Shown: one piece after another, positions 1 through 64,000 of the stretch
Numbering within the stretch: the first letter of the stretch is position 1
Layout of the letters: each line of letters begins with the position of its first letter
Notes under the pieces: generated by a model
The model's input: only the letters and a program-made list of their open reading frames with translations
What the model was told of the DNA's origin: nothing
Database searches by the model: none
NCBI GenBank assembly: GCA_001298575.1
Contig: LJCV01000099.1
Coordinates: forward strand, 62,001 to 126,000
Direction of reading: 5' to 3'
Source of the DNA: Actinobacteria bacterium OK074
Lineage (GTDB): Bacteria > Actinomycetota > Actinomycetes > Streptomycetales > Streptomycetaceae
DNA: 64,000 nt
Translations under genes and position numbers: made by a program

Positions 1-776
1 ACGGCGTGCGCGAGCAGCAGATCGGGGCCGAGCAGCCCGAGCGAGTCGAGCAGTTCCACCGGCCGCTTGCCGTGGCGCACCTCGACCGTCGCCACCTCGG
101 TCGCGTTCTCCGCCGCGTGGATGTGCAGCAGCGCGCCGAACTCCCGTGCCAGGGCGGCGATTTCGACCAGTTGCTCGGGGGAGAGGGTGTACGTCGAGTG
201 CGCGAACAGGACGGGCCGCGTGCCTGGTTGGGCCTCCGCGCGGCGGGCCAGGTCGGCGCGGGCCCATGCCATCCGGTCCGGGTACGCCATCTTGTCGGGC
301 GGCTCGGGTACGTCCATGAACGTCGGCCCGGTCAGCAGCCGCCAGCCCGCGTCGCGCGCGACCGACTCGGCGGCCTCGTGGAACCAGTACATGTCGAGCG
401 CCGAGGTCACCCCGGCCCGCACGCTCTCGGCGACCGCCACGCGCACCGCCGCCGTCACGTTCTTCGGCGACAGCAACTCGGCCTCCCAGCGCAGCACGCG
501 CTCCAGGAACCCTTGCAGCGTCACGTCGTCGGCACGGCCGCGCAGCAGCGTCATCGCCAGGTGGGTATGGGTGTTGACCAGCCCGGGCAGCACGAGACAG
601 CCCTCGGCGTCCAGGGACTCGGCCGCCTCGTACCGCGCCCGCAGCTCCAACGCCGGTCCCACGGCGAGGATGTCACCGTCGCGGACGGCAACCGCCCCCT
701 CCCGTACGACGGTTCCGGCGTCGTCGACGGTCAGGACGTCCCCGCCGTGCACGAGCAGATCGACCCGCTCGCTCAT
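1..776 (-). CDS. Amidohydrolase, MTA/SAH deaminase or guanine deaminase-like (partial, 3' end outside window)
   Basis: Zinc-dependent amidohydrolase that probably deaminates a purine base or nucleoside. I translated it from the minus strand; the reading frame runs off the left edge, so only about 258 N-terminal residues are present. It begins MSERVDLLVHGG, typical of the family's N-terminal beta strand, and has the metal-binding segment LVLPGLVNTHTHLAMTLLRG near residues 60-80, followed by FAHSTYTLSPEQL and HIHAAEN with further metal-ligand histidines. This layout matches the chlorohydrolase, methylthioadenosine/S-adenosylhomocysteine deaminase and guanine deaminase group. The ATG at 776 overlaps the phosphorylase stop codon (ATGA), so it is the last visible gene of the BMP transporter operon. 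The substrate cannot be told from sequence; its position beside mtnA makes methylthioadenosine a candidate, while guanine or adenosine remain possible. Confidence 0.85.
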   Translation of the reverse strand, partial: MSERVDLLVHGGDVLTVDDAGTVVREGAVAVRDGDILAVGPALELRARYEAAESLDAEGCLVLPGLVNTHTHLAMTLLRGRADDVTLQGFLERVLRWEAELLSPKNVTAAVRVAVAESVRAGVTSALDMYWFHEAAESVARDAGWRLLTGPTFMDVPEPPDKMAYPDRMAWARADLARRAEAQPGTRPVLFAHSTYTLSPEQLVEIAALAREFGALLHIHAAENATEVATVEVRHGKRPVELLDSLGLLGPDLLLAHA

Positions 777-1549
777 ACGGCGGCCCCCGCTTCGTCCTCG
801 GCCTCGGCCAGCAGCCGCAGCGCCTCCAGCGCGACGACGGTGCCGCGTTCGACACCGCGGGCGACGACATCGCGGTGCGGGTCGTAGTTGCCCGTCGACA
901 ACGGGGCGTTCTCGTCGACCAGTTCGTCGGCGTTGACCCCGTCTATGACGACCACGCCGCCCGCCGTGAGCCCGCGCAGCGAGGCCGTCACGAACAGCGC
1001 GGACAGCTCCATCTCGATCGCGGCGAGACCGGCGCCGTCGTAGGAGAACAGGGGGAGCAGCCCCGGCTGGAAGGCCGCCCGGGTCCACACCAGACCGCGG
1101 TGGTGCGGTACTTCGGCCGCGCGGGCCGCCTGCTGGAGGGCGAGGACCGCCTCCGGCGCGGACACCGCCGGGTACTCCGGCGGCAGCAACTGCTGGGTGA
1201 CGCCGTCGTCGCGGACGGCCGCCTCGGCGATGACGAGGTCGCCGTCGCCGATCCCGGGCCGCATCGCACCGGCCGTGCCGAAGCGCAGGAAGGTGCGCAC
1301 CCCGGCGTCCGCGAGTTCCTGGAAGAGCAGGATCGCGCCGGGCGCGCCCACGCCGTGCGAGGCGACCGTCACCGGCAGGCCCTTCCAACTCCCGCCGAAC
1401 ACACGGTACTCGCGGTGGTACGAGACCTCCTCGGCTCCGTCGAGCACCGCGGCGACCGCGGCGGCACGCGCCGGATCGCCGACGACCACGGCGTACGGGG
1501 GCAGCCCGGAACGGGGTATGCGGGCGACGGGGGTCAGGTCCTGCGTCAT
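773..1549 (-). CDS. Nucleoside phosphorylase (uridine/purine phosphorylase family)
   Basis: Cytosolic NP-I family phosphorylase, 258 residues, which would cleave a nucleoside with phosphate to give a base and a pentose-1-phosphate. The N-terminal YAVVVGDPARAAAVA carries the phosphate-binding G-D-P-x-R motif. SHGVGAPGA and LRFGTAGAM match the phosphate/ribose site of uridine phosphorylases, and IEMELSALFVTA is the E-M-E ribose-contact motif. The ATG at 1549 overlaps the upstream permease stop (ATGA), and the gene's own stop overlaps the amidohydrolase start. The overlaps indicate translational coupling with importer and deaminase, so import, deamination and phosphorolysis may act in sequence. 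A pyrimidine salvage role is equally compatible with the motifs. A longer in-frame extension upstream is not used because it runs across the permease gene. Confidence 0.88.
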   Translation of the reverse strand: MTQDLTPVARIPRSGLPPYAVVVGDPARAAAVAAVLDGAEEVSYHREYRVFGGSWKGLPVTVASHGVGAPGAILLFQELADAGVRTFLRFGTAGAMRPGIGDGDLVIAEAAVRDDGVTQQLLPPEYPAVSAPEAVLALQQAARAAEVPHHRGLVWTRAAFQPGLLPLFSYDGAGLAAIEMELSALFVTASLRGLTAGGVVVIDGVNADELVDENAPLSTGNYDPHRDVVARGVERGTVVALEALRLLAEAEDEAGAAV

Positions 1550-2412
1550 GAAGGGACTCCAGCGGAAGGGACACGGCGACGGCGGCGGGCCGTCGTCAGG
1601 AACAGGGCGCCGAGCGTGACGACGTACGGCGCTGCGTCGGTGGCCTGTTGGGGCAGACCCAGGCCCTGGAGGCGGAAGCCCGCCGCCTCGGCCAGCCCGA
1701 ACAGCAGCGCCGCGAGCAGTACACCGAGCGGCAGGGCACGGCCCAGCATGACGGCCACGACGGCGATCCAGCCGCGCCCCGCCGTCATGTTCTCGGAGAA
1801 CAACGTGACGTTGCCCAGGGCGAGTTGGGCCCCGGCGAGCCCGCACAGCACACCGGAGGCGAGCACGGCCGCGTACCGGTATTTGACCGGGTTCACGCCC
1901 AGTCCGGCCGCGGCCTCGGGCGCCTCGCCGACCCCGCGCAGTCTCAGGCCCCACGCGTGCCGCGACAGCAGCAGCGCGGCCACGCCGACCGCCGCCCACG
2001 CCAGGTACGCGAGCGGCGAGAGGCCACCGACCAACGGGAGCCCGGCGAGTGACGGATCGTCAAAAGTGCCCTGCACACCGAACACCGTACGCAACAGGAA
2101 GCTGGTCAGGCCCACCGCCAGGAGGTTCATGGCGATGCCCAGCACCACCGCGTCCCCGCGCAGGGTCACCGCGCCGACCGCGAGGATCAGCGAGTACGCC
2201 GCCGCCGCGAGCGCCGCCGCGAGCACGCCCAGCCAGGCGCTGCCGGTGAACCAGCTCGTGGCCACCGAGGTGAAGCAGCCCAGCAGCATCATGCCTTCGA
2301 GGCCGATGTTGAAGACGCCCGCGCGTTCGCACAGGGCGCCGCCGAGCGCGGCCAGCAGGATCGGGGTCAGCGCGCGCAGCGTCGACAGGAAGAAGTCGGA
2401 GTCGAGGAACAT
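1546..2412 (-). CDS. BMP-family nucleoside ABC transporter, permease 2
   Basis: Integral membrane subunit, about 288 residues, of a nucleoside importer of the BmpDEFG/YufNOPQ type. It starts MFLDSDFFLSTLRALTPILLAALGG and carries the family motif ERAGVFNIGLEGMML near residues 30-45, followed by roughly eight hydrophobic segments. RGWIAVVAVMLGRALPLG near residue 220 is typical of BPD_transp_2 permeases. The ATG at 2412 shares a base with the stop of permease 1 (TGATG), and its own stop overlaps the phosphorylase start, so this junction is tightly coupled. A longer in-frame reading up to 2484 exists but would overlap the previous gene by 73 bp, so the coupled start is preferred. Confidence 0.9.
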   Translation of the reverse strand: MFLDSDFFLSTLRALTPILLAALGGALCERAGVFNIGLEGMMLLGCFTSVATSWFTGSAWLGVLAAALAAAAYSLILAVGAVTLRGDAVVLGIAMNLLAVGLTSFLLRTVFGVQGTFDDPSLAGLPLVGGLSPLAYLAWAAVGVAALLLSRHAWGLRLRGVGEAPEAAAGLGVNPVKYRYAAVLASGVLCGLAGAQLALGNVTLFSENMTAGRGWIAVVAVMLGRALPLGVLLAALLFGLAEAAGFRLQGLGLPQQATDAAPYVVTLGALFLTTARRRRRVPSAGVPS

Positions 2413-3551
2413 CAACCGGCCCTGCTTTCCTGGATCTCCGGGACCTCCGGTGCCTGCTTCTGCTGTCGCCCTTTCCCGAACCACCGGTCGGGGAAGCGGA
2501 GTCGGGCCGCCAGGAACACGATCACGATCGCCTGGAGCACCTGCGTCAGCTCGCGCGGCACCTCCGTCGTTCGCTCCATCGACAGCCCGCCGACCTGGAG
2601 CACGGCGAAGAAGAACGAGGCCAGCAGCGTGCCCAGCGGTGCCGCCCCGGCGAGCAGCGCGGCCGTCAGGCCGGTCCAGGTGTAGCCGGGGGCGGTGAGC
2701 GAGCCGTCCACGAAGCGGTACGGGAAGCTCAACACCCCGATGGCGCCCACGAGTCCGGCCAGCGCACCCGAGGCCGCGAGCAGCCGCAGCGTCAGCTTCG
2801 GCCGCTCGACGCCCGCGTACGCGGAGAAGCGCGGGTTGCGCCCGGTCATCCGGATCTCGTACCCGACGGCCGTGTACTTGTCGGTGAACCAGTAGGCCGC
2901 CGCGGCGAGCACGACCAGCACCAGCCCGAACGTCACCGTCGAGGTGCCGAAGGCCGGAAGGGCCACTCCGTCCGGGAGTTGGCGGGTCTGCGGGAGGCTG
3001 GAGCCGGGTTCCTTGAGCGGGTAGCGCGCCAGGTAGGAGGCGAGCGAGACCGCCGGATAGCTCAGCAGCAGGCTGCTCACCAGCAGCGGTACGCCGAAGC
3101 GGTTCTCGCAGAGGGCCGCCAGGGCCGCGTAGCCGGCGCCGGCCGCCATGCCCGCGAGCACGGCGAGGACGGTGGTGAGCGGGGCGGGCAGCGGCGAGTA
3201 CAGCCCGGTGACGGCGGCCGCCATCCCGCCGAGCACCATCTGGCCGTCGCCGCCGAGGTTGATCAGCCCGGCCCGCAGCGGCACGGCCAGCGCGAGCGCC
3301 AGGCCCAGCACGCTGGTGCAGGTGCTCAGCGTCGAGCCGATGCCGTCGGCGCCCAGCGAGCCGCTGAGCACGGCGCCGTACGCGGTGACGGGGTCGGCGC
3401 CCGTGCCCAGCAGGAACAGGGCGCCGATGACGACGCCCGCGACGACGGAGAGGGTGACGGGGGAGCGCAGGACGCGGGCCAACCGGGCAGTGACCGCAGG
3501 GCTGTTGGCCCGGTCGCCTGCCGGTGTGTCGTGCGCCGGTGTGTCGTTCAT
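2412..3551 (-). CDS. BMP-family nucleoside ABC transporter, permease 1
   Basis: Integral membrane permease of 379 residues, the partner of the following permease. A polar N-terminus of about 30 residues (MNDTPAHDTPAGDRANSPAV) precedes the first membrane segment at VTLSVVAGVVIGALFLLG. The motif PLRAGLINLGGDGQMVLGG near residues 90-110 is the hallmark of YufP-like nucleoside permeases, and TGRNPRFSAYAGV and GYTWTGLTAALLAG are the usual cytoplasmic loop and late helix. It begins 4 bp after the ATPase stop codon and ends in a TGATG junction with permease 2. It should form the translocation pore with that gene's product, powered by the ATPase encoded at 3556. Confidence 0.9.
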   Translation of the reverse strand: MNDTPAHDTPAGDRANSPAVTARLARVLRSPVTLSVVAGVVIGALFLLGTGADPVTAYGAVLSGSLGADGIGSTLSTCTSVLGLALALAVPLRAGLINLGGDGQMVLGGMAAAVTGLYSPLPAPLTTVLAVLAGMAAGAGYAALAALCENRFGVPLLVSSLLLSYPAVSLASYLARYPLKEPGSSLPQTRQLPDGVALPAFGTSTVTFGLVLVVLAAAAYWFTDKYTAVGYEIRMTGRNPRFSAYAGVERPKLTLRLLAASGALAGLVGAIGVLSFPYRFVDGSLTAPGYTWTGLTAALLAGAAPLGTLLASFFFAVLQVGGLSMERTTEVPRELTQVLQAIVIVFLAARLRFPDRWFGKGRQQKQAPEVPEIQESRAG

Positions 3552-3555
3552 GGGT

Positions 3556-5094
3556 TCAGTCCTCGGCCTTCGCCGGTCGTGCCGTCGCCGTGCCGCCCGC
3601 CATCGCGAGGCCCAGGGTGCGGTCGTCCGCCTCGGCCTTCGGGTAGGCGGCGGTCACCCGGCCCTCGTACATCACCAGGACCCGGTCGGACAGCGCGCGG
3701 ATCTCGCTCAGTTCGGCCGAGACCAGCAGGACGGCGTGGCCCGCGTCGCGGTAGGCGATCAGCTCGTCGTGGATGTGCTGGATGGCGCCGATGTCGACGC
3801 CCCGCGTGGGCTGCTCGACCAGCAACAGCGGTGCCCCGTGGGCGAGTTCGCGGCCCACCAGCAGCTTCTGGAGGTTGCCGCCGGAGAGCGCGGACGCCTT
3901 GGTCTCCGGGGTCGGCGCCTTGATGCCGAACCGTTCGATCAGACGGCGGGCGTGGGCGCGCACGGCCGTCGGCGGCAGCAGGCCCCGCTTCGACGCCAGC
4001 GTCGTACGGTGGTGGCCCATCGCGAGGTTGTCCGCGACGGACGCCGTCGGTGCCGTACCGACCGCGTGCCGGTCCTCGGGGACGTACGCGAGGCCGTGGG
4101 CCCGGCGTTCGGTCGCGGAGGCGTGGGTGAGGTCCCGGCCCGCGAGGGCGACCCGGCCGGCGGTGGTGGGCCGCAGCCCGGCCAGCGCCTCGATCAGCTC
4201 GCTCTGGCCGTTGCCCGCGACCCCGGCGATGCCGACGATCTCACCGGCGCGCACCTGGACGTCCACATCGTGGACACCGGCGGTCGTGAGCCCCTCGACG
4301 TCCAGGACCACGTCGGCGGGGGCGCCCTGGGCGTGGACGCGGTCCATCTCGACCGCGCGGCCGGTCATCGCGGCGGCGATCTCGTCCGCCGTGGTCTCGG
4401 CGGTGCGCAGCCGGGCCACCACCCGGCCGTCCCGCAGCACCGTGACGTTGTCGCTCGCCTCAAGGACCTCGCGCAGCTTGTGGGTGACCAGGATGACCGT
4501 GTGGTCCCGCGCGGTCAGCGACCTGAGCACCGCGAACAGGGCGTCGGCCTCGGCCGGGGTGAGCACGGCGGTCGGCTCGTCCAGGATGAGCGTCCGGGCG
4601 CCCCGGTGCAGCAGCTTGAGGATCTCCACCCGCTGCCGCAGCCCGACCGGCAGCTCGCCGACCCGGGCGTCCGGATCGACCGACAGCCCGTGCTCGGCGG
4701 CCAGTTCACGCACCCGGGCACGCGCCGCCGCCCGGTCCACCAGACCGAAACGGCGCGGCTCGGCGGCGTAGACGACGTTCTCGGCGACCGTCAGCGAGTC
4801 GAACAGCCTAAAGCTCTGGTGGACCATGCCGAGCCCGGCGGCCATCGCGGCGCGCGGGCTGCCCAGGGCCACCGGCTCACCGTCCACGCGGACCGAACCG
4901 GCGTCCGGGCGCTCCATGCCGTACAGGACGGACATCAGCGTCGACTTGCCGGCGCCGTTCTCGCCCATCAGGGCGTGGATCTCGCCCCGGCGGACGGTCA
5001 GGTCGACGGCGTCGTTGGCGAGCGTGCCGGGGAACTCCTTGGTGATGCCCCGGAGTTCGACCGCGATCCCCGCACCGGAAGACTGCCCGGTCAT
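3556..5094 (-). CDS. BMP-family nucleoside ABC transporter, dual-domain ATPase
   Basis: Cytoplasmic ATP-binding subunit, 512 residues, with two fused ABC domains as in sugar and nucleoside importers (RbsA/YufO type). The N-terminal domain has a full Walker A (GENGAGKST), a divergent signature (LPVGLRQR) and Walker B LILDEPTAVLTP. The C-terminal domain has a degenerate Walker A (GVAGNGQSEL) but a canonical ALSGGNLQK signature followed by LLLVEQPTRGVD. This asymmetry is normal for the family. The ATG at 5094 overlaps the stop of the binding-protein gene by one base (TGATG). Extension to the longer in-frame start at 5370 would run back into that gene. Confidence 0.93.
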   Translation of the reverse strand: MTGQSSGAGIAVELRGITKEFPGTLANDAVDLTVRRGEIHALMGENGAGKSTLMSVLYGMERPDAGSVRVDGEPVALGSPRAAMAAGLGMVHQSFRLFDSLTVAENVVYAAEPRRFGLVDRAAARARVRELAAEHGLSVDPDARVGELPVGLRQRVEILKLLHRGARTLILDEPTAVLTPAEADALFAVLRSLTARDHTVILVTHKLREVLEASDNVTVLRDGRVVARLRTAETTADEIAAAMTGRAVEMDRVHAQGAPADVVLDVEGLTTAGVHDVDVQVRAGEIVGIAGVAGNGQSELIEALAGLRPTTAGRVALAGRDLTHASATERRAHGLAYVPEDRHAVGTAPTASVADNLAMGHHRTTLASKRGLLPPTAVRAHARRLIERFGIKAPTPETKASALSGGNLQKLLVGRELAHGAPLLLVEQPTRGVDIGAIQHIHDELIAYRDAGHAVLLVSAELSEIRALSDRVLVMYEGRVTAAYPKAEADDRTLGLAMAGGTATARPAKAED

Positions 5095-6140
5095 CAGCTC
5101 GCTGCCGGGTCGGCGACCGTCAGCTTCCCGGAGACGATCTCGTCGCGCAGCGCCTCGACCTTCGTCAGGACGTCCTTGTGCTTGGCGATCACGCACTGCG
5201 AGGAGTCGACACCGCTCTCCAGCCCGGTGAGGGTGATGCCACCCTCCTTCAGGCCGTACGAGACGGTCTTGCCGGTGCTGCCGTCGAGGATCTGCGCGAT
5301 GCCCTTCTCGACGGCGATGTCGGTCCGCTTGACCACGTTGTCGACGACCGTGCCGGGCGAGGACGGGCACTGGTTGACGTCGACGCCGTACGCGTAGGCG
5401 CCCTTCGCCTTCGCCGCCTCGAAGACGCCGTAGTTGCCGGCCGCGGCGGCCGCCATGATCTGGTCGGTGCCCCCGGCCAGCAGTGTGTTCGCCTGCTCCT
5501 TGGCGCGGGCCGAGTCGTCGAACGGCGACTGGCCGCCGACGAACCGCGTCGAGGCGGACGTCTTGGGCGCGACCTTCTTGGCACCGGCCGCGAACGGGTC
5601 GCTGTAGCGTCGGAACTGGGGCGTGTCGAGCACGTCCACCGCGCCCACCTTGCCGTTCGCGCTCAACAGCCCGGCCTCGGCGCCCGCGAGGTAGACGCCC
5701 TCGTGCTCACGGAAGACCGCGCAGGTCACGTTCTTGAATGTCTTCGTCGTGCAGGCGTCGATCATCAGGAACTGCTGCTTGGGGTGCGCCTTGGCCTGCT
5801 GGGCGACCAGGTCGGCGAACTCGAAGCCGACCAGGACCACGACCTTGGGCGCGGCTTCCACCGCGGCCTGCACGTTCTGCTGCTGCGAGGCGGTGTCGGT
5901 GGACTCGTACACCTTCTGTGTGCTTTCTTCCTGCTGCGCCGCCTTCTTGAGGCCGGTGACGGCGAGCTTGAGGAACTCGTTCTGACCGACGGCGTCCGGG
6001 GTGACGAGCGTGAAGGCCGCGCCGCTGTCGCCCGTGCTGTCGGTGTCGACCTTGGCGGTGGCGTTGCAGGCGCCGGCGCCCGTGACGAGGAGCACAGTGG
6101 CCGCGGCGAGCTGAAGCGGACGGCGGGTTCTGCGGCGCAT
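5094..6140 (-). CDS. BMP family nucleoside-binding lipoprotein
   Basis: Extracellular solute-binding protein of the PnrA/BMP family, 348 residues, delivering nucleosides to the adjacent importer. The arginine-rich N-terminus and hydrophobic stretch LQLAAATVLLVTGAGAC form a signal peptide; the cysteine at residue 25 sits in an imperfect lipobox (AGAC), so lipid anchoring is likely but not certain. The mature part shows FTLVTPDAVGQNEFLKLAVTG, VVLVGFEFADLV and GVYLAGAEAGLLS, matching the BMP fold, and YGVDVNQCPSSPGTVV near residue 255. It is the first gene of the operon 6140-1. The 331 bp before it separate it from the divergent mtnA, so both promoters should lie there. Confidence 0.9.
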   Translation of the reverse strand: MRRRTRRPLQLAAATVLLVTGAGACNATAKVDTDSTGDSGAAFTLVTPDAVGQNEFLKLAVTGLKKAAQQEESTQKVYESTDTASQQQNVQAAVEAAPKVVVLVGFEFADLVAQQAKAHPKQQFLMIDACTTKTFKNVTCAVFREHEGVYLAGAEAGLLSANGKVGAVDVLDTPQFRRYSDPFAAGAKKVAPKTSASTRFVGGQSPFDDSARAKEQANTLLAGGTDQIMAAAAAGNYGVFEAAKAKGAYAYGVDVNQCPSSPGTVVDNVVKRTDIAVEKGIAQILDGSTGKTVSYGLKEGGITLTGLESGVDSSQCVIAKHKDVLTKVEALRDEIVSGKLTVADPAAS

Positions 6141-6471
6141 GGAGACCTTCCGGGGGGTACGGCGACGGGTACGGCGATTCCGGGTACGGCGAGGCGCACT
6201 CGACAGCGAGGGCGAGGAGGGCGAGGCAAGGGGGAACGGCGGCGCTGAGCGGACGGGTCAGCGTCGACAGCCGTCACTGCCGCAGCGGCCGTGAACGAGG
6301 AAAAGACACGTCGCGAGCAGCACGCGTCCTCCTTCGATCGGCCTTTCGACTGCGGGCGGTCCTGGACTGTAACACCGGTTTCCGGCCATGCGCACGGGAG
6401 TCTCGAAGTGTGGTTCCCACAGGTCATGTACGGTGACGGGCACCGCCCGAACATCACAGGAGGGTCCCGTC
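6141..6471. promoter_or_regulatory. Divergent intergenic region between the BMP operon and mtnA
   Basis: No convincing gene is present in this stretch. It must hold the promoters of both divergent units. On the plus strand a TACGGT hexamer at 6429-6434 is a possible -10 box for mtnA, but no clear -35 was found at normal spacing. A strong AGGAGG-type ribosome site (CACAGGAGGGT) lies just before the mtnA ATG. I saw no recognisable S-adenosylmethionine riboswitch core. Confidence 0.5.
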
Positions 6472-7503
6472 ATGCCCCAGGAACTGCGCGCGGTCGACTG
6501 GCTGGAAGACAGCCTCGCCCTCATCGACCAGACCGCGCTGCCGCACCGCACCGAGACCGTGACGGTCCACGATGTGGACACTCTGGTGGACGCGATCCGG
6601 CGCCTGGTGGTGCGCGGGGCGCCCGCGATCGGGGCGGCGGGCGCGTACGGCGTCGCCATCGCCGTGCTCCAGGGCCGCCGCGAGGGCTGGAGCGAGGCAC
6701 AGGTCCGCGAGGCCGTCGCCCGCGTCCGCGAGGCCCGGCCGACCGCGGTGAACCTCATGGTGTGCGTGGACCGCGTGATGACCCGCTTCGACGAGGGCCT
6801 GGAAGCGGTCCTGGAGGAGGCCGCCGCCGTCCACCGCGAGGACGTGGCCGCGAACCGGGCGATGGGTGGCCACGGCGCGGACTGGCTGCTCAAGCGGGTC
6901 GGCGTGGACCGGCCGCTGCGCATCCTCACCCACTGCAACACCGGCGCCCTCGCCACGGCGGGCTGGGGGACCGCACTCGGCGTGATCCGCGAACTGCACG
7001 CCCGGGGCCGCGTCGAGGTCGTCTACGCCGACGAGACGCGCCCGCTGCTCCAGGGATCGCGGCTCACCGCCTGGGAGTTGGTCCAGGAGGGCATCCCGCA
7101 CTACGTCCAGGCGGACGGGGCGGCGGCGGGCACGATCCTGCGCGGCGAGGTGGACGCGGCGATCGTCGGCGCGGACCGCATCGCGGCCAACGGCGACACC
7201 GCCAACAAGGTCGGCACCGTGGGCGTCGCCCTGGCCTGCGCGGACGCGGGCATCCCGTTCCTGGTCGCGGCCCCGACGACGACGGTGGACCTCTCGACGG
7301 CCACCGGCGCGGACATCCACATCGAACTCCGCGGCGAGGACGAGGTGTTGGAGTGGGCCGGGGTCCGCACGGCCCCGGCGGAATCCCGCGGCCACAACCC
7401 CGCCTTCGACGTCACCCCCGGCCGCCTGGTGACGGGCCTGGTGACGGAACGGGGCGTGCTGGAGGTCTCGGCGGGCGAACTGCCGGGCGACCGGCTGCGC
7501 TAG
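6472..7503 (+). CDS. mtnA: S-methyl-5-thioribose-1-phosphate isomerase
   Basis: Cytosolic isomerase converting 5-methylthioribose-1-phosphate to 5-methylthioribulose-1-phosphate in methionine salvage. It has 343 residues, normal for MtnA and the eIF2B-like fold. RGAPAIGAAGAYGVA near residues 48-62 is the family signature. The catalytic cysteine is C155 in LTHCNTG and the catalytic aspartate is D235 in IVGADRIAANGDTANK. YADETRPLLQGSRLTAWEL near residue 185 is another conserved block. The ATG at 6472 is chosen because AGGAGG lies 8-10 bases upstream; the longer frame to 6388 has no such site. It is transcribed away from the nucleoside importer and converges on mtnB, with a strong hairpin between. 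An aIF2B-like off-family role is unlikely given mtnB, mtnC and mtnD next door. Confidence 0.96.
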   Translation: MPQELRAVDWLEDSLALIDQTALPHRTETVTVHDVDTLVDAIRRLVVRGAPAIGAAGAYGVAIAVLQGRREGWSEAQVREAVARVREARPTAVNLMVCVDRVMTRFDEGLEAVLEEAAAVHREDVAANRAMGGHGADWLLKRVGVDRPLRILTHCNTGALATAGWGTALGVIRELHARGRVEVVYADETRPLLQGSRLTAWELVQEGIPHYVQADGAAAGTILRGEVDAAIVGADRIAANGDTANKVGTVGVALACADAGIPFLVAAPTTTVDLSTATGADIHIELRGEDEVLEWAGVRTAPAESRGHNPAFDVTPGRLVTGLVTERGVLEVSAGELPGDRLR

Positions 7504-7507
7504 CGAA

Positions 7508-7545
7508 AACGGGGGGCTGCGGTCGTGCGACCGCAGCCCCCCGTT
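7508..7545. terminator. Bidirectional hairpin terminator between mtnA and mtnB
   Basis: Perfect 18-bp inverted repeat: the left arm 7508-7525 (AACGGGGGGCTGCGGTCG) pairs with 7528-7545, with a two-base centre. It lies 4 bp after the mtnA stop and 12 bp after the mtnB stop on the other strand, followed by CTTTA. It should stop both converging transcripts. Confidence 0.85.
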
Positions 7546-7557
7546 CTTTACCCCGCC

Positions 7558-8166
7558 TCAGCGCTGCGACAGCTCCAACTCCAGTAGCCACTCCACGACT
7601 TCGGTGTGGTGGCGGGCCTGGCGCGGGTCGGCCCCCCACACGTAGAGGCCGTGTCCGGCGACGACCACCGCAGGCATGCGCGGGTTGCGGGCCTCCTCCA
7701 GACGGTCGCCGAGTTCCTTCATGTCCTGGCTGTTGGCGATGACGGGGAGGACCACCTCCACGTCGTGCGCGGGCTGGCCGACGCCCTTGAGCATCTCCAC
7801 GTCCCGGAAGACGATCCCGCCGGGCTCGCGGCGGCCCATTGCCACGGACGCCACCGTGTGCACGTGCACCACCGCGTCCGCGCCGGTCAACGCGGCCACG
7901 CGCGCGTGCAGTTCGGCCTCCGCGGACGGCTTGCCGGCGCTGACCGCGGCGCCGTCGCCGTCCACCAACACCACGTCCGCGGGCGTCAGTTCACCCTTGT
8001 CGTGGCCGCTCGCGGTGACCGCGAGCCGCAGTGGATCGCGGCCGAGGACCACCGACAGGTTGCCCGAGGTGCCCCGCATCCAGCCGAAGGCGGCGAACCG
8101 GGCCGACTCGGCGGCGAGTTGGGCCCCCGCCCGCTCCAGGTCGGCGGCGTTGATCTCGGTGGTCAC
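7558..8166 (-). CDS. mtnB: Methylthioribulose-1-phosphate dehydratase
   Basis: Class II aldolase-like zinc enzyme of 202 residues that dehydrates 5-methylthioribulose-1-phosphate to 2,3-diketo-5-methylthiopentyl-1-phosphate. GWMRGTSGNLSVVLG near residues 28-42 is the substrate phosphate-binding block. VVHVHTVASVAMGRRE supplies the H-x-H zinc ligands and VVVAGHGLYVWG the third histidine; ASGHDKGELTPADVV is the conserved early motif. The GTG start at 8166 overlaps the mtnC stop codon (GTGA), so the order mtnD-mtnC-mtnB is translationally coupled. A fuculose aldolase is less likely given length and neighbours. Confidence 0.94.
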   Translation of the reverse strand: MTTEINAADLERAGAQLAAESARFAAFGWMRGTSGNLSVVLGRDPLRLAVTASGHDKGELTPADVVLVDGDGAAVSAGKPSAEAELHARVAALTGADAVVHVHTVASVAMGRREPGGIVFRDVEMLKGVGQPAHDVEVVLPVIANSQDMKELGDRLEEARNPRMPAVVVAGHGLYVWGADPRQARHHTEVVEWLLELELSQR

Positions 8167-8927
8167 GTGGTGCTCCTGAAACTCTGGGACGTGCTGATCT
8201 CGATCTCGTCGAACGTGCCCGCCTGCGCGTGCTCGCCGACGCCCTGCTCGTAGTACGGCTCCCCGGGCCGCCGGATGCCCACCGCGTGCCAGCCCGCGGC
8301 CCGCGCCGCGTCCAGCTCGCCGGGCCGGTCGGAGAGGAACAGGATCCGGTCCGCGGGCAGTCGCAGGTCCGCGGCGATCGTGCGGTACGAGGCCGCGTCC
8401 TGCTTCGGTCCGGCGTTCTCGGTGTCGTACAGGTTCCCGACCAGCGGCAACAGGTCGCCCTCGGGGCTGGAGCGGAACCAGGCGCGCTGCGCGGCCACCG
8501 AACCGGAGGAGTACACGTGCAGCCGTACGCCCGCCGCGTGCCAGGCGCGCAGGGCGGGGACGACGTCGTCGTAGAAGTGCGAGACGAGGTCGCCGCGGGC
8601 GAAGCCCTCGGACCAGATGACGCCCTGGAGGGTCTTGAGCGGGGTGGCCTTGCGGTCCTCGTCGAGCCAGGCGTTGAGGGCCTTCTCGACGCGGGCGGCG
8701 TCGGCGTCCGGTTCGCCGATCTCCGCCCGGACCTGCTCGACCGCCCGCGCCACGTCCGGATCACCGCTCCGTTGCGAGAGCAGTGCTCCGAAACGAGAGC
8801 GGGAGTACGGGTAGAGCACGTCGACGACGAAGCCCGTGGCGCTCGTGGTGCCCTCGATGTCGAGCACCACGGCGTCCACGTCGAACGCCGGGCCGAGCGC
8901 CGGGCCGTGCGGGTCGCGCAGGCTCAC
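8163..8927 (-). CDS. mtnC: Acireductone synthase (enolase-phosphatase E1)
   Basis: Bifunctional HAD-family enolase-phosphatase, 254 residues, turning diketo-methylthiopentyl-1-phosphate into acireductone. The nucleophile motif [11 protein letters not shown] near residues 20-30 is diagnostic of Mtn[37 protein letters not shown] and [19 protein letters not shown] supply the later HAD motifs, the last with the magnesium-binding aspartate. The GTG at 8927 overlaps the mtnD stop (GTGA) and the mtnC stop overlaps the mtnB start, making a three-gene unit with no spacer. Fused MtnB-MtnC proteins exist in some organisms; here they are separate. Confidence 0.95.
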
Positions 8928-9523
8928 GCGGTGGCCCGGTCCGCCGCGAAGCCCGCGTCGATGGTGTCGTAGTCCGGGAAGCGGCCGGCGATCGTCGAAC
9001 CGGTGAAGTTGCCGATCCAGCCGTCCTCCTCGTGGAAGAACCGGATCGCCGTGAACGACGGCTTCGTGCCCATGTCGAACCAGTGCGTGGTACCGCGCGG
9101 CACGCCCAGCAGGTCGCCCTTCTCGCAGTACACGGCGTGCACCTCGCCGTTCACGTGCAGGTAGAAGATGCCGGAGCCGGAGACGAAGAAGCGGACCTCG
9201 TCATCGTCGTCGTGCGTGTGCTCCTGGAGGAACTTCGCCCGCGCGGCCTTCGCCCTGACCGGGTACTCGGGGTCGTCGCTGGGGTGCAGACCGAGGACGT
9301 CGACCGTGGTGAAGCCCTCCTCGGCGTTCAGCTTCTCGATCTCCGGGCCGTAGGCGGCGAACACGGTCTCGCTGTCCGCGTCGAACGGCACGTCCTCGCG
9401 GATCGGCCACTGCTCGTAGCGGACGCCGATCGGCTTGAGCGCCGCGGCGATCTCGGCGGGGTCCGAGGTGCGGCGCACGAGCGTCTCGGGGCCGGACTCG
9501 GCCCACGTCGTCAGCAGGGTCAT
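8924..9523 (-). CDS. mtnD: Acireductone dioxygenase
   Basis: Cupin dioxygenase, 199 residues, producing 4-methylthio-2-oxobutanoate (the methionine keto acid) and formate from acireductone when iron-bound. Metal ligands are visible as H102 and H104 in [14 protein letters not shown]109 in the same block and H147 in [10 protein letters not shown]. One aspartate seems to be inserted between H104 and the glutamate compared with the H-x-H-x3-E spacing I recall for the Klebsiella enzyme. The ATG at 9523 is preceded by GGAG. It is the first gene of the mtnD-mtnC-mtnB unit. No aminotransferase for the final step to methionine lies in the window. Confidence 0.94.
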
Positions 9524-9784
9524 GGGAGCTACTCCAAGGCTGGAAGCGGGCTGTGGTCGGGGCGGGCGGCTCGACCGGGCTCTGCCGGCTCGTCAAGCTC
9601 CTCCGGCCTCGACGGCGGCTGTGCCCTCGACACGGCGGCTGCGCCCACCCGCGTTCCGCCCACCCGCGGGGAGAAGTGAAGATCCGGATTCGGGTGCCGG
9701 TGACCCGATGGTAACTCCCGGCAGCCGGTCGGCCGAGTGTGACGAAGTCGCCGTTCCACATTGTGAGAACGAGTGTCCATTGCT

Positions 9785-9813
9785 TTGACGATTGGCCGGA
9801 TTCTTCTCATGAT
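9785..9813 (+). promoter_or_regulatory. Candidate promoter of the leader peptide and importer operon
   Basis: TTGACG at 9785-9790 and CATGAT at 9808-9813 are separated by 17 bases, close to the vegetative sigma consensus. Transcription would be expected to start about 7-8 bases after the -10 box, which falls on the ATG of the leader peptide at 9821. The transcript would then be leaderless. Confidence 0.55.
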
Positions 9814-9820
9814 CTGCCAT

Positions 9821-9892
9821 ATGAAGACGCTGCTGCTGGTGCGGCGGCTGTACGTGGACTTGCTCCGGTCGACCACAGCCCGCTGTCGCTGA
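9821..9892 (+). CDS. Putative sulfur-type leader peptide (23 residues)
   Basis: Short frame MKTLLLVRRLYVDLLRSTTA followed by RCR and a TGA. It matches a recurrent family of tiny Streptomyces peptides with the pattern R-R-x-H/Y-V-D-L-x-R-x-x-S/T-A-x-C-R, which I know mainly from positions upstream of sulfur and cysteine metabolism genes. There is no Shine-Dalgarno sequence, but the predicted transcription start coincides with its ATG, so it is probably translated leaderless. An in-frame ATG also exists at 9809. Cysteine is the penultimate-but-one codon region (R-C-R at the end), so ribosome stalling there could sense cysteine. A GC-rich hairpin follows about 30 bases after the stop, and the binding-protein gene starts 213 bases downstream. 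It is too short for ordinary gene finders. Confidence 0.7.
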   Translation: MKTLLLVRRLYVDLLRSTTARCR

Positions 9893-9920
9893 CCTGATCC
9901 GGAGCACCCCGGGCGCCCCC

Positions 9921-9950
9921 ACCCGGCACGGTCCCACCGTGCGGCCGGGC
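9921..9950 (+). promoter_or_regulatory. Hairpin downstream of the leader peptide, possible attenuator
   Basis: GCACGGT (9926-9932) pairs perfectly with ACCGTGC (9936-9942) around a three-base loop. The stem can be extended outward by CCCG against CGGG with a small bulge. There is no U-run, so if it acts as an attenuator it would be Rho-dependent or translational. Confidence 0.45.
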
Positions 9951-10105
9951 AGGGCCCGTGCCACGCTGAAGGCGTGACCGGCGCATGGCGCGAATCCGTC
10001 GCCACCACCCCGAGCCGCGGCCGACGGCGACGGACCCCGCTCCGGGTCCCCCCGAGCCAAGCCTTCCGCACTTCGTCTCTTCCGCCCCGCCCCTGGAGCC
10101 GTTCC

Positions 10106-11203
10106 ATGTCCCGTGTCCGCCTGCCCCTCGCCGCGCTCTCGCTGGCCTCCGTCTCCGCCCTCGTGCTCGCGGGCTGCTCCCAGAACTCGGACTCGTCCTC
10201 CAGCGGCTCCGACACCTCCGCGTCCGCGGCGGCTGCCACCGGCAAGAAGCCGGCCCCCTTCAGCAAGGGCACGGTCAAGGTGGCCCTGGTCAGACAGAGC
10301 GGCGCGGGCGACTACTTCGAACAGTGGGGCAACGGCGCGAAGGCGCAGGCCAAGGCGCTCGGCATCGACCTGACGACGTACGACGCCCAGGCCGACAACG
10401 CCAAGGAAGCCACTGACCTGTCCTCGGCGATCAACTCCGGCGCCCAGGCGATCATCATCGACCACGGCTTCCCGGACACCCTCAAGTCCGAGATCGATCA
10501 GGCCGTCAAGAAGGGCATCAAGGTCGTCGTCTACGACCTCGACGTCGACAACAAGTCCGTCGTCCACACCGAGCAGGACGACGCCAGCATGGCCCAGGCC
10601 GTCCTCGACGTGATGGCCAAGTCGGTCGGCAAGAACGCCAAGGTCGGCTACGTCAACGTGGCCGGGTACGCCGCCCTCGACGCCCGCGACAAGGTCTGGC
10701 AGAAGGAGGTCGCGGCCGAGGGCTGGAAGCAGCAGTTCAAGGTTGGCAAGGTCACCGACTCCACCGCCACCGACAACGTGCCGCTGGTCTCCGCCGCGCT
10801 CACCCAGCACTCCGACATCGCGGGCGTCTTCGCCCCCTACGACGAACTCGCCAAGGGCACCGTCCTCGCCGTCCAGAACAAGAACCTCCAGGACAAGGTG
10901 AAGGTGTTCGGCGCGGACGTCTCCAACGCCGACATCCAGAACATGACCGCCAAGGACAGCCCGTGGGTGGCCACCGCGGGCACCGACCCGTCCGCGGTCG
11001 GCGCCGCCGTCGTCCGGACGGCCGCGCTGGAGCTGGCCGGGCAGCTGAACAAGACCTCGGTCGAGTTCCCGGCCGTCGCGATCACCCAGGACTTCCTGCG
11101 GAAGAACAAGATCGAGAACATGGACGAGTTGCGCACGGCGCTGCCCGAGCTGAACCTGTCCAAGGTCAGCACCGCGGACTGGATCGCGAATGTCGCCCAC
11201 TGA
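10106..11203 (+). CDS. Sugar-type ABC transporter substrate-binding lipoprotein (predicted methylthioribose)
   Basis: Extracellular binding protein of the ribose/galactose (Peripla_BP_4) type, 365 residues. The signal peptide LPLAALSLASVSALVLAGC ends in a clear lipobox (VLAGC), followed by a serine-rich linker (QNSDSSSSGSDTSASA). The mature domain starts VKVALVRQSGAGDYFEQWGNG, with DLSSAINSGAQAIIIDHG and VKKGIKVVVYDLDVDNK forming the ligand cleft edges. The ATG at 10106 is chosen because it gives a proper signal peptide. Downstream ATPase, permease and mtnK, and divergent mtnDCB, point to methylthioribose as ligand; this is inference from context, as sequence alone only says pentose or hexose class. 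Confidence 0.88.
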   Translation: MSRVRLPLAALSLASVSALVLAGCSQNSDSSSSGSDTSASAAAATGKKPAPFSKGTVKVALVRQSGAGDYFEQWGNGAKAQAKALGIDLTTYDAQADNAKEATDLSSAINSGAQAIIIDHGFPDTLKSEIDQAVKKGIKVVVYDLDVDNKSVVHTEQDDASMAQAVLDVMAKSVGKNAKVGYVNVAGYAALDARDKVWQKEVAAEGWKQQFKVGKVTDSTATDNVPLVSAALTQHSDIAGVFAPYDELAKGTVLAVQNKNLQDKVKVFGADVSNADIQNMTAKDSPWVATAGTDPSAVGAAVVRTAALELAGQLNKTSVEFPAVAITQDFLRKNKIENMDELRTALPELNLSKVSTADWIANVAH

Positions 11204-12755
11204 GCCCGGCACCCCCAGGCCCCAGGCCGCTCCCGGAACCCCGGGGGCGGCCCCCGCCGTGTCGCTGCGGGACGTCAGCATGGCGTTCGGCGGCAAGACC
11301 GTGCTCGCCTCCGTGTCGCTGGACATCGCTGCGGGCAGCGTCGTCGCGCTGCTCGGCGCGAACGGCGCCGGCAAGTCCACGCTGATCAAGATCCTGTCCG
11401 GGGTGCACACCGAGCACGGCGGCGAGGTCCTGGTCGACGGCTCCCCGGCCGCGCTCCAATCGCCGCTGGCCGCCCGGCAGTTGGGCATCCAGACGGTGCA
11501 CCAACGGATCGGCGAGGGCATCGTGCCCGGCCTCACGGTCGCCGAGAACCTGGTTTTCGAGGAACTGGCCCAGGCCCGCGGCAACCCCTTCCTCAACGGC
11601 CGCCGCACGCTGGCCCGCGCACGCGAGATCCAGGCCGCCCTCGACCTCGGCTGGAGCGACGCCGTCCTCAAGCAGGACGTCACCGAACTCGGCATCTCCG
11701 ACCGGCAGTTGCTCATCCTGGCGCGCGCCCTGGCCACCCGCCCCCGGATGCTCGTCCTGGACGAGCCGACCGCCGCGCTCTCCGCCGCCGAGGCCGAGCG
11801 CCTGTTCGCGCTGGTCCAGCGGATGCGCGACGAGGGCATCGCCGTCCTGTACGTCTCCCACCGGCTCGGCGAGATCGACACGCTCGCCGACCGGCTGGTC
11901 GTCCTGCGAGACGGCCGTCTCACCGAGGACCAGGCCCGGCCCTTCGACTGGGACGCCGCCCTGCGCGCCATGCTCGCCCAGGCCCAGGAGGCGACCACCG
12001 CCCGCCCGTACCGCGAGGGGGACGAGGGTGCCGTCGTCCTCTCGCTGCGCGGGGTGCATCTCTTCGAGGGGCGGGCACCGCTCGACCTCGACCTGCGCAC
12101 CGGCGAAGTCACCGGTGTCGTCGGCCTGTTGGGCGCCGGCAAGACCGAACTGGCCCGCGGCCTGTTCGGCGCCGAGCCCTTCACCACCGGCGCGCTCGAA
12201 CTCGACGGGAAGCCGTACGCGCCCCGCCGCCCCGCCGACGCCATCCGCGGCGGCATCCACCTCGTCCCCGAGGACCGGCACGCCGACGCGCTCGTGCCCG
12301 GCTGGTCGCTGGCGCAGAACATCTCGCTGCCGTTCCTCAAGTCGCTGTCCACGGCGGGCCTGGTCAGCCGGTCCAAGGAGGACGCCCTCGGCCGCGAGAC
12401 CATCGCGGCCCTCGGTGTCGTCGCCCGGGACGAGCACAGCACCGTCGAGGAACTCTCCGGCGGCAACCAGCAGAAGGTCGTCGTCGGCCGCTGGCTCGCC
12501 GAGACCCCGCGTGTCCTCATCCTGGACGAGCCGTTCCGAGGGGTGGACATCGGCGCCCGCCGCGACATCGGCCGCCGGGCCCGGAGGCTCGCCGCCGAGG
12601 GCGCCGCCGTGCTCGTCCTGTCCGCCGACGTCGACGAGATCCTCGAAATCGCCGACCGGGTCGTCGTCCTCGCCGCCGGTGAGGTCCACCTCGACGCCTA
12701 CGGCGAGGACGCCGAGCGCGACCGCGTCATCCAGACCATCTCGGCGTCCGTCTGA
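11190..12755 (+). CDS. Sugar-type ABC transporter, dual-domain ATPase (predicted methylthioribose)
   Basis: RbsA/MglA-like ATPase with two ABC domains, 521 residues. Domain 1 has Walker A LGANGAGKSTLIK near residue 55, Walker B MLVLDEPTAALS and a degenerate signature (ELGISDRQ). Domain 2 has a Walker A variant GLLGAGKTEL, the canonical LSGGNQQK signature and VLILDEPFRGVDIGAR. The 14-bp overlap with the preceding gene (ATG at 11190, binding-protein stop ending 11203) indicates translational coupling. The N-terminus before the ABC fold is a short proline-rich tail. It should energise the permease encoded next. Confidence 0.92.
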   Translation: MSPTEPGTPRPQAAPGTPGAAPAVSLRDVSMAFGGKTVLASVSLDIAAGSVVALLGANGAGKSTLIKILSGVHTEHGGEVLVDGSPAALQSPLAARQLGIQTVHQRIGEGIVPGLTVAENLVFEELAQARGNPFLNGRRTLARAREIQAALDLGWSDAVLKQDVTELGISDRQLLILARALATRPRMLVLDEPTAALSAAEAERLFALVQRMRDEGIAVLYVSHRLGEIDTLADRLVVLRDGRLTEDQARPFDWDAALRAMLAQAQEATTARPYREGDEGAVVLSLRGVHLFEGRAPLDLDLRTGEVTGVVGLLGAGKTELARGLFGAEPFTTGALELDGKPYAPRRPADAIRGGIHLVPEDRHADALVPGWSLAQNISLPFLKSLSTAGLVSRSKEDALGRETIAALGVVARDEHSTVEELSGGNQQKVVVGRWLAETPRVLILDEPFRGVDIGARRDIGRRARRLAAEGAAVLVLSADVDEILEIADRVVVLAAGEVHLDAYGEDAERDRVIQTISASV

Positions 12756-12775
12756 TGCCGGCCACCGGGGAACAC

Positions 12776-12844
12776 CCGCAGGAAGCAGCCCGGACGCCCG
12801 CCGGGACGCCACCGCAGGAAGCAGCCCCGACGGACTCCCCGTCG
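12776..12844 (+). repeat. Intercistronic direct repeat and hairpin before the permease
   Basis: A 16-bp direct repeat CCGCAGGAAGCAGCCC occurs at 12776-12791 and 12812-12827. It is followed by a small hairpin, CCGACGG pairing with CCGTCGG around ACTCC (about 12826-12844), ending 25 bases before the preferred permease ATG. If the permease starts at 12755 instead, these bases would encode a low-complexity N-terminal tail. Confidence 0.6.
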
Positions 12845-12868
12845 GCGCGCGACAGCAGGAAGAACGCC

Positions 12869-13915
12869 ATGACCACCACCCGCAGCACCGAGACCCCCGC
12901 CGAGGCGGCGACCCCGCCCGCGGCCCCCCTCGCCCTGCGCGCCCAGAACGCCGTCATCAAGTACGGCTTCATCTTCGTCACGGTCGCGCTCTTCGCGTAC
13001 TTCGCGCTCAGCGAGGGCTCCTTCCGCGACTCGGCGACCCTCCTGGACACCCTCCGGTACGTCTCCGTCGCCGCGATCCTCGGCCTCGGCGTCACTCTCA
13101 CCATGGCCGTCGGCGGCATGGACATGTCCGTCGGCGCGGTCGCCGGACTCGGTGTCTCCGTCGCCGCCCAGACGATGGTGGTCTACAACCAGGTCGGCAC
13201 GGTCGCGATCCTCGCCGTACTCGCGGCCGGCGCCCTCGCGGGACTCCTCAACGCCCTGCTCATCGTGGTGCTGAAGATCCCCGACATGCTCGCCACCCTC
13301 GGCACCATGTTCGTCATCCAGGGCGGCAAACTCATCCTGGTCGACGGCCAGTCGATCACCCCCGGCATGACCCTCGACGACGGCACCACCGCGCCCGGCA
13401 AGTTCACCTCCGGCTTCCTGCGCATCGACCGCGGCACCTTCCTCGGCATCCCCGTCTCCGTACTGATCTTCGGCGCGCTCACCGTCGCCGCCTGGGTGTT
13501 CCTGGCCCGCACCCGCTGGGGCCGCGTCCTGTACGCCATCGGCGCCAACCCGGAGGCGTCCCGCCTGGCCGGCATCCGCGTCGGCGCCTACCGCGCGCTC
13601 GCCTACGTCATCTCCGGCGTCCTCGCCTCCATCGGCGGCCTGATCTTGGCCGCCCGCATCGGCCAGGGCGACGTCTCCGCGGGCACCTCGCAGCTCCTCG
13701 AAGCGGTCGCGGTCGCCCTGGTCGGCACCTCGGTCCTGGGCCGCGGCCGGCCGAACGTGTGGGGCACCGCCCTGGGCGCCGTCCTCATAGGCATCATCAC
13801 CACCGGCCTGACCATCAAGGGACTGCCCTACTACACCCAGGACGTCGTCGAGGGCGCGGTGCTCATCCTCGCCCTGGTCTTCAGCTTCACCCTGTCCAAG
13901 CGCCGCACCGCATAA
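12869..13915 (+). CDS. Sugar-type ABC transporter permease (predicted methylthioribose)
   Basis: RbsC-like inner-membrane permease, about 348 residues, with ten or so hydrophobic segments. LGLGVTLTMAVGGMDMSVGA near residues 70-90 is the diagnostic BPD_transp_2 motif. RTRWGRVLYAIGANPEASRLAGI is the conserved cytoplasmic loop that contacts the ATPase. The ATG at 12869 has AGGAAG eight bases upstream. An alternative in-frame ATG at 12755 overlaps the ATPase stop (TGATG) and would add 38 low-complexity residues; it lacks a ribosome site but could be used by coupling. A 22-bp gap separates it from mtnK, so importer and kinase are one operon. Confidence 0.88.
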   Translation: MTTTRSTETPAEAATPPAAPLALRAQNAVIKYGFIFVTVALFAYFALSEGSFRDSATLLDTLRYVSVAAILGLGVTLTMAVGGMDMSVGAVAGLGVSVAAQTMVVYNQVGTVAILAVLAAGALAGLLNALLIVVLKIPDMLATLGTMFVIQGGKLILVDGQSITPGMTLDDGTTAPGKFTSGFLRIDRGTFLGIPVSVLIFGALTVAAWVFLARTRWGRVLYAIGANPEASRLAGIRVGAYRALAYVISGVLASIGGLILAARIGQGDVSAGTSQLLEAVAVALVGTSVLGRGRPNVWGTALGAVLIGIITTGLTIKGLPYYTQDVVEGAVLILALVFSFTLSKRRTA

Positions 13916-13937
13916 GGAAGTTCGAGGCATTTCTACG

Positions 13938-15110
13938 ATGGGCTACCGCATCCTGGAGACCGACGACGTCCCCGGCTACCTGCACGAGCGCGGCCACTGG
14001 CAGGACGTGAACGACATCCACGTCCGCGAGGTCTCCGACGGCAACATGAACCGGGTGTTCCTCGCCTCGAACGCCGACGGCACCCACAGCCTCGCCGTCA
14101 AGCAGGCCCTGCCCTGGGTGCGGGTCGCCGGACCCTCCTGGCCGATGAGCCCCTCCCGCGCCGACGCCGAGGCCCGCGCCTACGAGCAGGTCGCCAAGGT
14201 CGCCCCCGACAAGATCCCGGCGATCCACGGCTACGACGCCGAGAACTACGCCCTCGTCATGGAGGACATGTCCGACCTGGAGGTGCTGCGCACGGTCCTC
14301 AACGAGGGCGCGGCCTACGGCCCGGACACCTCCCGTGTCATCGGCGAGTTCGTCGCCCAACTCGCCTTCACCACCAGCGACTTCGGCATGCCGTCGGCCG
14401 AACGCAAGGCGCTGGTCGCGGCCTCGGTCAGCCCCGAACTCTGCAAGATCACGGAAGACGTGGTGCTGTCGGAGCCCTACGTCGAGCACGAACACAACCA
14501 CTGGCACCCGGAGTTGGCCGACCTGGCCGCGGCCTTCCGCGCCGACGCGGAGCTGCGCACCGAGGTCGCCGACCTGCGCCACCTCTTCATGACCGGCGCA
14601 CAGGCCCTCCTCCACGGCGACCTGCACACCGGCAGCATCATGGTCGGCGAACGCGAAGGCGCCCACGTCGTCCGGGTCTTCGACCCCGAGTTCTCCTTCG
14701 TCGGCCCGATCGGCTTCGACCTCGGCCTGTACTGGGCCAACACCCTGGTGTCGGCCGAACGGGCCCGCGCGCTGGGCACGTTGTCCGACCACGCCGACCA
14801 ACTCCGGCTGTCCTGGGAGGCGTTCGAGACCGAGTTCCGCCGCCTGTGGCCGACCCGCGTCGACACCTTCTTCGACGACGCCTACCTGGACCGCTTCCTG
14901 CGCCGCGTCTGGACGGAGTCCGTCGGCTTCGCCGGCACGGAGATCGTCCGCCGCGTCATCGGCTTCGCCCACCTCACCGACCTCACCACCCTCCCCGACC
15001 CGGCCCCGGCCTCCCGCCGCGCCCTGCTCCTGGGCCGCGAACTGATCGTGCACCGCGAGCGGTTGACGGGCCCGGCGGAGATACGGGCAGCTGCGGAGGC
15101 GCTCGCCTGA
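13938..15110 (+). CDS. mtnK: S-methyl-5-thioribose kinase
   Basis: Phosphorylates imported 5-methylthioribose to its 1-phosphate, the MtnA substrate. It has 390 residues, usual for MtnK, in the aminoglycoside phosphotransferase fold. Visible motifs are EVSDGNMNRVFLASN near residue 31 (glycine-rich loop), LAVKQALPWVRVAG with the ATP-binding lysine, LVMEDMSDLEVLR (hinge), ALLHGDLHTGSIMVG with the catalytic aspartate near residue 233, and VRVFDPEFSFVGPIGFDLG with the metal-binding D-P-E. It follows the importer permease by 22 bp. In this gene set it is the only kinase and identifies the likely cargo of the importer. The end converges on a monooxygenase gene with only 28 bp between stops. Confidence 0.95.
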   Translation: MGYRILETDDVPGYLHERGHWQDVNDIHVREVSDGNMNRVFLASNADGTHSLAVKQALPWVRVAGPSWPMSPSRADAEARAYEQVAKVAPDKIPAIHGYDAENYALVMEDMSDLEVLRTVLNEGAAYGPDTSRVIGEFVAQLAFTTSDFGMPSAERKALVAASVSPELCKITEDVVLSEPYVEHEHNHWHPELADLAAAFRADAELRTEVADLRHLFMTGAQALLHGDLHTGSIMVGEREGAHVVRVFDPEFSFVGPIGFDLGLYWANTLVSAERARALGTLSDHADQLRLSWEAFETEFRRLWPTRVDTFFDDAYLDRFLRRVWTESVGFAGTEIVRRVIGFAHLTDLTTLPDPAPASRRALLLGRELIVHRERLTGPAEIRAAAEALA

Positions 15111-15138
15111 GCGCCGAAGACACAGGCGGGCGCCGGCA

Positions 15139-16203
15139 TCAGTCCTCCCAGAGGGTGCTCGGCGCCTCCCGCCGCACCACCGGCGCGATCTCCTCCTGGA
15201 ACCGTGCCAGCGTCTCGATCTGCTCGGCCGTCGACTGCCCGAACGCGTCCACGGTGACGGACTGGAGGTCGTGCCGGTACGCCCGGTGGTAGCGGAGGAT
15301 CTTCTCGACGATCTGCTCGGCGGAGCCGATGAGCTGGGGCCCGTCCGCGATGGCGTCCTCGACGGTGCGGAACGGCGTGTTGTAACCGGCCCTGCCCTCC
15401 AGGTGCGGTTTGAAGGACTGCCGGACCTTCGCCTCGTACAGGTCCTTGTACCGGGCCACCGCCTGCTCGGGCGTGTCCGCGATGAGCAACCCGCCCGATC
15501 CGGCGGCCACATGGGCCCGCGCCGGATCGTGCCCGTACGCCGCGAACCGCTCCCGGTAGTGGTCGATCAGCCGGGCGTACGCGGCCAGCGGCTGGATCGC
15601 GTTCGCCGTGAACAGCGGATCCCCGTGCCTGGCGGCGAGTTCGGGGGAGTTGAGCGAGGTCGCCGAGCCGTGCCAGACGCGCGGCGGCCGGCCCTCGTAA
15701 GGCCGCGGCACCGTCGTCGCGTTTTTCAGCGCGGGCCGGAACTCGCCCTCCCAGTCGACGCCTTCCTCGGTCCACAGCCGGCGCAGCAGCTCGTACTTCT
15801 CCTTCTGGAGGTCCCACTGCCGTTCCTCGTCCAGCCCGAACAGCTCGAAGTGGCCCGCCTCCGCACCCTTGCCGATGACCAACTCGACCCGCCCGCGCGC
15901 GATCTGACTGAGCGTCGCGTAGTCCTCGGCGACCCGCACCGGGTCCAGGATCGCGACGACGGTCACCCCGGTCAGCAGCCTGATCCGGCTGGTCAGGGCG
16001 GCCAGCGCGCCCAGCACCACCGTCGGGCTCGACGACAGGAACGGCCCCGCGTGCCGCTCACCCACCGCGTACGACTCGAAACCGAGCCGCTCGGCGGCCA
16101 CCCCGACCTCGATGACCTGCCCCAACCGGTCGGTGGCGGACGGGAGTTCACCCGTGAGCGGGTGCGGGGCGTGATGAATGATCGAGAGCACCTGGAACTT
16201 CAT
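15139..16203 (-). CDS. LLM-class flavin-dependent monooxygenase A
   Basis: Bacterial luciferase-like TIM-barrel protein of 354 residues, expected to use reduced flavin and oxygen. It opens MKFQVLSIIHHAPHP and has RLGFESYAVGERHAGPFLSSSP near residues 38-60, RIRLLTGVTVVAILDPVRVAEDYATLSQIARGR split over two strands, and PRPYEGRPPRVWHGSATS, all usual for the F420/flavin LLM family. The substrate is unknown. It lies 52 bp downstream of monooxygenase B on the same strand, so the pair probably forms an operon, and converges on mtnK. Placement next to sulfur salvage makes an alkyl-sulfur substrate possible, but nothing in the sequence shows this. Confidence 0.85.
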   Translation of the reverse strand: MKFQVLSIIHHAPHPLTGELPSATDRLGQVIEVGVAAERLGFESYAVGERHAGPFLSSSPTVVLGALAALTSRIRLLTGVTVVAILDPVRVAEDYATLSQIARGRVELVIGKGAEAGHFELFGLDEERQWDLQKEKYELLRRLWTEEGVDWEGEFRPALKNATTVPRPYEGRPPRVWHGSATSLNSPELAARHGDPLFTANAIQPLAAYARLIDHYRERFAAYGHDPARAHVAAGSGGLLIADTPEQAVARYKDLYEAKVRQSFKPHLEGRAGYNTPFRTVEDAIADGPQLIGSAEQIVEKILRYHRAYRHDLQSVTVDAFGQSTAEQIETLARFQEEIAPVVRREAPSTLWED

Positions 16204-16255
16204 GAGGTCCCTTCGAGCCGAATGCCGAAATGACGAGCCTGCCCAAGGCCGTGGC

Positions 16256-17437
16256 TCATGCCTGCTTCTGCCAGGCGCGCGCGAGGAGTTCGTACGAGCG
16301 CACCCGGTCGGCGGGGTCGTGCGTGATCGTCGTGATGACCAACTCGTCCGCCCCGGTGGCCCGTTGCAGCACGTTGAGCCGCTCCACGACCGTCTCCGGG
16401 GCGCCCACGAACTGGGTGTCGAGCCGGTCGGCCACCAGCGCCCGGTCCTCCTCGGTCCACACGTGCGCGTCCGCCTCCTCGGGCGTCGGGAACTCGATGG
16501 CGCCCGCACCGCTGCGGATCGACCGCACCCAGAGCCCGTACCCGGCGGCGAGCCTGCGCGCCGTGTCGTCCTCGGGCGCCACCACGACGTCCGCGGAGAC
16601 GGCCACGTACGGTTCGGCCAGCGCGGCGGACGGCCGGAACGCGGCGCGATAACCCTCCACCGCCTCGATCACCGAGGACGGCGACACGTGGTAATTCGCC
16701 GCGAACGGCAGCCCGTTGGCCCCGGCCACCCGCGCACTCTCACCCCCGCTGCTGCCGAGGATCCACACCTCGACGTCCGCCCCCGAACCCGGCACCGCAC
16801 GCGCCGGCACCCCGGCCTCGTCGGCGTACGTCCCGGCGAGCAGCGCGAGCAGGTCCGCGATCTGCTCCTCGTACGGCGGTGTCCGCGCGCCCGGCTGCTG
16901 CAACAGCCCCAACTGGAGCCGGAAACGCGGTGACCGGAGCAGCCGGGCGAAGCCCGTGAAGCGGGGCGGAAGATACAGCCCCTCGTCGGTGAAGGTGCCC
17001 CGGTCCTGAGCCGCGGCGGATGCCGAAGCCGTAGCCAAAGCCGGTGCGGAAACAGGTGCGGAAGCCGGTTCCGAAGCGGGCGCCGCCGGTGTCCGCGGCA
17101 GCCCCGAACGCCCCACGCCCAGATCGATCCGCCCCGGGAACAACGCATCCAGCAGCCCGAACTGCTCCACCACCGACAGCGGCGTCCGGTGCCCGAGCAG
17201 CACCGCGCCCGAACCGACCCGGAGCCGGGAGGTCGCCCGCGCGACGGCCTGGATCAGCAGGGCGGGCGCGGTGCTGACGACCCCGGGATTGAGATGGTGC
17301 TCCGCCAGCCAGTACCGGCGATAGCCGAACTCCTCGACGGCACGCGCCAGTTCGAGCGTGCCACGGAGCGCGGCCGATACGTCGGAGCCGGAGGACACGG
17401 GCACGAGATCGAGCACGGAAAGGGGTACCGGAGGCAT
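16256..17437 (-). CDS. LLM-class flavin-dependent monooxygenase B
   Basis: Second luciferase-like monooxygenase, 393 residues, of the shorter LuxA-like group that begins PLSVLDLVPVSSG and has EEFGYRRYWLAEHHLNPGVV and RVGSGAVLLGHRTPLSVVEQFG in the first 85 residues. VWILGSSGGESARVAGANGL near residue 230 is another family block. An alanine/proline/serine stretch of about 30 residues (from TPAAPASEPASAPVSAP near residue 115) is inserted after GVGRSGLPR and is encoded by degenerate short repeats; it looks like a lineage-specific expansion of a surface loop. The GAAGG before the ATG at 17437 is only a base away, an unusually tight spacing for a ribosome site. No neighbour reveals the substrate. 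Confidence 0.85.
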   Translation of the reverse strand: MPPVPLSVLDLVPVSSGSDVSAALRGTLELARAVEEFGYRRYWLAEHHLNPGVVSTAPALLIQAVARATSRLRVGSGAVLLGHRTPLSVVEQFGLLDALFPGRIDLGVGRSGLPRTPAAPASEPASAPVSAPALATASASAAAQDRGTFTDEGLYLPPRFTGFARLLRSPRFRLQLGLLQQPGARTPPYEEQIADLLALLAGTYADEAGVPARAVPGSGADVEVWILGSSGGESARVAGANGLPFAANYHVSPSSVIEAVEGYRAAFRPSAALAEPYVAVSADVVVAPEDDTARRLAAGYGLWVRSIRSGAGAIEFPTPEEADAHVWTEEDRALVADRLDTQFVGAPETVVERLNVLQRATGADELVITTITHDPADRVRSYELLARAWQKQA

Positions 17438-17503
17438 CCTTCAACGATCGCCCCGGGACATTGCGGCCGTATGTACGCGGCATGGCACCAGCACCGGGCG
17501 CCC

Positions 17504-17590
17504 GCAGCAGGCCCGTACAGCAGGCCCGTACAGCAGGCCCGTACAGCAGGCCCGTACAGAAAGGCCCGTACGGAAAGCAGGTACGGAAAG
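17504..17590 (+). repeat. 13-bp tandem repeat upstream of monooxygenase B
   Basis: The unit GCCCGTACAGCAG occurs at 17511-17523, 17524-17536 and 17537-17549. Two decayed copies follow (GCCCGTACAGAAAG at 17550 and GCCCGTACGGAAAGCAG at 17564), then GTACGGAAAG. It lies between the 5' end of monooxygenase B and the glpD terminator, in DNA with no gene. There are no spacers, so it is not CRISPR. Confidence 0.85.
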
Positions 17591-17617
17591 GGCGGCCTCC
17601 CCAGGGAAAGGCCGCCC
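17590..17617. terminator. Terminator hairpin downstream of glpD
   Basis: GGGCGGCCT (17590-17598) pairs with AGGCCGCCC (17609-17617). It lies 26 bp beyond the glpD stop codon and ends the glpF-glpK-glpD transcript on the minus strand. Confidence 0.7.
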
Positions 17618-17642
17618 TCAACTCCCGCTCCCGCGGGCCGGG

Positions 17643-19259
17643 TTACTTCTTGTCGAGCACGTCCTGGACCTTGCTCCGGACCTCGTCCGTGGCCAGGCCC
17701 CGGATCGTCAGCGTCGTACGGCGGCGCAGTACGTCGTCGGCGGTCTCGGCCCACTCGTGGTCGCGCGCCCACACGACCTGCGCCCAGATCTCCGGCGCGT
17801 CCGGGTGCACGCGCTCGGCCAGCTCGGGGCTCTCGTTCGCGATGCGCGCGATGTCGAAGGCGAGCGAACCGTAGTGCGTGGCCAGGTGCTTGGCGGTGTC
17901 GGCGCCCATGCGCGGGCCGGGCACCGGGCCGTCGGACAGGAGCCGGTGGGCGACCGCGCGCGGGTTGGCGATGCCCGGCAGCGGCAGCTTCTTCGGGAGC
18001 GTGGCGATCGGCTCGAAGTCGTCGCCCAGCGGGTGGCCCGGCAGCGACTCCAGCTTCTTCATGACCGTACGGCCGATGTGCCGGAAGGTCGTCCACTTGC
18101 CGCCCGCGACGGACAGCATGCCGCCCTTGCCCTCGGTCACCACCGTCTCGCGCTTGGCCTTCGCGGTGGAGCCGGGACCGCCCGGCAGCACCCGCAGACC
18201 GGCGAACGCGTACGTGATCAGCTCCTTCCTGAGCTGCTGGTCGCGCACGGAGAACGCGGCCTCGTCGAGGATCTGCGCTATGTCCTTGTCGTTGACGGCG
18301 ACGTCCGCCGGGTCGCCCTCGTACTCCTCGTCCGTCGTGCCGAGCAGCAGCATGTCCTCCCAGGGGAGGGCGAAGGTGATGCGGTACTTGTCGATCGGGG
18401 TCGCGAGGGCGGCCTTCCACGGCGCGGTCCGCTTGAGCACCAGGTGCGCGCCCTTGGACAGCCGGATGGAGGGGGCCGCGTTCGGGTCCTCCAGGCGGCG
18501 CAGGTGGTCGACCCACGGACCGGTCGCGTTCAGCACCAGCCGGGCGGTGACGCCGAACTCGTCGCCGGACAGCCGGTCCTTCAACTCGGCCCCGGTCACC
18601 CGGCCGTTGGTGAAGCGCAGGCCGGTGACCTCGGCGTGGTTGAGGACGACGGCACCCGCCTCGACGGCCGCGCGGACCGTCATCAGCGCCATGCGCGCGT
18701 CGTTCATCTGGTCGTCGCCGTACACGGCCACGGCCTTGAGGTTCTCGGTGCGCAGCTCGGGCACGTCCTGCGCCGCCTTCGCGGGGGACAGCAGGTGCCC
18801 GACGCCGTCACCGAACGCGGAGAGCGCGGAGTAGGCGAACACGCCCGCCCCGAGCTTCGCCGCGCCGTGCGGACCGCCCTTGTACACGGGGAGGTAGAAC
18901 GTGAGCGGGTTCGCCAGGTGGGGGGCCACCTGACGGGAGACCGCACGGCGCTCGAAGTGGTTCTCCGCCACCAGCTTCACCGCGCCGGTCTGCAGGTAGC
19001 GCAGACCGCCGTGGAGAAGCTTCGACGAGGCGGAGGAGGTGGCACCGGCGAAGTCACCGGCGTCGACCAGGGCCACCCTCAGACCGGACTGCGCGGCGTG
19101 CCAGGCGGTGGAGATGCCCAGGATGCCACCGCCGATCACAAGAAGGTCGTACGACGCCTTGGAGAGCTGCTCCCGGGTCTCGGCCCGGCTCGGGTTCGAG
19201 CCGGAGGCCGGGCGCGTACCGAGGGCAGGCACGGACTGGAGGGTGGACTGACTGGTCAT
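17643..19259 (-). CDS. glpD: Glycerol-3-phosphate dehydrogenase (FAD-dependent)
   Basis: Membrane-associated flavoprotein of 538 residues oxidising sn-glycerol-3-phosphate to dihydroxyacetone phosphate with electrons to the quinone pool. YDLLVIGGGILGISTAWHAA near residue 37 is the FAD-binding G-x-G-x-x-G fold, preceded by a polar N-terminal tail. SSKLLHGGLRYLQTG is the strongly conserved substrate/FAD block, and ATGPWVDHLR and VAGGKWTTFRHIGRTVM are later GlpD signatures. It is the last gene of the glycerol operon, 9 bp after glpK. The order and size match S. coelicolor gylB/glpD1 as I recall it. Confidence 0.97.
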   Translation of the reverse strand: MTSQSTLQSVPALGTRPASGSNPSRAETREQLSKASYDLLVIGGGILGISTAWHAAQSGLRVALVDAGDFAGATSSASSKLLHGGLRYLQTGAVKLVAENHFERRAVSRQVAPHLANPLTFYLPVYKGGPHGAAKLGAGVFAYSALSAFGDGVGHLLSPAKAAQDVPELRTENLKAVAVYGDDQMNDARMALMTVRAAVEAGAVVLNHAEVTGLRFTNGRVTGAELKDRLSGDEFGVTARLVLNATGPWVDHLRRLEDPNAAPSIRLSKGAHLVLKRTAPWKAALATPIDKYRITFALPWEDMLLLGTTDEEYEGDPADVAVNDKDIAQILDEAAFSVRDQQLRKELITYAFAGLRVLPGGPGSTAKAKRETVVTEGKGGMLSVAGGKWTTFRHIGRTVMKKLESLPGHPLGDDFEPIATLPKKLPLPGIANPRAVAHRLLSDGPVPGPRMGADTAKHLATHYGSLAFDIARIANESPELAERVHPDAPEIWAQVVWARDHEWAETADDVLRRRTTLTIRGLATDEVRSKVQDVLDKK

Positions 19260-19268
19260 TGCGGGTTC

Positions 19269-20816
<1,548 letters not shown>

Positions 20817-20897
20817 GGTGTGCTCCTGGGGTTTTCCGTCGGTATGGGGCTGTCTGTACGGCGCGGTGCTGTTCAAGCGCGGTGGAGCTCGGTGCTC

Positions 20898-21692
20898 TTA
20901 AGCAAAGGCGACGTTGTAGATGCCTGCAGCAATCGCTCCGCCGATCAGCGGACCGACCACCGGGATCCAGGCGTAGCTCCAGTCGGAACCGCCCTTGTTG
21001 GGCAGGGGGAGGAGCGCGTGCACGATACGCGGGCCGAGGTCACGGGCCGGGTTGATCGCGTAACCGGTCGGGCCGCCGAGCGACAGACCGACGGCGACGA
21101 CCACGAACGAGGTGATCAGGGCGCCCAGGGTGCCGAGGCCGTCGCCGTTGGCGTTCAGGCCCTGCGTGAGGATCGCGAGGATCAGGACGACGGTGCCGAT
21201 GATCTCCGTGGCGAGGTTCTGCACCACGTTCCGGATCTCCGGACCGGTGGAGAAGATGCCCAGGACCGGTCCCGCACCCTTCTCCTCGGCCTCGACGGCC
21301 TTGGCCGCGGTGGCCTGCGCGCCCGGACCGCCGACGATCTCCTTGTCGGTCAGGTGCGCGTGGAACTGGCCGTAGTAGGCCACCCAGACCAGGGTCGCGC
21401 CGATCATGGCGCCGAGGAGCTGACCGGCCCAGTAGACCGGGACGTTGTCCCAGCCGCCGTCCTTGATGGCGAGCGCGAGCGTCACGGCGGGGTTGAGATG
21501 GGCGCCGGAGAGCGGCGCCGAGATGTAGACCGCCGTCATGACGGCGAAACCCCACCCGAAGGCGATGGCGAGCCAGCCGGCGTTACGGGCCTTGGAGCCC
21601 TTCAGCGTGACGGCGGCGCAGACGCCACCGCCCAGCAGGATGAGTACGGCGGTACCTATGGTCTCGCCAATGAAGATGTCGGAGCTGGACAC
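20898..21692 (-). CDS. glpF: Glycerol uptake facilitator (aquaglyceroporin)
   Basis: MIP-family channel of 264 residues with six hydrophobic segments. Both pore motifs are present: [16 protein letters not shown] in the first half and [14 protein letters not shown] in the second; the aspartate after the second N-P-A-R is typical of glycerol facilitators rather than water channels. A charged loop ([15 protein letters not shown]) lies between helices three and four. The GTG at 21692 is preceded by AAAGGAG. It is the first structural gene of the operon; 81 bp separate it from glpK. The 442 bp between it and gylR hold its promoter, a 5' leader hairpin and a GylR-like operator. Confidence 0.96.
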
Positions 21693-21724
21693 CCGCGACT
21701 CCTTTGTCCTTCGTCCAGGGGAAG

Positions 21725-21753
21725 GCGAACCACGGGTCCCACCGGTGGTTCGC
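21725..21753 (-). promoter_or_regulatory. Leader hairpin upstream of glpF
   Basis: GCGAACCAC (21725-21733) and GTGGTTCGC (21745-21753) form a perfect 9-bp stem with an 11-base loop, 33 bases before the glpF start. There is no U-run after it on the minus strand. It may stabilise the glpF mRNA or attenuate it. Confidence 0.5.
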
Positions 21754-21819
21754 GCCCTCGGGTGAGAGCGTTGCCGGCCCTTGGCGTTGTCACACTCTAA
21801 CTCGTATTGCCGGTAGGTG

Positions 21820-21833
21820 TTCGACAATGCCGA
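21820..21833. promoter_or_regulatory. GylR-like operator in the glpF promoter region
   Basis: TTCGACAATGCCGA, part of a longer block GGTAGGTGTTCGACAATGCC. It matches the minus-strand copy before gylR (GGTAGTGTTCGACATTGCC) almost base for base and is a near-palindrome centred on CA-TG. Two copies in front of the only two likely GylR targets here make it the probable operator. Confidence 0.7.
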
Positions 21834-22134
21834 CCGCTGGACGGGAGTCTCGCCTCGGGGTGACGGGCCCGTCAAGGGGTCTGTAATCGAAACCACGATC
21901 GTTATTGATTGCTGTGAGCTATCGATCTTGAGGTCGTGCGGACGCATGCCCAAGGATGGGCAATCCCGGCAAAAGCGACTTCAGCGTACGCCGAAAGCCG
22001 GGGTGCCGTAAGGCAACCCGGTCTGTTGACGGACTCGACGGACTCGACGACTCGACGGACTCGGTGGCCCCAGGGGCCGGCCCGCGGTCGCGACAGGCGT
22101 GTTCAGAACCGCCCGGCGGTCACGGAAGACGGAT

Positions 22135-22899
22135 TCAGAACCGCCCCGCCCCCAGGTCCCGCGACACCGCGCGGGCGCAGTCCCGTACCGCCGCGATCAG
22201 TTCGGGGCGCAACTCGCCCTCGCGGCACACCCGTTCCACCGCGCCGGTGATGCCGACCGCGCCGACCGGCATCCGGCGGCCGTCGTGGATGGGCGCCGCG
22301 ATCGAGGCCACGCCCTCCCAGGTCTCCTCCACGTCGGCCGCGTACCCACGCGCGCGGGTGATGTCCAGCACCGCCTCGAAGTCCGCCGTGCCCACCGTCG
22401 TACGGTCCGTGAACGCCTTGCGCTCGGACTCCAGGACCTCGCTGTGCGCCACCGGGTCGTACGCGGACAGCACCTTGCCCAGCGCCGTCGAGTGCAGCGG
22501 CTGCATCGCGCCGACCTCCAGCACCTGCCTGCTGTCGTCGGGCCGGAACACGTGGTGCACGATCAGCACGCCCTGCTGGTGCAGCACGCCCAGGTGGACG
22601 CTCTCGCCGCTGGAGCGCGCCAGGTCGTCCGTCCACACCAGGGCGCGCGCCCGCAGCTCGTGCACGTCGAGATACGTGGTGCCCAGCCGCAGCAGCTCGG
22701 CCCCCAGCTGGTACCGCCCGGAGGCGGTGTCCTGCTCGACGAAGCCCTCCTGCTGGAGCGTGCGCAGAATGCCGTGCGCCGTGCCCTTGGCCAGGCCCAG
22801 CGACGAGGCGATGTCCGAGAGGCCGAGCCGTCGCTCGCCGCCCGCCAGCAGCCGCAGCATCGCCGCCGCCCGTTCGAGCGACTGGATGTTCCGTGCCAT
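22135..22899 (-). CDS. gylR: IclR-family regulator of the glycerol operon
   Basis: Transcription factor of 254 residues, exactly the length I recall for S. coelicolor GylR. The N-terminal winged helix runs IQSLERAAAMLRLL, LSDIASSLGLAKGTAHGILR (recognition helix) and QLGAELLRLG. The C-terminal IclR effector domain includes HLGVLHQQGVLIVHHVF, LHSTALGKVLSAY and SIAAPIHDGRRMPVGAVGI. It is expected to repress glpF-glpK-glpD and itself, with relief by glycerol or glycerol-3-phosphate. The ATG at 22899 begins MARNIQSLERA; longer in-frame starts run through promoter DNA containing its own putative operator at 23001. Confidence 0.95.
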   Translation of the reverse strand: MARNIQSLERAAAMLRLLAGGERRLGLSDIASSLGLAKGTAHGILRTLQQEGFVEQDTASGRYQLGAELLRLGTTYLDVHELRARALVWTDDLARSSGESVHLGVLHQQGVLIVHHVFRPDDSRQVLEVGAMQPLHSTALGKVLSAYDPVAHSEVLESERKAFTDRTTVGTADFEAVLDITRARGYAADVEETWEGVASIAAPIHDGRRMPVGAVGITGAVERVCREGELRPELIAAVRDCARAVSRDLGAGRF

Positions 22900-23272
22900 C
22901 GCCGTCCTGCCCTCCGTCCCCTTCGATGCCCCGCGGTCGTCCGCCGGAGCACCGCACACCTGCCGTTCGGCCACCGGCCGAGGCATTCGAGTAACCACCG
23001 TTCGGCAATGTCGAACACTACCGTCCGTCGTCGACCCACCGCCAATGGTCGGTCGCCACGATTTTCGGCCGGACACCCGCGCGGGCCGCCCCCGTCCGGC
23101 CCGTCCGTCCCGTGGACGCCACTGACCGTACGGCCCGCCGGGGGCTACCCTGGCCGGGTGCGCCTTCCGCGGGAAGGTGGGCGGGTGGTCCGGCGGCCGA
23201 GCCGTACGTCCCCGCCGATCCCCGTCACCGGGCGCAAAGCCGACAGCCGTCGCACTCCAGGGAGCATCTTCC
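22900..23272. promoter_or_regulatory. Divergent promoter region between gylR and metH
   Basis: A 373-bp region with no gene. It holds the gylR operator at 23001-23015 near the left side and the metH promoter and leader on the right, which is extremely GC-rich. I looked for cobalamin, S-adenosylmethionine and S-adenosylhomocysteine riboswitch cores and saw none that held together. Confidence 0.5.
23001..23015. promoter_or_regulatory. GylR-like operator upstream of gylR
   Basis: TTCGGCAATGTCGAA, a 15-bp imperfect palindrome about 100 bp upstream of the gylR start. Read on the minus strand it is TTCGACATTGCCGAA inside GGTAGTGTTCGACATTGCC, the same block as at the glpF promoter. It suggests autoregulation. 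Confidence 0.7.
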
Positions 23273-26200
23273 ATGGCCTCGTCGCCAAACCCGTCCCTTT
23301 CGCCCGACTCCGCCGAGGAGCCGCCCGTATCCGCCGGGGGAGCAGCCGCGGGAGCCTCCGCCGCGGGGCAGCCGTCCGCCGCGGCCCCGGACCGGATCGC
23401 CGCCCTCCGCCAGGCCCTCGCGACCCGTGTCGTGGTCGCCGACGGCGCGATGGGCACCATGCTCCAGGCCCAGGACCCCACCCTGGAGGACTTCGAGGAC
23501 CTTGAGGGCTGCAACGAGATCCTGAACGTCACCCGGCCCGACATCGTGCGCTCGGTCCACGACGCCTACTTCGCGGTCGGCGTCGACTGCGTGGAGACCA
23601 ACACCTTCGGCGCGAACCACACGGCGATGGTCGAGTACGACATCCCCGAACGCGTCCACCAGCTGTCCGAGACCGGCGCCCGCATCGCCCGCGAGGTCGC
23701 CGACGAGTACGGCGCCCGCGACGGCCGGCAGCGCTGGGTGCTCGGCTCCATCGGCCCCGGCACGAAACTGCCGACCCTCGGTCACATCGACTACGCCACC
23801 ATCCGCGACGGCTACCAGGCCAACGCCGAGGGCCTGATCGCCGGCGGCGCGGACGCGCTGATCATCGAGACCACCCAGGACCTGCTCCAGACCAAGGCGT
23901 CCGTCCTGGGCGCCCGGCGCGCCATCGAGGCCACCGGCGTCGAACTGCCCCTGCTGGTCTCCATGGCGTTCGAGACCACCGGCACCATGCTGCTGGGCTC
24001 CGAGATCGGCGCCGCCCTGACGGCCCTGGAGCCGCTCGGCATCGACATGATCGGCCTCAACTGTTCGACGGGCCCCGCCGAGATGAGCGAGCACCTGCGC
24101 TACCTCACCCGGCACTCCCGCATCCCCCTGCTGTGCATGCCGAACGCCGGTCTGCCCATCCTGACCAAGGACGGCGCCCACTTCCCCCTCGACCCCGAGG
24201 GCCTGGCCGACGCCCAGGACACCTTCGTACGGGACTACGGCCTCTCCCTGGTCGGCGGCTGCTGCGGCACCACCCCCGAGCACCTGCGCCAACTCGTCGA
24301 ACGCGTACAGGGCGCCGCCCTCACCGAGCGCCACCCGCACCCCGAGCCCGGCGCCGCCTCCCTGTACCAGACCGTGCCCTTCCGGCAGGACACGTCCTAC
24401 CTGGCCATCGGCGAGCGCACCAACGCCAACGGCTCGAAGAAGTTCCGCGACGCCATGCTGGAGGGCCGCTGGGACGACTGCGTGGAGATGGCCCGCGACC
24501 AGATCCGCGAGGGCGCCCACATGCTCGACCTGTGCGTCGACTACGTCGGCCGCGACGGCGTCGCCGACATGGAGGAACTCGCCGGCCGCTTCGCCACCGC
24601 CTCCACCCTGCCGATCGTGCTCGACTCCACCGAAGTCCCGGTCATCCGCGCCGGGTTGGAGAAACTGGGCGGCCGGGCGGTCATCAACTCCGTCAACTAC
24701 GAGGACGGCGACGGCCCCGAGTCCCGCTTCGCCAAGGTCACGAAGCTGGCCCAGGAGCACGGCGCCGCCCTGATCGCGCTGACCATCGACGAGGAGGGCC
24801 AGGCCCGTACCGTCGAGACGAAGGTCGCCATCGCCGAACGGCTGATCGAGGACCTGACGACGAACTGGGGCATCCACGAGTCGGACATCCTCATCGACAC
24901 CCTCACCTTCACCATCTGCACCGGGCAGGAGGAGTCCCGCAAGGACGGCATCGCCACCATCGGGGCGATCCGCGAACTCAAGCGCCGCCACCCGGACGTC
25001 CAGACCACGCTCGGCCTGTCCAACATCTCCTTCGGCCTCAACCCGGCCGCCCGCGTCCTGCTCAACTCCGTCTTCCTCGACGAGTGCGTCAAGGCGGGCC
25101 TGGACTCGGCGATCGTGCACGCGTCGAAGATCCTGCCGATCGCCCGCTTCACCGAGGAGGAGGTCACCACCGCCCTCGACCTCATCCACGACCGCCGCTC
25201 CGCCCAGCAGGGGGACAAACCCGCCTACGACCCCCTCCAGAAGCTGATGGCGCTGTTCGAGGGCGCCACCACGAAGTCCCTGAAGGCGGGCCGGGCCGAG
25301 GAACTGGCCGCCCTCCCGCTGGAGGAGCGCCTCAAGCGCCGCATCATCGACGGCGAGAAGAACGGCCTGGAAGCCGACCTGGACGAGGCGCTCACCACCC
25401 GCAAGGCCCTCGACATCGTCAACGAGACCCTCCTGGACGGCATGAAGGTCGTCGGTGAACTCTTCGGCTCCGGCCAGATGCAGCTGCCGTTCGTCCTCCA
25501 GTCCGCCGAGGTGATGAAGGCCGCCGTCGCCCACCTCGAACCGCACATGGAGAAGTCGGATGCCGAGGGCAAGGGCACCATCGTCCTGGCGACCGTGCGC
25601 GGCGACGTGCACGACATCGGCAAGAACCTCGTCGACATCATCCTGTCCAACAACGGCTACAACGTCGTCAACCTCGGCATCAAGCAGCCGGTCTCCGCGA
25701 TCCTGGACGCCGCCGAGCAGCACCGGGCCGACGTCATCGGCATGTCCGGACTCCTCGTCAAATCCACGGTGATCATGAAGGAGAACCTGGAGGAGCTCAA
25801 CCAGCGCGGCCTGGCCGCCGACTACCCGGTCATCCTCGGCGGCGCCGCCCTCACCCGGGCCTACGTCGAGCAGGACCTCCACGAGATCTACCAGGGCGAA
25901 GTCCGCTACGCCCGCGACGCGTTCGAGGGCCTGCGGCTGATGGACGCCCTCATCGGCGTCAAGCGCGGCGTACCCGGCGCCGTCCTGCCCGAGCTCAAGC
26001 AGCGCCGGGTCCGGGCCACCGCCACTCCCGCGGCCGTCCAGGAACCGGCGGACGAGGGGCACGTCCGCTCCGACGTCGCCACCGACAACCCCGTTCCCAC
26101 GCCGCCGTTCTCGGGCACCCGCGTCATCAAGGGCATCCAACTCAAGGAGTACGCCTCCTGGTTGGACGAGGGCGCGCTGTTCAAGGGCCAGTGGGGCCTC

Positions 26201-26887
26201 AAGCAGGCCCGCACCGGCGACGGGCCGACCTACGAGGAACTCGTCGAGACCGAGGGCCGCCCCCGGCTGCGCGGCCTCCTCGACAAACTCCAGACCGACA
26301 ACCTCCTCGAAGCGGCCGTCGTCTACGGCTACTTCCCCTGCGTCTCCAAGGACGACGACCTCATCGTCCTCGACGAGGACGGCAACGAACGCACCCGCTT
26401 CACCTTCCCGCGCCAGCGCCGCGGCCGACGCCTGTGCCTGGCCGATTTCTTCCGCCCCGAGGAATCGGGCGAGACGGACGTCGTCGGCTTCCAGGTCGTC
26501 ACCGTCGGCTCACGCATCGGCGAGGAGACGGCCAAGCTCTTCGAGTCGAACTCCTACCGCGACTACCTCGAACTCCACGGCCTGTCCGTGCAGTTGGCCG
26601 AGGCGCTGGCCGAGTACTGGCACGCGCGCGTGCGCTCCGAACTCGGCTTCGGCGGCGAGGACCCGGCCACCGTGGAGGACATGTTCGACCTCAAGTACCG
26701 CGGCGCCCGCTTCTCCCTCGGCTACGGCGCCTGCCCCGACCTGGAGGACCGCGCCAAGATCGCCGACCTCCTCCAGCCGGAACGCATCGGCGTCCACCTC
26801 TCCGAGGAGTTCCAGCTCCACCCCGAGCAGTCCACGGACGCGATCGTCATCCACCACCCCGAGGCGAAGTACTTCAACGCCCGCTGA
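23273..26887 (+). CDS. metH: Cobalamin-dependent methionine synthase
   Basis: Transfers methyl from methyltetrahydrofolate to homocysteine using methylcobalamin; 1204 residues, full length. The homocysteine-binding domain contains VVADGAMGTMLQ, ETNTFGANH and GGCCGTTPEHL with the zinc cysteines. The pterin-binding domain holds IGERTNANGSKKFRDAMLEG and ALTIDEEGQART. The cobalamin domain has VRGDVHDIGKNLVDIILSNN, whose D-x-H-x-x-G histidine is the cobalt ligand. The activation domain ends with RGARFSLGYGACPDLEDRAK. A proline/alanine-rich tail of about 40 residues precedes the first domain. The ATG at 23273 is near GGGAG; the frame continues upstream to 23177 but is not homologous. It complements methionine salvage but lies apart from the mtn genes. 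Confidence 0.97.
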   Translation: MASSPNPSLSPDSAEEPPVSAGGAAAGASAAGQPSAAAPDRIAALRQALATRVVVADGAMGTMLQAQDPTLEDFEDLEGCNEILNVTRPDIVRSVHDAYFAVGVDCVETNTFGANHTAMVEYDIPERVHQLSETGARIAREVADEYGARDGRQRWVLGSIGPGTKLPTLGHIDYATIRDGYQANAEGLIAGGADALIIETTQDLLQTKASVLGARRAIEATGVELPLLVSMAFETTGTMLLGSEIGAALTALEPLGIDMIGLNCSTGPAEMSEHLRYLTRHSRIPLLCMPNAGLPILTKDGAHFPLDPEGLADAQDTFVRDYGLSLVGGCCGTTPEHLRQLVERVQGAALTERHPHPEPGAASLYQTVPFRQDTSYLAIGERTNANGSKKFRDAMLEGRWDDCVEMARDQIREGAHMLDLCVDYVGRDGVADMEELAGRFATASTLPIVLDSTEVPVIRAGLEKLGGRAVINSVNYEDGDGPESRFAKVTKLAQEHGAALIALTIDEEGQARTVETKVAIAERLIEDLTTNWGIHESDILIDTLTFTICTGQEESRKDGIATIGAIRELKRRHPDVQTTLGLSNISFGLNPAARVLLNSVFLDECVKAGLDSAIVHASKILPIARFTEEEVTTALDLIHDRRSAQQGDKPAYDPLQKLMALFEGATTKSLKAGRAEELAALPLEERLKRRIIDGEKNGLEADLDEALTTRKALDIVNETLLDGMKVVGELFGSGQMQLPFVLQSAEVMKAAVAHLEPHMEKSDAEGKGTIVLATVRGDVHDIGKNLVDIILSNNGYNVVNLGIKQPVSAILDAAEQHRADVIGMSGLLVKSTVIMKENLEELNQRGLAADYPVILGGAALTRAYVEQDLHEIYQGEVRYARDAFEGLRLMDALIGVKRGVPGAVLPELKQRRVRATATPAAVQEPADEGHVRSDVATDNPVPTPPFSGTRVIKGIQLKEYASWLDEGALFKGQWGLKQARTGDGPTYEELVETEGRPRLRGLLDKLQTDNLLEAAVVYGYFPCVSKDDDLIVLDEDGNERTRFTFPRQRRGRRLCLADFFRPEESGETDVVGFQVVTVGSRIGEETAKLFESNSYRDYLELHGLSVQLAEALAEYWHARVRSELGFGGEDPATVEDMFDLKYRGARFSLGYGACPDLEDRAKIADLLQPERIGVHLSEEFQLHPEQSTDAIVIHHPEAKYFNAR

Positions 26888-26964
26888 AGCCGTCGGCCGA
26901 GGCGCGCGGCGAATATCACCAGGCACTCCGATCGGATCAGTCGTACACTGGTCGGTCCACTTAC

Positions 26965-26994
26965 AGGCCGGTTCCCCACGTGGGGAACCGGCCT
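26965..26994. terminator. Perfect 30-bp palindrome between metH and the HAD gene
   Basis: AGGCCGGTTCCCCAC (26965-26979) is followed at once by its exact reverse complement (26980-26994). It lies 78 bp after the metH stop and 25 bp before the next ATG. It may be a terminator without a U-run, or a leader structure of the HAD gene. Confidence 0.6.
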
Positions 26995-27019
26995 GCTCGT
27001 CCCTCAAGGAGGTACGTGG

Positions 27020-27715
27020 ATGACCAGTACGGTCCCCGCACTCGGAACCCGCACGCAGGAGGGCTCGGCCCTCCAGGCCGTGCTCCTCGACATGGACGGC
27101 ACCCTGGTGGACACCGAGGGCTTCTGGTGGGACGTCGAGGTGGAGATCTTCGCCCGCCTCGGCCACACCCTGGACGACTCCTGGCGGCACGTCGTGGTCG
27201 GCGGCCCCATGACCCGCAGCGCGGGCTTCCTGATCGAGGCCACCGGCGCCGACATCACCCTCGCCGAACTCACGGTGCTGCTCAACGACGGGTTCGAGGA
27301 CCGGATCGACCGCGCGCTGCCGCTGATGCCGGGCGCCGCCCGGCTGCTCGCCGAACTGGCCGCGCACCGCATCCCCACCGCCCTGGTCTCCGCCTCCCAC
27401 CGGCGCATCATCGACCGCGTGCTGTCCTCGCTCGGCCCCCAGTACTTCGAGCTGACCGTCGCGGGCGACGAGGTCTCGCGCACCAAGCCGCACCCCGACC
27501 CGTATCTGTTCGCCGCCGCCGGGCTCGGTGCCGATCCGGCCAGATGCGCGGTCGTCGAGGACACCGCGACCGGGGTCGCCGCCGGGGAGGCGGCGGGCTG
27601 CCGGGTGGTCGCGGTGCCGTCCGTGGCACCCATCGCCCCGGCCGCCTCGCGCACCGTCGTCCCCTCGCTGGAAGTGGTCGACCTGGCATTTCTGCGGGCA
27701 CTGATGACCGTCTGA
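27020..27715 (+). CDS. HAD-superfamily hydrolase (beta-phosphoglucomutase-like)
   Basis: Small phosphatase or phosphomutase of 231 residues. The nucleophile motif AVLLDMDGTLVDTEGFW near residue 22 and a helical cap (residues about 40-100) place it in subfamily I with the PGMB/YcjU-type cap. IPTALVSASHRRIIDR supplies motif II, DEVSRTKPHPDPYLFAAA motif III with the lysine, and CAVVEDTATGVAAGEAAGC motif IV. It is preceded by AAGGAGG at good spacing. Substrate unknown; it follows metH on the same strand with a palindrome between them, so co-transcription is uncertain. Confidence 0.88.
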   Translation: MTSTVPALGTRTQEGSALQAVLLDMDGTLVDTEGFWWDVEVEIFARLGHTLDDSWRHVVVGGPMTRSAGFLIEATGADITLAELTVLLNDGFEDRIDRALPLMPGAARLLAELAAHRIPTALVSASHRRIIDRVLSSLGPQYFELTVAGDEVSRTKPHPDPYLFAAAGLGADPARCAVVEDTATGVAAGEAAGCRVVAVPSVAPIAPAASRTVVPSLEVVDLAFLRALMTV

Positions 27716-28186
27716 CGATCATGTCGATGACGGAAATGCCCCGAGCGTTCACCCAGCGTGCAATGCCCGGTTCACCCGGCTCCCGGCACCGAATGGACAG
27801 AAATCCCCGGAGTGCCCGTCCGAAGGAATTCCACAGCCCCCGCTGACCGAATTCAGACACCCGATCACCACATGAGGAGTGTGAGCTTCCCCACTGCGCG
27901 GAGGGTCGACATCGGCTTCGGCGTGTGCTGTTCACCCCTTTTCGGTGATCATGGACGGTTCCTTGTGTCCCGATTGGTGAAACCCTGCACGAATCCTTCC
28001 GTCGCCGGGTTTTCACACTGTCCACACACGGTTTCGCTGCGTGATGGGAACTCAACTACGGCCCCCGAGGGGTTCCATGGTGGTGCGGACTAATGTCGTC
28101 GCGAGAACATCGCCGTAAGTCCGCCACTCGCCGCACCACCCATGCATGCGGGGTACACGGACTCAACCGCCTGGAGAAAACCGAGC
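27716..28186. other. Non-coding stretch before the orphan binding protein
   Basis: This 471-bp region has lower GC than its surroundings, with runs such as CCCCTTTTCGGTGATCATGG. It contains no supported gene. GGTGGTGCGG (28079-28088) is an exact inverted match to CCGCACCACC (28131-28140), and GCGGAC (28085-28090) can alternatively pair with GTCCGC (28119-28124). TAATGT at 28091-28096 could be a -10 box, but no -35 was convincing. Confidence 0.5.
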
Positions 28187-29791
28187 ATGAACCGCAAGAC
28201 TTTGGTGCTGCCGGCCGTGATCGGCCTGCTCGCCCCGGTGCTCGCCGCCTGCGGTAGTTCCGACGGCACGGGCAGCGGCGGCGACGCGATAGTCGTCGGC
28301 ACCACGGACCGGTTCACCGCCAGCAAGGACGCGCCCGCCCCGGTCGACCCGGCCTACGCGTACGACGTCGGCACCTGGAACATCCTGCGCCAGACCGTGC
28401 AGACCCTGCTGTCCTACCCGCGCGGCGACGGCGACCCCCAGCCCGACGCCGCCCAGAGCTGCGAGTTCACGGACACCGGCAACGAGCGGTACGTCTGCAC
28501 CCTGCGCCAGGGCCTGGAGTTCTCCAACGGCGACCCGATCACCGCCGCCGACGTCAAGTACTCCATCGACCGCTCCATGGCCATCAACTCGGACAGCGGC
28601 GTCGCCGGACTGCTCTCCACCGTCGACACGATCGAGACCAAGGGCGACCGCGAGGTGATCTTCCACCTCAAGACCGCGGACGCGACTTTCCCGTTCAAGC
28701 TCTCCACCCCCGTCGCCGGAATCATCAACCCCGACGACTACGCGAAGAACAAGCTGCGCGACGGCTGGGACGTCGACGCCTCCGGCCCGTACACGATGAA
28801 GGCCGAAGTCAACAGCGACAACGAGATGACCAAGGCCGTCTTCACGAAGAACCCCCACTACAAGGGGCTCCTCACCGTGAAGAACGACAAGGCCGAAATC
28901 GAATCGTTCTCCAGCGCCGCCGCGATGGGCAAGGCCCTGGAAAAGGGTGACATCGACGTCATGACCCGTTCGATGACGCCGGAGCAGATCCAGAAGCTCT
29001 CCGACGACACCAACGGCGACATCAACCTCGTCGAGATGGCCGGCCTCGAAATCCGATACCTGGGCTTCAACACCGACGCCGCCACGGTCAAGAACAAGGC
29101 CGTCCGCCAGGCCATCGCCCAGATCGTCAACCGCGGCCAGCTCGTCTCCGAGGTGTACGGCTCCGAGGCCGACCCGCTCTTCTCGATGGTCCCGGCCAGC
29201 GTCACCGGCCACTCGAACTCCTTCTTCAACAAGTACGGCGACCCCAGCGTCAGCAAGGCCAAGTCGATCCTCTCGGCCGCGAACATCAACAACCCGGTGA
29301 AGCTGACGCTGCACTACACGACCGACCACTACGGCTCGGCCACCAAGAAGGAATTCCAGGTCCTCGCGAAGCAGCTGAACGACAGCGGCCTCTTCGACGT
29401 CACCACCAAGGGCACCCCCTGGGCCACCTTCCGCCCGAACGAGATCAAGGGCGACTACGACGTCTACGGCATGGGCTGGTTCCCCGACTTCCCCGACGCC
29501 GACAACTACATCGCGCCCTTCCTCGACAAGGACAACACCCTCGGCTCGCCGTACGACAACGTGAAGATCCGCAGCACGCTGATCCCGGAGTCCCGGCGCG
29601 AGGCCGACCGCCTCAACGCGGCCAAGAGCCTCACCGACATCCAGGACATCATCGCCCAGGACGTACCGCTGATCCCGCTGTGGCAGGGCAAGCAGTACAT
29701 CGCAGCCCGGGACGACATCACCGGCGCCGAATGGGCGATCAACTCCTCCTCCACGCTCCAGCTGTGGGAACTGGGCCGCGGCGTCAGCTGA
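28187..29791 (+). CDS. Oligopeptide-type ABC transporter substrate-binding lipoprotein (orphan)
   Basis: SBP_bac_5 family extracellular binding protein of 534 residues. Signal peptide KTLVLPAVIGLLAPVLAAC ends in a good lipobox (VLAAC), followed by a glycine/serine linker. Family motifs include NILRQTVQTLLSYPRGDGDP, YVCTLRQGLEFSNGDPITAADV and KYSIDRSMAINS near residues 90-140, and DVYGMGWFPDFPDADNYIAP near residue 430. The start at 28187 has GGAG nine bases upstream. No permease or ATPase gene is nearby, so it either serves a transporter encoded elsewhere or senses peptides. A strong hairpin ends the transcript, so the gene appears monocistronic. Confidence 0.92.
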   Translation: MNRKTLVLPAVIGLLAPVLAACGSSDGTGSGGDAIVVGTTDRFTASKDAPAPVDPAYAYDVGTWNILRQTVQTLLSYPRGDGDPQPDAAQSCEFTDTGNERYVCTLRQGLEFSNGDPITAADVKYSIDRSMAINSDSGVAGLLSTVDTIETKGDREVIFHLKTADATFPFKLSTPVAGIINPDDYAKNKLRDGWDVDASGPYTMKAEVNSDNEMTKAVFTKNPHYKGLLTVKNDKAEIESFSSAAAMGKALEKGDIDVMTRSMTPEQIQKLSDDTNGDINLVEMAGLEIRYLGFNTDAATVKNKAVRQAIAQIVNRGQLVSEVYGSEADPLFSMVPASVTGHSNSFFNKYGDPSVSKAKSILSAANINNPVKLTLHYTTDHYGSATKKEFQVLAKQLNDSGLFDVTTKGTPWATFRPNEIKGDYDVYGMGWFPDFPDADNYIAPFLDKDNTLGSPYDNVKIRSTLIPESRREADRLNAAKSLTDIQDIIAQDVPLIPLWQGKQYIAARDDITGAEWAINSSSTLQLWELGRGVS

Positions 29792-29814
29792 CGGCACGAG
29801 GCGTGAACACACGA

Positions 29815-29853
29815 TGAAGGGGCCGGCGGACGAGATGTCCACCGGCCCCTTCA
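29815..29853. terminator. Bidirectional terminator between the binding protein and response regulator genes
   Basis: TGAAGGGGCCGG-GGAC (29815-29831) pairs with its complement at 29837-29853 with one internal C-A mismatch and a five-base loop. It lies 23 bp after the binding-protein stop and 53 bp before the response-regulator stop on the other strand. Confidence 0.8.
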
Positions 29854-29906
29854 CCCGTGTCCCTGCCGCAGCGTTCCCCGATCGTGGCAGGCGGCGCCTG
29901 GCGGGC

Positions 29907-30578
29907 TTACTGCGCCCCGGGGCGCACCAGACCGCTCTCGTACGCGTACACCGCCGCCTGGACCCGGTCCCGCAGCCCCAGCTTGGTCAGCACATGCCCG
30001 ACATGCGTCTTCACCGTCGTCTCGCTGACGAACAGGTCCGCGGCGATCTCCGCGTTGGACAGCCCGCGCGCCACCAGCTTCAGCACCTCCACCTCGCGGT
30101 CGGTGAGGGTGTGCAGGGTGTCGGGCACCGGCTCGTCCCCCGACGGCAGATGCGTGGCGTACTTGTCGAGCAGCCGGCGCGTGATGCTCGGCGCCAGCAT
30201 GGCCTCCCCGGCGGCGACCACCCGGATCGCCTGCACCAGCTCGTTGGCCGGCGCGTCCTTGAGCAGGAACCCGCTGGCCCCGGCCCGCAACGCCTCGACG
30301 ACGTACTCGTCCAGGTCGAACGTGGTCAGCACCAGCACCTTCGCCGGACCGTTCCGCTCGGGTCCGGTGATCTGACGGGTGGCCTCCACCCCGTCCATCC
30401 GCGGCATGCGGATGTCCATCAGCACCACATCGGGCTGCAATGCCCGCACCTGGTCGAGCGCCTGGAGGCCGTCTCCGGCCTCGCCGACGACCGCGAGGTC
30501 CTGCTCGGCCTCCAGAATCATCCGGAAGCCGGTGCGCAGCAGCGGCTGGTCGTCGACGAGTAGGACGCGGATGGCCAC
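29907..30578 (-). CDS. NarL/LuxR-family response regulator (orphan)
   Basis: Two-component response regulator of 223 residues. The receiver domain begins VAIRVLLVDDQPLLRTGFRM with the acidic pair at residues 9-10. The phosphoacceptor is D55 in VVLMDIRMPRMDGVEA; the switch threonine lies in VLVLTTFDLDEY and the conserved lysine in FLLKDAP. The C-terminal LuxR helix-turn-helix is LTDREVEVLKLVARGLSNAEIA split by SETTVKTHVGHVLTKLGLRDR. The GTG at 30578 follows AAGGAGA. No histidine kinase gene is next to it, which is unusual for this family in Streptomyces. Its targets are not evident. Confidence 0.92.
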   Translation of the reverse strand: MAIRVLLVDDQPLLRTGFRMILEAEQDLAVVGEAGDGLQALDQVRALQPDVVLMDIRMPRMDGVEATRQITGPERNGPAKVLVLTTFDLDEYVVEALRAGASGFLLKDAPANELVQAIRVVAAGEAMLAPSITRRLLDKYATHLPSGDEPVPDTLHTLTDREVEVLKLVARGLSNAEIAADLFVSETTVKTHVGHVLTKLGLRDRVQAAVYAYESGLVRPGAQ

Positions 30579-30592
30579 GTAAGTCTCCTTCG

Positions 30593-31741
30593 CTAGTCCG
30601 GCCCCATTCTGCCCTGCCGGACCCCGCCCGACGCGGGCACCCCGACAGGGAGCACCCCCGCGGCGGCGGGTCCGGTACCGGGTCCGGTACCGGGGGAGTG
30701 GCCGGTGGGGACGGTCACCGGCAGCGGATACGGCGGCGGGGTCCCGCCGAACTCCGGGCACACCGCCTGGTGGTCGCACCAGCCGCACAGCTTGGTGGGG
30801 CGAGGCCGCCAGTCACCGGTCTCGGTGGCCAGCCGGATCGCGTCCCACAACGAGAGCAACTTCCGCTCCACCCGCTCCAGATCGGCGACGACGGGGTCGT
30901 ACGTCAGCACGTCCCCACTGCCCAGGTACACCAGCTGGAGCCGCCGGGGCACGACGTTCTTCAGCCGCCAGACCACCAACGCGTAGAACTTCATCTGGAA
31001 CAGCGCGCCCTCCGCGTACTCGGGGCGCGGCGCCTTGCCCGTCTTGTAGTCGACGATGCGGACCTCACCGGTCGGCGCCACGTCCACCCGGTCGATGATC
31101 CCGCGCAGCCGCAGCCCGGAGTCCAGCTCCGTCTCCACGAACAACTCCCGCTCCACGGGCTCCAGCCGGGTCGGATCCTCCAGCGAGAACCACCGCTCGA
31201 CCAGCCGCTCGGCCTCCTGCAACCAGCGGTTCAGCCGGGCGCCGTCCGGATCCTCGGCGAACAGCTCCACCACCTCGGGCCGCGTCTCGCGCAGCCGGTC
31301 CCACTGCCCGGGCACCAGCGCCCGGGCCCGCGGCGCGGTCCGCTCCACGGCAGGCACGTCGAAGAGCCGTTCGAGCACGGCGTGCACGAGGGTGCCCCGG
31401 GTCGCCGCCTCGCTCGGCTTCTCCGGGAGCTTGTCGATCACCCGGAACCGGTAGAGCAACGGGCACTGCATGAAGTCGCCCGCACGGGAGGGGGAGAGGG
31501 AACTGGGCGGGGCGGGAACGCGGCGGAGCGGGGGTGTGCCCGGGGTGCTGGTGCTGGTGCTGGTGCTGGTGCTGGTGTCGGCATCGGCGCTGGTGCCGGT
31601 GTCGGTGCCGACCGGCTCGCCCGAACCGGTCGGTGCGGTCGGTGTGTTCGCCGCGGCGGACGTGTCCGCCACGGTCGGTTCGGCCTCGGCCCCGCCGCCG
31701 GTGGGGGCCTGCTGCCCGGTGCCCTCGGTGCTCGTTCCCAT
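30593..31741 (-). CDS. RecB/AddB-type PD-(D/E)XK nuclease with predicted iron-sulfur site
   Basis: Stand-alone nuclease-domain protein of 382 residues. After a disordered tail (about 75 residues, including a serine-threonine repeat) comes LSPSRAGDFMQCPLLYRFR, with C93, then LRGIIDRVD (D217, D220) and VRIVDYKTGKAP (D231, K233), the P-D-(D/E)-x-K core. LCGWCDHQAVCPEF gives C319, C322 and C328, completing the C...CxxCx5C pattern of the AddB-like 4Fe-4S nuclease group. No helicase is fused or adjacent. It ends with a proline/glycine-rich tail. The start is the ATG at 31741; a GTG two codons earlier is possible. It lies 15 bp upstream of the response regulator on the same strand, so the two may be co-transcribed. 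Confidence 0.88.
   Translation of the reverse strand: MGTSTEGTGQQAPTGGGAEAEPTVADTSAAANTPTAPTGSGEPVGTDTGTSADADTSTSTSTSTSTPGTPPLRRVPAPPSSLSPSRAGDFMQCPLLYRFRVIDKLPEKPSEAATRGTLVHAVLERLFDVPAVERTAPRARALVPGQWDRLRETRPEVVELFAEDPDGARLNRWLQEAERLVERWFSLEDPTRLEPVERELFVETELDSGLRLRGIIDRVDVAPTGEVRIVDYKTGKAPRPEYAEGALFQMKFYALVVWRLKNVVPRRLQLVYLGSGDVLTYDPVVADLERVERKLLSLWDAIRLATETGDWRPRPTKLCGWCDHQAVCPEFGGTPPPYPLPVTVPTGHSPGTGPGTGPAAAGVLPVGVPASGGVRQGRMGPD
31544..31577 (+). repeat. GGTGCT hexanucleotide repeat inside the nuclease gene
   Basis: About 5.7 perfect copies of GGTGCT. On the minus strand they encode alternating serine-threonine in the disordered N-terminus of the nuclease. Because the unit is six bases, copy-number change would keep the frame and only alter linker length. 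Confidence 0.85.
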
Positions 31742-31939
31742 GCCCACAGACCATACGGCCCGCCACTGACAGTGACCCGCCCCGTCCCCGCGCGGCGGCA
31801 CCACCGGCGGGTGCCTCCCGGGCGACGGCACCGGAAACTGAGGGGGTGCCGGGGCGGAACGCGCCGCGACGGCCGCATACCATCGACCCCAGACCTCCCA
31901 CCGTGCCGGACCGGGAGACGTTTCGACCGAGGGGACACC

Positions 31940-33493
31940 GTGGACGAGAGCGGCGGGAGCGGGCAGCCGCGCTCCGGCAACGACCGGGCGACCGATCGCC
32001 ACGCGGGGCCGACGGCCACGCCCACCGGCCCCGCACGCCCCGACGACCGCCCGGCCGAAACCGAGAACGACACCCGCCCGGCCCCCTCGACCCCCGCCCC
32101 CGCGGAACAATCGAGCGCACCCGAACCGGACGGCGCACACCCGGAGCCCACCGAGAAAACACCGGAGCCCGCCGAGGAAACCCCGGAGAAGGACAAGGAC
32201 ACGCCCACCCCGGAGCCCGCCCCCCCGGCCACAGCCGCCCCCGAACCGGCACCCCCGCCTCCGCCCTCCGGCAACCAGCCCCCCGAAACCCCGGCCCCGG
32301 TCCCGGCCCCGCCCACGACCCGCCCGCCCCAGCGCCCCAAGGATCCCGGCGGCGGCATCCTCATGGGCCGCCCCTTCGGCGTACCCGTCTACGTCGCGCC
32401 CAGCTGGTTCCTCGTCGCGGCCCTCATCACCTGGGTGTTCGGCGCCCAACTCGACCGCGTGCTGCCCGAACTCGGCGCCGCCCGCTACCTCGTCTCCCTC
32501 TTCTTCGCCGTCGCCTTCTACGCCTCCGTACTGGTCCACGAACTCGCCCACACCGTCGCGGCCCTCCGCTTCAAACTCCCGGTGCGCCGCATCCAGCTCC
32601 AGTTCTTCGGCGGCGTGTCCGAGATCGAGAAGGAGGCCGAGACCCCCGGCCGCGAGTTCGTGCTCGCCTTCGTCGGCCCGCTGTTCTCCCTCGTGCTCTC
32701 CGGGATCTTCTACCTCGCCATGCAGCCCGTGGAGCCCGGCACCGTCCCCGGCGTCCTGCTGGCCGGCCTGATGATCTCCAACCTGATCGTCGCCATCTTC
32801 AACCTCCTGCCCGGCCTGCCCCTCGACGGCGGCCGCATGCTCCGCGCCGTCGTCTGGAAGATCACCGGCAGGCCCATGAGCGGCACGGTCGCCGCCGCCT
32901 GGGTCGGCCGCGCCCTCGCGCTGACCGTCCTGGTCGGACTCCCGCTGCTCACCCAGACCGGCGTCCTCGGTACGGATGCCGAGGACATGGGCGGCATGGA
33001 CACCGTCACCGACGCCCTGCTCGCCGCCATCCTCGCCGCCATCATCTGGACCGGCGCCGGCAACAGCCTCCGCATGGCCCGGCTGCGCGAACACCTGCCC
33101 GAACTCCGCGCCCGCAACCTCACCCGCCGCGCGGTCCCCGTCCAGAGCGACACCTCTCTCTCCGAAGCCCTGCGCCGCGCCAACGACGCCGGCGCCCGCG
33201 CCCTGGTCGTCGTCGACGCCGGCGGCGAACCCCTCTCCCTGGTCCGCGAGTCCGCCATCGTCGGCGTACCCGAACACCGCCGCCCCTGGGTCTCCGCGGG
33301 CGACCTCGCCCAGGAACTCACCGACGGCATGCGGGTCTCCGCCGAACTCGCCGGCGAGGACCTCCTCGACGTCCTGCGCGCCACCCCCGCCACCGAGTAC
33401 CTCGTCATCGAGGAGACCGGCGAGATCTACGGCGTCCTGTCCGCGGCCGACGTGGAACGCGCCTTCGTGAAGGCCATGGCCCGGCCCAGCTAA
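31940..33493 (+). CDS. Site-2 protease family (M50) metalloprotease with CBS domains
   Basis: Intramembrane zinc protease of 517 residues. The first 130 or so are a proline/glutamate-rich disordered cytoplasmic segment (for example PTEKTPEPAEETPEKDKDTP). Then RPFGVPVYVAPSWFLVAAL starts the membrane region; HELAH near residue 204 is the H-E-x-x-H zinc site and NLLPGLPLDGGRMLRAVVW near residue 290 provides the L-D-G zinc-ligand motif. The C-terminus (about residues 400-510) contains a CBS pair (VPVQSDTSLSEALRRAND and TEYLVIEETGEIYGVLSAAD). This is the group III S2P/SpoIVFB-like class. The GTG at 31940 follows GAGGGGA; an internal ATG at 32364 would remove the tail. The gene diverges from the nuclease gene. 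Confidence 0.92.
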   Translation: MDESGGSGQPRSGNDRATDRHAGPTATPTGPARPDDRPAETENDTRPAPSTPAPAEQSSAPEPDGAHPEPTEKTPEPAEETPEKDKDTPTPEPAPPATAAPEPAPPPPPSGNQPPETPAPVPAPPTTRPPQRPKDPGGGILMGRPFGVPVYVAPSWFLVAALITWVFGAQLDRVLPELGAARYLVSLFFAVAFYASVLVHELAHTVAALRFKLPVRRIQLQFFGGVSEIEKEAETPGREFVLAFVGPLFSLVLSGIFYLAMQPVEPGTVPGVLLAGLMISNLIVAIFNLLPGLPLDGGRMLRAVVWKITGRPMSGTVAAAWVGRALALTVLVGLPLLTQTGVLGTDAEDMGGMDTVTDALLAAILAAIIWTGAGNSLRMARLREHLPELRARNLTRRAVPVQSDTSLSEALRRANDAGARALVVVDAGGEPLSLVRESAIVGVPEHRRPWVSAGDLAQELTDGMRVSAELAGEDLLDVLRATPATEYLVIEETGEIYGVLSAADVERAFVKAMARPS

Positions 33494-33565
33494 CGCCTCG
33501 TCGCCGAAAACCCGCGCCACGCGCGCGTGGTCGGCGGCCCCCGCAAACGCCGGTAGGCTGGTCAC

Positions 33566-34468
33566 ATGTCCGAACCGACCGGTGCCGCCCGCAGGCGCGG
33601 GCCCTTCAAGGTCGGGGACCAGGTACAGCTGACCGACCCCAAGGGCCGTCACTACACGTTCACGCTCGAAGCCGGGAAGAACTTCCACACCCACAAGGGT
33701 TCCTTCCCGCACGACGAACTGATCGGCGCACCCGAGGGCAGCGTTGTCCGCACCACCGGGAACGTCGCCTACCTCGCGCTGCGCCCCCTGCTCCCCGACT
33801 ACGTCCTGTCCATGCCCCGCGGCGCCGCCGTGGTCTACCCCAAGGACGCGGGGCAGATCCTCGCCTTCGCGGACATCTTCCCCGGCGCCCGCGTCGTGGA
33901 GGCGGGCGTCGGCTCCGGCTCGCTCAGCAGCTTCCTGCTGCGCGCCATCGGCGACCAGGGCATGCTGCACTCCTACGAGCGCCGCGAGGACTTCGCCGAG
34001 ATCGCCCAGCAGAACGTGGAGCGCTACTTCGGCGGCCCCCACCCCGCCTGGCAGCTCACCGTCGGCGACCTCCAGGACAACCTCAGCGACACCGAGGTCG
34101 ACCGCGTCGTCCTCGACATGCTCGCCCCCTGGGAATGCCTGGAAGCCGTCTGGAAGGCGCTCGTCCCCGGCGGCATCGTCTGCTGCTACGTGGCGACCAC
34201 CACCCAGCTCGCCCGGACCGTCGAGTCCATCCGCGAGATCGGCTGCTTCAACGAGCCGAGCGCCTGGGAATCGATGATCCGCAACTGGCACATCGAGGGC
34301 CTCGCCGTCCGCCCCGACCACCGCATGATCGGCCACACCGGCTTCCTGCTCACCGCCCGCCGCCTCGCCGACGGCGTCGAGCCCCCCATGCGCCGCCGCC
34401 GCCCCGCCAAGGGCTCCTACGGCGACGACTACACGGGCCCCAACGCCGACGGAGCCAACGGCCGCTGA
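33566..34468 (+). CDS. trmI: tRNA (adenine-58-N1)-methyltransferase
   Basis: SAM-dependent methyltransferase of 300 residues that methylates adenine 58 in the tRNA T-loop. The N-terminal domain includes GDQVQLTDPKGRHYTFTLEA and FHTHKGSFPHDELIG, both typical of bacterial and archaeal TrmI. The Rossmann domain has MPRGAAVVYPKDAGQIL, VVEAGVGSGSLSSFLLRA (SAM loop) and RVVLDMLAPWECLEAVWKAL (catalytic aspartate motif). The C-terminus is basic (EPPMRRRRPAK). The gene follows the site-2 protease and, in the order I recall for Streptomyces, precedes the ferredoxin/ARC/proteasome cluster. It is terminated by a 23-bp stem. Confidence 0.95.
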   Translation: MSEPTGAARRRGPFKVGDQVQLTDPKGRHYTFTLEAGKNFHTHKGSFPHDELIGAPEGSVVRTTGNVAYLALRPLLPDYVLSMPRGAAVVYPKDAGQILAFADIFPGARVVEAGVGSGSLSSFLLRAIGDQGMLHSYERREDFAEIAQQNVERYFGGPHPAWQLTVGDLQDNLSDTEVDRVVLDMLAPWECLEAVWKALVPGGIVCCYVATTTQLARTVESIREIGCFNEPSAWESMIRNWHIEGLAVRPDHRMIGHTGFLLTARRLADGVEPPMRRRRPAKGSYGDDYTGPNADGANGR

Positions 34469-34529
34469 CCCGGCACCGGCCACCACCAGGGCCGGTCCAC
34501 CGGGCGGCCTCCTGCCGCGTACAACGCAC

Positions 34530-34581
34530 GAGCGCCGTGGCCGAGTTCCCGCACCCCCGCGGGAACTCGGCCACGGCGCTC
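34530..34581. terminator. Long perfect-stem terminator after trmI
   Basis: A 23-bp stem without mismatch: 34530-34552 pairs with 34559-34581 around ACCCCC. It lies 61 bp after the trmI stop. There is no U-run, as is common in streptomycetes. Confidence 0.8.
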
Positions 34582-34739
34582 CCGCATTGACCCGCCGCCC
34601 GGCCCCGGACACCGACGCGCAGGTCCGGGCCCCGGTTTCCAACTCCCGGAAAGCCCCCCGGCGTTCCCCCGCACTGTGACGTGTGGCACGATGCGGACAC
34701 CCCTCCACCGGCACAGCCCTCACAGGAGACACATCTCTC

Positions 34740-35333
34740 GTGCAGCAGTACTCCGCCGTCCCGGAACTCGCTCACACCACCCCCCCCCCCATCCACTGGG
34801 TCGCCACGGCCACCGCCCTCGCCGGCGTGGTCGCCCTGTCCTCCGTGCTCCAGCCCAACTCCGCCACGGCCGCACAGACCCCCATCGCCGACCCGGGCCC
34901 CAAGGCGACCGCCGCCACCACGCCCCCGGACGCGGCCAAGGCCGACTACCCCCTGGACTGCGGCCCCACCGTCAAACTCCTGGTCCGCATGAAGGCCAGC
35001 GGCGACCTGGACGGCGACGGCCACCCCGAAACCGTCGCCGTGGTCCGCTGCGACGCGAGCATGGGCACCCCGCCCGACGGCGTCTACGTCCTCACTCAGG
35101 CCGCGGGCAGCGCCACCCCCCGCGTCGTCGCCACCCTCGTCGACCCCAAGGAACGGCTCACCGTCACCAAGTTCGCCGTACGCGACGGAGCCGTCCTCGC
35201 CTCGACACTGGGCTACTCGTCCCCCGACGTGCCCAGTTGCTGCCCCGATGTGAAGAACAAGGCCGAATGGCGCTGGAACGGCACCACGGGCGCATTCGTC
35301 CGCTCGACGCCCGCCGGATCGTCAACGGTGTAG
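34740..35333 (+). CDS. Secreted protein with FG-GAP-like acidic motif, function unknown
   Basis: I do not recognise a named family. From the GTG at 34740, preceded by CAGGAGA, the product is 197 residues. A hydrophobic segment WVATATALAGVVALSSVL near residues 20-37 and ATAAQ suggest a secretory signal or anchor. The exported part contains SGDLDGDGHPETVAVVRC, an acidic calcium-binding-like loop as in FG-GAP repeats, and four cysteines (in LDCGPT, VVRCD and SCCPD) that could form disulfides. An 11-base cytosine run lies at codons 14-17. A GTG at 34683 in the same frame is possible but lacks a ribosome site. The gene stands alone between a terminator and the ferredoxin. Confidence 0.7.
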   Translation: MQQYSAVPELAHTTPPPIHWVATATALAGVVALSSVLQPNSATAAQTPIADPGPKATAATTPPDAAKADYPLDCGPTVKLLVRMKASGDLDGDGHPETVAVVRCDASMGTPPDGVYVLTQAAGSATPRVVATLVDPKERLTVTKFAVRDGAVLASTLGYSSPDVPSCCPDVKNKAEWRWNGTTGAFVRSTPAGSSTV

Positions 35334-35467
35334 GTACGGCCGACCGCAGTGTGACGCAACAGACTCCCGGGCACCCCGCCCGGGTGACGCGCCGACGGCC
35401 GGCACCCCACGAACCGGCGAACCGGATGTGAGAAACGAGACAAGAGTGACGCAACGCGCGCGTGGTG

Positions 35468-35767
35468 TCACTCCGCGTCGGGGCCGTACACCTCGACCCT
35501 GTCCGAAACTCGACGTACGTGAATGCACTCGCCCGGACACTCCTTGGCCGAATCCACCACGTCCGTCAACAACGGCAGCGGAACCGGCGTCGTAGCGCCC
35601 CTGTCCTGCAGAAGCTCGTCCCCGGGACTCTTCACATACGCCAGGCCGTCGATGTCCAGCTCGAACACCTCCGGCGCGTACTGGACACAGATGCCGTCAC
35701 CGGTACAGAGGTCCTGATCGATCCAGACCTCCAGCACCTCACCGCCGTCCGCGGCCTCCTGCTCCAC
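35468..35767 (-). CDS. 3Fe-4S type ferredoxin
   Basis: Small electron-transfer protein of 99 residues. The cluster ligands are visible as DLCTGDGICVQYAPEVFELD near residue 20 and ECPGECIHV near residue 80: C-x5-C and C-P, with an extra cysteine three positions on. This is the Streptomyces [3Fe-4S]/bacterial ferredoxin pattern. The GTG at 35767 has AGGAG eight bases upstream; the ATG at 35773 is only two bases from the same site, so the GTG is preferred. It is divergent from arc across 260 bp, an arrangement I recall as conserved next to the proteasome locus. The partner reductase or oxygenase is not in the window. Confidence 0.9.
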   Translation of the reverse strand: MEQEAADGGEVLEVWIDQDLCTGDGICVQYAPEVFELDIDGLAYVKSPGDELLQDRGATTPVPLPLLTDVVDSAKECPGECIHVRRVSDRVEVYGPDAE

Positions 35768-36027
35768 GTTCATCTCTCCTGCCGTTTCCCGCCCCGCACG
35801 TACCGGCAACGCCGCAAGTCGGGCCAGCTCTGACGGGTGTTGAACAGCTCGACCCTACCTTCGCCCGCTTCCCAATCATGTTCGGTGGGTATTCCCCTGG
35901 CGTGAGGGAGAGCGCAAGGGTGAAGATCGGACACACCCCGACAGTCTTTGTGATCTAGGGGTTTCAATCGACACCCACCCAGGTAGGGTCTGGAAGCGTC
36001 CAGCTCCCCTTGGAGGAGGTGAGGACC

Positions 36028-37794
36028 GTGGCAGCCCACGACGACGACATGAACCGCGGCATCCGCCCGGGACGAGGGTCCGACGACCCGGCCGGGCAGA
36101 TTGCCTACCTTGAGCAGGAGATCGCCGTCCTGCGGCGCAAGCTCGCCGACTCTCCGCGGCACACGAGGATTCTCGAAGAGCGGATCGTCGAACTGCAGAC
36201 CAACCTGGCCGGCGTGTCCGCCCAGAACGAGCGACTCGCCAACACGCTCCGCGAGGCCCGCGACCAGATCGTGGCCCTCAAGGAAGAAGTCGACCGGCTC
36301 GCACAGCCCCCGGCCGGCTTCGGTGTCTTCCTCACGGCGAACGAGGACGGCACCGCGGACATCTTCACCGGAGGCCGCAAACTCCGCGTGAACGTCAGCC
36401 CGAGCGTCGACCTCGACGAACTCAGGCGCGGCCAGGAAGTCATGCTCAACGAAGCGCTCAACGTGGTCGAGGCCATGGAGTACGAGCGCGTCGGAGACAT
36501 CGTCACCCTCAAGGAAATCCTTGAGGACGGCGAACGCGCCCTGGTGGTCGGACACACCGACGAGGAACGAGTGGTACGGCTCGCCGAACCACTCCTCGAC
36601 ATCACCATCCGCCCCGGCGACGCCCTGCTGCTCGAACCCAGGTCCGGCTACGTCTACGAGGTCGTCCCCAAGAGCGAGGTCGAAGAACTCGTCCTCGAAG
36701 AGGTCCCCGACATCGGCTACGAGCAGATCGGCGGTCTGGGCAACCAGATCGAAATGATCCGCGACGCGGTCGAACTGCCGTACCTCTACCCCGACCTCTT
36801 CAAGGAGCACGAACTGCGGCCGCCCAAGGGCGTCCTGCTCTACGGGCCCCCCGGATGCGGAAAGACACTCATCGCCAAGGCCGTCGCCAACTCGCTGGCC
36901 AAAAAGGTCGCCGAAGTCACCGGCCAGGCCCAGGGCAAGAGCTTCTTCCTCAACATCAAGGGCCCCGAACTCCTCAACAAGTACGTCGGCGAGACCGAAC
37001 GGCAAATCCGCCTCGTCTTCCAGCGAGCCCGCGAAAAGGCCAGCGAGGGCACCCCCGTCATCGTCTTCTTCGACGAGATGGAATCCCTCTTCCGCACCCG
37101 CGGATCCGGCGTCAGCTCGGACGTGGAGAACACCATCGTCCCCCAGCTCCTCGCCGAGATCGACGGCGTCGAAGGTCTGCAGAACGTGGTCGTGATCGGC
37201 GCCTCCAACCGCGAGGACATGATCGACCCCGCCATCCTGCGCCCCGGCCGCCTCGACGTGAAAATCAAGATCGAACGCCCGGACGCGGAAGCGGCCAAGG
37301 ACATCTTCCAGAAGTACCTCACCGAGCGCCTCCCGCTGCACCCGGACGACCTCGGCGAACACAGCGGCAGCAAGTCGACCACGGTCTCCAGCATGATCCA
37401 GACCGCCGTGGAACACATGTACGCCGAAACGGAAGAAAACCGCTTCCTGGAAGTCACCTACGCCAACGGCGACAAAGAAGTCCTCTACTTCAAGGACTTC
37501 AACTCCGGCGCCATGATCGAAAACATCGTGGGCCGCGCCAAGAAATCGGCGATCAAGGACTTCCTCGACCACAACCAGAAGGGCATCCGCGTCTCCCACC
37601 TCCTCCAGGCATGCGTGGACGAGTTCAAGGAGAACGAAGACCTGCCCAACACCACCAACCCCGACGACTGGGCCCGCATCTCCGGCAAGAAGGGCGAACG
37701 GATCGTCTACATCCGCACCCTGATCACCGGAAAGCAGGGCGCCGACACCGGACGCTCCATCGACACGGTGGCGAACACCGGACAGTACCTGTAG
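36028..37794 (+). CDS. arc: Proteasome-associated AAA ATPase ARC (Mpa homologue)
   Basis: Hexameric unfoldase that recognises pupylated proteins and feeds them to the 20S proteasome; 588 residues. An N-terminal coiled coil ([20 protein letters not shown], then [20 protein letters not shown]) binds Pup, followed by OB folds. The AAA module has Walker A GPPGCGKT near residue 273, Walker [11 protein letters not shown] near 344 and [15 protein letters not shown]. The C-terminus ends G-Q-Y-L, with the penultimate tyrosine that docks into the alpha ring. I start at GTG 36028, with GGAGGAGG just upstream; a TTG at 36010 lies inside that ribosome site. It is the first gene of the proteasome series and is followed by a U-tailed terminator. 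Confidence 0.97.
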
Positions 37795-37804
37795 ACAGAA
37801 GGGG

Positions 37805-37849
37805 CGGCTGCGGGTGCCCTCCACGGGGTACCCGCAGCCGACTGTTTTT
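37805..37849 (+). terminator. Rho-independent terminator after arc
   Basis: CGGCTGCGGGT (37805-37815) pairs with ACCCGCAGCCG (37830-37840), followed by ACTGTTTTT. It is one of the few stems here with a real U-run. It separates arc from dop. Confidence 0.9.
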
Positions 37850-38030
37850 CAGGTCCCGGACGGAGCAAGGCAATGACGCAAATGATCTCCCCACCAGCGC
37901 AGAGGCGTTCTAGGCTCTTTCATACCGCCGGACAGCGCAGTGCGGGGACGGGCACCGCACGCGCACCGGAGCACCAGCGGTATCTGAGCGCCGCCCCCGA
38001 CCGAGGGCGCCGCCCGGCAAGGAGGGCCGC

Positions 38031-39542
38031 ATGACCGTACGGCGAGTAATGGGCATCGAGACGGAGTACGGCATCTCCGTCCCCGGCCACCCCAACGCCA
38101 ATGCCATGCTCACCTCGTCCCAGATCGTCAACGCCTACGCGGCGGCGATGCACCGGGCCCGCCGGGCCCGCTGGGACTTCGAGGAAGAGAACCCCCTGCG
38201 CGACGCGCGAGGCTTCGACCTCGCACGCGAGGCCGCCGACTCCAGCCAGCTCACCGACGAGGACATCGGCCTCGCCAACGTCATCCTCACCAACGGCGCG
38301 CGCCTCTACGTCGACCACGCACACCCGGAGTACAGCTCCCCCGAAGTCACCAACCCCCGCGACGCCGTCCTCTGGGACAAGGCCGGCGAACGCATCATGG
38401 CCGAAGCCGCCGAACGGGCCGCACAACTACCAGGCGCCCAGCCCATCCACCTCTACAAGAACAACACCGACAACAAGGGCGCCTCCTACGGCACACACGA
38501 GAACTACCTGATGAGGCGGGAAACCCCCTTCTCGGACATCGTGCGCCACCTCACCCCCTTCTTCGTCTCCCGCCAGGTCGTCACCGGAGCCGGCCGCGTC
38601 GGCATCGGACAGGACGGCCACGAACACGGCTTCCAGCTCAGCCAGCGCGCCGACTACTTCGAAGTCGAAGTCGGCCTGGAGACCACCCTCAAACGCCCCA
38701 TCATCAACACGCGCGACGAACCCCACGCGGACGCGGAGAAATACCGCCGCCTGCACGTGATCATCGGCGACGCGAACCTGTCGGAGATCTCCACCTACCT
38801 CAAACTGGGCACCACGGCCCTGGTCCTCTCCATGATCGAGGACGGCTTCATCGCCGTGGACCTGGCCGTCGACCAACCGGTCCGCACCCTCCACCAGGTC
38901 TCCCACGACCCCACCCTCAAACGCCTGGTCACCCTCCGCAGCGGCCGGACACTCACCGCGGTCCAGCTCCAGATGGAGTACTACGAGCTGTCCCGCAAAT
39001 ACGTCGAGGAACGCTACGGCTCCGACGCCGACGACCAGACCAAGGACGTCCTCGCCCGCTGGGAAGACACCCTCAACCGGCTGGAACGAGACCCCATGAG
39101 CCTCGCCGGCGAACTCGACTGGGTCGCCAAACGAGAACTCATGGAGGGCTACCGCCGCCGCGACGGCCTCGACTGGGACGCCGCCCGACTCCACCTCGTC
39201 GACCTCCAGTACGCCGACGTACGCGCCGAGAAGGGCCTCTACAACCGCCTCGCGGCCCGCGGCCGGATCAAGCGGCTGCTGGACGAGTCCGAAGTCGAGC
39301 GGGCCCGCACACAGCCGCCCGAGGACACCCGCGCCTACTTCCGCGGCCGCTGCCTCGAGCAGTACGCCGACGACGTGGCGGCCGCCTCCTGGGACTCCGT
39401 GATCTTCGACCTGCCGGGCCGCGACTCGCTCCAACGGGTACCAACCCTGGAACCGCTTCGCGGAACGCGTAATCACGTCAAGGAGCTCCTGGACCGCTGC
39501 CGCACCGCGGAAGACCTGGTCAGGGTCCTGTCGGGCGGCTGA
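38031..39542 (+). CDS. dop: Pup deamidase/depupylase
   Basis: Glutamine-synthetase-like enzyme of 503 residues that removes Pup from substrates and, where needed, deamidates the Pup C-terminus. It begins [15 protein letters not shown] with the magnesium-binding glutamate. The catalytic aspartate is D95 in [16 protein letters not shown], the same position I recall for M. tuberculosis Dop. A charged Dop-type loop spans about residues 40-80. [20 protein letters not shown] and [20 protein letters not shown] are ATP/metal blocks shared with PafA. The ATG at 38031 follows AAGGAGGG. Pup here already ends in glutamate, so depupylation is its likely main job. A 39-base block is identical to pafA. Confidence 0.96.
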
Positions 39543-39658
39543 ACGGGCCCCTGGCCCAGCAGTGCGCGACAGGGTGGAAAACCTGGCGTCCGGGAATCAT
39601 CGAGGTGGCCCCCGTACGTTGAGGAAGTACCGGAAGCACGGAAAGTACGGGGCCGATG

Positions 39659-39682
39659 TCAGACCCGGCTTGTAGGGTCTGA
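39659..39682 (+). promoter_or_regulatory. Hairpin upstream of pup
   Basis: TCAGACCC (39659-39666) pairs with GGGTCTGA (39675-39682) around an eight-base loop, 72 bases before the pup start. It could be the dop terminator or a leader or operator element; no U-run follows. Confidence 0.5.
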
Positions 39683-39754
39683 TCATGACCGATCGGCAGG
39701 AAGCCGACCTGTCGAACATGTCGGGCGAATCTGATCTGAGCGGGGTGAGGGTTG

Positions 39755-39973
39755 ATGGCAACCAAGGACACCGGCGGCGGACAGCAGAAGGCAACGCGTT
39801 CCACCGAGGAGGTCGAGGAGCAGGTCGAGGAGGCTCAGTCTTCGGAGGACCTCAAGGAGCGCCACGAGAAGTTGAGCGATGACGTGGACTCCGTCCTCGA
39901 TGAAATCGATGACGTACTTGAGGAAAACGCCGAGGATTTCGTGCGCTCCTTCGTGCAAAAAGGTGGGGAGTAG
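39755..39973 (+). CDS. pup: Prokaryotic ubiquitin-like protein Pup
   Basis: Disordered protein modifier of 72 residues, ligated through its C-terminal glutamate to substrate lysines. It starts MATKDTGGGQQKATRSTEEV and ends with the conserved VDSVLDEIDDVLEENAEDFV region and VQKGGE. The last codons are CAA AAA GGT GGG GAG TAG, so the terminus is encoded as glutamate, not glutamine, and no deamidation is needed. The helical segment around residues 25-58 is the ARC-binding part. The ATG at 39755 follows GGGGTGAGGG. A second overlapping frame (39685-39882) is considered a shadow. Confidence 0.97.
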   Translation: MATKDTGGGQQKATRSTEEVEEQVEEAQSSEDLKERHEKLSDDVDSVLDEIDDVLEENAEDFVRSFVQKGGE

Positions 39974-40017
39974 AGGTCGAATAGGCGCTCTTGCCTTCGA
40001 ATTGAAGGTTGCGGGGG

Positions 40018-40503
40018 ATGGGTGTGGCCGACGAACCGGACGCGAAGGAATGCGGGAAGTGCAGGCGGAATCTGCCTCTCGCCTCTTTCGCACGAGACAG
40101 GAATCGGCGGGACGGTCTTCAGGTGCACTGCCGGGAGTGTGTGGCGCAGTACGGCGCCGCGCACTACCGGCGTCGCCGAGAGGCTGAGGGAAAGGCGGTC
40201 CGGGCGGTGGAAGGGCGCGCAGACCACCTGAAGCGCAACTACGGCCTGACCGAAGCCGAACGTGACGCCATGGTCGTGTCCCAGCGGGGCCTCTGCGTGA
40301 TCTGCCTGAAAGCTCCTGCCGTACATGTGGATCACTGCCACGAGACGGGTAGGGTCCGTGGCGTACTGTGCTTCAACTGCAATTCGGCCATCGGCAAGTT
40401 GGGAGACGATCCCGACGCTGTCCGTCGGGCGGCCGCTTACCTGGAAGGAAACGCGTGGAAGCCAACACTCGTAGCACCGGGCGTCTACCAGCTGCCTTCC
40501 TGA
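40018..40503 (+). CDS. HNH/recombination endonuclease VII-like protein in the proteasome operon
   Basis: Zinc-binding nuclease-like protein of about 161 residues. The N-terminal half has [17 protein letters not shown] and [20 protein letters not shown], a C-x-x-C pair typical of a zinc knuckle. The C-terminal half has [20 protein letters not shown] followed by [20 protein letters not shown], the endonuclease VII/HNH fold with the catalytic D-H-C-H and four zinc cysteines. It sits between pup and prcB, overlapping prcB by 49 bp in another frame. I recall the same insertion in S. coelicolor. Its role is unknown; candidates are DNA-damage-linked cleavage or a domesticated phage-type nuclease. 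Start ATG 40018 is the best of several (GTG 40024 also possible). Confidence 0.9.
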
Positions 40504-41300
40504 CGCCTGGGTCGTCGTCCTTCGTGGACTTCCTGTCGGATCACCAGCCCGGCCTGCTGCCCGGCAACAGGACGTTGCCCGCCGTGCAGGGTGCCGTCGA
40601 GATCCCGCACGGCACGACGATCGTCGCCGTCAGCTTCCCCGGAGGTGTGGTGCTCGCCGGTGACCGGCGGGCCACGATGGGGAACTACATCTCGCAGCGG
40701 GACATCGAGAAGGTGTTCCCGGCGGACGAGTACTCGGCCGTCGGTATCGCCGGTGCCGCCGGTCTGGCCGTCGAGATGGTCAAGCTCTTCCAGCTGGAGC
40801 TGGAGCACTTCGAGAAGGTCGAAGGCGCTCAGCTCTCGTTGGAGGGCAAGGCGAACCGCTTGTCCACCATGATCCGTTCCAACCTCGGTATGGCCATGCA
40901 GGGTCTGGCGGTGGTTCCGCTCTTCGCCGGTTATGACGTGGACCGTGGCAAGGGCCGCATTTTCTCCTACGACGTGACGGGTGGCCGTTCCGAGGAGCAG
41001 GGGTATGCGGCCACCGGTTCGGGTTCGATCTTCGCGCGCGGTGCGATGAAGAAGCTGTTCCACGGTGAGTTGACCGAGGATCAGGCCACGATGCTGGTGG
41101 TGCAGGCGTTGTACGACGCGGCCGACGACGACTCGGCGACGGGTGGCCCGGATGTGGCCCGCCGGATCTATCCGATCGTCACCGTGATCACCGAGGACGG
41201 TTTCCGCCGGCTGACGGACGAGGAGTCCTCGGAGATCGCCCGCTCGATTCTGGAGCGGCGGCTGGAGCAGCCGGACGGTCCGCGGGCCGCGCTGCTCTGA
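40455..41300 (+). CDS. prcB: 20S proteasome beta subunit
   Basis: Catalytic subunit of the 20S core, 281 residues as precursor. A 53-residue propeptide ends ...VEIPHG, and T54 in [20 protein letters not shown] becomes the N-terminal nucleophile after self-cleavage. [12 protein letters not shown] contains the conserved aspartate and arginine and the following [14 protein letters not shown] the lysine-containing region; [16 protein letters not shown] carries the S-G-S substrate loop. The GTG at 40455 is preceded by GGAAGGAA and lies inside the 3' end of the HNH gene (49-bp overlap). Followed by prcA after 57 bp. Third codon positions are less GC-rich than in neighbouring genes. Confidence 0.97.
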
Positions 41301-41357
41301 GCGCCGTCGTTTTGCCAGGGTGATCCAGTGACTTCCACAGAAAGGGATGGGTGACCG

Positions 41358-42113
41358 GTGTCGACTCCGTTCTATGTCTCACCTCAGCAGGCGATGACCG
41401 ACCGCGCGGAGTTCGCCCGCAAGGGCATCGCGCGCGGCCGTAGCCTGGTCGTACTGCAGTACGCCGACGGCATCGTCTTCATCGGCGAGAACCCGTCCCG
41501 GGCGCTGCACAAGTTCAGCGAGATCTATGACCGGATCGGCTTCGCGGCTGCCGGTAAGTACAACGAGTACGAGAATCTGCGGATCGGTGGTGTGCGGTAC
41601 GCGGATCTGCGTGGTTACACCTATGACCGTGACGATGTGACCGCTCGTGGTCTGGCCAATGTGTATGCCCAGACGCTGGGCACCATCTTCTCTTCGGCGG
41701 CCGAGAAGCCGTACGAGGTGGAGTTGGTGGTGGCCGAGGTGGGGGAGACGCCCGAGGGCGATCAGATCTACCGGCTGCCGCACGACGGTTCGATCGTGGA
41801 CGAGCACGGTTCGGTCGCGGTCGGTGGTAACGCGGAGCAGATCAGTACGTATCTGGATCAGCGTCATCAGGACGGGATGACGCTTGCTCAGGCTCTGAAG
41901 CTGGCCGTGCAGGCGTTGTCGCGGGACACGAACGGGAGTGAGCGGGAGATTCCGGCGGAGCGGCTGGAGGTCGCGGTGCTGGACCGTACGCGGCCGCAGC
42001 AGCGGAAGTTCCGGCGGATTGTCGGTGGGCAGTTGTCGCGGCTGCTGGACAGTGGCAGCGCGGGCGGGGCCGAGGAGGAGCCGGAGTCGGGTACGGATTC
42101 CGGCGAGGAGTAG
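41358..42113 (+). CDS. prcA: 20S proteasome alpha subunit
   Basis: Structural alpha subunit, 251 residues, forming the outer rings that gate the core and dock ARC. It begins [20 protein letters not shown], where the Y-x-x-P-x-Q alpha signature is visible, then [20 protein letters not shown] and the lysine-containing pocket for the ARC C-terminus. The C-terminal tail is acidic and low-complexity ([18 protein letters not shown]). The GTG at 41358 follows GGGATGGGTGA. After the stop, AGTAGAAGAGGAAC occurs twice in tandem, then a strong hairpin. Third positions contain many T, as in prcB. Confidence 0.97.
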
Positions 42114-42183
42114 AAGAGGAACAGTAGAAGAGGAACAGAGGAGTTGGGGGCGGTCCGGGTTTGTCCGGGGTCGTCGCCGTGGG

Positions 42184-42226
42184 CCCCGGGTCCCGGCTGC
42201 CTGAACCGGGCGGCCGGGACCCGGGG
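42184..42226. terminator. Bidirectional terminator between prcA and the RTX-like gene
   Basis: CCCCGGGTCCCGGC (42184-42197) pairs with GCCGGGACCCGGGG (42213-42226). It lies between the converging prcA and RTX-like genes. Confidence 0.8.
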
Positions 42227-42237
42227 TTGATGTGTGT

Positions 42238-43038
42238 TCAGGGGCAGCTGGCGATGGTGCTGCGGGCGCGGCTGGGGTTGGCGTGTTCGACCTTGCAGGT
42301 GTCGTTGTCGAGGCCGCCGTCGACGAGGCCCCAGCCGGGGCCGGCGAGGAGGACGGTGTCGCCGGTGCCGCGGATGGTGTCCTGGCCGGGGCCGCCCTGG
42401 ATGACGCCGCCGGTTTCGACGCCGACGCCCTTGGCTTCGATGAGGTCGTTCTCGCTGCCGCCGAGGACGCGGCCGCCGAAGTCGATGACGCCGGTGCGGA
42501 TGGTGTCGGAGCCGTCGTTGCCGAAGACCTGGCCGCCGCCGCGGGCGTACTGGCCGGGGGCGCCGTGGACGCTGCCGACGGTGATGTCGTCGTCGCCCTG
42601 GTCGCCGTAGACGGTGGCGCCGTGGTCGGTGGTGCCGATCACGGTGGGGGTGATGATGGTGTCGTTGCCGGGGCCGCCCTTGATGGAGCTTTGGCCTTGT
42701 TGGGGGTCGAGGTGGCTGGTCTGGAGGCGGTCGTTGCCGTCGCCGCCGAGGATCTGTGAGTCGATGACGAGGCCCTTGACGCGGATGTTGTCGTCGCCTT
42801 CGCCGCCCCAGATGGTGACGTTCTCGACGTCGTTCTCGCATTCGATGGTGTCGTTGCCGGGGGTGCCGAAGACGGTGGGGCCGGGGGGTACGAGGTGGCC
42901 GTTGAGGACGCAGTTGTGGGAGGGCTGGGCGGTGTCGGCCTGGGTGGGGGCGGTGGTGAGGGTGGTGGTGGCCAGGAGGGTGGCGGTGAGGGCCAGGCTG
43001 CGGACGGCGGTGCGTGACAGTCGGGGCATGGCGGGCAT
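42238..43038 (-). CDS. Secreted RTX-like calcium-binding repeat protein
   Basis: Exported beta-roll protein of 266 residues. The N-terminus SRTAVRSLALTATLLATTTL followed by TTAPTQADTA is a Sec-type signal peptide. The rest consists of repeated G-x-G-x-D-x-hydrophobic units (TIWGGEGDDNIRVKG, ILGGDGNDRLQT, IKGGPGNDTI, VYGDQGDDDITVG, VFGNDGSDTIRTG, VLGGSENDLI, IQGGPGQDTIRGTG), the hemolysin-type calcium-binding nonapeptide. Three cysteines suggest disulfides. It lacks the type I secretion setting of Gram-negative RTX toxins, so a calcium-stabilised surface or matrix protein is more likely. The ATG at 43038 follows CAGGAGA. Its place between prcA and pafA-linked genes is probably accidental. Confidence 0.88.
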   Translation of the reverse strand: MPAMPRLSRTAVRSLALTATLLATTTLTTAPTQADTAQPSHNCVLNGHLVPPGPTVFGTPGNDTIECENDVENVTIWGGEGDDNIRVKGLVIDSQILGGDGNDRLQTSHLDPQQGQSSIKGGPGNDTIITPTVIGTTDHGATVYGDQGDDDITVGSVHGAPGQYARGGGQVFGNDGSDTIRTGVIDFGGRVLGGSENDLIEAKGVGVETGGVIQGGPGQDTIRGTGDTVLLAGPGWGLVDGGLDNDTCKVEHANPSRARSTIASCP

Positions 43039-43137
43039 GTGGGTCTCCTGTGGCGCGTGCTGCGCCCGTCGCTGAGCGGCTCGGTTTCCCTATCCTTTGC
43101 CCGGAAAATGGCATATGCCGGTTTGTGTGGCGTGATG

Positions 43138-44151
43138 TCACCCGGGCGGCGCCGTGGAGCCCCGTACGACGAGGTGGACGGGGATGTCGTCGCGTTCGGG
43201 CGTGTCGCCGTCGAGGACGGCGAGCAGGGCGCGCATGCCGCGTTCGCCGACGCGTTCCGCGTCGAGGCTGACGGTGGTGAGTTCGGGGTCGATGGCGGTG
43301 GCCAGGGCGAGGTCGTCCAAGCCGGTGACGGAGAGGTCGTCGGGGATGCGCAGGCCCAGGCGCCGGGCGGCCTTGTAGGCGCCGGCGGCGAGTTTGTCGT
43401 CGTCGCAGACCAGGGCGGTGGGGCGGGGGGGGGGTCCGGCGAGGGCGGTCTCGGCCGCGGCGCGGGCGTTGTCGATGCTGGTGAGGTCGGCGCGGGCGGT
43501 GCGGACGGTGGTGCCGGGTACCGCGCCGACGCGGGCGGCGAGTTCGCGGGCGCGTACCTCGAAGGTCCAGGACGGGATGTCGGCCGCGAGGTGCAGGAAG
43601 TGGCGGTGGCCGAGGGCGAGCAGGTGTTCGGCGATCTGGCGGACGCCGTCGGCGATGTCGAGGTTGACGGTGGCGGCGCCGAGGCTGCCTGCGGGGTCGC
43701 TGTCGAGCATCACGAGGGGCAGCTGGTCGCCGCGGATGGCGGTGACGGCGTCGGCGGCCATGGAGGAGGCGATCACGCCGTCCAGGGCGGCCTGGGCGGA
43801 CTGGAAGGGGTCGCGGGCGGGGCCGATGCCCTCGGGTGAGGGATAGAGGACGACGCCGAAGCCGTGCTGGGCGGCGATGCGGGCGGCGCCGGTGTAGACC
43901 CCGGCGAAGAACTCGTTGGTGAGGGCCGGGACGACGAGCAGGACGGTGCGGGTGCGGCCCAGGCGCAGGTTGCGGGCGGCGAGGTTGGGGCGGTAGCCCA
44001 GGCGCCGGGCGGCCTCGCGGACGCGTTCGGCGGTGGGTTCGGAGACCCGGCCGTGCCATTTGCCGCCGAGGACGAGCGAGACGGCGGCCTGGGAGACGCC
44101 GGCGGCCTGGGCGACGTCCCTGCTGGTGGGTCGGGGGGTGCCTGGTGCCAC
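43138..44151 (-). CDS. LacI-family transcriptional regulator
   Basis: Sugar-responsive repressor of 337 residues. The helix-turn-helix is TSRDVAQAAGVSQAAVSLVL near residue 10, followed by the hinge helix region RRLGYRPNLAARNLRLGRT. The effector domain has TVLLVVPALTNEFFAGVYTG and GVIASSMAADAVTAIRGDQL and ends SLDAERVGERGMRALLAVLD. The GTG at 44151 is preceded by AGGAGC; the longer frame to 44370 runs into operator DNA. It diverges from the MFS gene across 139 bp containing an inverted repeat, so it probably controls itself and the transporter. A run of ten cytosines (minus strand) encodes three prolines in AGPPPRPTAL. Confidence 0.93.
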   Translation of the reverse strand: MAPGTPRPTSRDVAQAAGVSQAAVSLVLGGKWHGRVSEPTAERVREAARRLGYRPNLAARNLRLGRTRTVLLVVPALTNEFFAGVYTGAARIAAQHGFGVVLYPSPEGIGPARDPFQSAQAALDGVIASSMAADAVTAIRGDQLPLVMLDSDPAGSLGAATVNLDIADGVRQIAEHLLALGHRHFLHLAADIPSWTFEVRARELAARVGAVPGTTVRTARADLTSIDNARAAAETALAGPPPRPTALVCDDDKLAAGAYKAARRLGLRIPDDLSVTGLDDLALATAIDPELTTVSLDAERVGERGMRALLAVLDGDTPERDDIPVHLVVRGSTAPPG

Positions 44152-44239
44152 CGTCGACCTGCTCCTTCGTGTGCTTCGGGCCGGTTTCCGGCTGGACGGG
44201 GTGCCGGATTCCCGGTGGACTGGCCAACAGGGCACATGG

Positions 44240-44266
44240 TACGTATGACGGGCGACGTTATACGTA
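44240..44266. promoter_or_regulatory. Probable LacI-type operator between the regulator and MFS genes
   Basis: TACGTATGAC (44240-44249) and GTTATACGTA (44257-44266) form an inverted repeat with one mismatch and a seven-base spacer. The AT-rich site stands out from the local GC and lies 25 bp before the MFS start. Confidence 0.6.
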
Positions 44267-44290
44267 ACACTTCCGGAGAGGCGGGACCTT

Positions 44291-45568
44291 ATGGCCGCGG
44301 GATATGCGGGACTCGCCGGGTACGTGGAGGTTCTCAGGGCCAGACACGCGGCCCGGCTGCTCGTCGGCACACTCGTGGGCCGGCTGCCGAACGCGGTGGC
44401 CGCCGTGGCCGTCCTGCTGTTCGTGCGCGCCCAGGGCGGCGGCTACGGCCTCGCGGGGGCGCTCGCGGCGGCGTACGGGGTCGCGAACGCGGTGGGACAG
44501 CCGCTGCTCGGCCGCCTTGTCGACCTGTACGGGCAGCCGAAGGTGCAGTTTCCCGCCGTGGTCGTCTCGGCCCTGGCGATGACCCTGTTCGCGTTCACGG
44601 GCATCGGGCCGCTGCCGCTGGCGTACGTCTGCATGGTGGTGTCCGGGCTGTGCGCGCCGCCCCTGGAGGGCGGGCTGCGGGCGCTGTGGCCCGCGGTGCT
44701 GCGCCGCCCGGACCAGGTGACCACGGCGTACGCGCTGGACGCGGTGGCGCAAGAGGTCATGTTCACCGTGGGGCCGCTGCTGGTGACCCTGTGCACGGCG
44801 CTGTGGTCGGAGCGGGCCGCGCTGGTCCTGCTGAACGCCGTGGGCGTTCTCGGGGCGCTCAGCGTGGTCGTGTCGTCGCCCTCGCGCGCGTGGCGCTCGG
44901 CGCCGCGCGAGCCGCACTGGCTGGGCGCGCTGCGTTCGCGGGGGCTGCTGGTGCTGCTCGGGTCGTTCTTCTTCGTCGGCATCGCGCTCGGTTCGATCGC
45001 GGTCGCGGCGGTGTCGTACGCCGACGGGCACGGCGGTGACGGGGTGTACGGCGTGCTGATCGCGGCCCTGGGGCTGGGCGCGCTGGTCGGCGGGACCGGG
45101 TACGGGGCGCGGCGCTGGCCGGGGGCGCCGGAGCGTCAGCTGCGGGTCCTGGTGGCCCTGCTGGCGGTCTGTTACCTCCCGCTGATGCTGCGGCCGGACG
45201 CGGTGGCGATGACGGTACTGTCCGCGCTCGCCGGGGTGTTCCTCGCACCCTGTCTGGCCTGCGGGTTCGTGTTGGTGGACCGGCACGCGCCGAGCGGGAC
45301 GGTGACGGAGGCGTTCTCCTGGGTGGTGACGACGTTCACGGTCGGCTCGTCCCTGGGGACGGGGCTCGCCGGGCCGGTCGTGGCGTGGGGAGGATCACTG
45401 TGGGGGTACGCGGTGCCGGGGGCCGCGGGGGCGGTGTCGCTGCTGGTTCTGCTGGTCGCGGGGCGGGCCCTGGAGGCTCCGGCGGGGGGCGGGGTGGTGG
45501 CGGCCGCGTCGGAAAATGATCCAAACCGTGCTGCCGAACCCCGTTTCAGCTCGGGGGATCGGGCGTAA
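44291..45568 (+). CDS. MFS transporter
   Basis: Major facilitator permease of 425 residues with about twelve hydrophobic segments. It begins MAAGYAGLAGYVEVLRARHA, with RLLVGTLVGRLPNAVAAVAV in helix 1 and VGQPLLGRLVDLYGQPK near residue 72 matching the G-R-x-x-D loop 2-3 motif. A second half-repeat starts near GLLVLLGSFFFVGIALGS. The C-terminal tail is cytoplasmic and polar. The presence of the divergent LacI regulator suggests a sugar or other small-molecule substrate, but exporters of the same type exist; direction cannot be inferred. pafA begins 9 bp downstream, so read-through transcription into pafA is likely. Confidence 0.88.
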   Translation: MAAGYAGLAGYVEVLRARHAARLLVGTLVGRLPNAVAAVAVLLFVRAQGGGYGLAGALAAAYGVANAVGQPLLGRLVDLYGQPKVQFPAVVVSALAMTLFAFTGIGPLPLAYVCMVVSGLCAPPLEGGLRALWPAVLRRPDQVTTAYALDAVAQEVMFTVGPLLVTLCTALWSERAALVLLNAVGVLGALSVVVSSPSRAWRSAPREPHWLGALRSRGLLVLLGSFFFVGIALGSIAVAAVSYADGHGGDGVYGVLIAALGLGALVGGTGYGARRWPGAPERQLRVLVALLAVCYLPLMLRPDAVAMTVLSALAGVFLAPCLACGFVLVDRHAPSGTVTEAFSWVVTTFTVGSSLGTGLAGPVVAWGGSLWGYAVPGAAGAVSLLVLLVAGRALEAPAGGGVVAAASENDPNRAAEPRFSSGDRA

Positions 45569-45577
45569 TGTTCAGTC

Positions 45578-46939
45578 ATGGACCGCCGCATTTTCGGGCT
45601 GGAGAACGAGTACGGCGTCACGTGCACGTTCAGGGGACAGCGCCGCCTGTCTCCTGACGAGGTGGCGCGGTACCTCTTCCGCCGTGTCGTGTCATGGGGC
45701 CGCAGCAGCAACGTCTTTCTTCGAAATGGCGCCCGCCTGTATCTCGACGTGGGATCGCATCCGGAATACGCAACACCGGAATGCGACAATGTGACCGAAC
45801 TGGTCACCCACGACAAGGCCGGCGAGCGCATTCTCGAAGGACTCCTGGTGGACGCGGAACGACGCCTGCACGAGGAAGGAATCGCAGGCGACGTCTACCT
45901 CTTCAAGAACAACACCGACTCGGCGGGCAACTCCTACGGCTGCCACGAGAACTATCTCGTCGCACGCCACGGGGAGTTCTCCCGGCTCGCGGACATTCTC
46001 ATTCCGTTCCTCGTCACCCGGCAGTTGCTGTGCGGTGCGGGCAAGGTGCTGCAGACCCCGCGCGGCGCGGTCTACTGCGTCAGCCAGCGCGCCGAGCACA
46101 TCTGGGAGGGCGTCAGCTCGGCGACCACCCGCTCCCGTCCGATCATCAACACGCGCGACGAACCCCACGCGGACGCGGAGCGCTACCGGCGCCTGCACGT
46201 GATCGTGGGCGACTCGAACATGTCCGAGACGACCATGCTGCTGAAGGTCGGTGCCACCGATCTCGTGCTGCGCATGATCGAGGCGGGCACCGTGATGCGG
46301 GACCTGACCCTGGAGAACCCGATCCGGGCGATCCGCGAGGTCAGCCACGACATCACCGGCCGCCGCAAGGTCCGCCTGGCCAGTGGCCGGGAGGCGTCCG
46401 CGCTGGAGGTGCAGCGGGAGTACTTCGAGAAGGCGGTGGACTTCTGCGAGCGGCGCGGGATCCGCACCGGCACCGTCGAACAGGTCCTCGAACTGTGGGG
46501 CCGTACGCTCGACGCGATCGAGGCCGAGGACCTCGACCGGATCGGCACCGAAATCGACTGGGTGATGAAGTACAAGCTCATCGAGCGGTACCGGGCCAAG
46601 CACAACATGACGATGTCGCACCCGCGGGTCGCCCAGATCGACCTCGCGTACCACGACATCCACCGCCGTCGCGGCCTGTACTACCTGCTGGAAAGGCGCG
46701 GTCAGGCCACCCGGATCTGCAACGACCTGAAGATCTTCGAGGGCAAGTCCGTTCCCCCGCAGACCACTCGGGCCCGGTTGCGCGGCGACTTCATCCGGCG
46801 CGCACAGGAACAGCGCCGTGATTTCACGGTCGACTGGGTCCATCTCAAGCTCAACGACCAGGCACAGCGCACCGTGTTGTGCAAGGACCCCTTCCGTTCG
46901 GTCGACGACCGGGTCGAGAAGCTGATCGCCGGGATGTGA
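45578..46939 (+). CDS. pafA: Pup-protein ligase
   Basis: Attaches Pup to substrate lysines with ATP; 453 residues. It starts [20 protein letters not shown], with the glutamates for magnesium. The catalytic aspartate is D57 in [20 protein letters not shown], the counterpart of Dop D95 but without Dop's long loop. [40 protein letters not shown] and [20 protein letters not shown] are further ligase blocks; the C-terminus ([20 protein letters not shown]) is the small Pup-binding domain. It follows the MFS gene by only 9 bp. A 39-base segment is identical to dop. Downstream is a strong terminator, so FKBP genes form a new unit. Confidence 0.97.
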
Positions 46940-46990
46940 GTGGCCGGAATGTGAGCAATGCGTTTCGCACGCAATAGCGGAACGCAACAC

Positions 46991-47019
46991 GGGCGCCGTA
47001 CGTATCACGTACGGCGCCC
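46991..47019 (+). terminator. Terminator after pafA
   Basis: GGGCGCCGTACGT (46991-47003) pairs perfectly with ACGTACGGCGCCC (47007-47019) around three bases, followed by TTCTC. Confidence 0.85.
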
Positions 47020-47084
47020 TTCTCACGTCGTAGAGTTGCGCGCGCACTCCAGACGTCAAGATCGACCGATACGAGGCCCCCACC

Positions 47085-48089
47085 GTGCGCCGTCGCTCCC
47101 TCCTGTTTGCCGCCGTACCCGCCGGACTGGTCACGCTCGCCGCGTGCGGTGACGACAAGTCCGACACCAGCAAGGGCAGCGACAGCGCGTCGCCGTCGGC
47201 GTCGGCCACCTCCGCGGCGCCGCCCCCGAAGCTGGTGGACGGGCCGCTGCCGGCCATCACGGCGGGCACCAGGTTCGATGAGAAGCCGACGATCGCGAAG
47301 GGCACCGGCGACCCCTCGAAGAACCTCGCGGTCAAGACGGTCATCGCGGGCGGCGGGACCACGGTCGCGGAGAACGACTACATCCAGGCGAACTACCTGG
47401 GCCAGATCTGGGACACCGCGAAGGTCTTCGACAACTCCTACGACCGCAAGACGCCGATCCTGATCCAGCTCGCCGAGGGCAGCATCATCGACGGCTGGCG
47501 CTACGGCCTGGCGGGCAGGAAGACCGGCAGCCGCGTCGAGTTGGCGATCCCGCCGACCTGGGGGTACGGCACGCAGGGCAGTTCGCAGGCGGGCATCAAG
47601 GGCACCGACACCCTCGTGTTCGTGGTGGACCTCCAGGAGACGTTCGACGCGAAGAGTTCCGCGAAGGGTTCGGACGTCGCGCAGGACGACGCCAAGCTGC
47701 CGAAGGTCGGCACCAACACCGACGGCAAGGCCCCCTCGATCGACGTCCCCAAGGCGGACGCGCCCACCAAACTGGTGGCCGACTACGTCATCGAGGGCGA
47801 CGGCGCCGCGGTCGCCGCCGAGGACACGGTCCTCGTGCAGTACAAGGGCGTGCTCTGGGACAGCGGCAAGGAGTTCGACTCGACGTACGGCCGCAAGGCG
47901 CTGACGTCGTTCGCGCTGTCGCAGGTCGTCAAGGGCTGGTCCGAGGGTTTGACGGGCAAGAAGGTGGGCAGCCGGGTGCTCGTCGTGGTGCCGCCGAAGC
48001 TCGGATACGGGGACAGCCCGCCCAGCGGCAGCGGCATTTCGAAGGACTCCGTGCTGGTCTTCTCCGTGGACATCCTCGCGAAGATGTGA
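47085..48089 (+). CDS. Two-domain FKBP-type peptidyl-prolyl isomerase lipoprotein
   Basis: Exported prolyl isomerase of 334 residues. The N-terminus MRRRSLLFAAVPAGLVTLAA then C is a lipoprotein signal with a good lipobox (TLAAC); the R-R-R-S-L-L start also resembles a twin-arginine signal, notable given tat genes close by. After a serine-rich linker there are two FKBP domains, residues about 80-180 (YIQANYLGQIWDTAKVFDNS, IIDGWRYGLAGRKTGSRVEL) and 235-334 (VLVQYKGVLWDSGKEFDSTY, VVKGWSEGLTGKKVGSRVLV). The second domain keeps more active-site aromatics. Start is GTG 47085. It likely assists folding of secreted proteins. Confidence 0.93.
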   Translation: MRRRSLLFAAVPAGLVTLAACGDDKSDTSKGSDSASPSASATSAAPPPKLVDGPLPAITAGTRFDEKPTIAKGTGDPSKNLAVKTVIAGGGTTVAENDYIQANYLGQIWDTAKVFDNSYDRKTPILIQLAEGSIIDGWRYGLAGRKTGSRVELAIPPTWGYGTQGSSQAGIKGTDTLVFVVDLQETFDAKSSAKGSDVAQDDAKLPKVGTNTDGKAPSIDVPKADAPTKLVADYVIEGDGAAVAAEDTVLVQYKGVLWDSGKEFDSTYGRKALTSFALSQVVKGWSEGLTGKKVGSRVLVVVPPKLGYGDSPPSGSGISKDSVLVFSVDILAKM

Positions 48090-48149
48090 CCGCGCAGAGA
48101 TGCGAGACTGTGCAGGTTGCTTTTCCGCAGACAAGCAGGAGCCAGAGAC

Positions 48150-48521
48150 GTGAGCATCGACAAGCCCGAGATCGACTTCCCCGGTGGCGAGCCCCCGGCG
48201 GACCTTGAGATCAAGGACATCTGGGAGGGCGACGGACCCGTGGCGGAAGCGGGTCAGACCGTCTCCGTCCACTACGTGGGTGTCGCCTTCAGCACCGGCG
48301 AGGAGTTCGACGCCAGCTGGAACCGGGGCACCCCCTTCCGCTTCCCGCTGGGCGGCGGCCGGGTCATCAAGGGCTGGGACCAGGGCGTGCAGGGCATGAA
48401 GGTCGGCGGCCGTCGCCAGCTGACCATCCCCGCCCACCTCGCCTACGGCAACCAGAGCCCCACCCCGGCCATCGGGCCCGGCGAGACCCTGATCTTCGTG
48501 GTCGACCTGCTCGGAGTCTGA
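48150..48521 (+). CDS. Small cytosolic FKBP-type peptidyl-prolyl isomerase
   Basis: Single-domain FKBP of 123 residues, no signal peptide. SVHYVGVAFSTGEEFDASWN, FRFPLGGGRVIKGWDQGVQG, RRQLTIPAHLAYGNQSP and ETLIFVVDLLGV are the canonical FKBP12 motifs, including the conserved aromatic W of the pocket. The GTG at 48150 follows AGCAGGAG. It lies 60 bp after the lipoprotein FKBP and may be in the same transcript. A terminator separates it from pafB. Confidence 0.95.
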   Translation: MSIDKPEIDFPGGEPPADLEIKDIWEGDGPVAEAGQTVSVHYVGVAFSTGEEFDASWNRGTPFRFPLGGGRVIKGWDQGVQGMKVGGRRQLTIPAHLAYGNQSPTPAIGPGETLIFVVDLLGV

Positions 48522-48549
48522 CCGTCGTACGACCGGTCCCGACCACCTG

Positions 48550-48577
48550 GGGCCCATGCCCGCCCGGGCATGGGCCC
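48550..48577 (+). terminator. Terminator after the small FKBP gene
   Basis: GGGCCCATGCCCG (48550-48562) pairs with CGGGCATGGGCCC (48565-48577), followed by TCGGCTTTT. It lies between the FKBP and pafB genes. Confidence 0.85.
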
Positions 48578-48651
48578 TCGGCTTTTGCCACGGCAGTCCC
48601 GGACGGTACGGTCATCCGTCGGAAGCACCATCAGGAAGGCGAAGGGCATCG

Positions 48652-49605
48652 ATGGCCATTGCCAAGGCGGAGCGGCTGATGAACCTCGCGCTGTGTCTGC
48701 TCGGGACCCGGCGGCCCCTGAGCAAGCGCGAGTTGCGCGAGTCCATCGAGGCGTACCTCGAAGCAGGTAGTGACGACGCCTTCAGTCGCATGTTCGAGCG
48801 GGACAAGGACGACCTGCGCGAACTCGGCCTGGTCATCGAGACGGTGGAGAACCTGGACGGCGAGGTCGGCTACCTCGCCCGCCGCGACAGCAACCGCCTG
48901 CCGCCCATCACCCTCGACGCCGAGGAAGCCGCCGCGCTCGGTCTCGCCGCCAAGGTCTGGCAGCAGGTCCGCCTCGCCGGCGCGGCCAGCGGCGCCCTGC
49001 AGAAACTGCGCGCCGCCGGGCTCCCCGAGGACGTCGACCCCTACGAGGCCCACGGCGCCCTGGAACCGCGGATCCCCGTGCACGAGGCCGCGTTCGAGCC
49101 GCTCATGCTGGCCTGCCGCGACCGCCGCCCGGTGATCTTCGACTACCGCAAGGCCACCGCCGCCCGCCCCGAGCCCCGGCACGTCGAACCCTGGGCCCTG
49201 GAGTGCTGGCGCGGCCACTGGTACCTGGCCGGCTGGGACCGCGACCGCGGCGCCGAGCGGGTCTTCCGGCTCTCCCGCATCACCGGCCGGGTGCGCTCCC
49301 GCAACGGCGCCTTCACCGCCGCGGTGCCCGACGTCGTCACCGTCCGCGAGACGGTGGCCAGTTGGGCGGGCGAGACCGCCGACCGGTCCGCCCGGATCCG
49401 ACTGCGCTCGGGCGCCGGTTACCCCCTGCGGGCGAAAGCCACCGCCGTACGGGAACTCGGGGACGGCTGGGACGAGTTGGATATTCCGTACGGGCACGGG
49501 CTGGACGCGTGGCTGGTGGAGTTCGGGCCCGATGTGGTGGTCCTGGAACCCGCCGAGCTGCGCTCCGACGTGGTGGACCGGCTGCGCGCCGTGGCCAAGG
49601 GCTGA
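48652..49605 (+). CDS. pafB: WYL-domain regulator PafB
   Basis: One half of the PafBC heterodimer that activates the RecA/LexA-independent DNA-damage response in actinobacteria; 317 residues. The winged helix is AERLMNLALCLLGTRRPLSK followed by LRESIEAYLEA and MFERDKDDLRELGLVIETVE. The WYL domain runs from about residue 140 and includes RPVIFDYRKATA, VEPWALECWRGHWYLAGWDR and RVFRLSRITGRV. The ATG at 48652 has GAAGGG upstream. pafC begins 16 bp after its stop. Loose genetic link with pafA is conserved, although PafBC is not part of the ligase. Confidence 0.95.
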   Translation: MAIAKAERLMNLALCLLGTRRPLSKRELRESIEAYLEAGSDDAFSRMFERDKDDLRELGLVIETVENLDGEVGYLARRDSNRLPPITLDAEEAAALGLAAKVWQQVRLAGAASGALQKLRAAGLPEDVDPYEAHGALEPRIPVHEAAFEPLMLACRDRRPVIFDYRKATAARPEPRHVEPWALECWRGHWYLAGWDRDRGAERVFRLSRITGRVRSRNGAFTAAVPDVVTVRETVASWAGETADRSARIRLRSGAGYPLRAKATAVRELGDGWDELDIPYGHGLDAWLVEFGPDVVVLEPAELRSDVVDRLRAVAKG

Positions 49606-49621
49606 GGGGGAGACGTACGAC

Positions 49622-50752
49622 GTGGCAGGCAAACCGGCCCGGCCGGTCAGCGCCATCGACCAGACCCGGCGGATGCTGTCCCTGGTGACCTATCTGCGCG
49701 AGCGCCCCGGCGCCCGGATCGAGGACGTGGCGCGGGCCTTCGGGATCACCGAGGACGAACTGGTGTCCGACCTCGACGTGCTGCCCATGTGCGGGACCAG
49801 CTTCCGCGGCGGCGACCTCCTGGACATCGACACCGACGGCGAGCGCATCTGGTGGCACAACCCGGCCGCCCTCGGCGCCGAGGGCGCGCAGCCGCTGCGG
49901 CTGGCCGCCGACGAGGCGACCGCGCTGCTGGTCGCCGCGCGGGCCGTGGCCACCCTGCCCGGGCTGCGCGAGAGCGACCGGCAGGCGCTGCTGCGGGCCA
50001 CGGCCAAGGTGGAGACCGCCGCGGGCGAGGTGGCCGGGGCCAGCGCCCGGCTCTCGGTGACCTTCGAGTCGGAGGGCGGCGTCTTCGCGGACGTCGACCG
50101 GGCCATCTCCGAGCGCCGCCGCCTGTGGATCCGCTACTACTCGCCGGCCCGCGACGAGGTCACCGAACGCGAGATCGACCCCATCCGCCTGGTCAGCGTC
50201 GGGCACACGTACGTGGAGGCGTGGTGCCGCCGCTCGGAGGCGCGCCGCACCTTCCGGCTGGACCGCGTCGCCGAGATCCGCATCCTCGACGAGCCGTCCG
50301 CGCCGCCCGAGATCGAGCTGCGCGACCTGTCCGGCGCGCTGGTGCAGCCCGCCGCCGAGGACCCCGAGGTGGTCGTCGAGGTCGGTCCCGGCGGTCGCTG
50401 GGTCGCCGAGTACTACCCGCACGACAGCGCGGACGAACGCCCGGACGGCGGCCTGCGTATCTCTCTGCGGACCCCCGATCCGGCCTCCCTGCGCCGCCTG
50501 GCGCTGCGGCTGGGCCGGGACGGGCGGATCGTCGAGCCGAAGGACCTCGCGGACAGCGCCCGCGAGGCGGCCCGCCGGGCGCTCGCGGCGTACGACGGGA
50601 GCTCGTACGACGGCGGGACACCGTACGAGGAAGGGTCCGACGTGTTCGGGGGAACGTCGGACGACACGGCCGCGTACGGCGGCGGGGAGCGAGTGCAGGC
50701 GGTGCGCCCGGTTCAGGACGGGCCGTACGACAGGCGGGAGCAGGGGCTGTGA
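49622..50752 (+). CDS. pafC: WYL-domain regulator PafC
   Basis: Partner of PafB, 376 residues. The N-terminal region SAIDQTRRMLSLVTYLRERP followed by RIEDVARAFGITEDELVSDL is the DNA-binding part, with LPMCGTSFRGGDLLDIDTDG as the conserved linker. The WYL domain contains RRRLWIRYYSPARDEVTERE, VSVGHTYVEAWCRRSEARRT and FRLDRVAEIRIL. After about residue 320 the tail is disordered with tyrosine/glycine repeats (YDGSSYDGGTPYEEGSD). GTG start at 49622. Its stop overlaps the next gene's GTG (GTGA), so the zinc-ribbon gene is translationally coupled. Confidence 0.94.
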   Translation: MAGKPARPVSAIDQTRRMLSLVTYLRERPGARIEDVARAFGITEDELVSDLDVLPMCGTSFRGGDLLDIDTDGERIWWHNPAALGAEGAQPLRLAADEATALLVAARAVATLPGLRESDRQALLRATAKVETAAGEVAGASARLSVTFESEGGVFADVDRAISERRRLWIRYYSPARDEVTEREIDPIRLVSVGHTYVEAWCRRSEARRTFRLDRVAEIRILDEPSAPPEIELRDLSGALVQPAAEDPEVVVEVGPGGRWVAEYYPHDSADERPDGGLRISLRTPDPASLRRLALRLGRDGRIVEPKDLADSAREAARRALAAYDGSSYDGGTPYEEGSDVFGGTSDDTAAYGGGERVQAVRPVQDGPYDRREQGL

Positions 50753-51183
50753 GCACGTCGGTGAAGTCGGGTACGGCGGGGCGGCTGGGACTGGAACTGG
50801 TGGATCCGGCGGGGCTGGTGGGGCCGGTCGCCCCGGCCGCGCCCGTCGGTCCGGCCGGTTCCCCCGGGCCGGGGGAGAAGGCGGGCGCGGCCCGGGGCGC
50901 GGAAGGCGCCGTCATGCCGGAGATGACGGTACGGACCGCCTTCGCCGGCATGCGCAGGGTGACCGACGTGGTCTTCCGCGCCGGGTGCCCCGACTGCCGG
51001 GGCGCCTTCGAACTGGGCGCGCACGCGCTCAGGCTGGCCATCGGCGCCACCGACAAGACCACGTTCTACTCGTTCACCTGCCCCGAGTGCGGTGCGGCCG
51101 TCCGCAAACCGGCGGGCGAGCGCATCGTCGAGCTGCTCACCGGGGGCGGGGTACGCACCATCCGGCTGCACTCCACCGTCTAG
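50749..51183 (+). CDS. Zinc-ribbon protein of unknown function coupled to pafC
   Basis: I do not recognise a named family. The product from GTG 50749 is 144 residues: a proline/glycine/alanine-rich N-terminus of about 55 residues, then VTDVVFRAGCPDCRGAFELG and YSFTCPECGAAVRKPAGERI, a four-cysteine zinc ribbon. An internal ATG at 50914 (MPEMTVRTAF) would give an 89-residue protein containing just the ribbon. The GTGA overlap with pafC argues for the longer form. It and the next small membrane protein lie between pafC and tatA, a position I recall as conserved in Streptomyces. Confidence 0.8.
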   Translation: MSTSVKSGTAGRLGLELVDPAGLVGPVAPAAPVGPAGSPGPGEKAGAARGAEGAVMPEMTVRTAFAGMRRVTDVVFRAGCPDCRGAFELGAHALRLAIGATDKTTFYSFTCPECGAAVRKPAGERIVELLTGGGVRTIRLHSTV

Positions 51184-51192
51184 GCTCGGCGC

Positions 51193-51420
51193 ATGTTCTG
51201 GCCGATGCTTGCGATCGCTGTCGGGTTCCTCGGGCTCACCGTCCTGGGGGTGCTCGCCGTCCGGGTCTTCCTGGCGGCCGAGCGGCTCGGGCGGCAGGTG
51301 ACGGACTCCGCGCGCCGCATCGGCCGGGCCGCGGAGGAACTGGAGCGGGCCACGGAAGGGGCGGCGCGGTCCGCGGGGACGGCGGCGGGCGTGGGCGGGG
51401 GGCCGGCGGCGCGGTCGTAG
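51193..51420 (+). CDS. Small single-span membrane protein
   Basis: Seventy-five residues with one N-terminal hydrophobic segment (FWPMLAIAVGFLGLTVLGVL) and a basic, amphipathic, helix-rich remainder (AERLGRQVTDSARRIGRAAE). The topology resembles TatA/TatB-like proteins, and tatA lies 342 bp downstream, but the F-G hinge of TatA is absent. It begins 9 bp after the zinc-ribbon gene. Function unknown. Confidence 0.7.
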   Translation: MFWPMLAIAVGFLGLTVLGVLAVRVFLAAERLGRQVTDSARRIGRAAEELERATEGAARSAGTAAGVGGGPAARS

Positions 51421-51761
51421 CACCGGCGCCGTGGGCCCGGTGGCTGTGAGAGAGCACACGTGGGCTGTGGGCCCGGTGAGAGCCGGGGCCCGGTCTGTGC
51501 ACCGTGTGTGAGCAGGCCCTGAGTCGTCCCAGAGAATCCATGGGAGTCACTTCAACCTGTCACCTTCTCACCCGGGACAGGTACGCTGACTGATCGCGGC
51601 CCCGAGAACGAGGCGCGGGCCGCGAATCGGGAGTACGCACAGGGATTGCTTCGCGTTCACCCCTGAGCGTTACGATCGCTGCCAGCACGGTGGTCGGACG
51701 TTTGTCCGCCCCTGGGACAGCATCCCGCCCCCCAGCCGCCTCGGTGAGAAGGTAAAGACTT
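51421..51761. promoter_or_regulatory. Non-coding region before tatA
   Basis: No gene is supported in these 341 bp. GTGGGCCCGGTG-type repeats occur twice (about 51431 and 51467), and GGGCCCGG (51469-51476) can pair loosely with CCGGGGCCC (51483-51491), a weak terminator-like stem. The tatA promoter should lie to the right; TACGCT at 51582-51587 could be a -10 box but no -35 fits. A ribosome site, GAGAAGG, precedes tatA. Confidence 0.45.
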
Positions 51762-52043
51762 ATGTTCGGAAAGCTCGGCGCTCCCGAATTGATCCTGATC
51801 CTCGTCGTCATCATTCTGCTGTTCGGCGCGAAGAAGCTTCCGGACATGGCGCGCTCCCTCGGCAAGTCCGCGCGCATTCTGAAGAGCGAGGCCAAGGCCA
51901 TGAAGGAGGACGGCGGCCAGACCACCACCCCGGCCGGCCCGCCGAACGACGAGACGCCCGCGCAGCGCACCATCCAGGCCGCGCCCGGCGACGTGACCAC
52001 CGCTCGCCCGGTCACCGAGCCGACGGACACCACCAAGGCCTGA
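51762..52043 (+). CDS. tatA: Twin-arginine translocase subunit TatA
   Basis: Pore-forming component of the Tat export system, 93 residues. It has the classic layout: MFGKLGAPELILILVVIILL as the single membrane helix, then the F-G hinge in LFGAKKLPDMARSLGKSARI and an amphipathic helix, and a polar tail. tatC follows 47 bp downstream, making a tatAC pair as in other streptomycetes; tatB is not in the window. Confidence 0.96.
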   Translation: MFGKLGAPELILILVVIILLFGAKKLPDMARSLGKSARILKSEAKAMKEDGGQTTTPAGPPNDETPAQRTIQAAPGDVTTARPVTEPTDTTKA

Positions 52044-52090
52044 CGCCGGGCCGGTCGCTTCCGGCTCGCCGCACGAGATGAGGACGTGGG

Positions 52091-53038
52091 TTGCTCAAGT
52101 CTGCCCGCAAGAAGGAGAAGGATCCCGAGGGGCGGATGCCGCTCGCGGATCACCTTCGTGAGCTCCGCAACCGGCTCGCGAAGGCGATGCTGGCCATCGT
52201 CGCCGTGACGATCGTGGCCGCCTTCTTCTACAACGACATCATCAACTTCGTCACCAAGCCGGTGCTCGACTCGGTCGGCTGCAGCAAGTCCTTCGAGGAA
52301 CTGGCGAAGTCCTCCGACAGCTCCCAGCAGTGCGCGCGGATCACCATCAACGGTCTGCTCGGGCCCTTTACGCTGGCGCTCAAGGTGTCCCTGATGGCCG
52401 GCGTCATCGGGGCCTGTCCGATCTGGCTCTTCCAGCTCTGGGCGTTCGTCGCCCCGGGCCTGCACCGCAGCGAGAAGAAGTACGCCTACGGGTTCGTCTT
52501 CACCGGTGTCCCGCTCTTCCTGGGCGGCGCGTACTTCGCGTACGAGGTGCTGCCCACCACCGCGAAGGTCCTGATCGGCTTCACCCCGAACGGCGTCGAC
52601 AACCTGCTCCCGCTGGACGACCTGCTCGACCTGGTCACCCGCATGGTGCTGGTCTTCGGCCTGTCCTTCGAACTGCCGCTGCTGCTGATCATGCTCAACC
52701 TGACCGGGGTGCTGACCGGCAAGCGCATGCTCAGCTGGTGGCGCGGCATGATCCTGGGCATCACGGTCTTCGCGGCCATCGCGACGCCGAGCACGGACCC
52801 GCTGACCATGCTCGCGCTCGCCGGTCCGATCTGGATCCTGTACTTCGGCGCGGTCGTCTTCTCCCTTCTCAACGACCGCCGCAAGCGTCGCCGGGAGGCC
52901 GAGGGCCCGGACGACGACGAGGCATCGGAACTGGACCTCACGCCCGAGGACATCGGCGCGATCGAGTCCGTCTCCGCGGGCGGCGCGATCGAGTCGTCGT
53001 CGACGGACCGGGTGAACGGGTACGACGACGTCACCTGA
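52091..53038 (+). CDS. tatC: Twin-arginine translocase subunit TatC
   Basis: Six-span receptor subunit of the Tat system, 315 residues. RMPLADHLRELRNRLAKAML is the signature before helix 1; the cytoplasmic-loop FGLSFELPLLLIMLNLTGVL and GITVFAAIATPSTDPLTMLA are further TatC blocks, the latter including the conserved P-S/D-P-x-T region. The long acidic tail (ELDLTPEDIGAIESVSAGGA) is common in actinobacteria. The frame supports a TTG start at 52091, preceded by GAGGACG. It is followed by a bidirectional terminator. Confidence 0.95.
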   Translation: MLKSARKKEKDPEGRMPLADHLRELRNRLAKAMLAIVAVTIVAAFFYNDIINFVTKPVLDSVGCSKSFEELAKSSDSSQQCARITINGLLGPFTLALKVSLMAGVIGACPIWLFQLWAFVAPGLHRSEKKYAYGFVFTGVPLFLGGAYFAYEVLPTTAKVLIGFTPNGVDNLLPLDDLLDLVTRMVLVFGLSFELPLLLIMLNLTGVLTGKRMLSWWRGMILGITVFAAIATPSTDPLTMLALAGPIWILYFGAVVFSLLNDRRKRRREAEGPDDDEASELDLTPEDIGAIESVSAGGAIESSSTDRVNGYDDVT

Positions 53039-53097
53039 GACGGCGCTGCCGGTCGCGCACCGAGTGGTGGTGCGGTGACGGGACGAAGGACGAAGTG

Positions 53098-53132
53098 AGT
53101 GGGCCCCGCCGGGACTTCCGGCGGGGCCCACT
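53098..53132. terminator. Terminator after tatC
   Basis: AGTGGGCCCCGCCGG (53098-53112) pairs with CCGGCGGGGCCCACT (53118-53132) around GACTT. The remaining 190 bp to the helicase start hold no supported gene. Confidence 0.8.
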
Positions 53133-53320
53133 CGTGTGTGTGGCGCCCGGAGTGCGGCGGGTGCGGGTGTGGGCGCGGGCGCGGATCGGGATCGGCCGGG
53201 TTCGAACCGGGTTCGGTCCGGTAAAACGCCTGGCCGGTGGCGTCCTGGATGTGTGAGGAGGGTGCGTTCCGGATAATGATCGTCCTGTTGTCAGTGGGTG
53301 CCGGTAATCTCGAAAGCACG

Positions 53321-56131
53321 ATGACAGAGGACCTCTCCCCGGCCGAGCGGTATGCGGCAGCACGCGAGCGCGCTGTCGAGCAGGCCACCGCGCTCGCGGG
53401 CTTCCGCGAGATGTACGACTTCGGCCTCGACCCCTTCCAGATCGACGCCTGCCGGGCGCTCGAAGCCGGCAAGGGGGTGCTGGTGGCCGCCCCCACCGGC
53501 TCCGGCAAGACGATCGTCGGCGAGTTCGCCGTCCATCTCGCCCTCGGGCAGGGCAAGAAGTGCTTCTACACGACACCCATCAAGGCGCTGTCGAACCAGA
53601 AGTACGCCGACCTGTGCCGCCGTTACGGCAACGACAAGGTGGGGCTGCTCACCGGCGACAACAGCGTCAACTCCGACGCCCCGGTGGTCGTGATGACCAC
53701 CGAGGTGCTGCGGAACATGCTGTACGCGGGCTCCCAGACCCTCCTCGGCCTCGGCTATGTGGTGATGGACGAGGTGCACTACCTCTCGGACCGCTTCCGG
53801 GGCGCCGTGTGGGAGGAGGTGATCATCCACCTGCCCGAGTCGGTGACCCTGGTGTCGCTGTCGGCGACGGTGTCGAACGCGGAGGAGTTCGGCGACTGGC
53901 TGGACACCGTCCGCGGCCACACCGAGGTGATCGTCTCCGAGCACCGGCCCGTACCGCTGTTCCAGCACGTGCTGGCCGGGCGGCGGATGTACGACCTGTT
54001 CGAGGAGGGCGAGGGCAGCAAGAAGGCCGTCAACCCCGACCTGACGCGGCTGGCCCGCATGGAGTCGACGCGGCCGTCGTTCCAGGACCGCAGACGCGGC
54101 CGGGCCATGCGCGAGGCCGACCGGGAGCGGGAGCGCAGACAGCGTTCCCGGGTGTGGACGCCGGGCCGCCCCGAGGTCATCGAACGCCTCGACAACGAGG
54201 GCCTGTTGCCTGCGATCACGTTCATCTTCAGCCGCGCCGCCTGCGAGGCCGCCGTCCAGCAGTGCCTGCACGCGGGCCTGCGGCTGAACGACGACGAGGC
54301 GCGGGAACGGGTGCGGGCGCTGGTGGAGGAGCGGACCGCGTCCATCCCCTCCGAGGACCTGCACGTGCTCGGCTACTACGAGTGGCTGGAGGGCCTCGAA
54401 CGCGGTATCGCCGCCCACCACGCGGGCATGCTGCCGACGTTCAAGGAGGTCGTCGAGGAACTCTTCGTCCGCGGCCTGGTCAAGGCGGTGTTCGCCACCG
54501 AGACGCTCGCCCTGGGCATCAACATGCCCGCGCGTTCGGTGGTGTTGGAGAAGCTCGTCAAGTGGAACGGCGAGCAGCACGCCGACATCACGCCGGGCGA
54601 GTACACCCAGCTGACCGGCCGTGCGGGGCGGCGCGGCATCGATGTCGAGGGGCACGCGGTCGTGCTGTGGCAGCGCGCCATGAGCCCCGAGCACCTCGCG
54701 GGACTGGCCGGTACGCGCACGTATCCGCTGCGCTCCAGCTTCAAGCCGTCGTACAACATGGCCGTCAACCTGGTCGAGCAGTTCGGGCGGCACCGCTCGC
54801 GGGAGCTGCTGGAGACGTCGTTCGCGCAGTTCCAGGCGGACCGCTCCGTCGTCGGGATCTCCCGTCAGGTGCAGCGCAACGAGGAGGGCCTGGAGGGCTA
54901 CAAGTCGTCCATGACCTGCCACCTCGGGGACTTCGAGGAGTACGCGCGACTGCGCCGCGAACTCAAGGACCGCGAGACGGAGTTGGCCCGGGAGGTGGTC
55001 GCGCAGCGGCGGGCCGAGGCGGCCGTCGCGCTGGAGAAGCTGAAGCCGGGGGACGTCATTCACGTGCCCACGGGCAAGTACGCGGGGCTCGCCCTGGTGC
55101 TCGACCCGGGGCTGCCCGCGGGCCGCTCCAACGGCCACCGGGGCTTCGAACACCACGACGGGCCGCGGCCGTTGGTGCTCACGGCCGAACGCCAGGTCAA
55201 GCGGCTCGCGTCGATCGACTTCCCGGTGCCGGTCGAGGCGCTGGAGCGGATGCGGATCCCCAAGTCGTTCAACCCGCGCTCCCCGCAGTCCCGTCGGGAC
55301 CTCGCGTCCGCGCTGCGCACCAAGGCCGGGCACATCCCGCCGGAGCGGGCCCGCAAGAAGCGCTCCCAGGCCGCCGACGACCGCGAGATCGCCCGGCTGC
55401 GCACGGAGTTGCGCGCGCACCCCTGCCACGGCTGCACCGACCGTGAGGACCACGCGCGCTGGGCCGAGCGCTACTACCGGCTGATGCGGGACACCTCGCA
55501 GCTGGAGCGCCGTATCGAGGGCCGCACCAACACGATCGCGCGGACCTTCGACCGGATCGTCGCGCTGCTGACCGAGCTGGACTATCTGCGCGGCGACGAG
55601 GTCACCGAGCACGGCCGCCGACTCGCCCGGCTGTACGGCGAGTTGGACCTGCTGGCCAGTGAATGCCTGCGCGCGGGCGTCTGGGAGGGGCTCAGTCCGG
55701 CCGAACTCGCCGCGTGCGTCTCGGCGTTGGTGTACGAGGCCCGGTCCAGCGACGACGCGACGGCGCCCAAGGTGCCCTCGGGCAAGGCGAAGGCCGCGCT
55801 CGGCGAGATGGTGCGGATCTGGGGGCGCCTGGACGCCCTGGAGGAGGACTTCCGGATCAGCCAGGCCGAGGGCGTCGGACAGCGCGAGCCGGACCTCGGT
55901 TTCGCCTGGCCCGCGTACATGTGGGCGGGCGGCAAGGGGCTCGACGAGGTGCTGCGCGAGGCGGAGATGCCGGCCGGCGACTTCGTGCGCTGGTGCAAGC
56001 AGGTCATCGACGTGCTCGGGCAGATCTCGGCGGCGGCACCGGTGGGTGAGGGCTCGACGGTGGCGAAGAACGCGCGGAAGGCGGTGGACGGGCTGCTGCG
56101 GGGGGTGGTGGCCTACTCGTCGGTGGGGTGA
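53321..56131 (+). CDS. helY: DEAD/DEAH-box RNA helicase HelY (Ski2/Mtr4-like)
   Basis: ATP-dependent helicase of 936 residues in the Ski2-like group. Motifs in order: QIDACRALEAGKGVLVAAPT then GSGKT (Walker A) near residue 60, TTPIKALSNQKYADL, MTTEVLRNML, VVMDEVHYLSD (DEVH box) near 150, LVSLSATVSNAEEF, AAHHAGMLPTFKEVVEELFV, ATETLALGINMPARSVV and YTQLTGRAGRRGID (motif VI). The C-terminal half carries the winged/DSHCT region (residues about 650-930). The ATG at 53321 begins MTEDLSPAERY and is chosen over an upstream in-frame start at 53237. Its end overlaps the converging TetR gene by 19 bp. Confidence 0.94.
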   Translation: MTEDLSPAERYAAARERAVEQATALAGFREMYDFGLDPFQIDACRALEAGKGVLVAAPTGSGKTIVGEFAVHLALGQGKKCFYTTPIKALSNQKYADLCRRYGNDKVGLLTGDNSVNSDAPVVVMTTEVLRNMLYAGSQTLLGLGYVVMDEVHYLSDRFRGAVWEEVIIHLPESVTLVSLSATVSNAEEFGDWLDTVRGHTEVIVSEHRPVPLFQHVLAGRRMYDLFEEGEGSKKAVNPDLTRLARMESTRPSFQDRRRGRAMREADRERERRQRSRVWTPGRPEVIERLDNEGLLPAITFIFSRAACEAAVQQCLHAGLRLNDDEARERVRALVEERTASIPSEDLHVLGYYEWLEGLERGIAAHHAGMLPTFKEVVEELFVRGLVKAVFATETLALGINMPARSVVLEKLVKWNGEQHADITPGEYTQLTGRAGRRGIDVEGHAVVLWQRAMSPEHLAGLAGTRTYPLRSSFKPSYNMAVNLVEQFGRHRSRELLETSFAQFQADRSVVGISRQVQRNEEGLEGYKSSMTCHLGDFEEYARLRRELKDRETELAREVVAQRRAEAAVALEKLKPGDVIHVPTGKYAGLALVLDPGLPAGRSNGHRGFEHHDGPRPLVLTAERQVKRLASIDFPVPVEALERMRIPKSFNPRSPQSRRDLASALRTKAGHIPPERARKKRSQAADDREIARLRTELRAHPCHGCTDREDHARWAERYYRLMRDTSQLERRIEGRTNTIARTFDRIVALLTELDYLRGDEVTEHGRRLARLYGELDLLASECLRAGVWEGLSPAELAACVSALVYEARSSDDATAPKVPSGKAKAALGEMVRIWGRLDALEEDFRISQAEGVGQREPDLGFAWPAYMWAGGKGLDEVLREAEMPAGDFVRWCKQVIDVLGQISAAAPVGEGSTVAKNARKAVDGLLRGVVAYSSVG

Positions 56132-56859
56132 GGGGTGCCTTCGGCTTCGGCCGGGGCGTTCCGGACGAGGGCGGTGGCGAGGTTCCGGACCGTGCGGGTG
56201 AGGCGGTCCGGGGCGTCGGCCGGGGCGGTGCCGGGGGCGGTGTCCGAGGTGGCGTCCGGGGGCCCGGCAGAGGTCCCCTCGGGGCGCAGCAGGCGGACGA
56301 GGTCCGCGTCGAAGGCGCCCAGGAGGATGTGTGCGGTCGGGGCGGGGTCGGGGACGTGCGCCGCGGTGAGCAGGGCCGACACATGGCGGTGCCAGCGCAG
56401 GTAGGTCGGGTCCGTGAACCGGTCGGCCGCGCACGCCTGTTCGTGGGCCGCGAAGAGAGCGATGTTGCGCGTGGCCAGGTCGGCGAGGGCGTCCAGGAAG
56501 GCGTGCAGGCGGGGGAGCGCGGCGGCGCCGGGGCCCAGCGGGGGCGGGCCCGTCTCGATGCCCTCGCGGATCGCCGCGGCCCGTTCCTCCAGGAGCGCGG
56601 CGAAGAGGCCCGGGCGGTTGCCGAAGCGGCGGAAGATCGTGCCCTTGCCGACGCCTGCCGCCGCGGCCACCTGGTCGATGGAGATGTGCTGGGCGCCGTG
56701 TGCGGCCAGGAGGCGCTCGGTGGCGCGGAGCACGGCGGTGCGGTTGCGGGTGGCGTCGGCGCGTTCCGGGCGCGGGGTTTTGGTCTTTGACGGCTCTGGC
56801 GGCTCTGGTCTCGGTGGGGTTGGCTCTGGTGCCTTTGGGGCGGGGTGGCTGGTTGTCAT
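56113..56859 (-). CDS. TetR-family transcriptional regulator
   Basis: Repressor of 248 residues. After a proline-rich tail (KAPEPTPPRPEPPEPSKTKT) the TetR helix-turn-helix is ATERLLAAHGAQHISIDQVA followed by AAAGVGKGTIFRRFGNRPGL. The ligand domain includes LARLATRNIALFAAHEQA-like helices near residues 135-160. It is divergent from the oxidoreductase gene and its two likely operators lie between them, so it controls that gene and perhaps itself. ATG at 56859. The last codons overlap the helY 3' end. The very long in-frame upstream readings are antisense shadows. Confidence 0.92.
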   Translation of the reverse strand: MTTSHPAPKAPEPTPPRPEPPEPSKTKTPRPERADATRNRTAVLRATERLLAAHGAQHISIDQVAAAAGVGKGTIFRRFGNRPGLFAALLEERAAAIREGIETGPPPLGPGAAALPRLHAFLDALADLATRNIALFAAHEQACAADRFTDPTYLRWHRHVSALLTAAHVPDPAPTAHILLGAFDADLVRLLRPEGTSAGPPDATSDTAPGTAPADAPDRLTRTVRNLATALVRNAPAEAEGTPHPTDE

Positions 56860-56891
56860 GGCGGGCGGGCTCCCAAGCAGGGATGGACAAG

Positions 56892-56944
56892 CGGACCGGT
56901 AGTCCGCATAGTAGCGCTCACGAAGAGAGCGGACTGTCGGTCCG
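56892..56944. promoter_or_regulatory. Paired TetR operators
   Basis: CGGACCGGTAGTCCG (56892-56906) and CGGACTGTCGGTCCG (56930-56944) are two 15-bp palindromes with the same CGGAC...GTCCG arms, 38 bp apart start to start. They lie between the divergent TetR and oxidoreductase genes. The spacing fits two dimers on nearly the same helix face. Confidence 0.8.
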
Positions 56945-56968
56945 TTTCGCTGTGCTGGGGGAGGTTCG

Positions 56969-57877
56969 ATGCGTGCACTCGTGTCCGGTCCGGAGGCGCT
57001 GCCGCCCGCGTACGTACGGATCGGGGAGGTGGCCGAGCCGGAGCCCGCGCCCGGGGAGGTGCTGGTCGAGGTGCGGCACGTGTCCGTCAACCGGGGTGAG
57101 CCGGTGCTCGCGCGGTCGGCGCCGCCCGGGACCGTGCTCGGCTTCGATCTCGCCGGGGTCGTTCTGCGGACCGTCGAGGGCGGGCCCGCCGTGGGGTCGC
57201 GGGTCGCCGCCTTCAGCCGGGGCGCCTGGGCCGAGCGGGCCGCCGTCGCGCTCGGCGATCTCGCCGTCGTACCGGACGGGGTCGACCTCGCGGAGGCGGC
57301 GGCGCTGCCGATGGCCGGGTTCAGCGCGCTGCGGGCCCTGCGGGCGGGCGGGGCGCTGGTGGGGCGGCGGGTGCTGGTTACGGGGGCGGCGGGGGGAGTT
57401 GGGCGGTATGCCGTGCAACTTGCCGCGCTGGGCGGGGCGTTCGTGATCGCGTCGGTGCGGTCGGCGGAGCGGGGCAAGGGGCTTGCCGAGTTGGGGGCCG
57501 GGCGGGTGGTGACCGCGCTCGACGAGGTCGGCGCGCCGGTCGATCTTGTGGTCGACACCGTGGGCGGGGACCAATTCGTCGCCGCCTATGGGCTGTTGGC
57601 GCCCGGCGGGAACCTCCAGAGCGTCGGCTGGGCCTCCGGTCGGCCCGCGGTGCTGCCGCCGGGGGCGCTGTTCTCGTTGGGGGCCGCTCGCACCATCAGC
57701 TCCTTCGGGGACGCGGACCGGCCGGGGGCGGACATCGCCGTACTGCTGCAACTCCTCGGCCAGGGGCGGCTGTCGGCGGAGGTGGGGTGGCGGGGGGCCT
57801 GGGAGCGGGTCGGTGAGGCGTATGCGGCGGTCTTCGGTGGGAGAGTGGCGGGGAAGGCCGTGCTGGACGTCGGGTAG
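56969..57877 (+). CDS. Zinc-independent alcohol dehydrogenase/quinone oxidoreductase family protein
   Basis: MDR-superfamily oxidoreductase of 302 residues, NADPH-dependent. PGEVLVEVRHVSVNRGEPVL near residue 27 starts the catalytic fold; the Rossmann part is RVLVTGAAGGVGRYAVQLAA (G-x-G-x-x-G/A) near residue 135. The zinc-ligand cysteines and histidine of true alcohol dehydrogenases are absent, so it is a quinone reductase-like enoyl/NADPH reductase. It lies 24 bp after the right operator and has a TetR divergent regulator, so it is likely induced by a small toxic or signal molecule. Confidence 0.9.
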   Translation: MRALVSGPEALPPAYVRIGEVAEPEPAPGEVLVEVRHVSVNRGEPVLARSAPPGTVLGFDLAGVVLRTVEGGPAVGSRVAAFSRGAWAERAAVALGDLAVVPDGVDLAEAAALPMAGFSALRALRAGGALVGRRVLVTGAAGGVGRYAVQLAALGGAFVIASVRSAERGKGLAELGAGRVVTALDEVGAPVDLVVDTVGGDQFVAAYGLLAPGGNLQSVGWASGRPAVLPPGALFSLGAARTISSFGDADRPGADIAVLLQLLGQGRLSAEVGWRGAWERVGEAYAAVFGGRVAGKAVLDVG

Positions 57878-57900
57878 GCAGGCCGTCGCGACGGCGTGGG

Positions 57901-59565
57901 TCAGCGGTTCAGGTACGCTCGCCAGCCGCCGTACGCCGTGATGTCCTCCGCGTCGGTCAGGGCGGACGGTTCGCAGAGGAAGCCGGGGACTCGGGTGCCG
58001 TCCGCCAACTCCACGCTGCCCAGGGTCATGGGGCGGGGGAGGGCGGAGAGGAAGCGGCCGAGGCCCTCCGCGGGGAGCCGCCAGATCTCCGCCTCGATCG
58101 CCGCGCCGTCGCCTCCGTCGCTTCCGTCGCCTACGTGGACCAGGCCCGGCTTCGGTGGCGTCGTGCGCAGGGCGTGCAGGCGGTAGACCGGTGCCGTGGT
58201 CGTCGTGCGGTCCAAACGGGCGCCCAGGGCGAGGAGTTGGGGGTTCAGGGGCTGGTCCGACAGGTGGGCGCCGACCACCGCGATGCTCGTCGTGGGCTGG
58301 AGCAGCCGGGCGATCGTCGCGAGGCGGTCGTCCGTGAACGCCGGGCCGATCAGCATCACGCCGAACGGCAGACCGTTCGCCTCGCCCGCCGGTACGGCGA
58401 CGGCCGCCAGGTCGAAGAGGTTCGTGGAGTTGGTGAAGCGGCCCAGGCGGGCGTTGGCGCCCAGCGGGTCGGCGGCCACCTCGGCGAGGGTGGGGTGACC
58501 GGGCGCGGTGGGCAGCAACAGGGCGTCCGCGTCGGCGAGTTCGGCCAGGGCGCGGGTGCGCAGGGTGGCCAGGTGGGCCTGGTCGGCGAAGAGGCGGTGG
58601 GCCGGGATGTCGCGGGCGCCGGTGATGATGTGCGCGACGGTGGGGTCCAGGCCCGTGCCGCCCTCGGCCATCAGTTTGTCGATGAAGCCACCCACCGCCG
58701 TGTAGCGCTCGGCCACGAACGCGCCCTGGTACAGCATCGCCGCCGCCTCGGTGAACGGCGTCAGGTCCAGTTCTCGCAACTCCGCGCCCGCGGCTGCCAG
58801 TTGGGCGACCGCTGCCTCGTAGGCCCCGGCCCAGCCCTCGTCGAGTTCGCCGAGCTGCCCGCGGGGCGGTACCGCCACGCGCCAGGGGCCCGGGGCGCGT
58901 TGGGGGAGGGGCGGGAGGGCGCGGGCCGGCGGGGACGTCATGAAGGACAGCGCCTGTTCGGCCTCGGGGAGGGTGCGGGCGAACACCGTCACGCAGTCGA
59001 TCGAGGCGCAGGCCGGGACGACGCCGTCCGTCGGGACCAGGCCGCGGGTGGGCTTGAGGCCGACGATGCCGTTGAAGGCGGCCGGGATGCGGCCGGAGCC
59101 CGCGGTGTCCGTGCCGAGGGCGAAGTCGACGATGCCGAGCGCCACCGCCACGGCCGAGCCGCTGCTGGAGCCGCCGCTGATCCTTGCCGGGTCGTGGGCG
59201 TTGCGGACGGGGCCGTGGGGGGAGCGGGTGCCTACCAGGCCGGTGGCGAACTGGTCCAGGTTCGTGGTGCCCAGGACTATCGCGCCGGCCGCGCGGAGGC
59301 GGGCGACCACGGGGGCGTCCGCCTGCGGTTCGTAGGCGTAGGCCGGGCAGCCTGCCGTGGTGGGGAGGCCGTGGACGTCTATGTTGCCCTTGGCGGCGAA
59401 GAGGCGGCCCGCGAGGGGGAGTTGGTCGCCGTTCGCCAGGCGGGCGTCCAAGGTGGTTGCCTCCGCCTCGACTTCTGGTTGTGGGCGGAGGTCGATCCAG
59501 ATCTCGGGGCGGTTGACGGCTGCCGCGCGGGCGTAGGCTCGACGGACTCTTGCGAGGGTCGACAT
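57901..59565 (-). CDS. atzF: Allophanate hydrolase
   Basis: Amidase-signature enzyme of 554 residues that breaks allophanate into ammonia and carbon dioxide. RLFAAKGNIDVHGLPTTAGC holds the catalytic lysine, ISGGSSSGSAVAVALGIVDF the cis-serine, and ALGTDTAGSGRIPAAFNGIV the nucleophilic serine, in the order of the Ser-cisSer-Lys triad. The C-terminal AtzF domain includes GLVHVGDGSDGGDGAAIEAE and GRFLSALPRPMTLGSVELAD. The ATG at 59565 follows AGGAGCACAG. It lies 120 bp downstream of the carboxylase on the same strand and acts on its product, or on the product of UAAP1/UAAP2. Ends near the oxidoreductase 3' end. Confidence 0.94.
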   Translation of the reverse strand: MSTLARVRRAYARAAAVNRPEIWIDLRPQPEVEAEATTLDARLANGDQLPLAGRLFAAKGNIDVHGLPTTAGCPAYAYEPQADAPVVARLRAAGAIVLGTTNLDQFATGLVGTRSPHGPVRNAHDPARISGGSSSGSAVAVALGIVDFALGTDTAGSGRIPAAFNGIVGLKPTRGLVPTDGVVPACASIDCVTVFARTLPEAEQALSFMTSPPARALPPLPQRAPGPWRVAVPPRGQLGELDEGWAGAYEAAVAQLAAAGAELRELDLTPFTEAAAMLYQGAFVAERYTAVGGFIDKLMAEGGTGLDPTVAHIITGARDIPAHRLFADQAHLATLRTRALAELADADALLLPTAPGHPTLAEVAADPLGANARLGRFTNSTNLFDLAAVAVPAGEANGLPFGVMLIGPAFTDDRLATIARLLQPTTSIAVVGAHLSDQPLNPQLLALGARLDRTTTTAPVYRLHALRTTPPKPGLVHVGDGSDGGDGAAIEAEIWRLPAEGLGRFLSALPRPMTLGSVELADGTRVPGFLCEPSALTDAEDITAYGGWRAYLNR

Positions 59566-59685
59566 CTGTGCTCCTGGGGTTGCGGGTGTGGGGCGGGGGC
59601 GGTTGCGAGGAGCCGTTGGGCGGGGCTCGGTCCGCGCACCGCGGCGGTGTCGGGGCGGCGGGCCGCCCGTCACCACGGGTGGCTG

Positions 59686-62600
59686 TCAGGCGGTGGCCGC
59701 GGGCTCTGCGGGGCCGAGGATCACCAACGCCGTCCCCGCCTCCACCTGGTCCCCCGGCCTCGCCAGGATTTCCGTCACCACCCCGGAGACGGGAGCCGGG
59801 ACCCTCGACTCCATCTTCATCGCCTCCAGGGCCAGCAGGGGCTGGCCCGCTGTCACCGTGTCGCCCTCCTGTACGTTCAACTGCCATACCGATGCGGCGA
59901 ATTCGGCCTCCACCAGGCGGCCGCCCGGGGGGATCGTGATCTCCGTCGATGGGGGCGCCGGGGCTGTCGCCGCCTCCGCTCGGGTGAACTCGCCCGCCGC
60001 CTCCCACGCGTCGCGTTCGGCCGCGAAGGCCGTGCGTTGTTTCGACCTGAACTCCGTTATGGAATCGGCCTGTTCGGTCAGGAAGTCCTCGTACCGGGCC
60101 AGTGAGAACTCGCCCTCCTCCACGCGCGGGACGAAGCGGCCGGAGGTGATGTCGGCGCGCAGGTCGAGGAGTTCGGCCGCGGAGACCGGGTACCACTTGA
60201 TGCGGTCGAAGAAGCGCAGCAGCCACGGCGAGCCCGGTTCGAAGGCGCCGCGTTGCTGCCAGCCCGACCACACCTGGGTCGTGCGGCCCACGAACTGGTA
60301 GCCGCCGGGGCCCTCCATGCCGTAGACGCAGAGGTACGCGCCGCCGATGCCCACCGAGTTCTCGGCGGTCCAGGTGCGGGCCGGGTTGTACTTCGTCGTC
60401 ACCAGGCGGTGGCGCGGGTCCAGCGGGGTGGCCACCGGGGCGCCCAAGTAGACGTCGCCCAGGCCCAGTACGAGGTACTCCGCGTCGAAGACGGTGCGGT
60501 AGACGTCGTCGACCGAGGACAGGCCGTTGACACGGCGGATGAACTCGATGTTCCACGGGCACCAGGGCGCGTCGTCGCGGACGCCCGCCATGTAGCGGGC
60601 GATTGCCTCGCGGGTGGCCGGGTCGTCCCAGGAGAGGGGGAGATGGACCGTGCGGGAGGGGACCACCAGCTCGTCGGTCGGAGGGAGCGCGGCGGCTATC
60701 TCCCTTACCTCGGCGAGGAGTTCAGGCTGGGGGAGGCGGCTCGGGTCCGTCTGGATCTGGAGGGAACGGATGCCCGGGGTGAGGTCGGTGACTCCGTCCA
60801 GGCCCGCGTCCCCCACCGCCTCCATCAGCGCGTGCACCCGCATCCGCAGCGCCAGGTCCAGCTGCATCGGGCCGAATTCGACCAGCAGGTTGTCGTCGCC
60901 GCTGCGGCGGAAGGTGACGTCGCCGTCGCGGGCCAGGACGCCGCCGTCCACGATCGGCGGCCGTACCGTCCCGTCGTTCCCCAGTGGCGCGAAGCGGACC
61001 GTGTCGCCGGGGCGCAGTTGGCCCAGTTTCCAGCGTTCCCAGGTCGCCACTGTCGCCGGGCAGACGAAACCGCCGAGCGAGGGGCCGTCCGGGCCGAGCA
61101 GCACCGGCATGTCGCCCGTGTAGTCGACGGCCCCGACGGAGTACGGCGTGTCGTGGATGTTGGACGGGTGCAGGCCCGCCTCGCCGCCGTCCGAGCGGGC
61201 CCAGCGCGGCTTCGGCCCGACCAGCCGGACGCCCGTGCGGGCCGAGTTGAAGTGGACCTTCCAGTCGGCCGCGTAGAAGTCGTGGACGTCCTGTTCGGTG
61301 AAGAACTCCGGTGCCGCGTGCGGGCCTTCGAGCGCGCCCAGCCGCCACGTGGAAGTGAACTCCGGGCGGTCCCGCTCGGGTACGGCCGTGCCCGAGCTCA
61401 CCGCGCCGCCGTGCAGGACATCGCCCGTGCGCAGTGCCCGGCCGCCGTGGCCGCCGAACCGGCCCAGGGTGAAGGTGCTCGCGCTGCCCAGGAACGACGG
61501 CACGTCCAGGCCGCCGCCCGCGAACAACACGTAGGTGCGCAGGCCGTGTTCGGCGGGCGCGCCGATGGACAGGACCGAACCCGCCGCCACCGTCACCGGC
61601 TCCCAGCGCGCCACCGGCGTCCCGTCGACCGTGACCGGGGCCGGGGCGCCCGTCACGCACACCGTCGTCGCGTGCGTGAACCTCAACTCCGGCCCCTGCA
61701 AGGTGCATTCGAGGCCCGGGGCGCCCTCCGCGTTGCCCAGCGCCCGGTTGCCGAGGCGGAACGACAGGTCGTCCATCGGACCGCACGGCGGCACGCCCAC
61801 CTGCCAGTAGCCGGTACGGCCCGGCCAGTCCTGCACGGTGGTGAGGGTGCCCGGCGCCACGACCTCGACGCGCGGGGTCGGGTCGGTGACCGCGGCCAGC
61901 GTCGCGGTGGAGTGCGTGGCCGCCGTGAACGACCGCTCCGCGAGCGCCGCCCGCACCAGCCCCAGGTTCGTCTCGATACCGTCGACGCGGGTACGGGCCA
62001 GCGCCTCGTCGAGCCGGGCCAGCGCGTGCGCCCGGTCCAAGCCGTACGCGATCACCTTGGCGAGCATCGGGTCGTACGCCGTGCTCACCTCCGTGCCGGT
62101 CTCCACCCAGCCGTCCACGCGGACGCCCGCCGGGAACTCCACCCGCGTCAACAGGCCCGCGCTGGGCCGGTGTTCACGGCTGGGGTCCTCGGCGTACACG
62201 CGGGCCTCGACGGCGTGGCCGCGGGGCGGGCCCGGGTCGCGTACGACGTCCGGCTCGCCCTGGGCCAGCTTCAGCATCCAGGCGACGAGATCGACGCCGT
62301 AGACCTCCTCCGTCACCGGATGTTCCACCTGGAGGCGGGTGTTGACCTCCAGGAAGTACGCCTCCTCGCGGGCGGCGTCGTAGACGAACTCGACGGTTCC
62401 GGCGGAGCGGTAGCCGACCGAGGCGCACAAGTCGCGGGCCGAGCGCGCCAGTTGCTCGCGGACGTGCGGGGGCAGGCCCGGTGCGGGGGCCTCCTCCACC
62501 ACCTTCTGGTTGCGGCGTTGCAGGGAGCAGTCGCGGTCGCCGAAGGTGACGACCCTGCCCGCGCCGTCGCCGAAGACCTGCACCTCGACGTGGCGGGCGC

Positions 62601-63213
62601 GCTCCACCAGGCGTTCCAGGAAGACCCCGGCCGAGGAGAAGGAGGCGGCGGCCACGCGCTGTACGCGGTCCCAGGCGTCCGTGAGTTCGGCGGCGTCGCG
62701 GCAGGCCGACATGCCGATGCCGCCGCCCCCGCCGGTCGCCTTGAGCATCACCGGGTAGCCGATGCCGGCCGCCGCCGCGAGCGCCTCGTCCAGCGACGGC
62801 AGCAGGTCCGTGCCCGGCGCCAGCGGCACCCCCGCCGCCTGCGCCGCAGCGCGGGCCGTGTGCTTCGCGCCGAACAGCTCCAGCTGCTCCGGCGTCGGGC
62901 CGACGAACACGATGCCCGCGTCCTCGCAGCGGCGCGCGAAGGCCGCGTCCTCGGAGAGGAAGCCGTAGCCCGGGTGGATCGCCCCGGCGCCGGTGTCCTT
63001 GGCTGCCTTGAGCACCAACTCGGCGTCCAGGTACGACTCCTTGGCGGGCGCCGGGCCCAGCCGTACCGCCTCGTCGGCGAGCCGGACGTGCGGGGCCGAG
63101 CGGTCCGGGTCGGAGTACACCGCGACCGTGCGCAGGCCGAGTTCGCGGGCGGTGCGCAGGATGCGGACGGCTATCTCGCCCCGGTTGGCGACCAGGAGGG
63201 TGTCGAAGCTCAT
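59686..63213 (-). CDS. Biotin-dependent urea/guanidine carboxylase
   Basis: Single-chain biotin carboxylase of 1175 residues. The biotin-carboxylase domain begins SFDTLLVANRGEIAVRILRT and contains KATGGGGGIGMSA (ATP grasp), FLERLVERARHVEVQVFGDG and FLEVNTRLQVEHPVTEEVYG. The carboxyltransferase domain (about residues 450-1060) has RLVGPKPRWARSDGGEAGLH and NIHDTPYSVGAVDYTGDMPV. The C-terminal carrier has LLALEAMKMESRV with the biotin lysine. In the carboxyltransferase the residue I recall as N1330 in Kluyveromyces urea carboxylase appears to correspond to D697 here (GAVDYTGD), the substitution reported for guanidine carboxylases. With UAAP1, UAAP2 and AtzF in the operon, guanidine is the likelier substrate. 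The ATG at 63213 overlaps the UAAP2 stop (ATGA). Confidence 0.92.
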   Translation of the reverse strand: MSFDTLLVANRGEIAVRILRTARELGLRTVAVYSDPDRSAPHVRLADEAVRLGPAPAKESYLDAELVLKAAKDTGAGAIHPGYGFLSEDAAFARRCEDAGIVFVGPTPEQLELFGAKHTARAAAQAAGVPLAPGTDLLPSLDEALAAAAGIGYPVMLKATGGGGGIGMSACRDAAELTDAWDRVQRVAAASFSSAGVFLERLVERARHVEVQVFGDGAGRVVTFGDRDCSLQRRNQKVVEEAPAPGLPPHVREQLARSARDLCASVGYRSAGTVEFVYDAAREEAYFLEVNTRLQVEHPVTEEVYGVDLVAWMLKLAQGEPDVVRDPGPPRGHAVEARVYAEDPSREHRPSAGLLTRVEFPAGVRVDGWVETGTEVSTAYDPMLAKVIAYGLDRAHALARLDEALARTRVDGIETNLGLVRAALAERSFTAATHSTATLAAVTDPTPRVEVVAPGTLTTVQDWPGRTGYWQVGVPPCGPMDDLSFRLGNRALGNAEGAPGLECTLQGPELRFTHATTVCVTGAPAPVTVDGTPVARWEPVTVAAGSVLSIGAPAEHGLRTYVLFAGGGLDVPSFLGSASTFTLGRFGGHGGRALRTGDVLHGGAVSSGTAVPERDRPEFTSTWRLGALEGPHAAPEFFTEQDVHDFYAADWKVHFNSARTGVRLVGPKPRWARSDGGEAGLHPSNIHDTPYSVGAVDYTGDMPVLLGPDGPSLGGFVCPATVATWERWKLGQLRPGDTVRFAPLGNDGTVRPPIVDGGVLARDGDVTFRRSGDDNLLVEFGPMQLDLALRMRVHALMEAVGDAGLDGVTDLTPGIRSLQIQTDPSRLPQPELLAEVREIAAALPPTDELVVPSRTVHLPLSWDDPATREAIARYMAGVRDDAPWCPWNIEFIRRVNGLSSVDDVYRTVFDAEYLVLGLGDVYLGAPVATPLDPRHRLVTTKYNPARTWTAENSVGIGGAYLCVYGMEGPGGYQFVGRTTQVWSGWQQRGAFEPGSPWLLRFFDRIKWYPVSAAELLDLRADITSGRFVPRVEEGEFSLARYEDFLTEQADSITEFRSKQRTAFAAERDAWEAAGEFTRAEAATAPAPPSTEITIPPGGRLVEAEFAASVWQLNVQEGDTVTAGQPLLALEAMKMESRVPAPVSGVVTEILARPGDQVEAGTALVILGPAEPAATA

Positions 63214-63908
63214 GCGGCATCCCCGGAGTTGGCGTCTCCGGAGCCGGCGTCCCCGGAGTCGGCATCCCCCGTGCCGTCGGCCCCGGTGACCGTCATCCGT
63301 ACGGCCGTTGGGTCGAAGCCGTTGCAAGGGTTGTTGATCTGGGGGCAGTTGGAGACCAGCACCAGCACGTCCCGCTCGGCGCGCAGCGCCAGCGACAGGC
63401 CCGGCGCCGAGATGCCGTCGACGATGCCGAGGGTGCCGTCCTTCTCCACCGGCACGTTCATGTACCAGTTGATGTTGGAGACCAGGTCGCGCTTGCCGAG
63501 GCCGTACTTCGCGCCCTCCGCGAGGAAGTTGTCGACGCAGGCGTGCTGCGCGTACGTGTGGTGGCCGTAGCGCAGGGTGTTCGACTCCTTGGAGCAGGCG
63601 CCGCCGACCGTGTCGTGGCGGCCTACGTCGTCCGAGACCACGGTCATCAGCGGGGTGTGCTCGTTCGACAGCAGCACACTGCCGGTGGTCAGGAAGATGT
63701 TGCCCTGCGCGTGGATCGTGTCGGGCGCGCTGTAGCGCACGGCCGTGTCGTGGGCGTCGTAGACGAGGAAGTCGACGGCCTGGTTGCCGTGCAGGTCGGT
63801 GACGGTGAGCGTCTCGCCCGCGCGGACGACGGCCGACCAGGCGGCGCGGGCGGGAACGACGGTCGTGCTCATGCGGGTCTCCTCGGCGGATGCGGTCCCG
63901 GTGCTCAT
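63210..63908 (-). CDS. Urea carboxylase-associated protein 2 / carboxyguanidine deiminase subunit
   Basis: DUF1989-type protein of 232 residues. Family blocks are AGETLTVTDLHGNQAVDFLV, DTIHAQGNIFLTTGSVLLSN, ACSKESNTLRYGHHTYAQHA (cysteine and histidines of the likely active site) and SNCPQINNPCNGFDPTAVRM near the C-terminus. UAAP1/UAAP2 homologues were shown in Pseudomonas to act together as carboxyguanidine deiminase (CgdAB), converting carboxyguanidine to allophanate. The start at 63908 overlaps the UAAP1 stop (ATGA); an internal ATG at 63872 also has a ribosome site. The C-terminal tail is made of five-residue units (DADSG, DAGSG, DANSG) from a DNA repeat. Overlap with the carboxylase start shows coupling. 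Confidence 0.9.
   Translation of the reverse strand: MSTGTASAEETRMSTTVVPARAAWSAVVRAGETLTVTDLHGNQAVDFLVYDAHDTAVRYSAPDTIHAQGNIFLTTGSVLLSNEHTPLMTVVSDDVGRHDTVGGACSKESNTLRYGHHTYAQHACVDNFLAEGAKYGLGKRDLVSNINWYMNVPVEKDGTLGIVDGISAPGLSLALRAERDVLVLVSNCPQINNPCNGFDPTAVRMTVTGADGTGDADSGDAGSGDANSGDAA
63218..63262 (-). repeat. 15-bp tandem repeat at the end of the UAAP2 gene
   Basis: Three units, CATCCCCGGAGTTGG (63218-63232), CGTCTCCGGAGCCGG (63233-63247) and CGTCCCCGGAGTCGG (63248-63262), each 15 bases. They encode the D-A-x-S-G tail. Copy changes would keep the frame. Confidence 0.85.
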
Positions 63909-64000
63909 GCGAGCCCCCTCGCGGCAAGGAATTCGGCGGTGTTCAGGAAGGCGCGGCGGCCCTCGGGGGTCGCCTCCCACAGCGGGTCGCCGGGCGCGGT
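63905..64000 (-). CDS. Urea carboxylase-associated protein 1 (partial, 5' part outside window)
   Basis: Only the last 31 residues are visible: a frame reading TAPGDPLWEATPEGRRAFLN then TAEFLAARGLA and TGA. The pattern P-L-W-E-A-T-P-E-G-R-x-A-F-x-N-T is the conserved C-terminus of UAAP1. Its stop overlaps the UAAP2 ATG (ATGA). The gene starts beyond the right edge, where any guanidine riboswitch or transporter genes would also lie. It was read by hand since it lacks a start codon here. Confidence 0.85.
   Translation of the reverse strand, partial: TAPGDPLWEATPEGRRAFLNTAEFLAARGLA

Follow-up and report, generated by a model that had tools for sequence, protein, structure and literature searches.

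The guanidine pathway has been described in Pseudomonas, Raoultella, Klebsiella and ammonia oxidizers, whose genes are, according to passages of two publications, under guanidine-I or -II riboswitches and accompanied by an ABC importer or, in the ammonia oxidizers, an APC permease (PMC12186494, PMC11410670). In a passage of a 2025 review, the guanidine receptors known besides transporters and enzymes are riboswitches only, and guanidine-binding transcription factors are said to be something that may yet turn up (PMC12186494). A second group of related loci belongs to the actinobacterial repressor AmtR. As given in passages of PMC4222082, the AmtR regulon of S. avermitilis and M. smegmatis comprises an amino acid permease, urf1/urf2, a 'urea carboxylase' and an 'amidase', and was published as urea metabolism with the effector left open. 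In M. smegmatis, the permease, carboxylase and hydrolase genes are under repression by AmtR, which binds in front of the permease gene; neither urea nor amino acids affected this binding, and nitrogen control of the target genes is exerted via GlnR and persists without AmtR (passages of PMC4222082). The homologous repressor of C. glutamicum is a central nitrogen regulator that is released by adenylylated GlnK (PII), and a small effector has not been found for it; its operator is of the type CTAT-N6-ATAG, and TAtCTGTCa-n2-cGACAGATAT is given for other actinobacteria (passages of PMC8864220). In mycobacteria, PII is reportedly not a regulator of the transcriptional nitrogen response (a passage of PMC4617892).

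In this study, we analyzed a stretch of 64,000 nucleotides (hereafter the window; G000:C90:62001-126000) from the 10.67-Mb draft genome of Actinobacteria bacterium OK074, together with a stretch of the same contig that runs beyond it (L009, C90:118000-137000; L009 position + 55999 = window position). Judging from its sequence, a carboxylase gene cluster at the end of the window very probably breaks down guanidine, though clusters of this kind are usually labelled urea-degrading. It shares the enzymes, the signature residues and the order of the steps with the pathway of Pseudomonas, Raoultella, Klebsiella and ammonia oxidizers. Unlike those systems, it combines an AmtR repressor with an APC permease, and no riboswitch was found at the operon. 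The genes and their layout are shared with the AmtR regulon of S. avermitilis and M. smegmatis; in S. avermitilis, amtR is likewise divergent and the permease likewise lies elsewhere (passages of PMC4222082). We put the probability at roughly 0.87 that this is a guanidine-catabolic operon rather than a urea-catabolic one, that AmtR would repress both the operon and the permease gene, and that derepression most likely comes from guanidine or an intermediate of the pathway.

Gene content and layout of the locus

The features are as follows, with positions in the window unless L009 is stated.

57901..59565, minus strand: allophanate hydrolase (AtzF), ATG start, amidase domain and AH_C (TIGR02713, PF01425, PF21986)
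59686..63213, minus strand: probable guanidine carboxylase (annotated type: urea carboxylase), 1175 aa (TIGR02712, Pfam, 5i8i/3va7 alignment)
63210..63908, minus strand: UAAP2, putative carboxyguanidine deiminase subunit (PF09347, TIGR03424), ATGA overlap at each end
63905..64000 (final 96 nt of the window; L009 7906-8730), minus strand: UAAP1, putative carboxyguanidine deiminase subunit (PF09347, TIGR03425)
L009 8798-8817: predicted operator between amtR and UAAP1
L009 8919-9545, plus strand: amtR, divergent from UAAP1 (PDB matches)
L009 16368-17927, minus strand: APC permease (TIGR03428 below cut-off, PF13520)
L009 17961-18000: predicted tandem operators before the permease gene

The four enzyme genes named in a preliminary description of the window were confirmed: each product scored above the cut-off of its curated family profile: 311.7 bits against 205.95 for UAAP1 (TIGR03425), 330.7 against 284.7 for UAAP2 (TIGR03424), 1842.9 against 1303.85 for the carboxylase (TIGR02712) and 703 against 511.05 for AtzF (TIGR02713). 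UAAP1 and UAAP2 are two distinct, adjacent PF09347 subunits, each recognized by its own UAAP model; we take them to be carboxyguanidine deiminase (CgdA/CgdB), the preliminary description having named UAAP1/2 as subunits of that enzyme in Pseudomonas. Several details of that description needed adjustment. The overlapping gene order holds for UAAP1, UAAP2 and the carboxylase gene, which are joined by ATGA overlaps of 4 nt each, and does not extend to AtzF, whose ATG (59565) lies 120 nt past the carboxylase stop codon; an alternative upstream GTG at 59676 would shorten the gap to 9 nt. The gene called a biotin carboxylase does contain that part, and it encodes a fused biotin carboxylase-carboxyltransferase-biotin carrier protein (BC-CT-BCCP, Pfam domains in that order) with the full-length TIGR02712 architecture. 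Likewise, only the final 96 nt of the window belong to UAAP1; the gene reaches past the edge on the same contig, up to 64729 in window coordinates.

Divergent from UAAP1 lies a gene for a TetR-like protein. The top PDB entry for this protein is 5e57, 'Transcription regulator AmtR' (E 1.3e-36); among its six best matches, 5e57, 5mqq and 6gy3 are named AmtR and 5dy1, 5dxz and 5dy0 only 'TetR family transcriptional regulator', and the next match follows at E 1.3e-11. We assume that 5e57 is M. smegmatis AmtR and that 5dy1, 5dxz, 5dy0, 5mqq and 6gy3 are C. glutamicum AmtR. By these matches, the gene is a predicted AmtR orthologue. The preliminary description had also pointed beyond position 64000 for a transporter, and one is indeed encoded there: the APC permease gene ends 7.6 kb upstream of UAAP1 and is preceded by the same operator as the operon. 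With 668.3 bits for TIGR03428, below the cut-off of 740.45, and a PF13520 match, its product is by profile score a relative, and only a relative, of the 'urea carboxylase system' permease family. In addition, Rfam gave a match to Streptomyces-metH RNA in the window, which, with the size of the genome and a layout like that of S. avermitilis, suggests that OK074 is a Streptomyces.

Carboxylase signature residues and their gene neighborhoods

The carboxylase of OK074 is homologous along its whole length to the urea amidolyase represented by 5i8i and 3va7, which, from the KLLA name of the entry, we take to be the Kluyveromyces lactis enzyme. In that enzyme, an allophanate hydrolase is fused to the carboxylase. 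Asp697 of the OK074 protein ('GAVDYTGD') corresponds to Asn1330 ('GAINFTGD') of 5i8i, and D920 (GLGDVYLG) to Asp1584 (GLGDVFLG), the latter residue having been located by a hand count along the 5i8i sequence in the alignment. The replacement of the yeast Asn by D697 had been proposed in the preliminary description; the alignment with the Kluyveromyces enzyme has Asp, not Asn, at this discriminating position (hereafter Kl 1330), and the offset used there is exact since the two residues align without gaps. The rule by which these residues are read comes from one review passage, which assigns Asp to guanidine carboxylases and Asn to urea carboxylases (PMC12186494), and from one methods passage, in which a guanidine carboxylase call requires Asp at both K. 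lactis 1330 and 1584 (PMC11410670). The proposal of a guanidine-degradation operon rather than a urea carboxylase is thus supported by Asp at Kl 1330 and Kl 1584 and by the UAAP gene content, and we infer that guanidine is the substrate in OK074.

We then surveyed carboxyltransferase regions of other actinobacteria. TIGR02712 matched 18 of the 61 genomes searched at genus level, 15 of 296 at phylum level and 51 of 393 at class level; at a looser threshold it also matched 17 of 18 mycobacterial genomes, where rows with the biotin carboxylase part alone were not used. The mycobacterial enzyme is split, with the CT part a protein of its own in M. smegmatis. The resulting 89 regions, including the window's own, extend up to about 9 kb on either side of each carboxyltransferase match and less at contig ends, and their 17 mycobacterial members, chosen mostly by AmtR similarity, are a non-random sample. 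The residue at Kl 1330 was D in 72 regions and N in 14, with A, I and M found once each. Two UAAP genes were present in all 72 D-type regions and in none of the 14 N-type regions; the I and M loci have two UAAP genes and the A locus does not. An AmtR gene (>60 bits) occurred in 55/72 D-type and 0/14 N-type regions, and the 17 D-type regions without one within the fetched sequence were counted against our interpretation of the operon. Asp at Kl 1584 was invariant among the D-type regions (72/72). AtzF was found in 62/72 D-type and 13/14 N-type regions, the sole N-type exception being L234, whose contig ends inside the carboxylase gene; L060, L231 and L234 are shorter than the other N regions as their contigs end there. 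Three genomes (G108, G1024 and G1076) hold both types, the N-type with AtzF and without UAAP or AmtR, the D-type with UAAP1/2 and AmtR. The 14 N-type rows form a single clade (98% SH-aLRT; tree by a quick method), so that the contrast in gene content between D- and N-types represents one evolutionary event and the Fisher value of 2.2e-16 is not a probability over independent events.

The association was also examined from the side of the repressor, using the 5e57 fragment alone as a query and fetching the best 80 of 162 relatives as loci, some of which come from genomes of the surveyed regions (L108/G348, L123/G108). A carboxyltransferase was in reach in 55 of these best 80 of 162, always with Asp at Kl 1330 (55/55) and UAAP (55/55), and with Asp at Kl 1584 in 54/55, one sequence being cut off. 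Three further loci of the 80 have UAAP at a contig end. The remaining 22 of the best 80 have no operon genes nearby and were likewise counted against our interpretation.

Operators and guanidine riboswitches

The intergenic region between amtR and UAAP1 contains TTTCTATCGCTCGACAGAAA (L009 8798-8817), and two tandem copies lie 33 bp upstream of the APC permease ATG (L009 17961-18000). The sites are similar to the CTAT-N6-ATAG operator type of C. glutamicum AmtR. The pattern TTYCTRTCNNNNGAYAGRAA, with at most one mismatch, has only three sites in the 10.67-Mb genome, all at the operon and the permease gene; the reversed TTYCTRTCNNNNGAYAGRAA pattern gave 0 sites genome-wide, and shuffles of L009 gave 0 operator sites. 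The predicted operator therefore appears confined to the target promoters that an AmtR regulon would have. Among 18 same-genus genomes selected by operon presence, exact sites were found in 9/9 operon-bearing and 0/9 operon-less genomes; eight of the former have two sites and G042 has one, none of them further than 11.2 kb from the carboxylase match. A looser box, TNNCTRTCNNNNGAYAGNNA, was present in 63/72 D-type and 0/14 N-type regions, the nine D-type regions without it being counted against our interpretation; 75 of its 76 matches lie near the start of UAAP1, the permease or AmtR, and across ten letter shuffles of this 1.66 Mb of sequence, the mean was 0.1 matches. In a second same-genus lineage (L047-L050), whose carboxylase is 64% identical, TACCTGTC-N4-GACAGGTA occurs at the permease gene.

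The riboswitch for which the preliminary description had looked beyond position 64000 did not materialize: no guanidine riboswitch was among the Rfam matches in the window or L009, even at E up to 10, and the divergent amtR and the operator stand there instead. Control of the operon by a guanidine riboswitch was accordingly rejected for the sequence upstream of it in the window and L009. A genome-wide search of OK074 gave neither RF00442 (guanidine-I) nor RF01763 (guanidine-III). None of 31 genomes gave a guanidine-I match. In 42 further genomes, searched with stricter filters, it exceeded the cut-off once: the G801 match lies 3 kb ahead of a carboxyltransferase that has Met at Kl 1330 and is not accompanied by AmtR; matches below the cut-off in the D-type genomes G543 (E 2.5e-8), G593 and G885 lie away from the carboxylase. 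Guanidine-III scored above the cut-off in 30 of the 40 D-type genomes, OK074 not being among the 30, and a comparison of coordinates places every match either on a different contig or over 480 kb away from the carboxylase. An SMR-like reading frame was found with a crude motif at 7/10 fetched guanidine-III loci, and the three of these that were tested are all PF00893. With SMR-like frames at most of the fetched guanidine-III loci and no guanidine-III match near the operon, many such bacteria seem, from these predicted elements, to place guanidine export under an RNA switch and import and degradation under AmtR.

Proposed pathway, its alternatives and the AmtR regulon

Guanidine would enter the cell, probably via the nearby APC permease, and be converted by the biotin enzyme with ATP and bicarbonate to carboxyguanidine, which UAAP1/UAAP2 would deiminate to allophanate; AtzF would then release ammonia and CO2. 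AmtR, bound at the three predicted operators, would repress the operon and the permease gene until released, the likeliest signal being guanidine or an intermediate of the pathway. Our computations cover the identity of the genes, the signature residues, the operators with their genome-wide uniqueness and the conserved linkage; the literature supplied the Asp/Asn rule, the steps of the pathway and the repression of the M. smegmatis homologues by AmtR.

A true urea amidolyase pathway, in which the carboxylase would turn urea into allophanate, AtzF would finish the degradation and UAAP1/2 would be accessory, is what the family names imply (TIGR02712 'urea carboxylase', UAAP 'urea amidolyase associated protein'), and the AmtR regulon was published as urea metabolism (passages of PMC4222082 and PMC10704036). 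However, it is very improbable for OK074: Kl 1330 is Asp and not Asn, the N-type enzymes, which fit urea, were never accompanied by UAAP genes in the survey, the binding of M. smegmatis AmtR is indifferent to urea (a passage of PMC4222082), and two urease alpha genes, above cut-off in a profile search, would make a urea carboxylase redundant in this genome. It is just as hard to credit that the enzyme acts on a substituted guanidine such as methylguanidine or guanylurea and not on free guanidine. The uptake permease may admit such substrates, and M, I or A at Kl 1330 in related loci indicates that the carboxylase pocket varies in the family, yet the OK074 enzyme shows the Asp pair, at Kl 1330 and 1584, that is standard for guanidine carboxylases, and there is no room for an extra gene between the four operon genes.

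The signal that acts on AmtR is a matter of finer balance. That a small effector is involved is not certain, because the PII protein GlnK releases C. glutamicum AmtR, and the repressor of a guanidine operon may answer such a general nitrogen signal (PII/GlnK), as is consistent with no small effector having been identified in C. glutamicum (passages of PMC8864220), or merely compete with GlnR, as stated for M. smegmatis AmtR in a passage of a review (PMC10704036) and in the title of Petridis 2016 as cited in PMC5137332. We regard this as possible and keep it as a tentative explanation; it sits poorly with the report that PII has no such role in mycobacteria (a passage of PMC4617892) and with a regulon apparently limited to guanidine genes in the genome operator scan and in passages of PMC4222082, for which a pathway-specific effector is suitable. 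The ligand domain of AmtR points the same way. Positions D108, E127 and E177 (numbering of the OK074 protein) have conservation values of 1.00, 0.99 and 1.00 in 119 sequences, a set that holds up to 80 from the AmtR search, includes operon-less loci and possibly duplicated species, and leaves out 16 of 135; five AmtRs from left-out loci also keep all three. The C. glutamicum AmtR fragment, our one comparator, has E, I and M there, and thus is without the acidic residues at 127 and 177 that OK074 AmtR has. As candidate pocket residues, and with this one comparator, the three acidic residues suit a guanidinium ligand.

We lean, if only slightly, towards guanidine (or carboxyguanidine) as the effector of AmtR. 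As the operon is apparently switched by AmtR and not by a guanidine-sensing RNA, AmtR is a testable candidate for a guanidine sensor. Within the open-licence literature, titles and abstract starts gave nothing relevant that links AmtR with guanidine, and no guanidine-responsive transcription factor was named among the matches listed or in passages of PMC12186494 and PMC12508155. The survey joins two open ends, namely the missing guanidine-sensing transcription factor and the missing small effector of AmtR. The picture that we favor by a narrow measure is that actinobacterial AmtR would be a guanidine-responsive repressor and the first guanidine-sensing transcription factor, replacing the riboswitch at the import and degradation genes, with guanidine-III/SMR export elsewhere in many of the same genomes, and that the mycobacterial and Streptomyces 'urea' AmtR regulon would be a guanidine regulon.

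Whatever the effector of AmtR, the enzymes are further members of the known guanidine pathway, and the novelty lies in the regulator, an AmtR where other systems have a riboswitch. What was published as a 'urea' regulon of actinobacterial AmtR probably serves guanidine metabolism, and the survey suggests that many actinobacterial annotations of 'urea carboxylase' and of AmtR-controlled urea metabolism should be renamed. The closest available relatives of M. smegmatis (G692, G424 and G593) all have D at Kl 1330, from which the M. smegmatis carboxylase would have D as well. The highest AmtR identity to the 5e57 query among 396 same-genus genomes was 95% (G692), so that M. smegmatis itself is probably not one of them; nor is it among the best 80 AmtR loci. 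Both G692 and G424, whose AmtRs are closest to that of M. smegmatis, carry the same gene set as OK074 and a box at the permease gene, and the looser box TNNCTRTCNNNNGAYAGNNA is at the permease gene in genomes with AmtR nearest 5e57 (L252, L253).

A putative split guanidine carboxylase

In 29 of the 72 D-type regions (those with the guanidine-type Asp at Kl 1330, K. lactis urea amidolyase numbering) of the 89-region survey, the carboxyltransferase is encoded as a protein of its own, and nothing matching a biotin carboxylase lies within 5 kb of it. The hosts of this split guanidine carboxylase are mycobacteria, Nocardia and their relatives:

L065-L070, L243-L249 and L251-L266: regions with the split guanidine carboxylase
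L108, 6451-8448: example from M. rhodesiae

The domain content of a single carboxyltransferase-only protein was scanned and comprised two carboxyltransferase domains and nothing else. In a tree, the 29 carboxyltransferase-only enzymes form one clade adjoining the fused D-type enzymes. Among the loci fetched by AmtR alone (best 80 of 162 relatives), the biotin carboxylase match was likewise absent from the fetched DNA in 54 of the 55 that contain a carboxyltransferase. The split enzyme either requires a partner in trans or catalyzes a different reaction.

Variants at Kl 1330 and an operator without its regulator

Residues other than Asp and Asn occupy Kl 1330 in three regions. The carboxyltransferase-only variant of L268 (genome G801) has Met and is accompanied by UAAP genes, and no AmtR gene was found in the region, which contains the following element:

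L268, 4894-5000: guanidine-I riboswitch, 3 kb upstream of the Met-variant carboxyltransferase

The Met variant possibly acts on another guanidine-like substrate. The other two have Ile (L072) and Ala (L071); the latter carries a Glu at Kl 1584 as well, and both UAAP and AtzF are absent from its region. At L239 (genome G868), a D-type operon has a perfect AmtR box, although no AmtR-like gene was detected within the region.

RNA elements

Guanidine-III riboswitches are present, with scores over the cut-off, in 30 of 40 D-type genomes from the survey, and an SMR-type reading frame occurs in seven of the ten fetched guanidine-III loci (L278-L287). Two further elements were observed, the first of which has no relation to the guanidine finding:

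L217, 1506-1632 (-): SAM riboswitch, in a D-type locus region
The window, 23100-23275 (+): Streptomyces-metH RNA (RF03076), 67.5 bits
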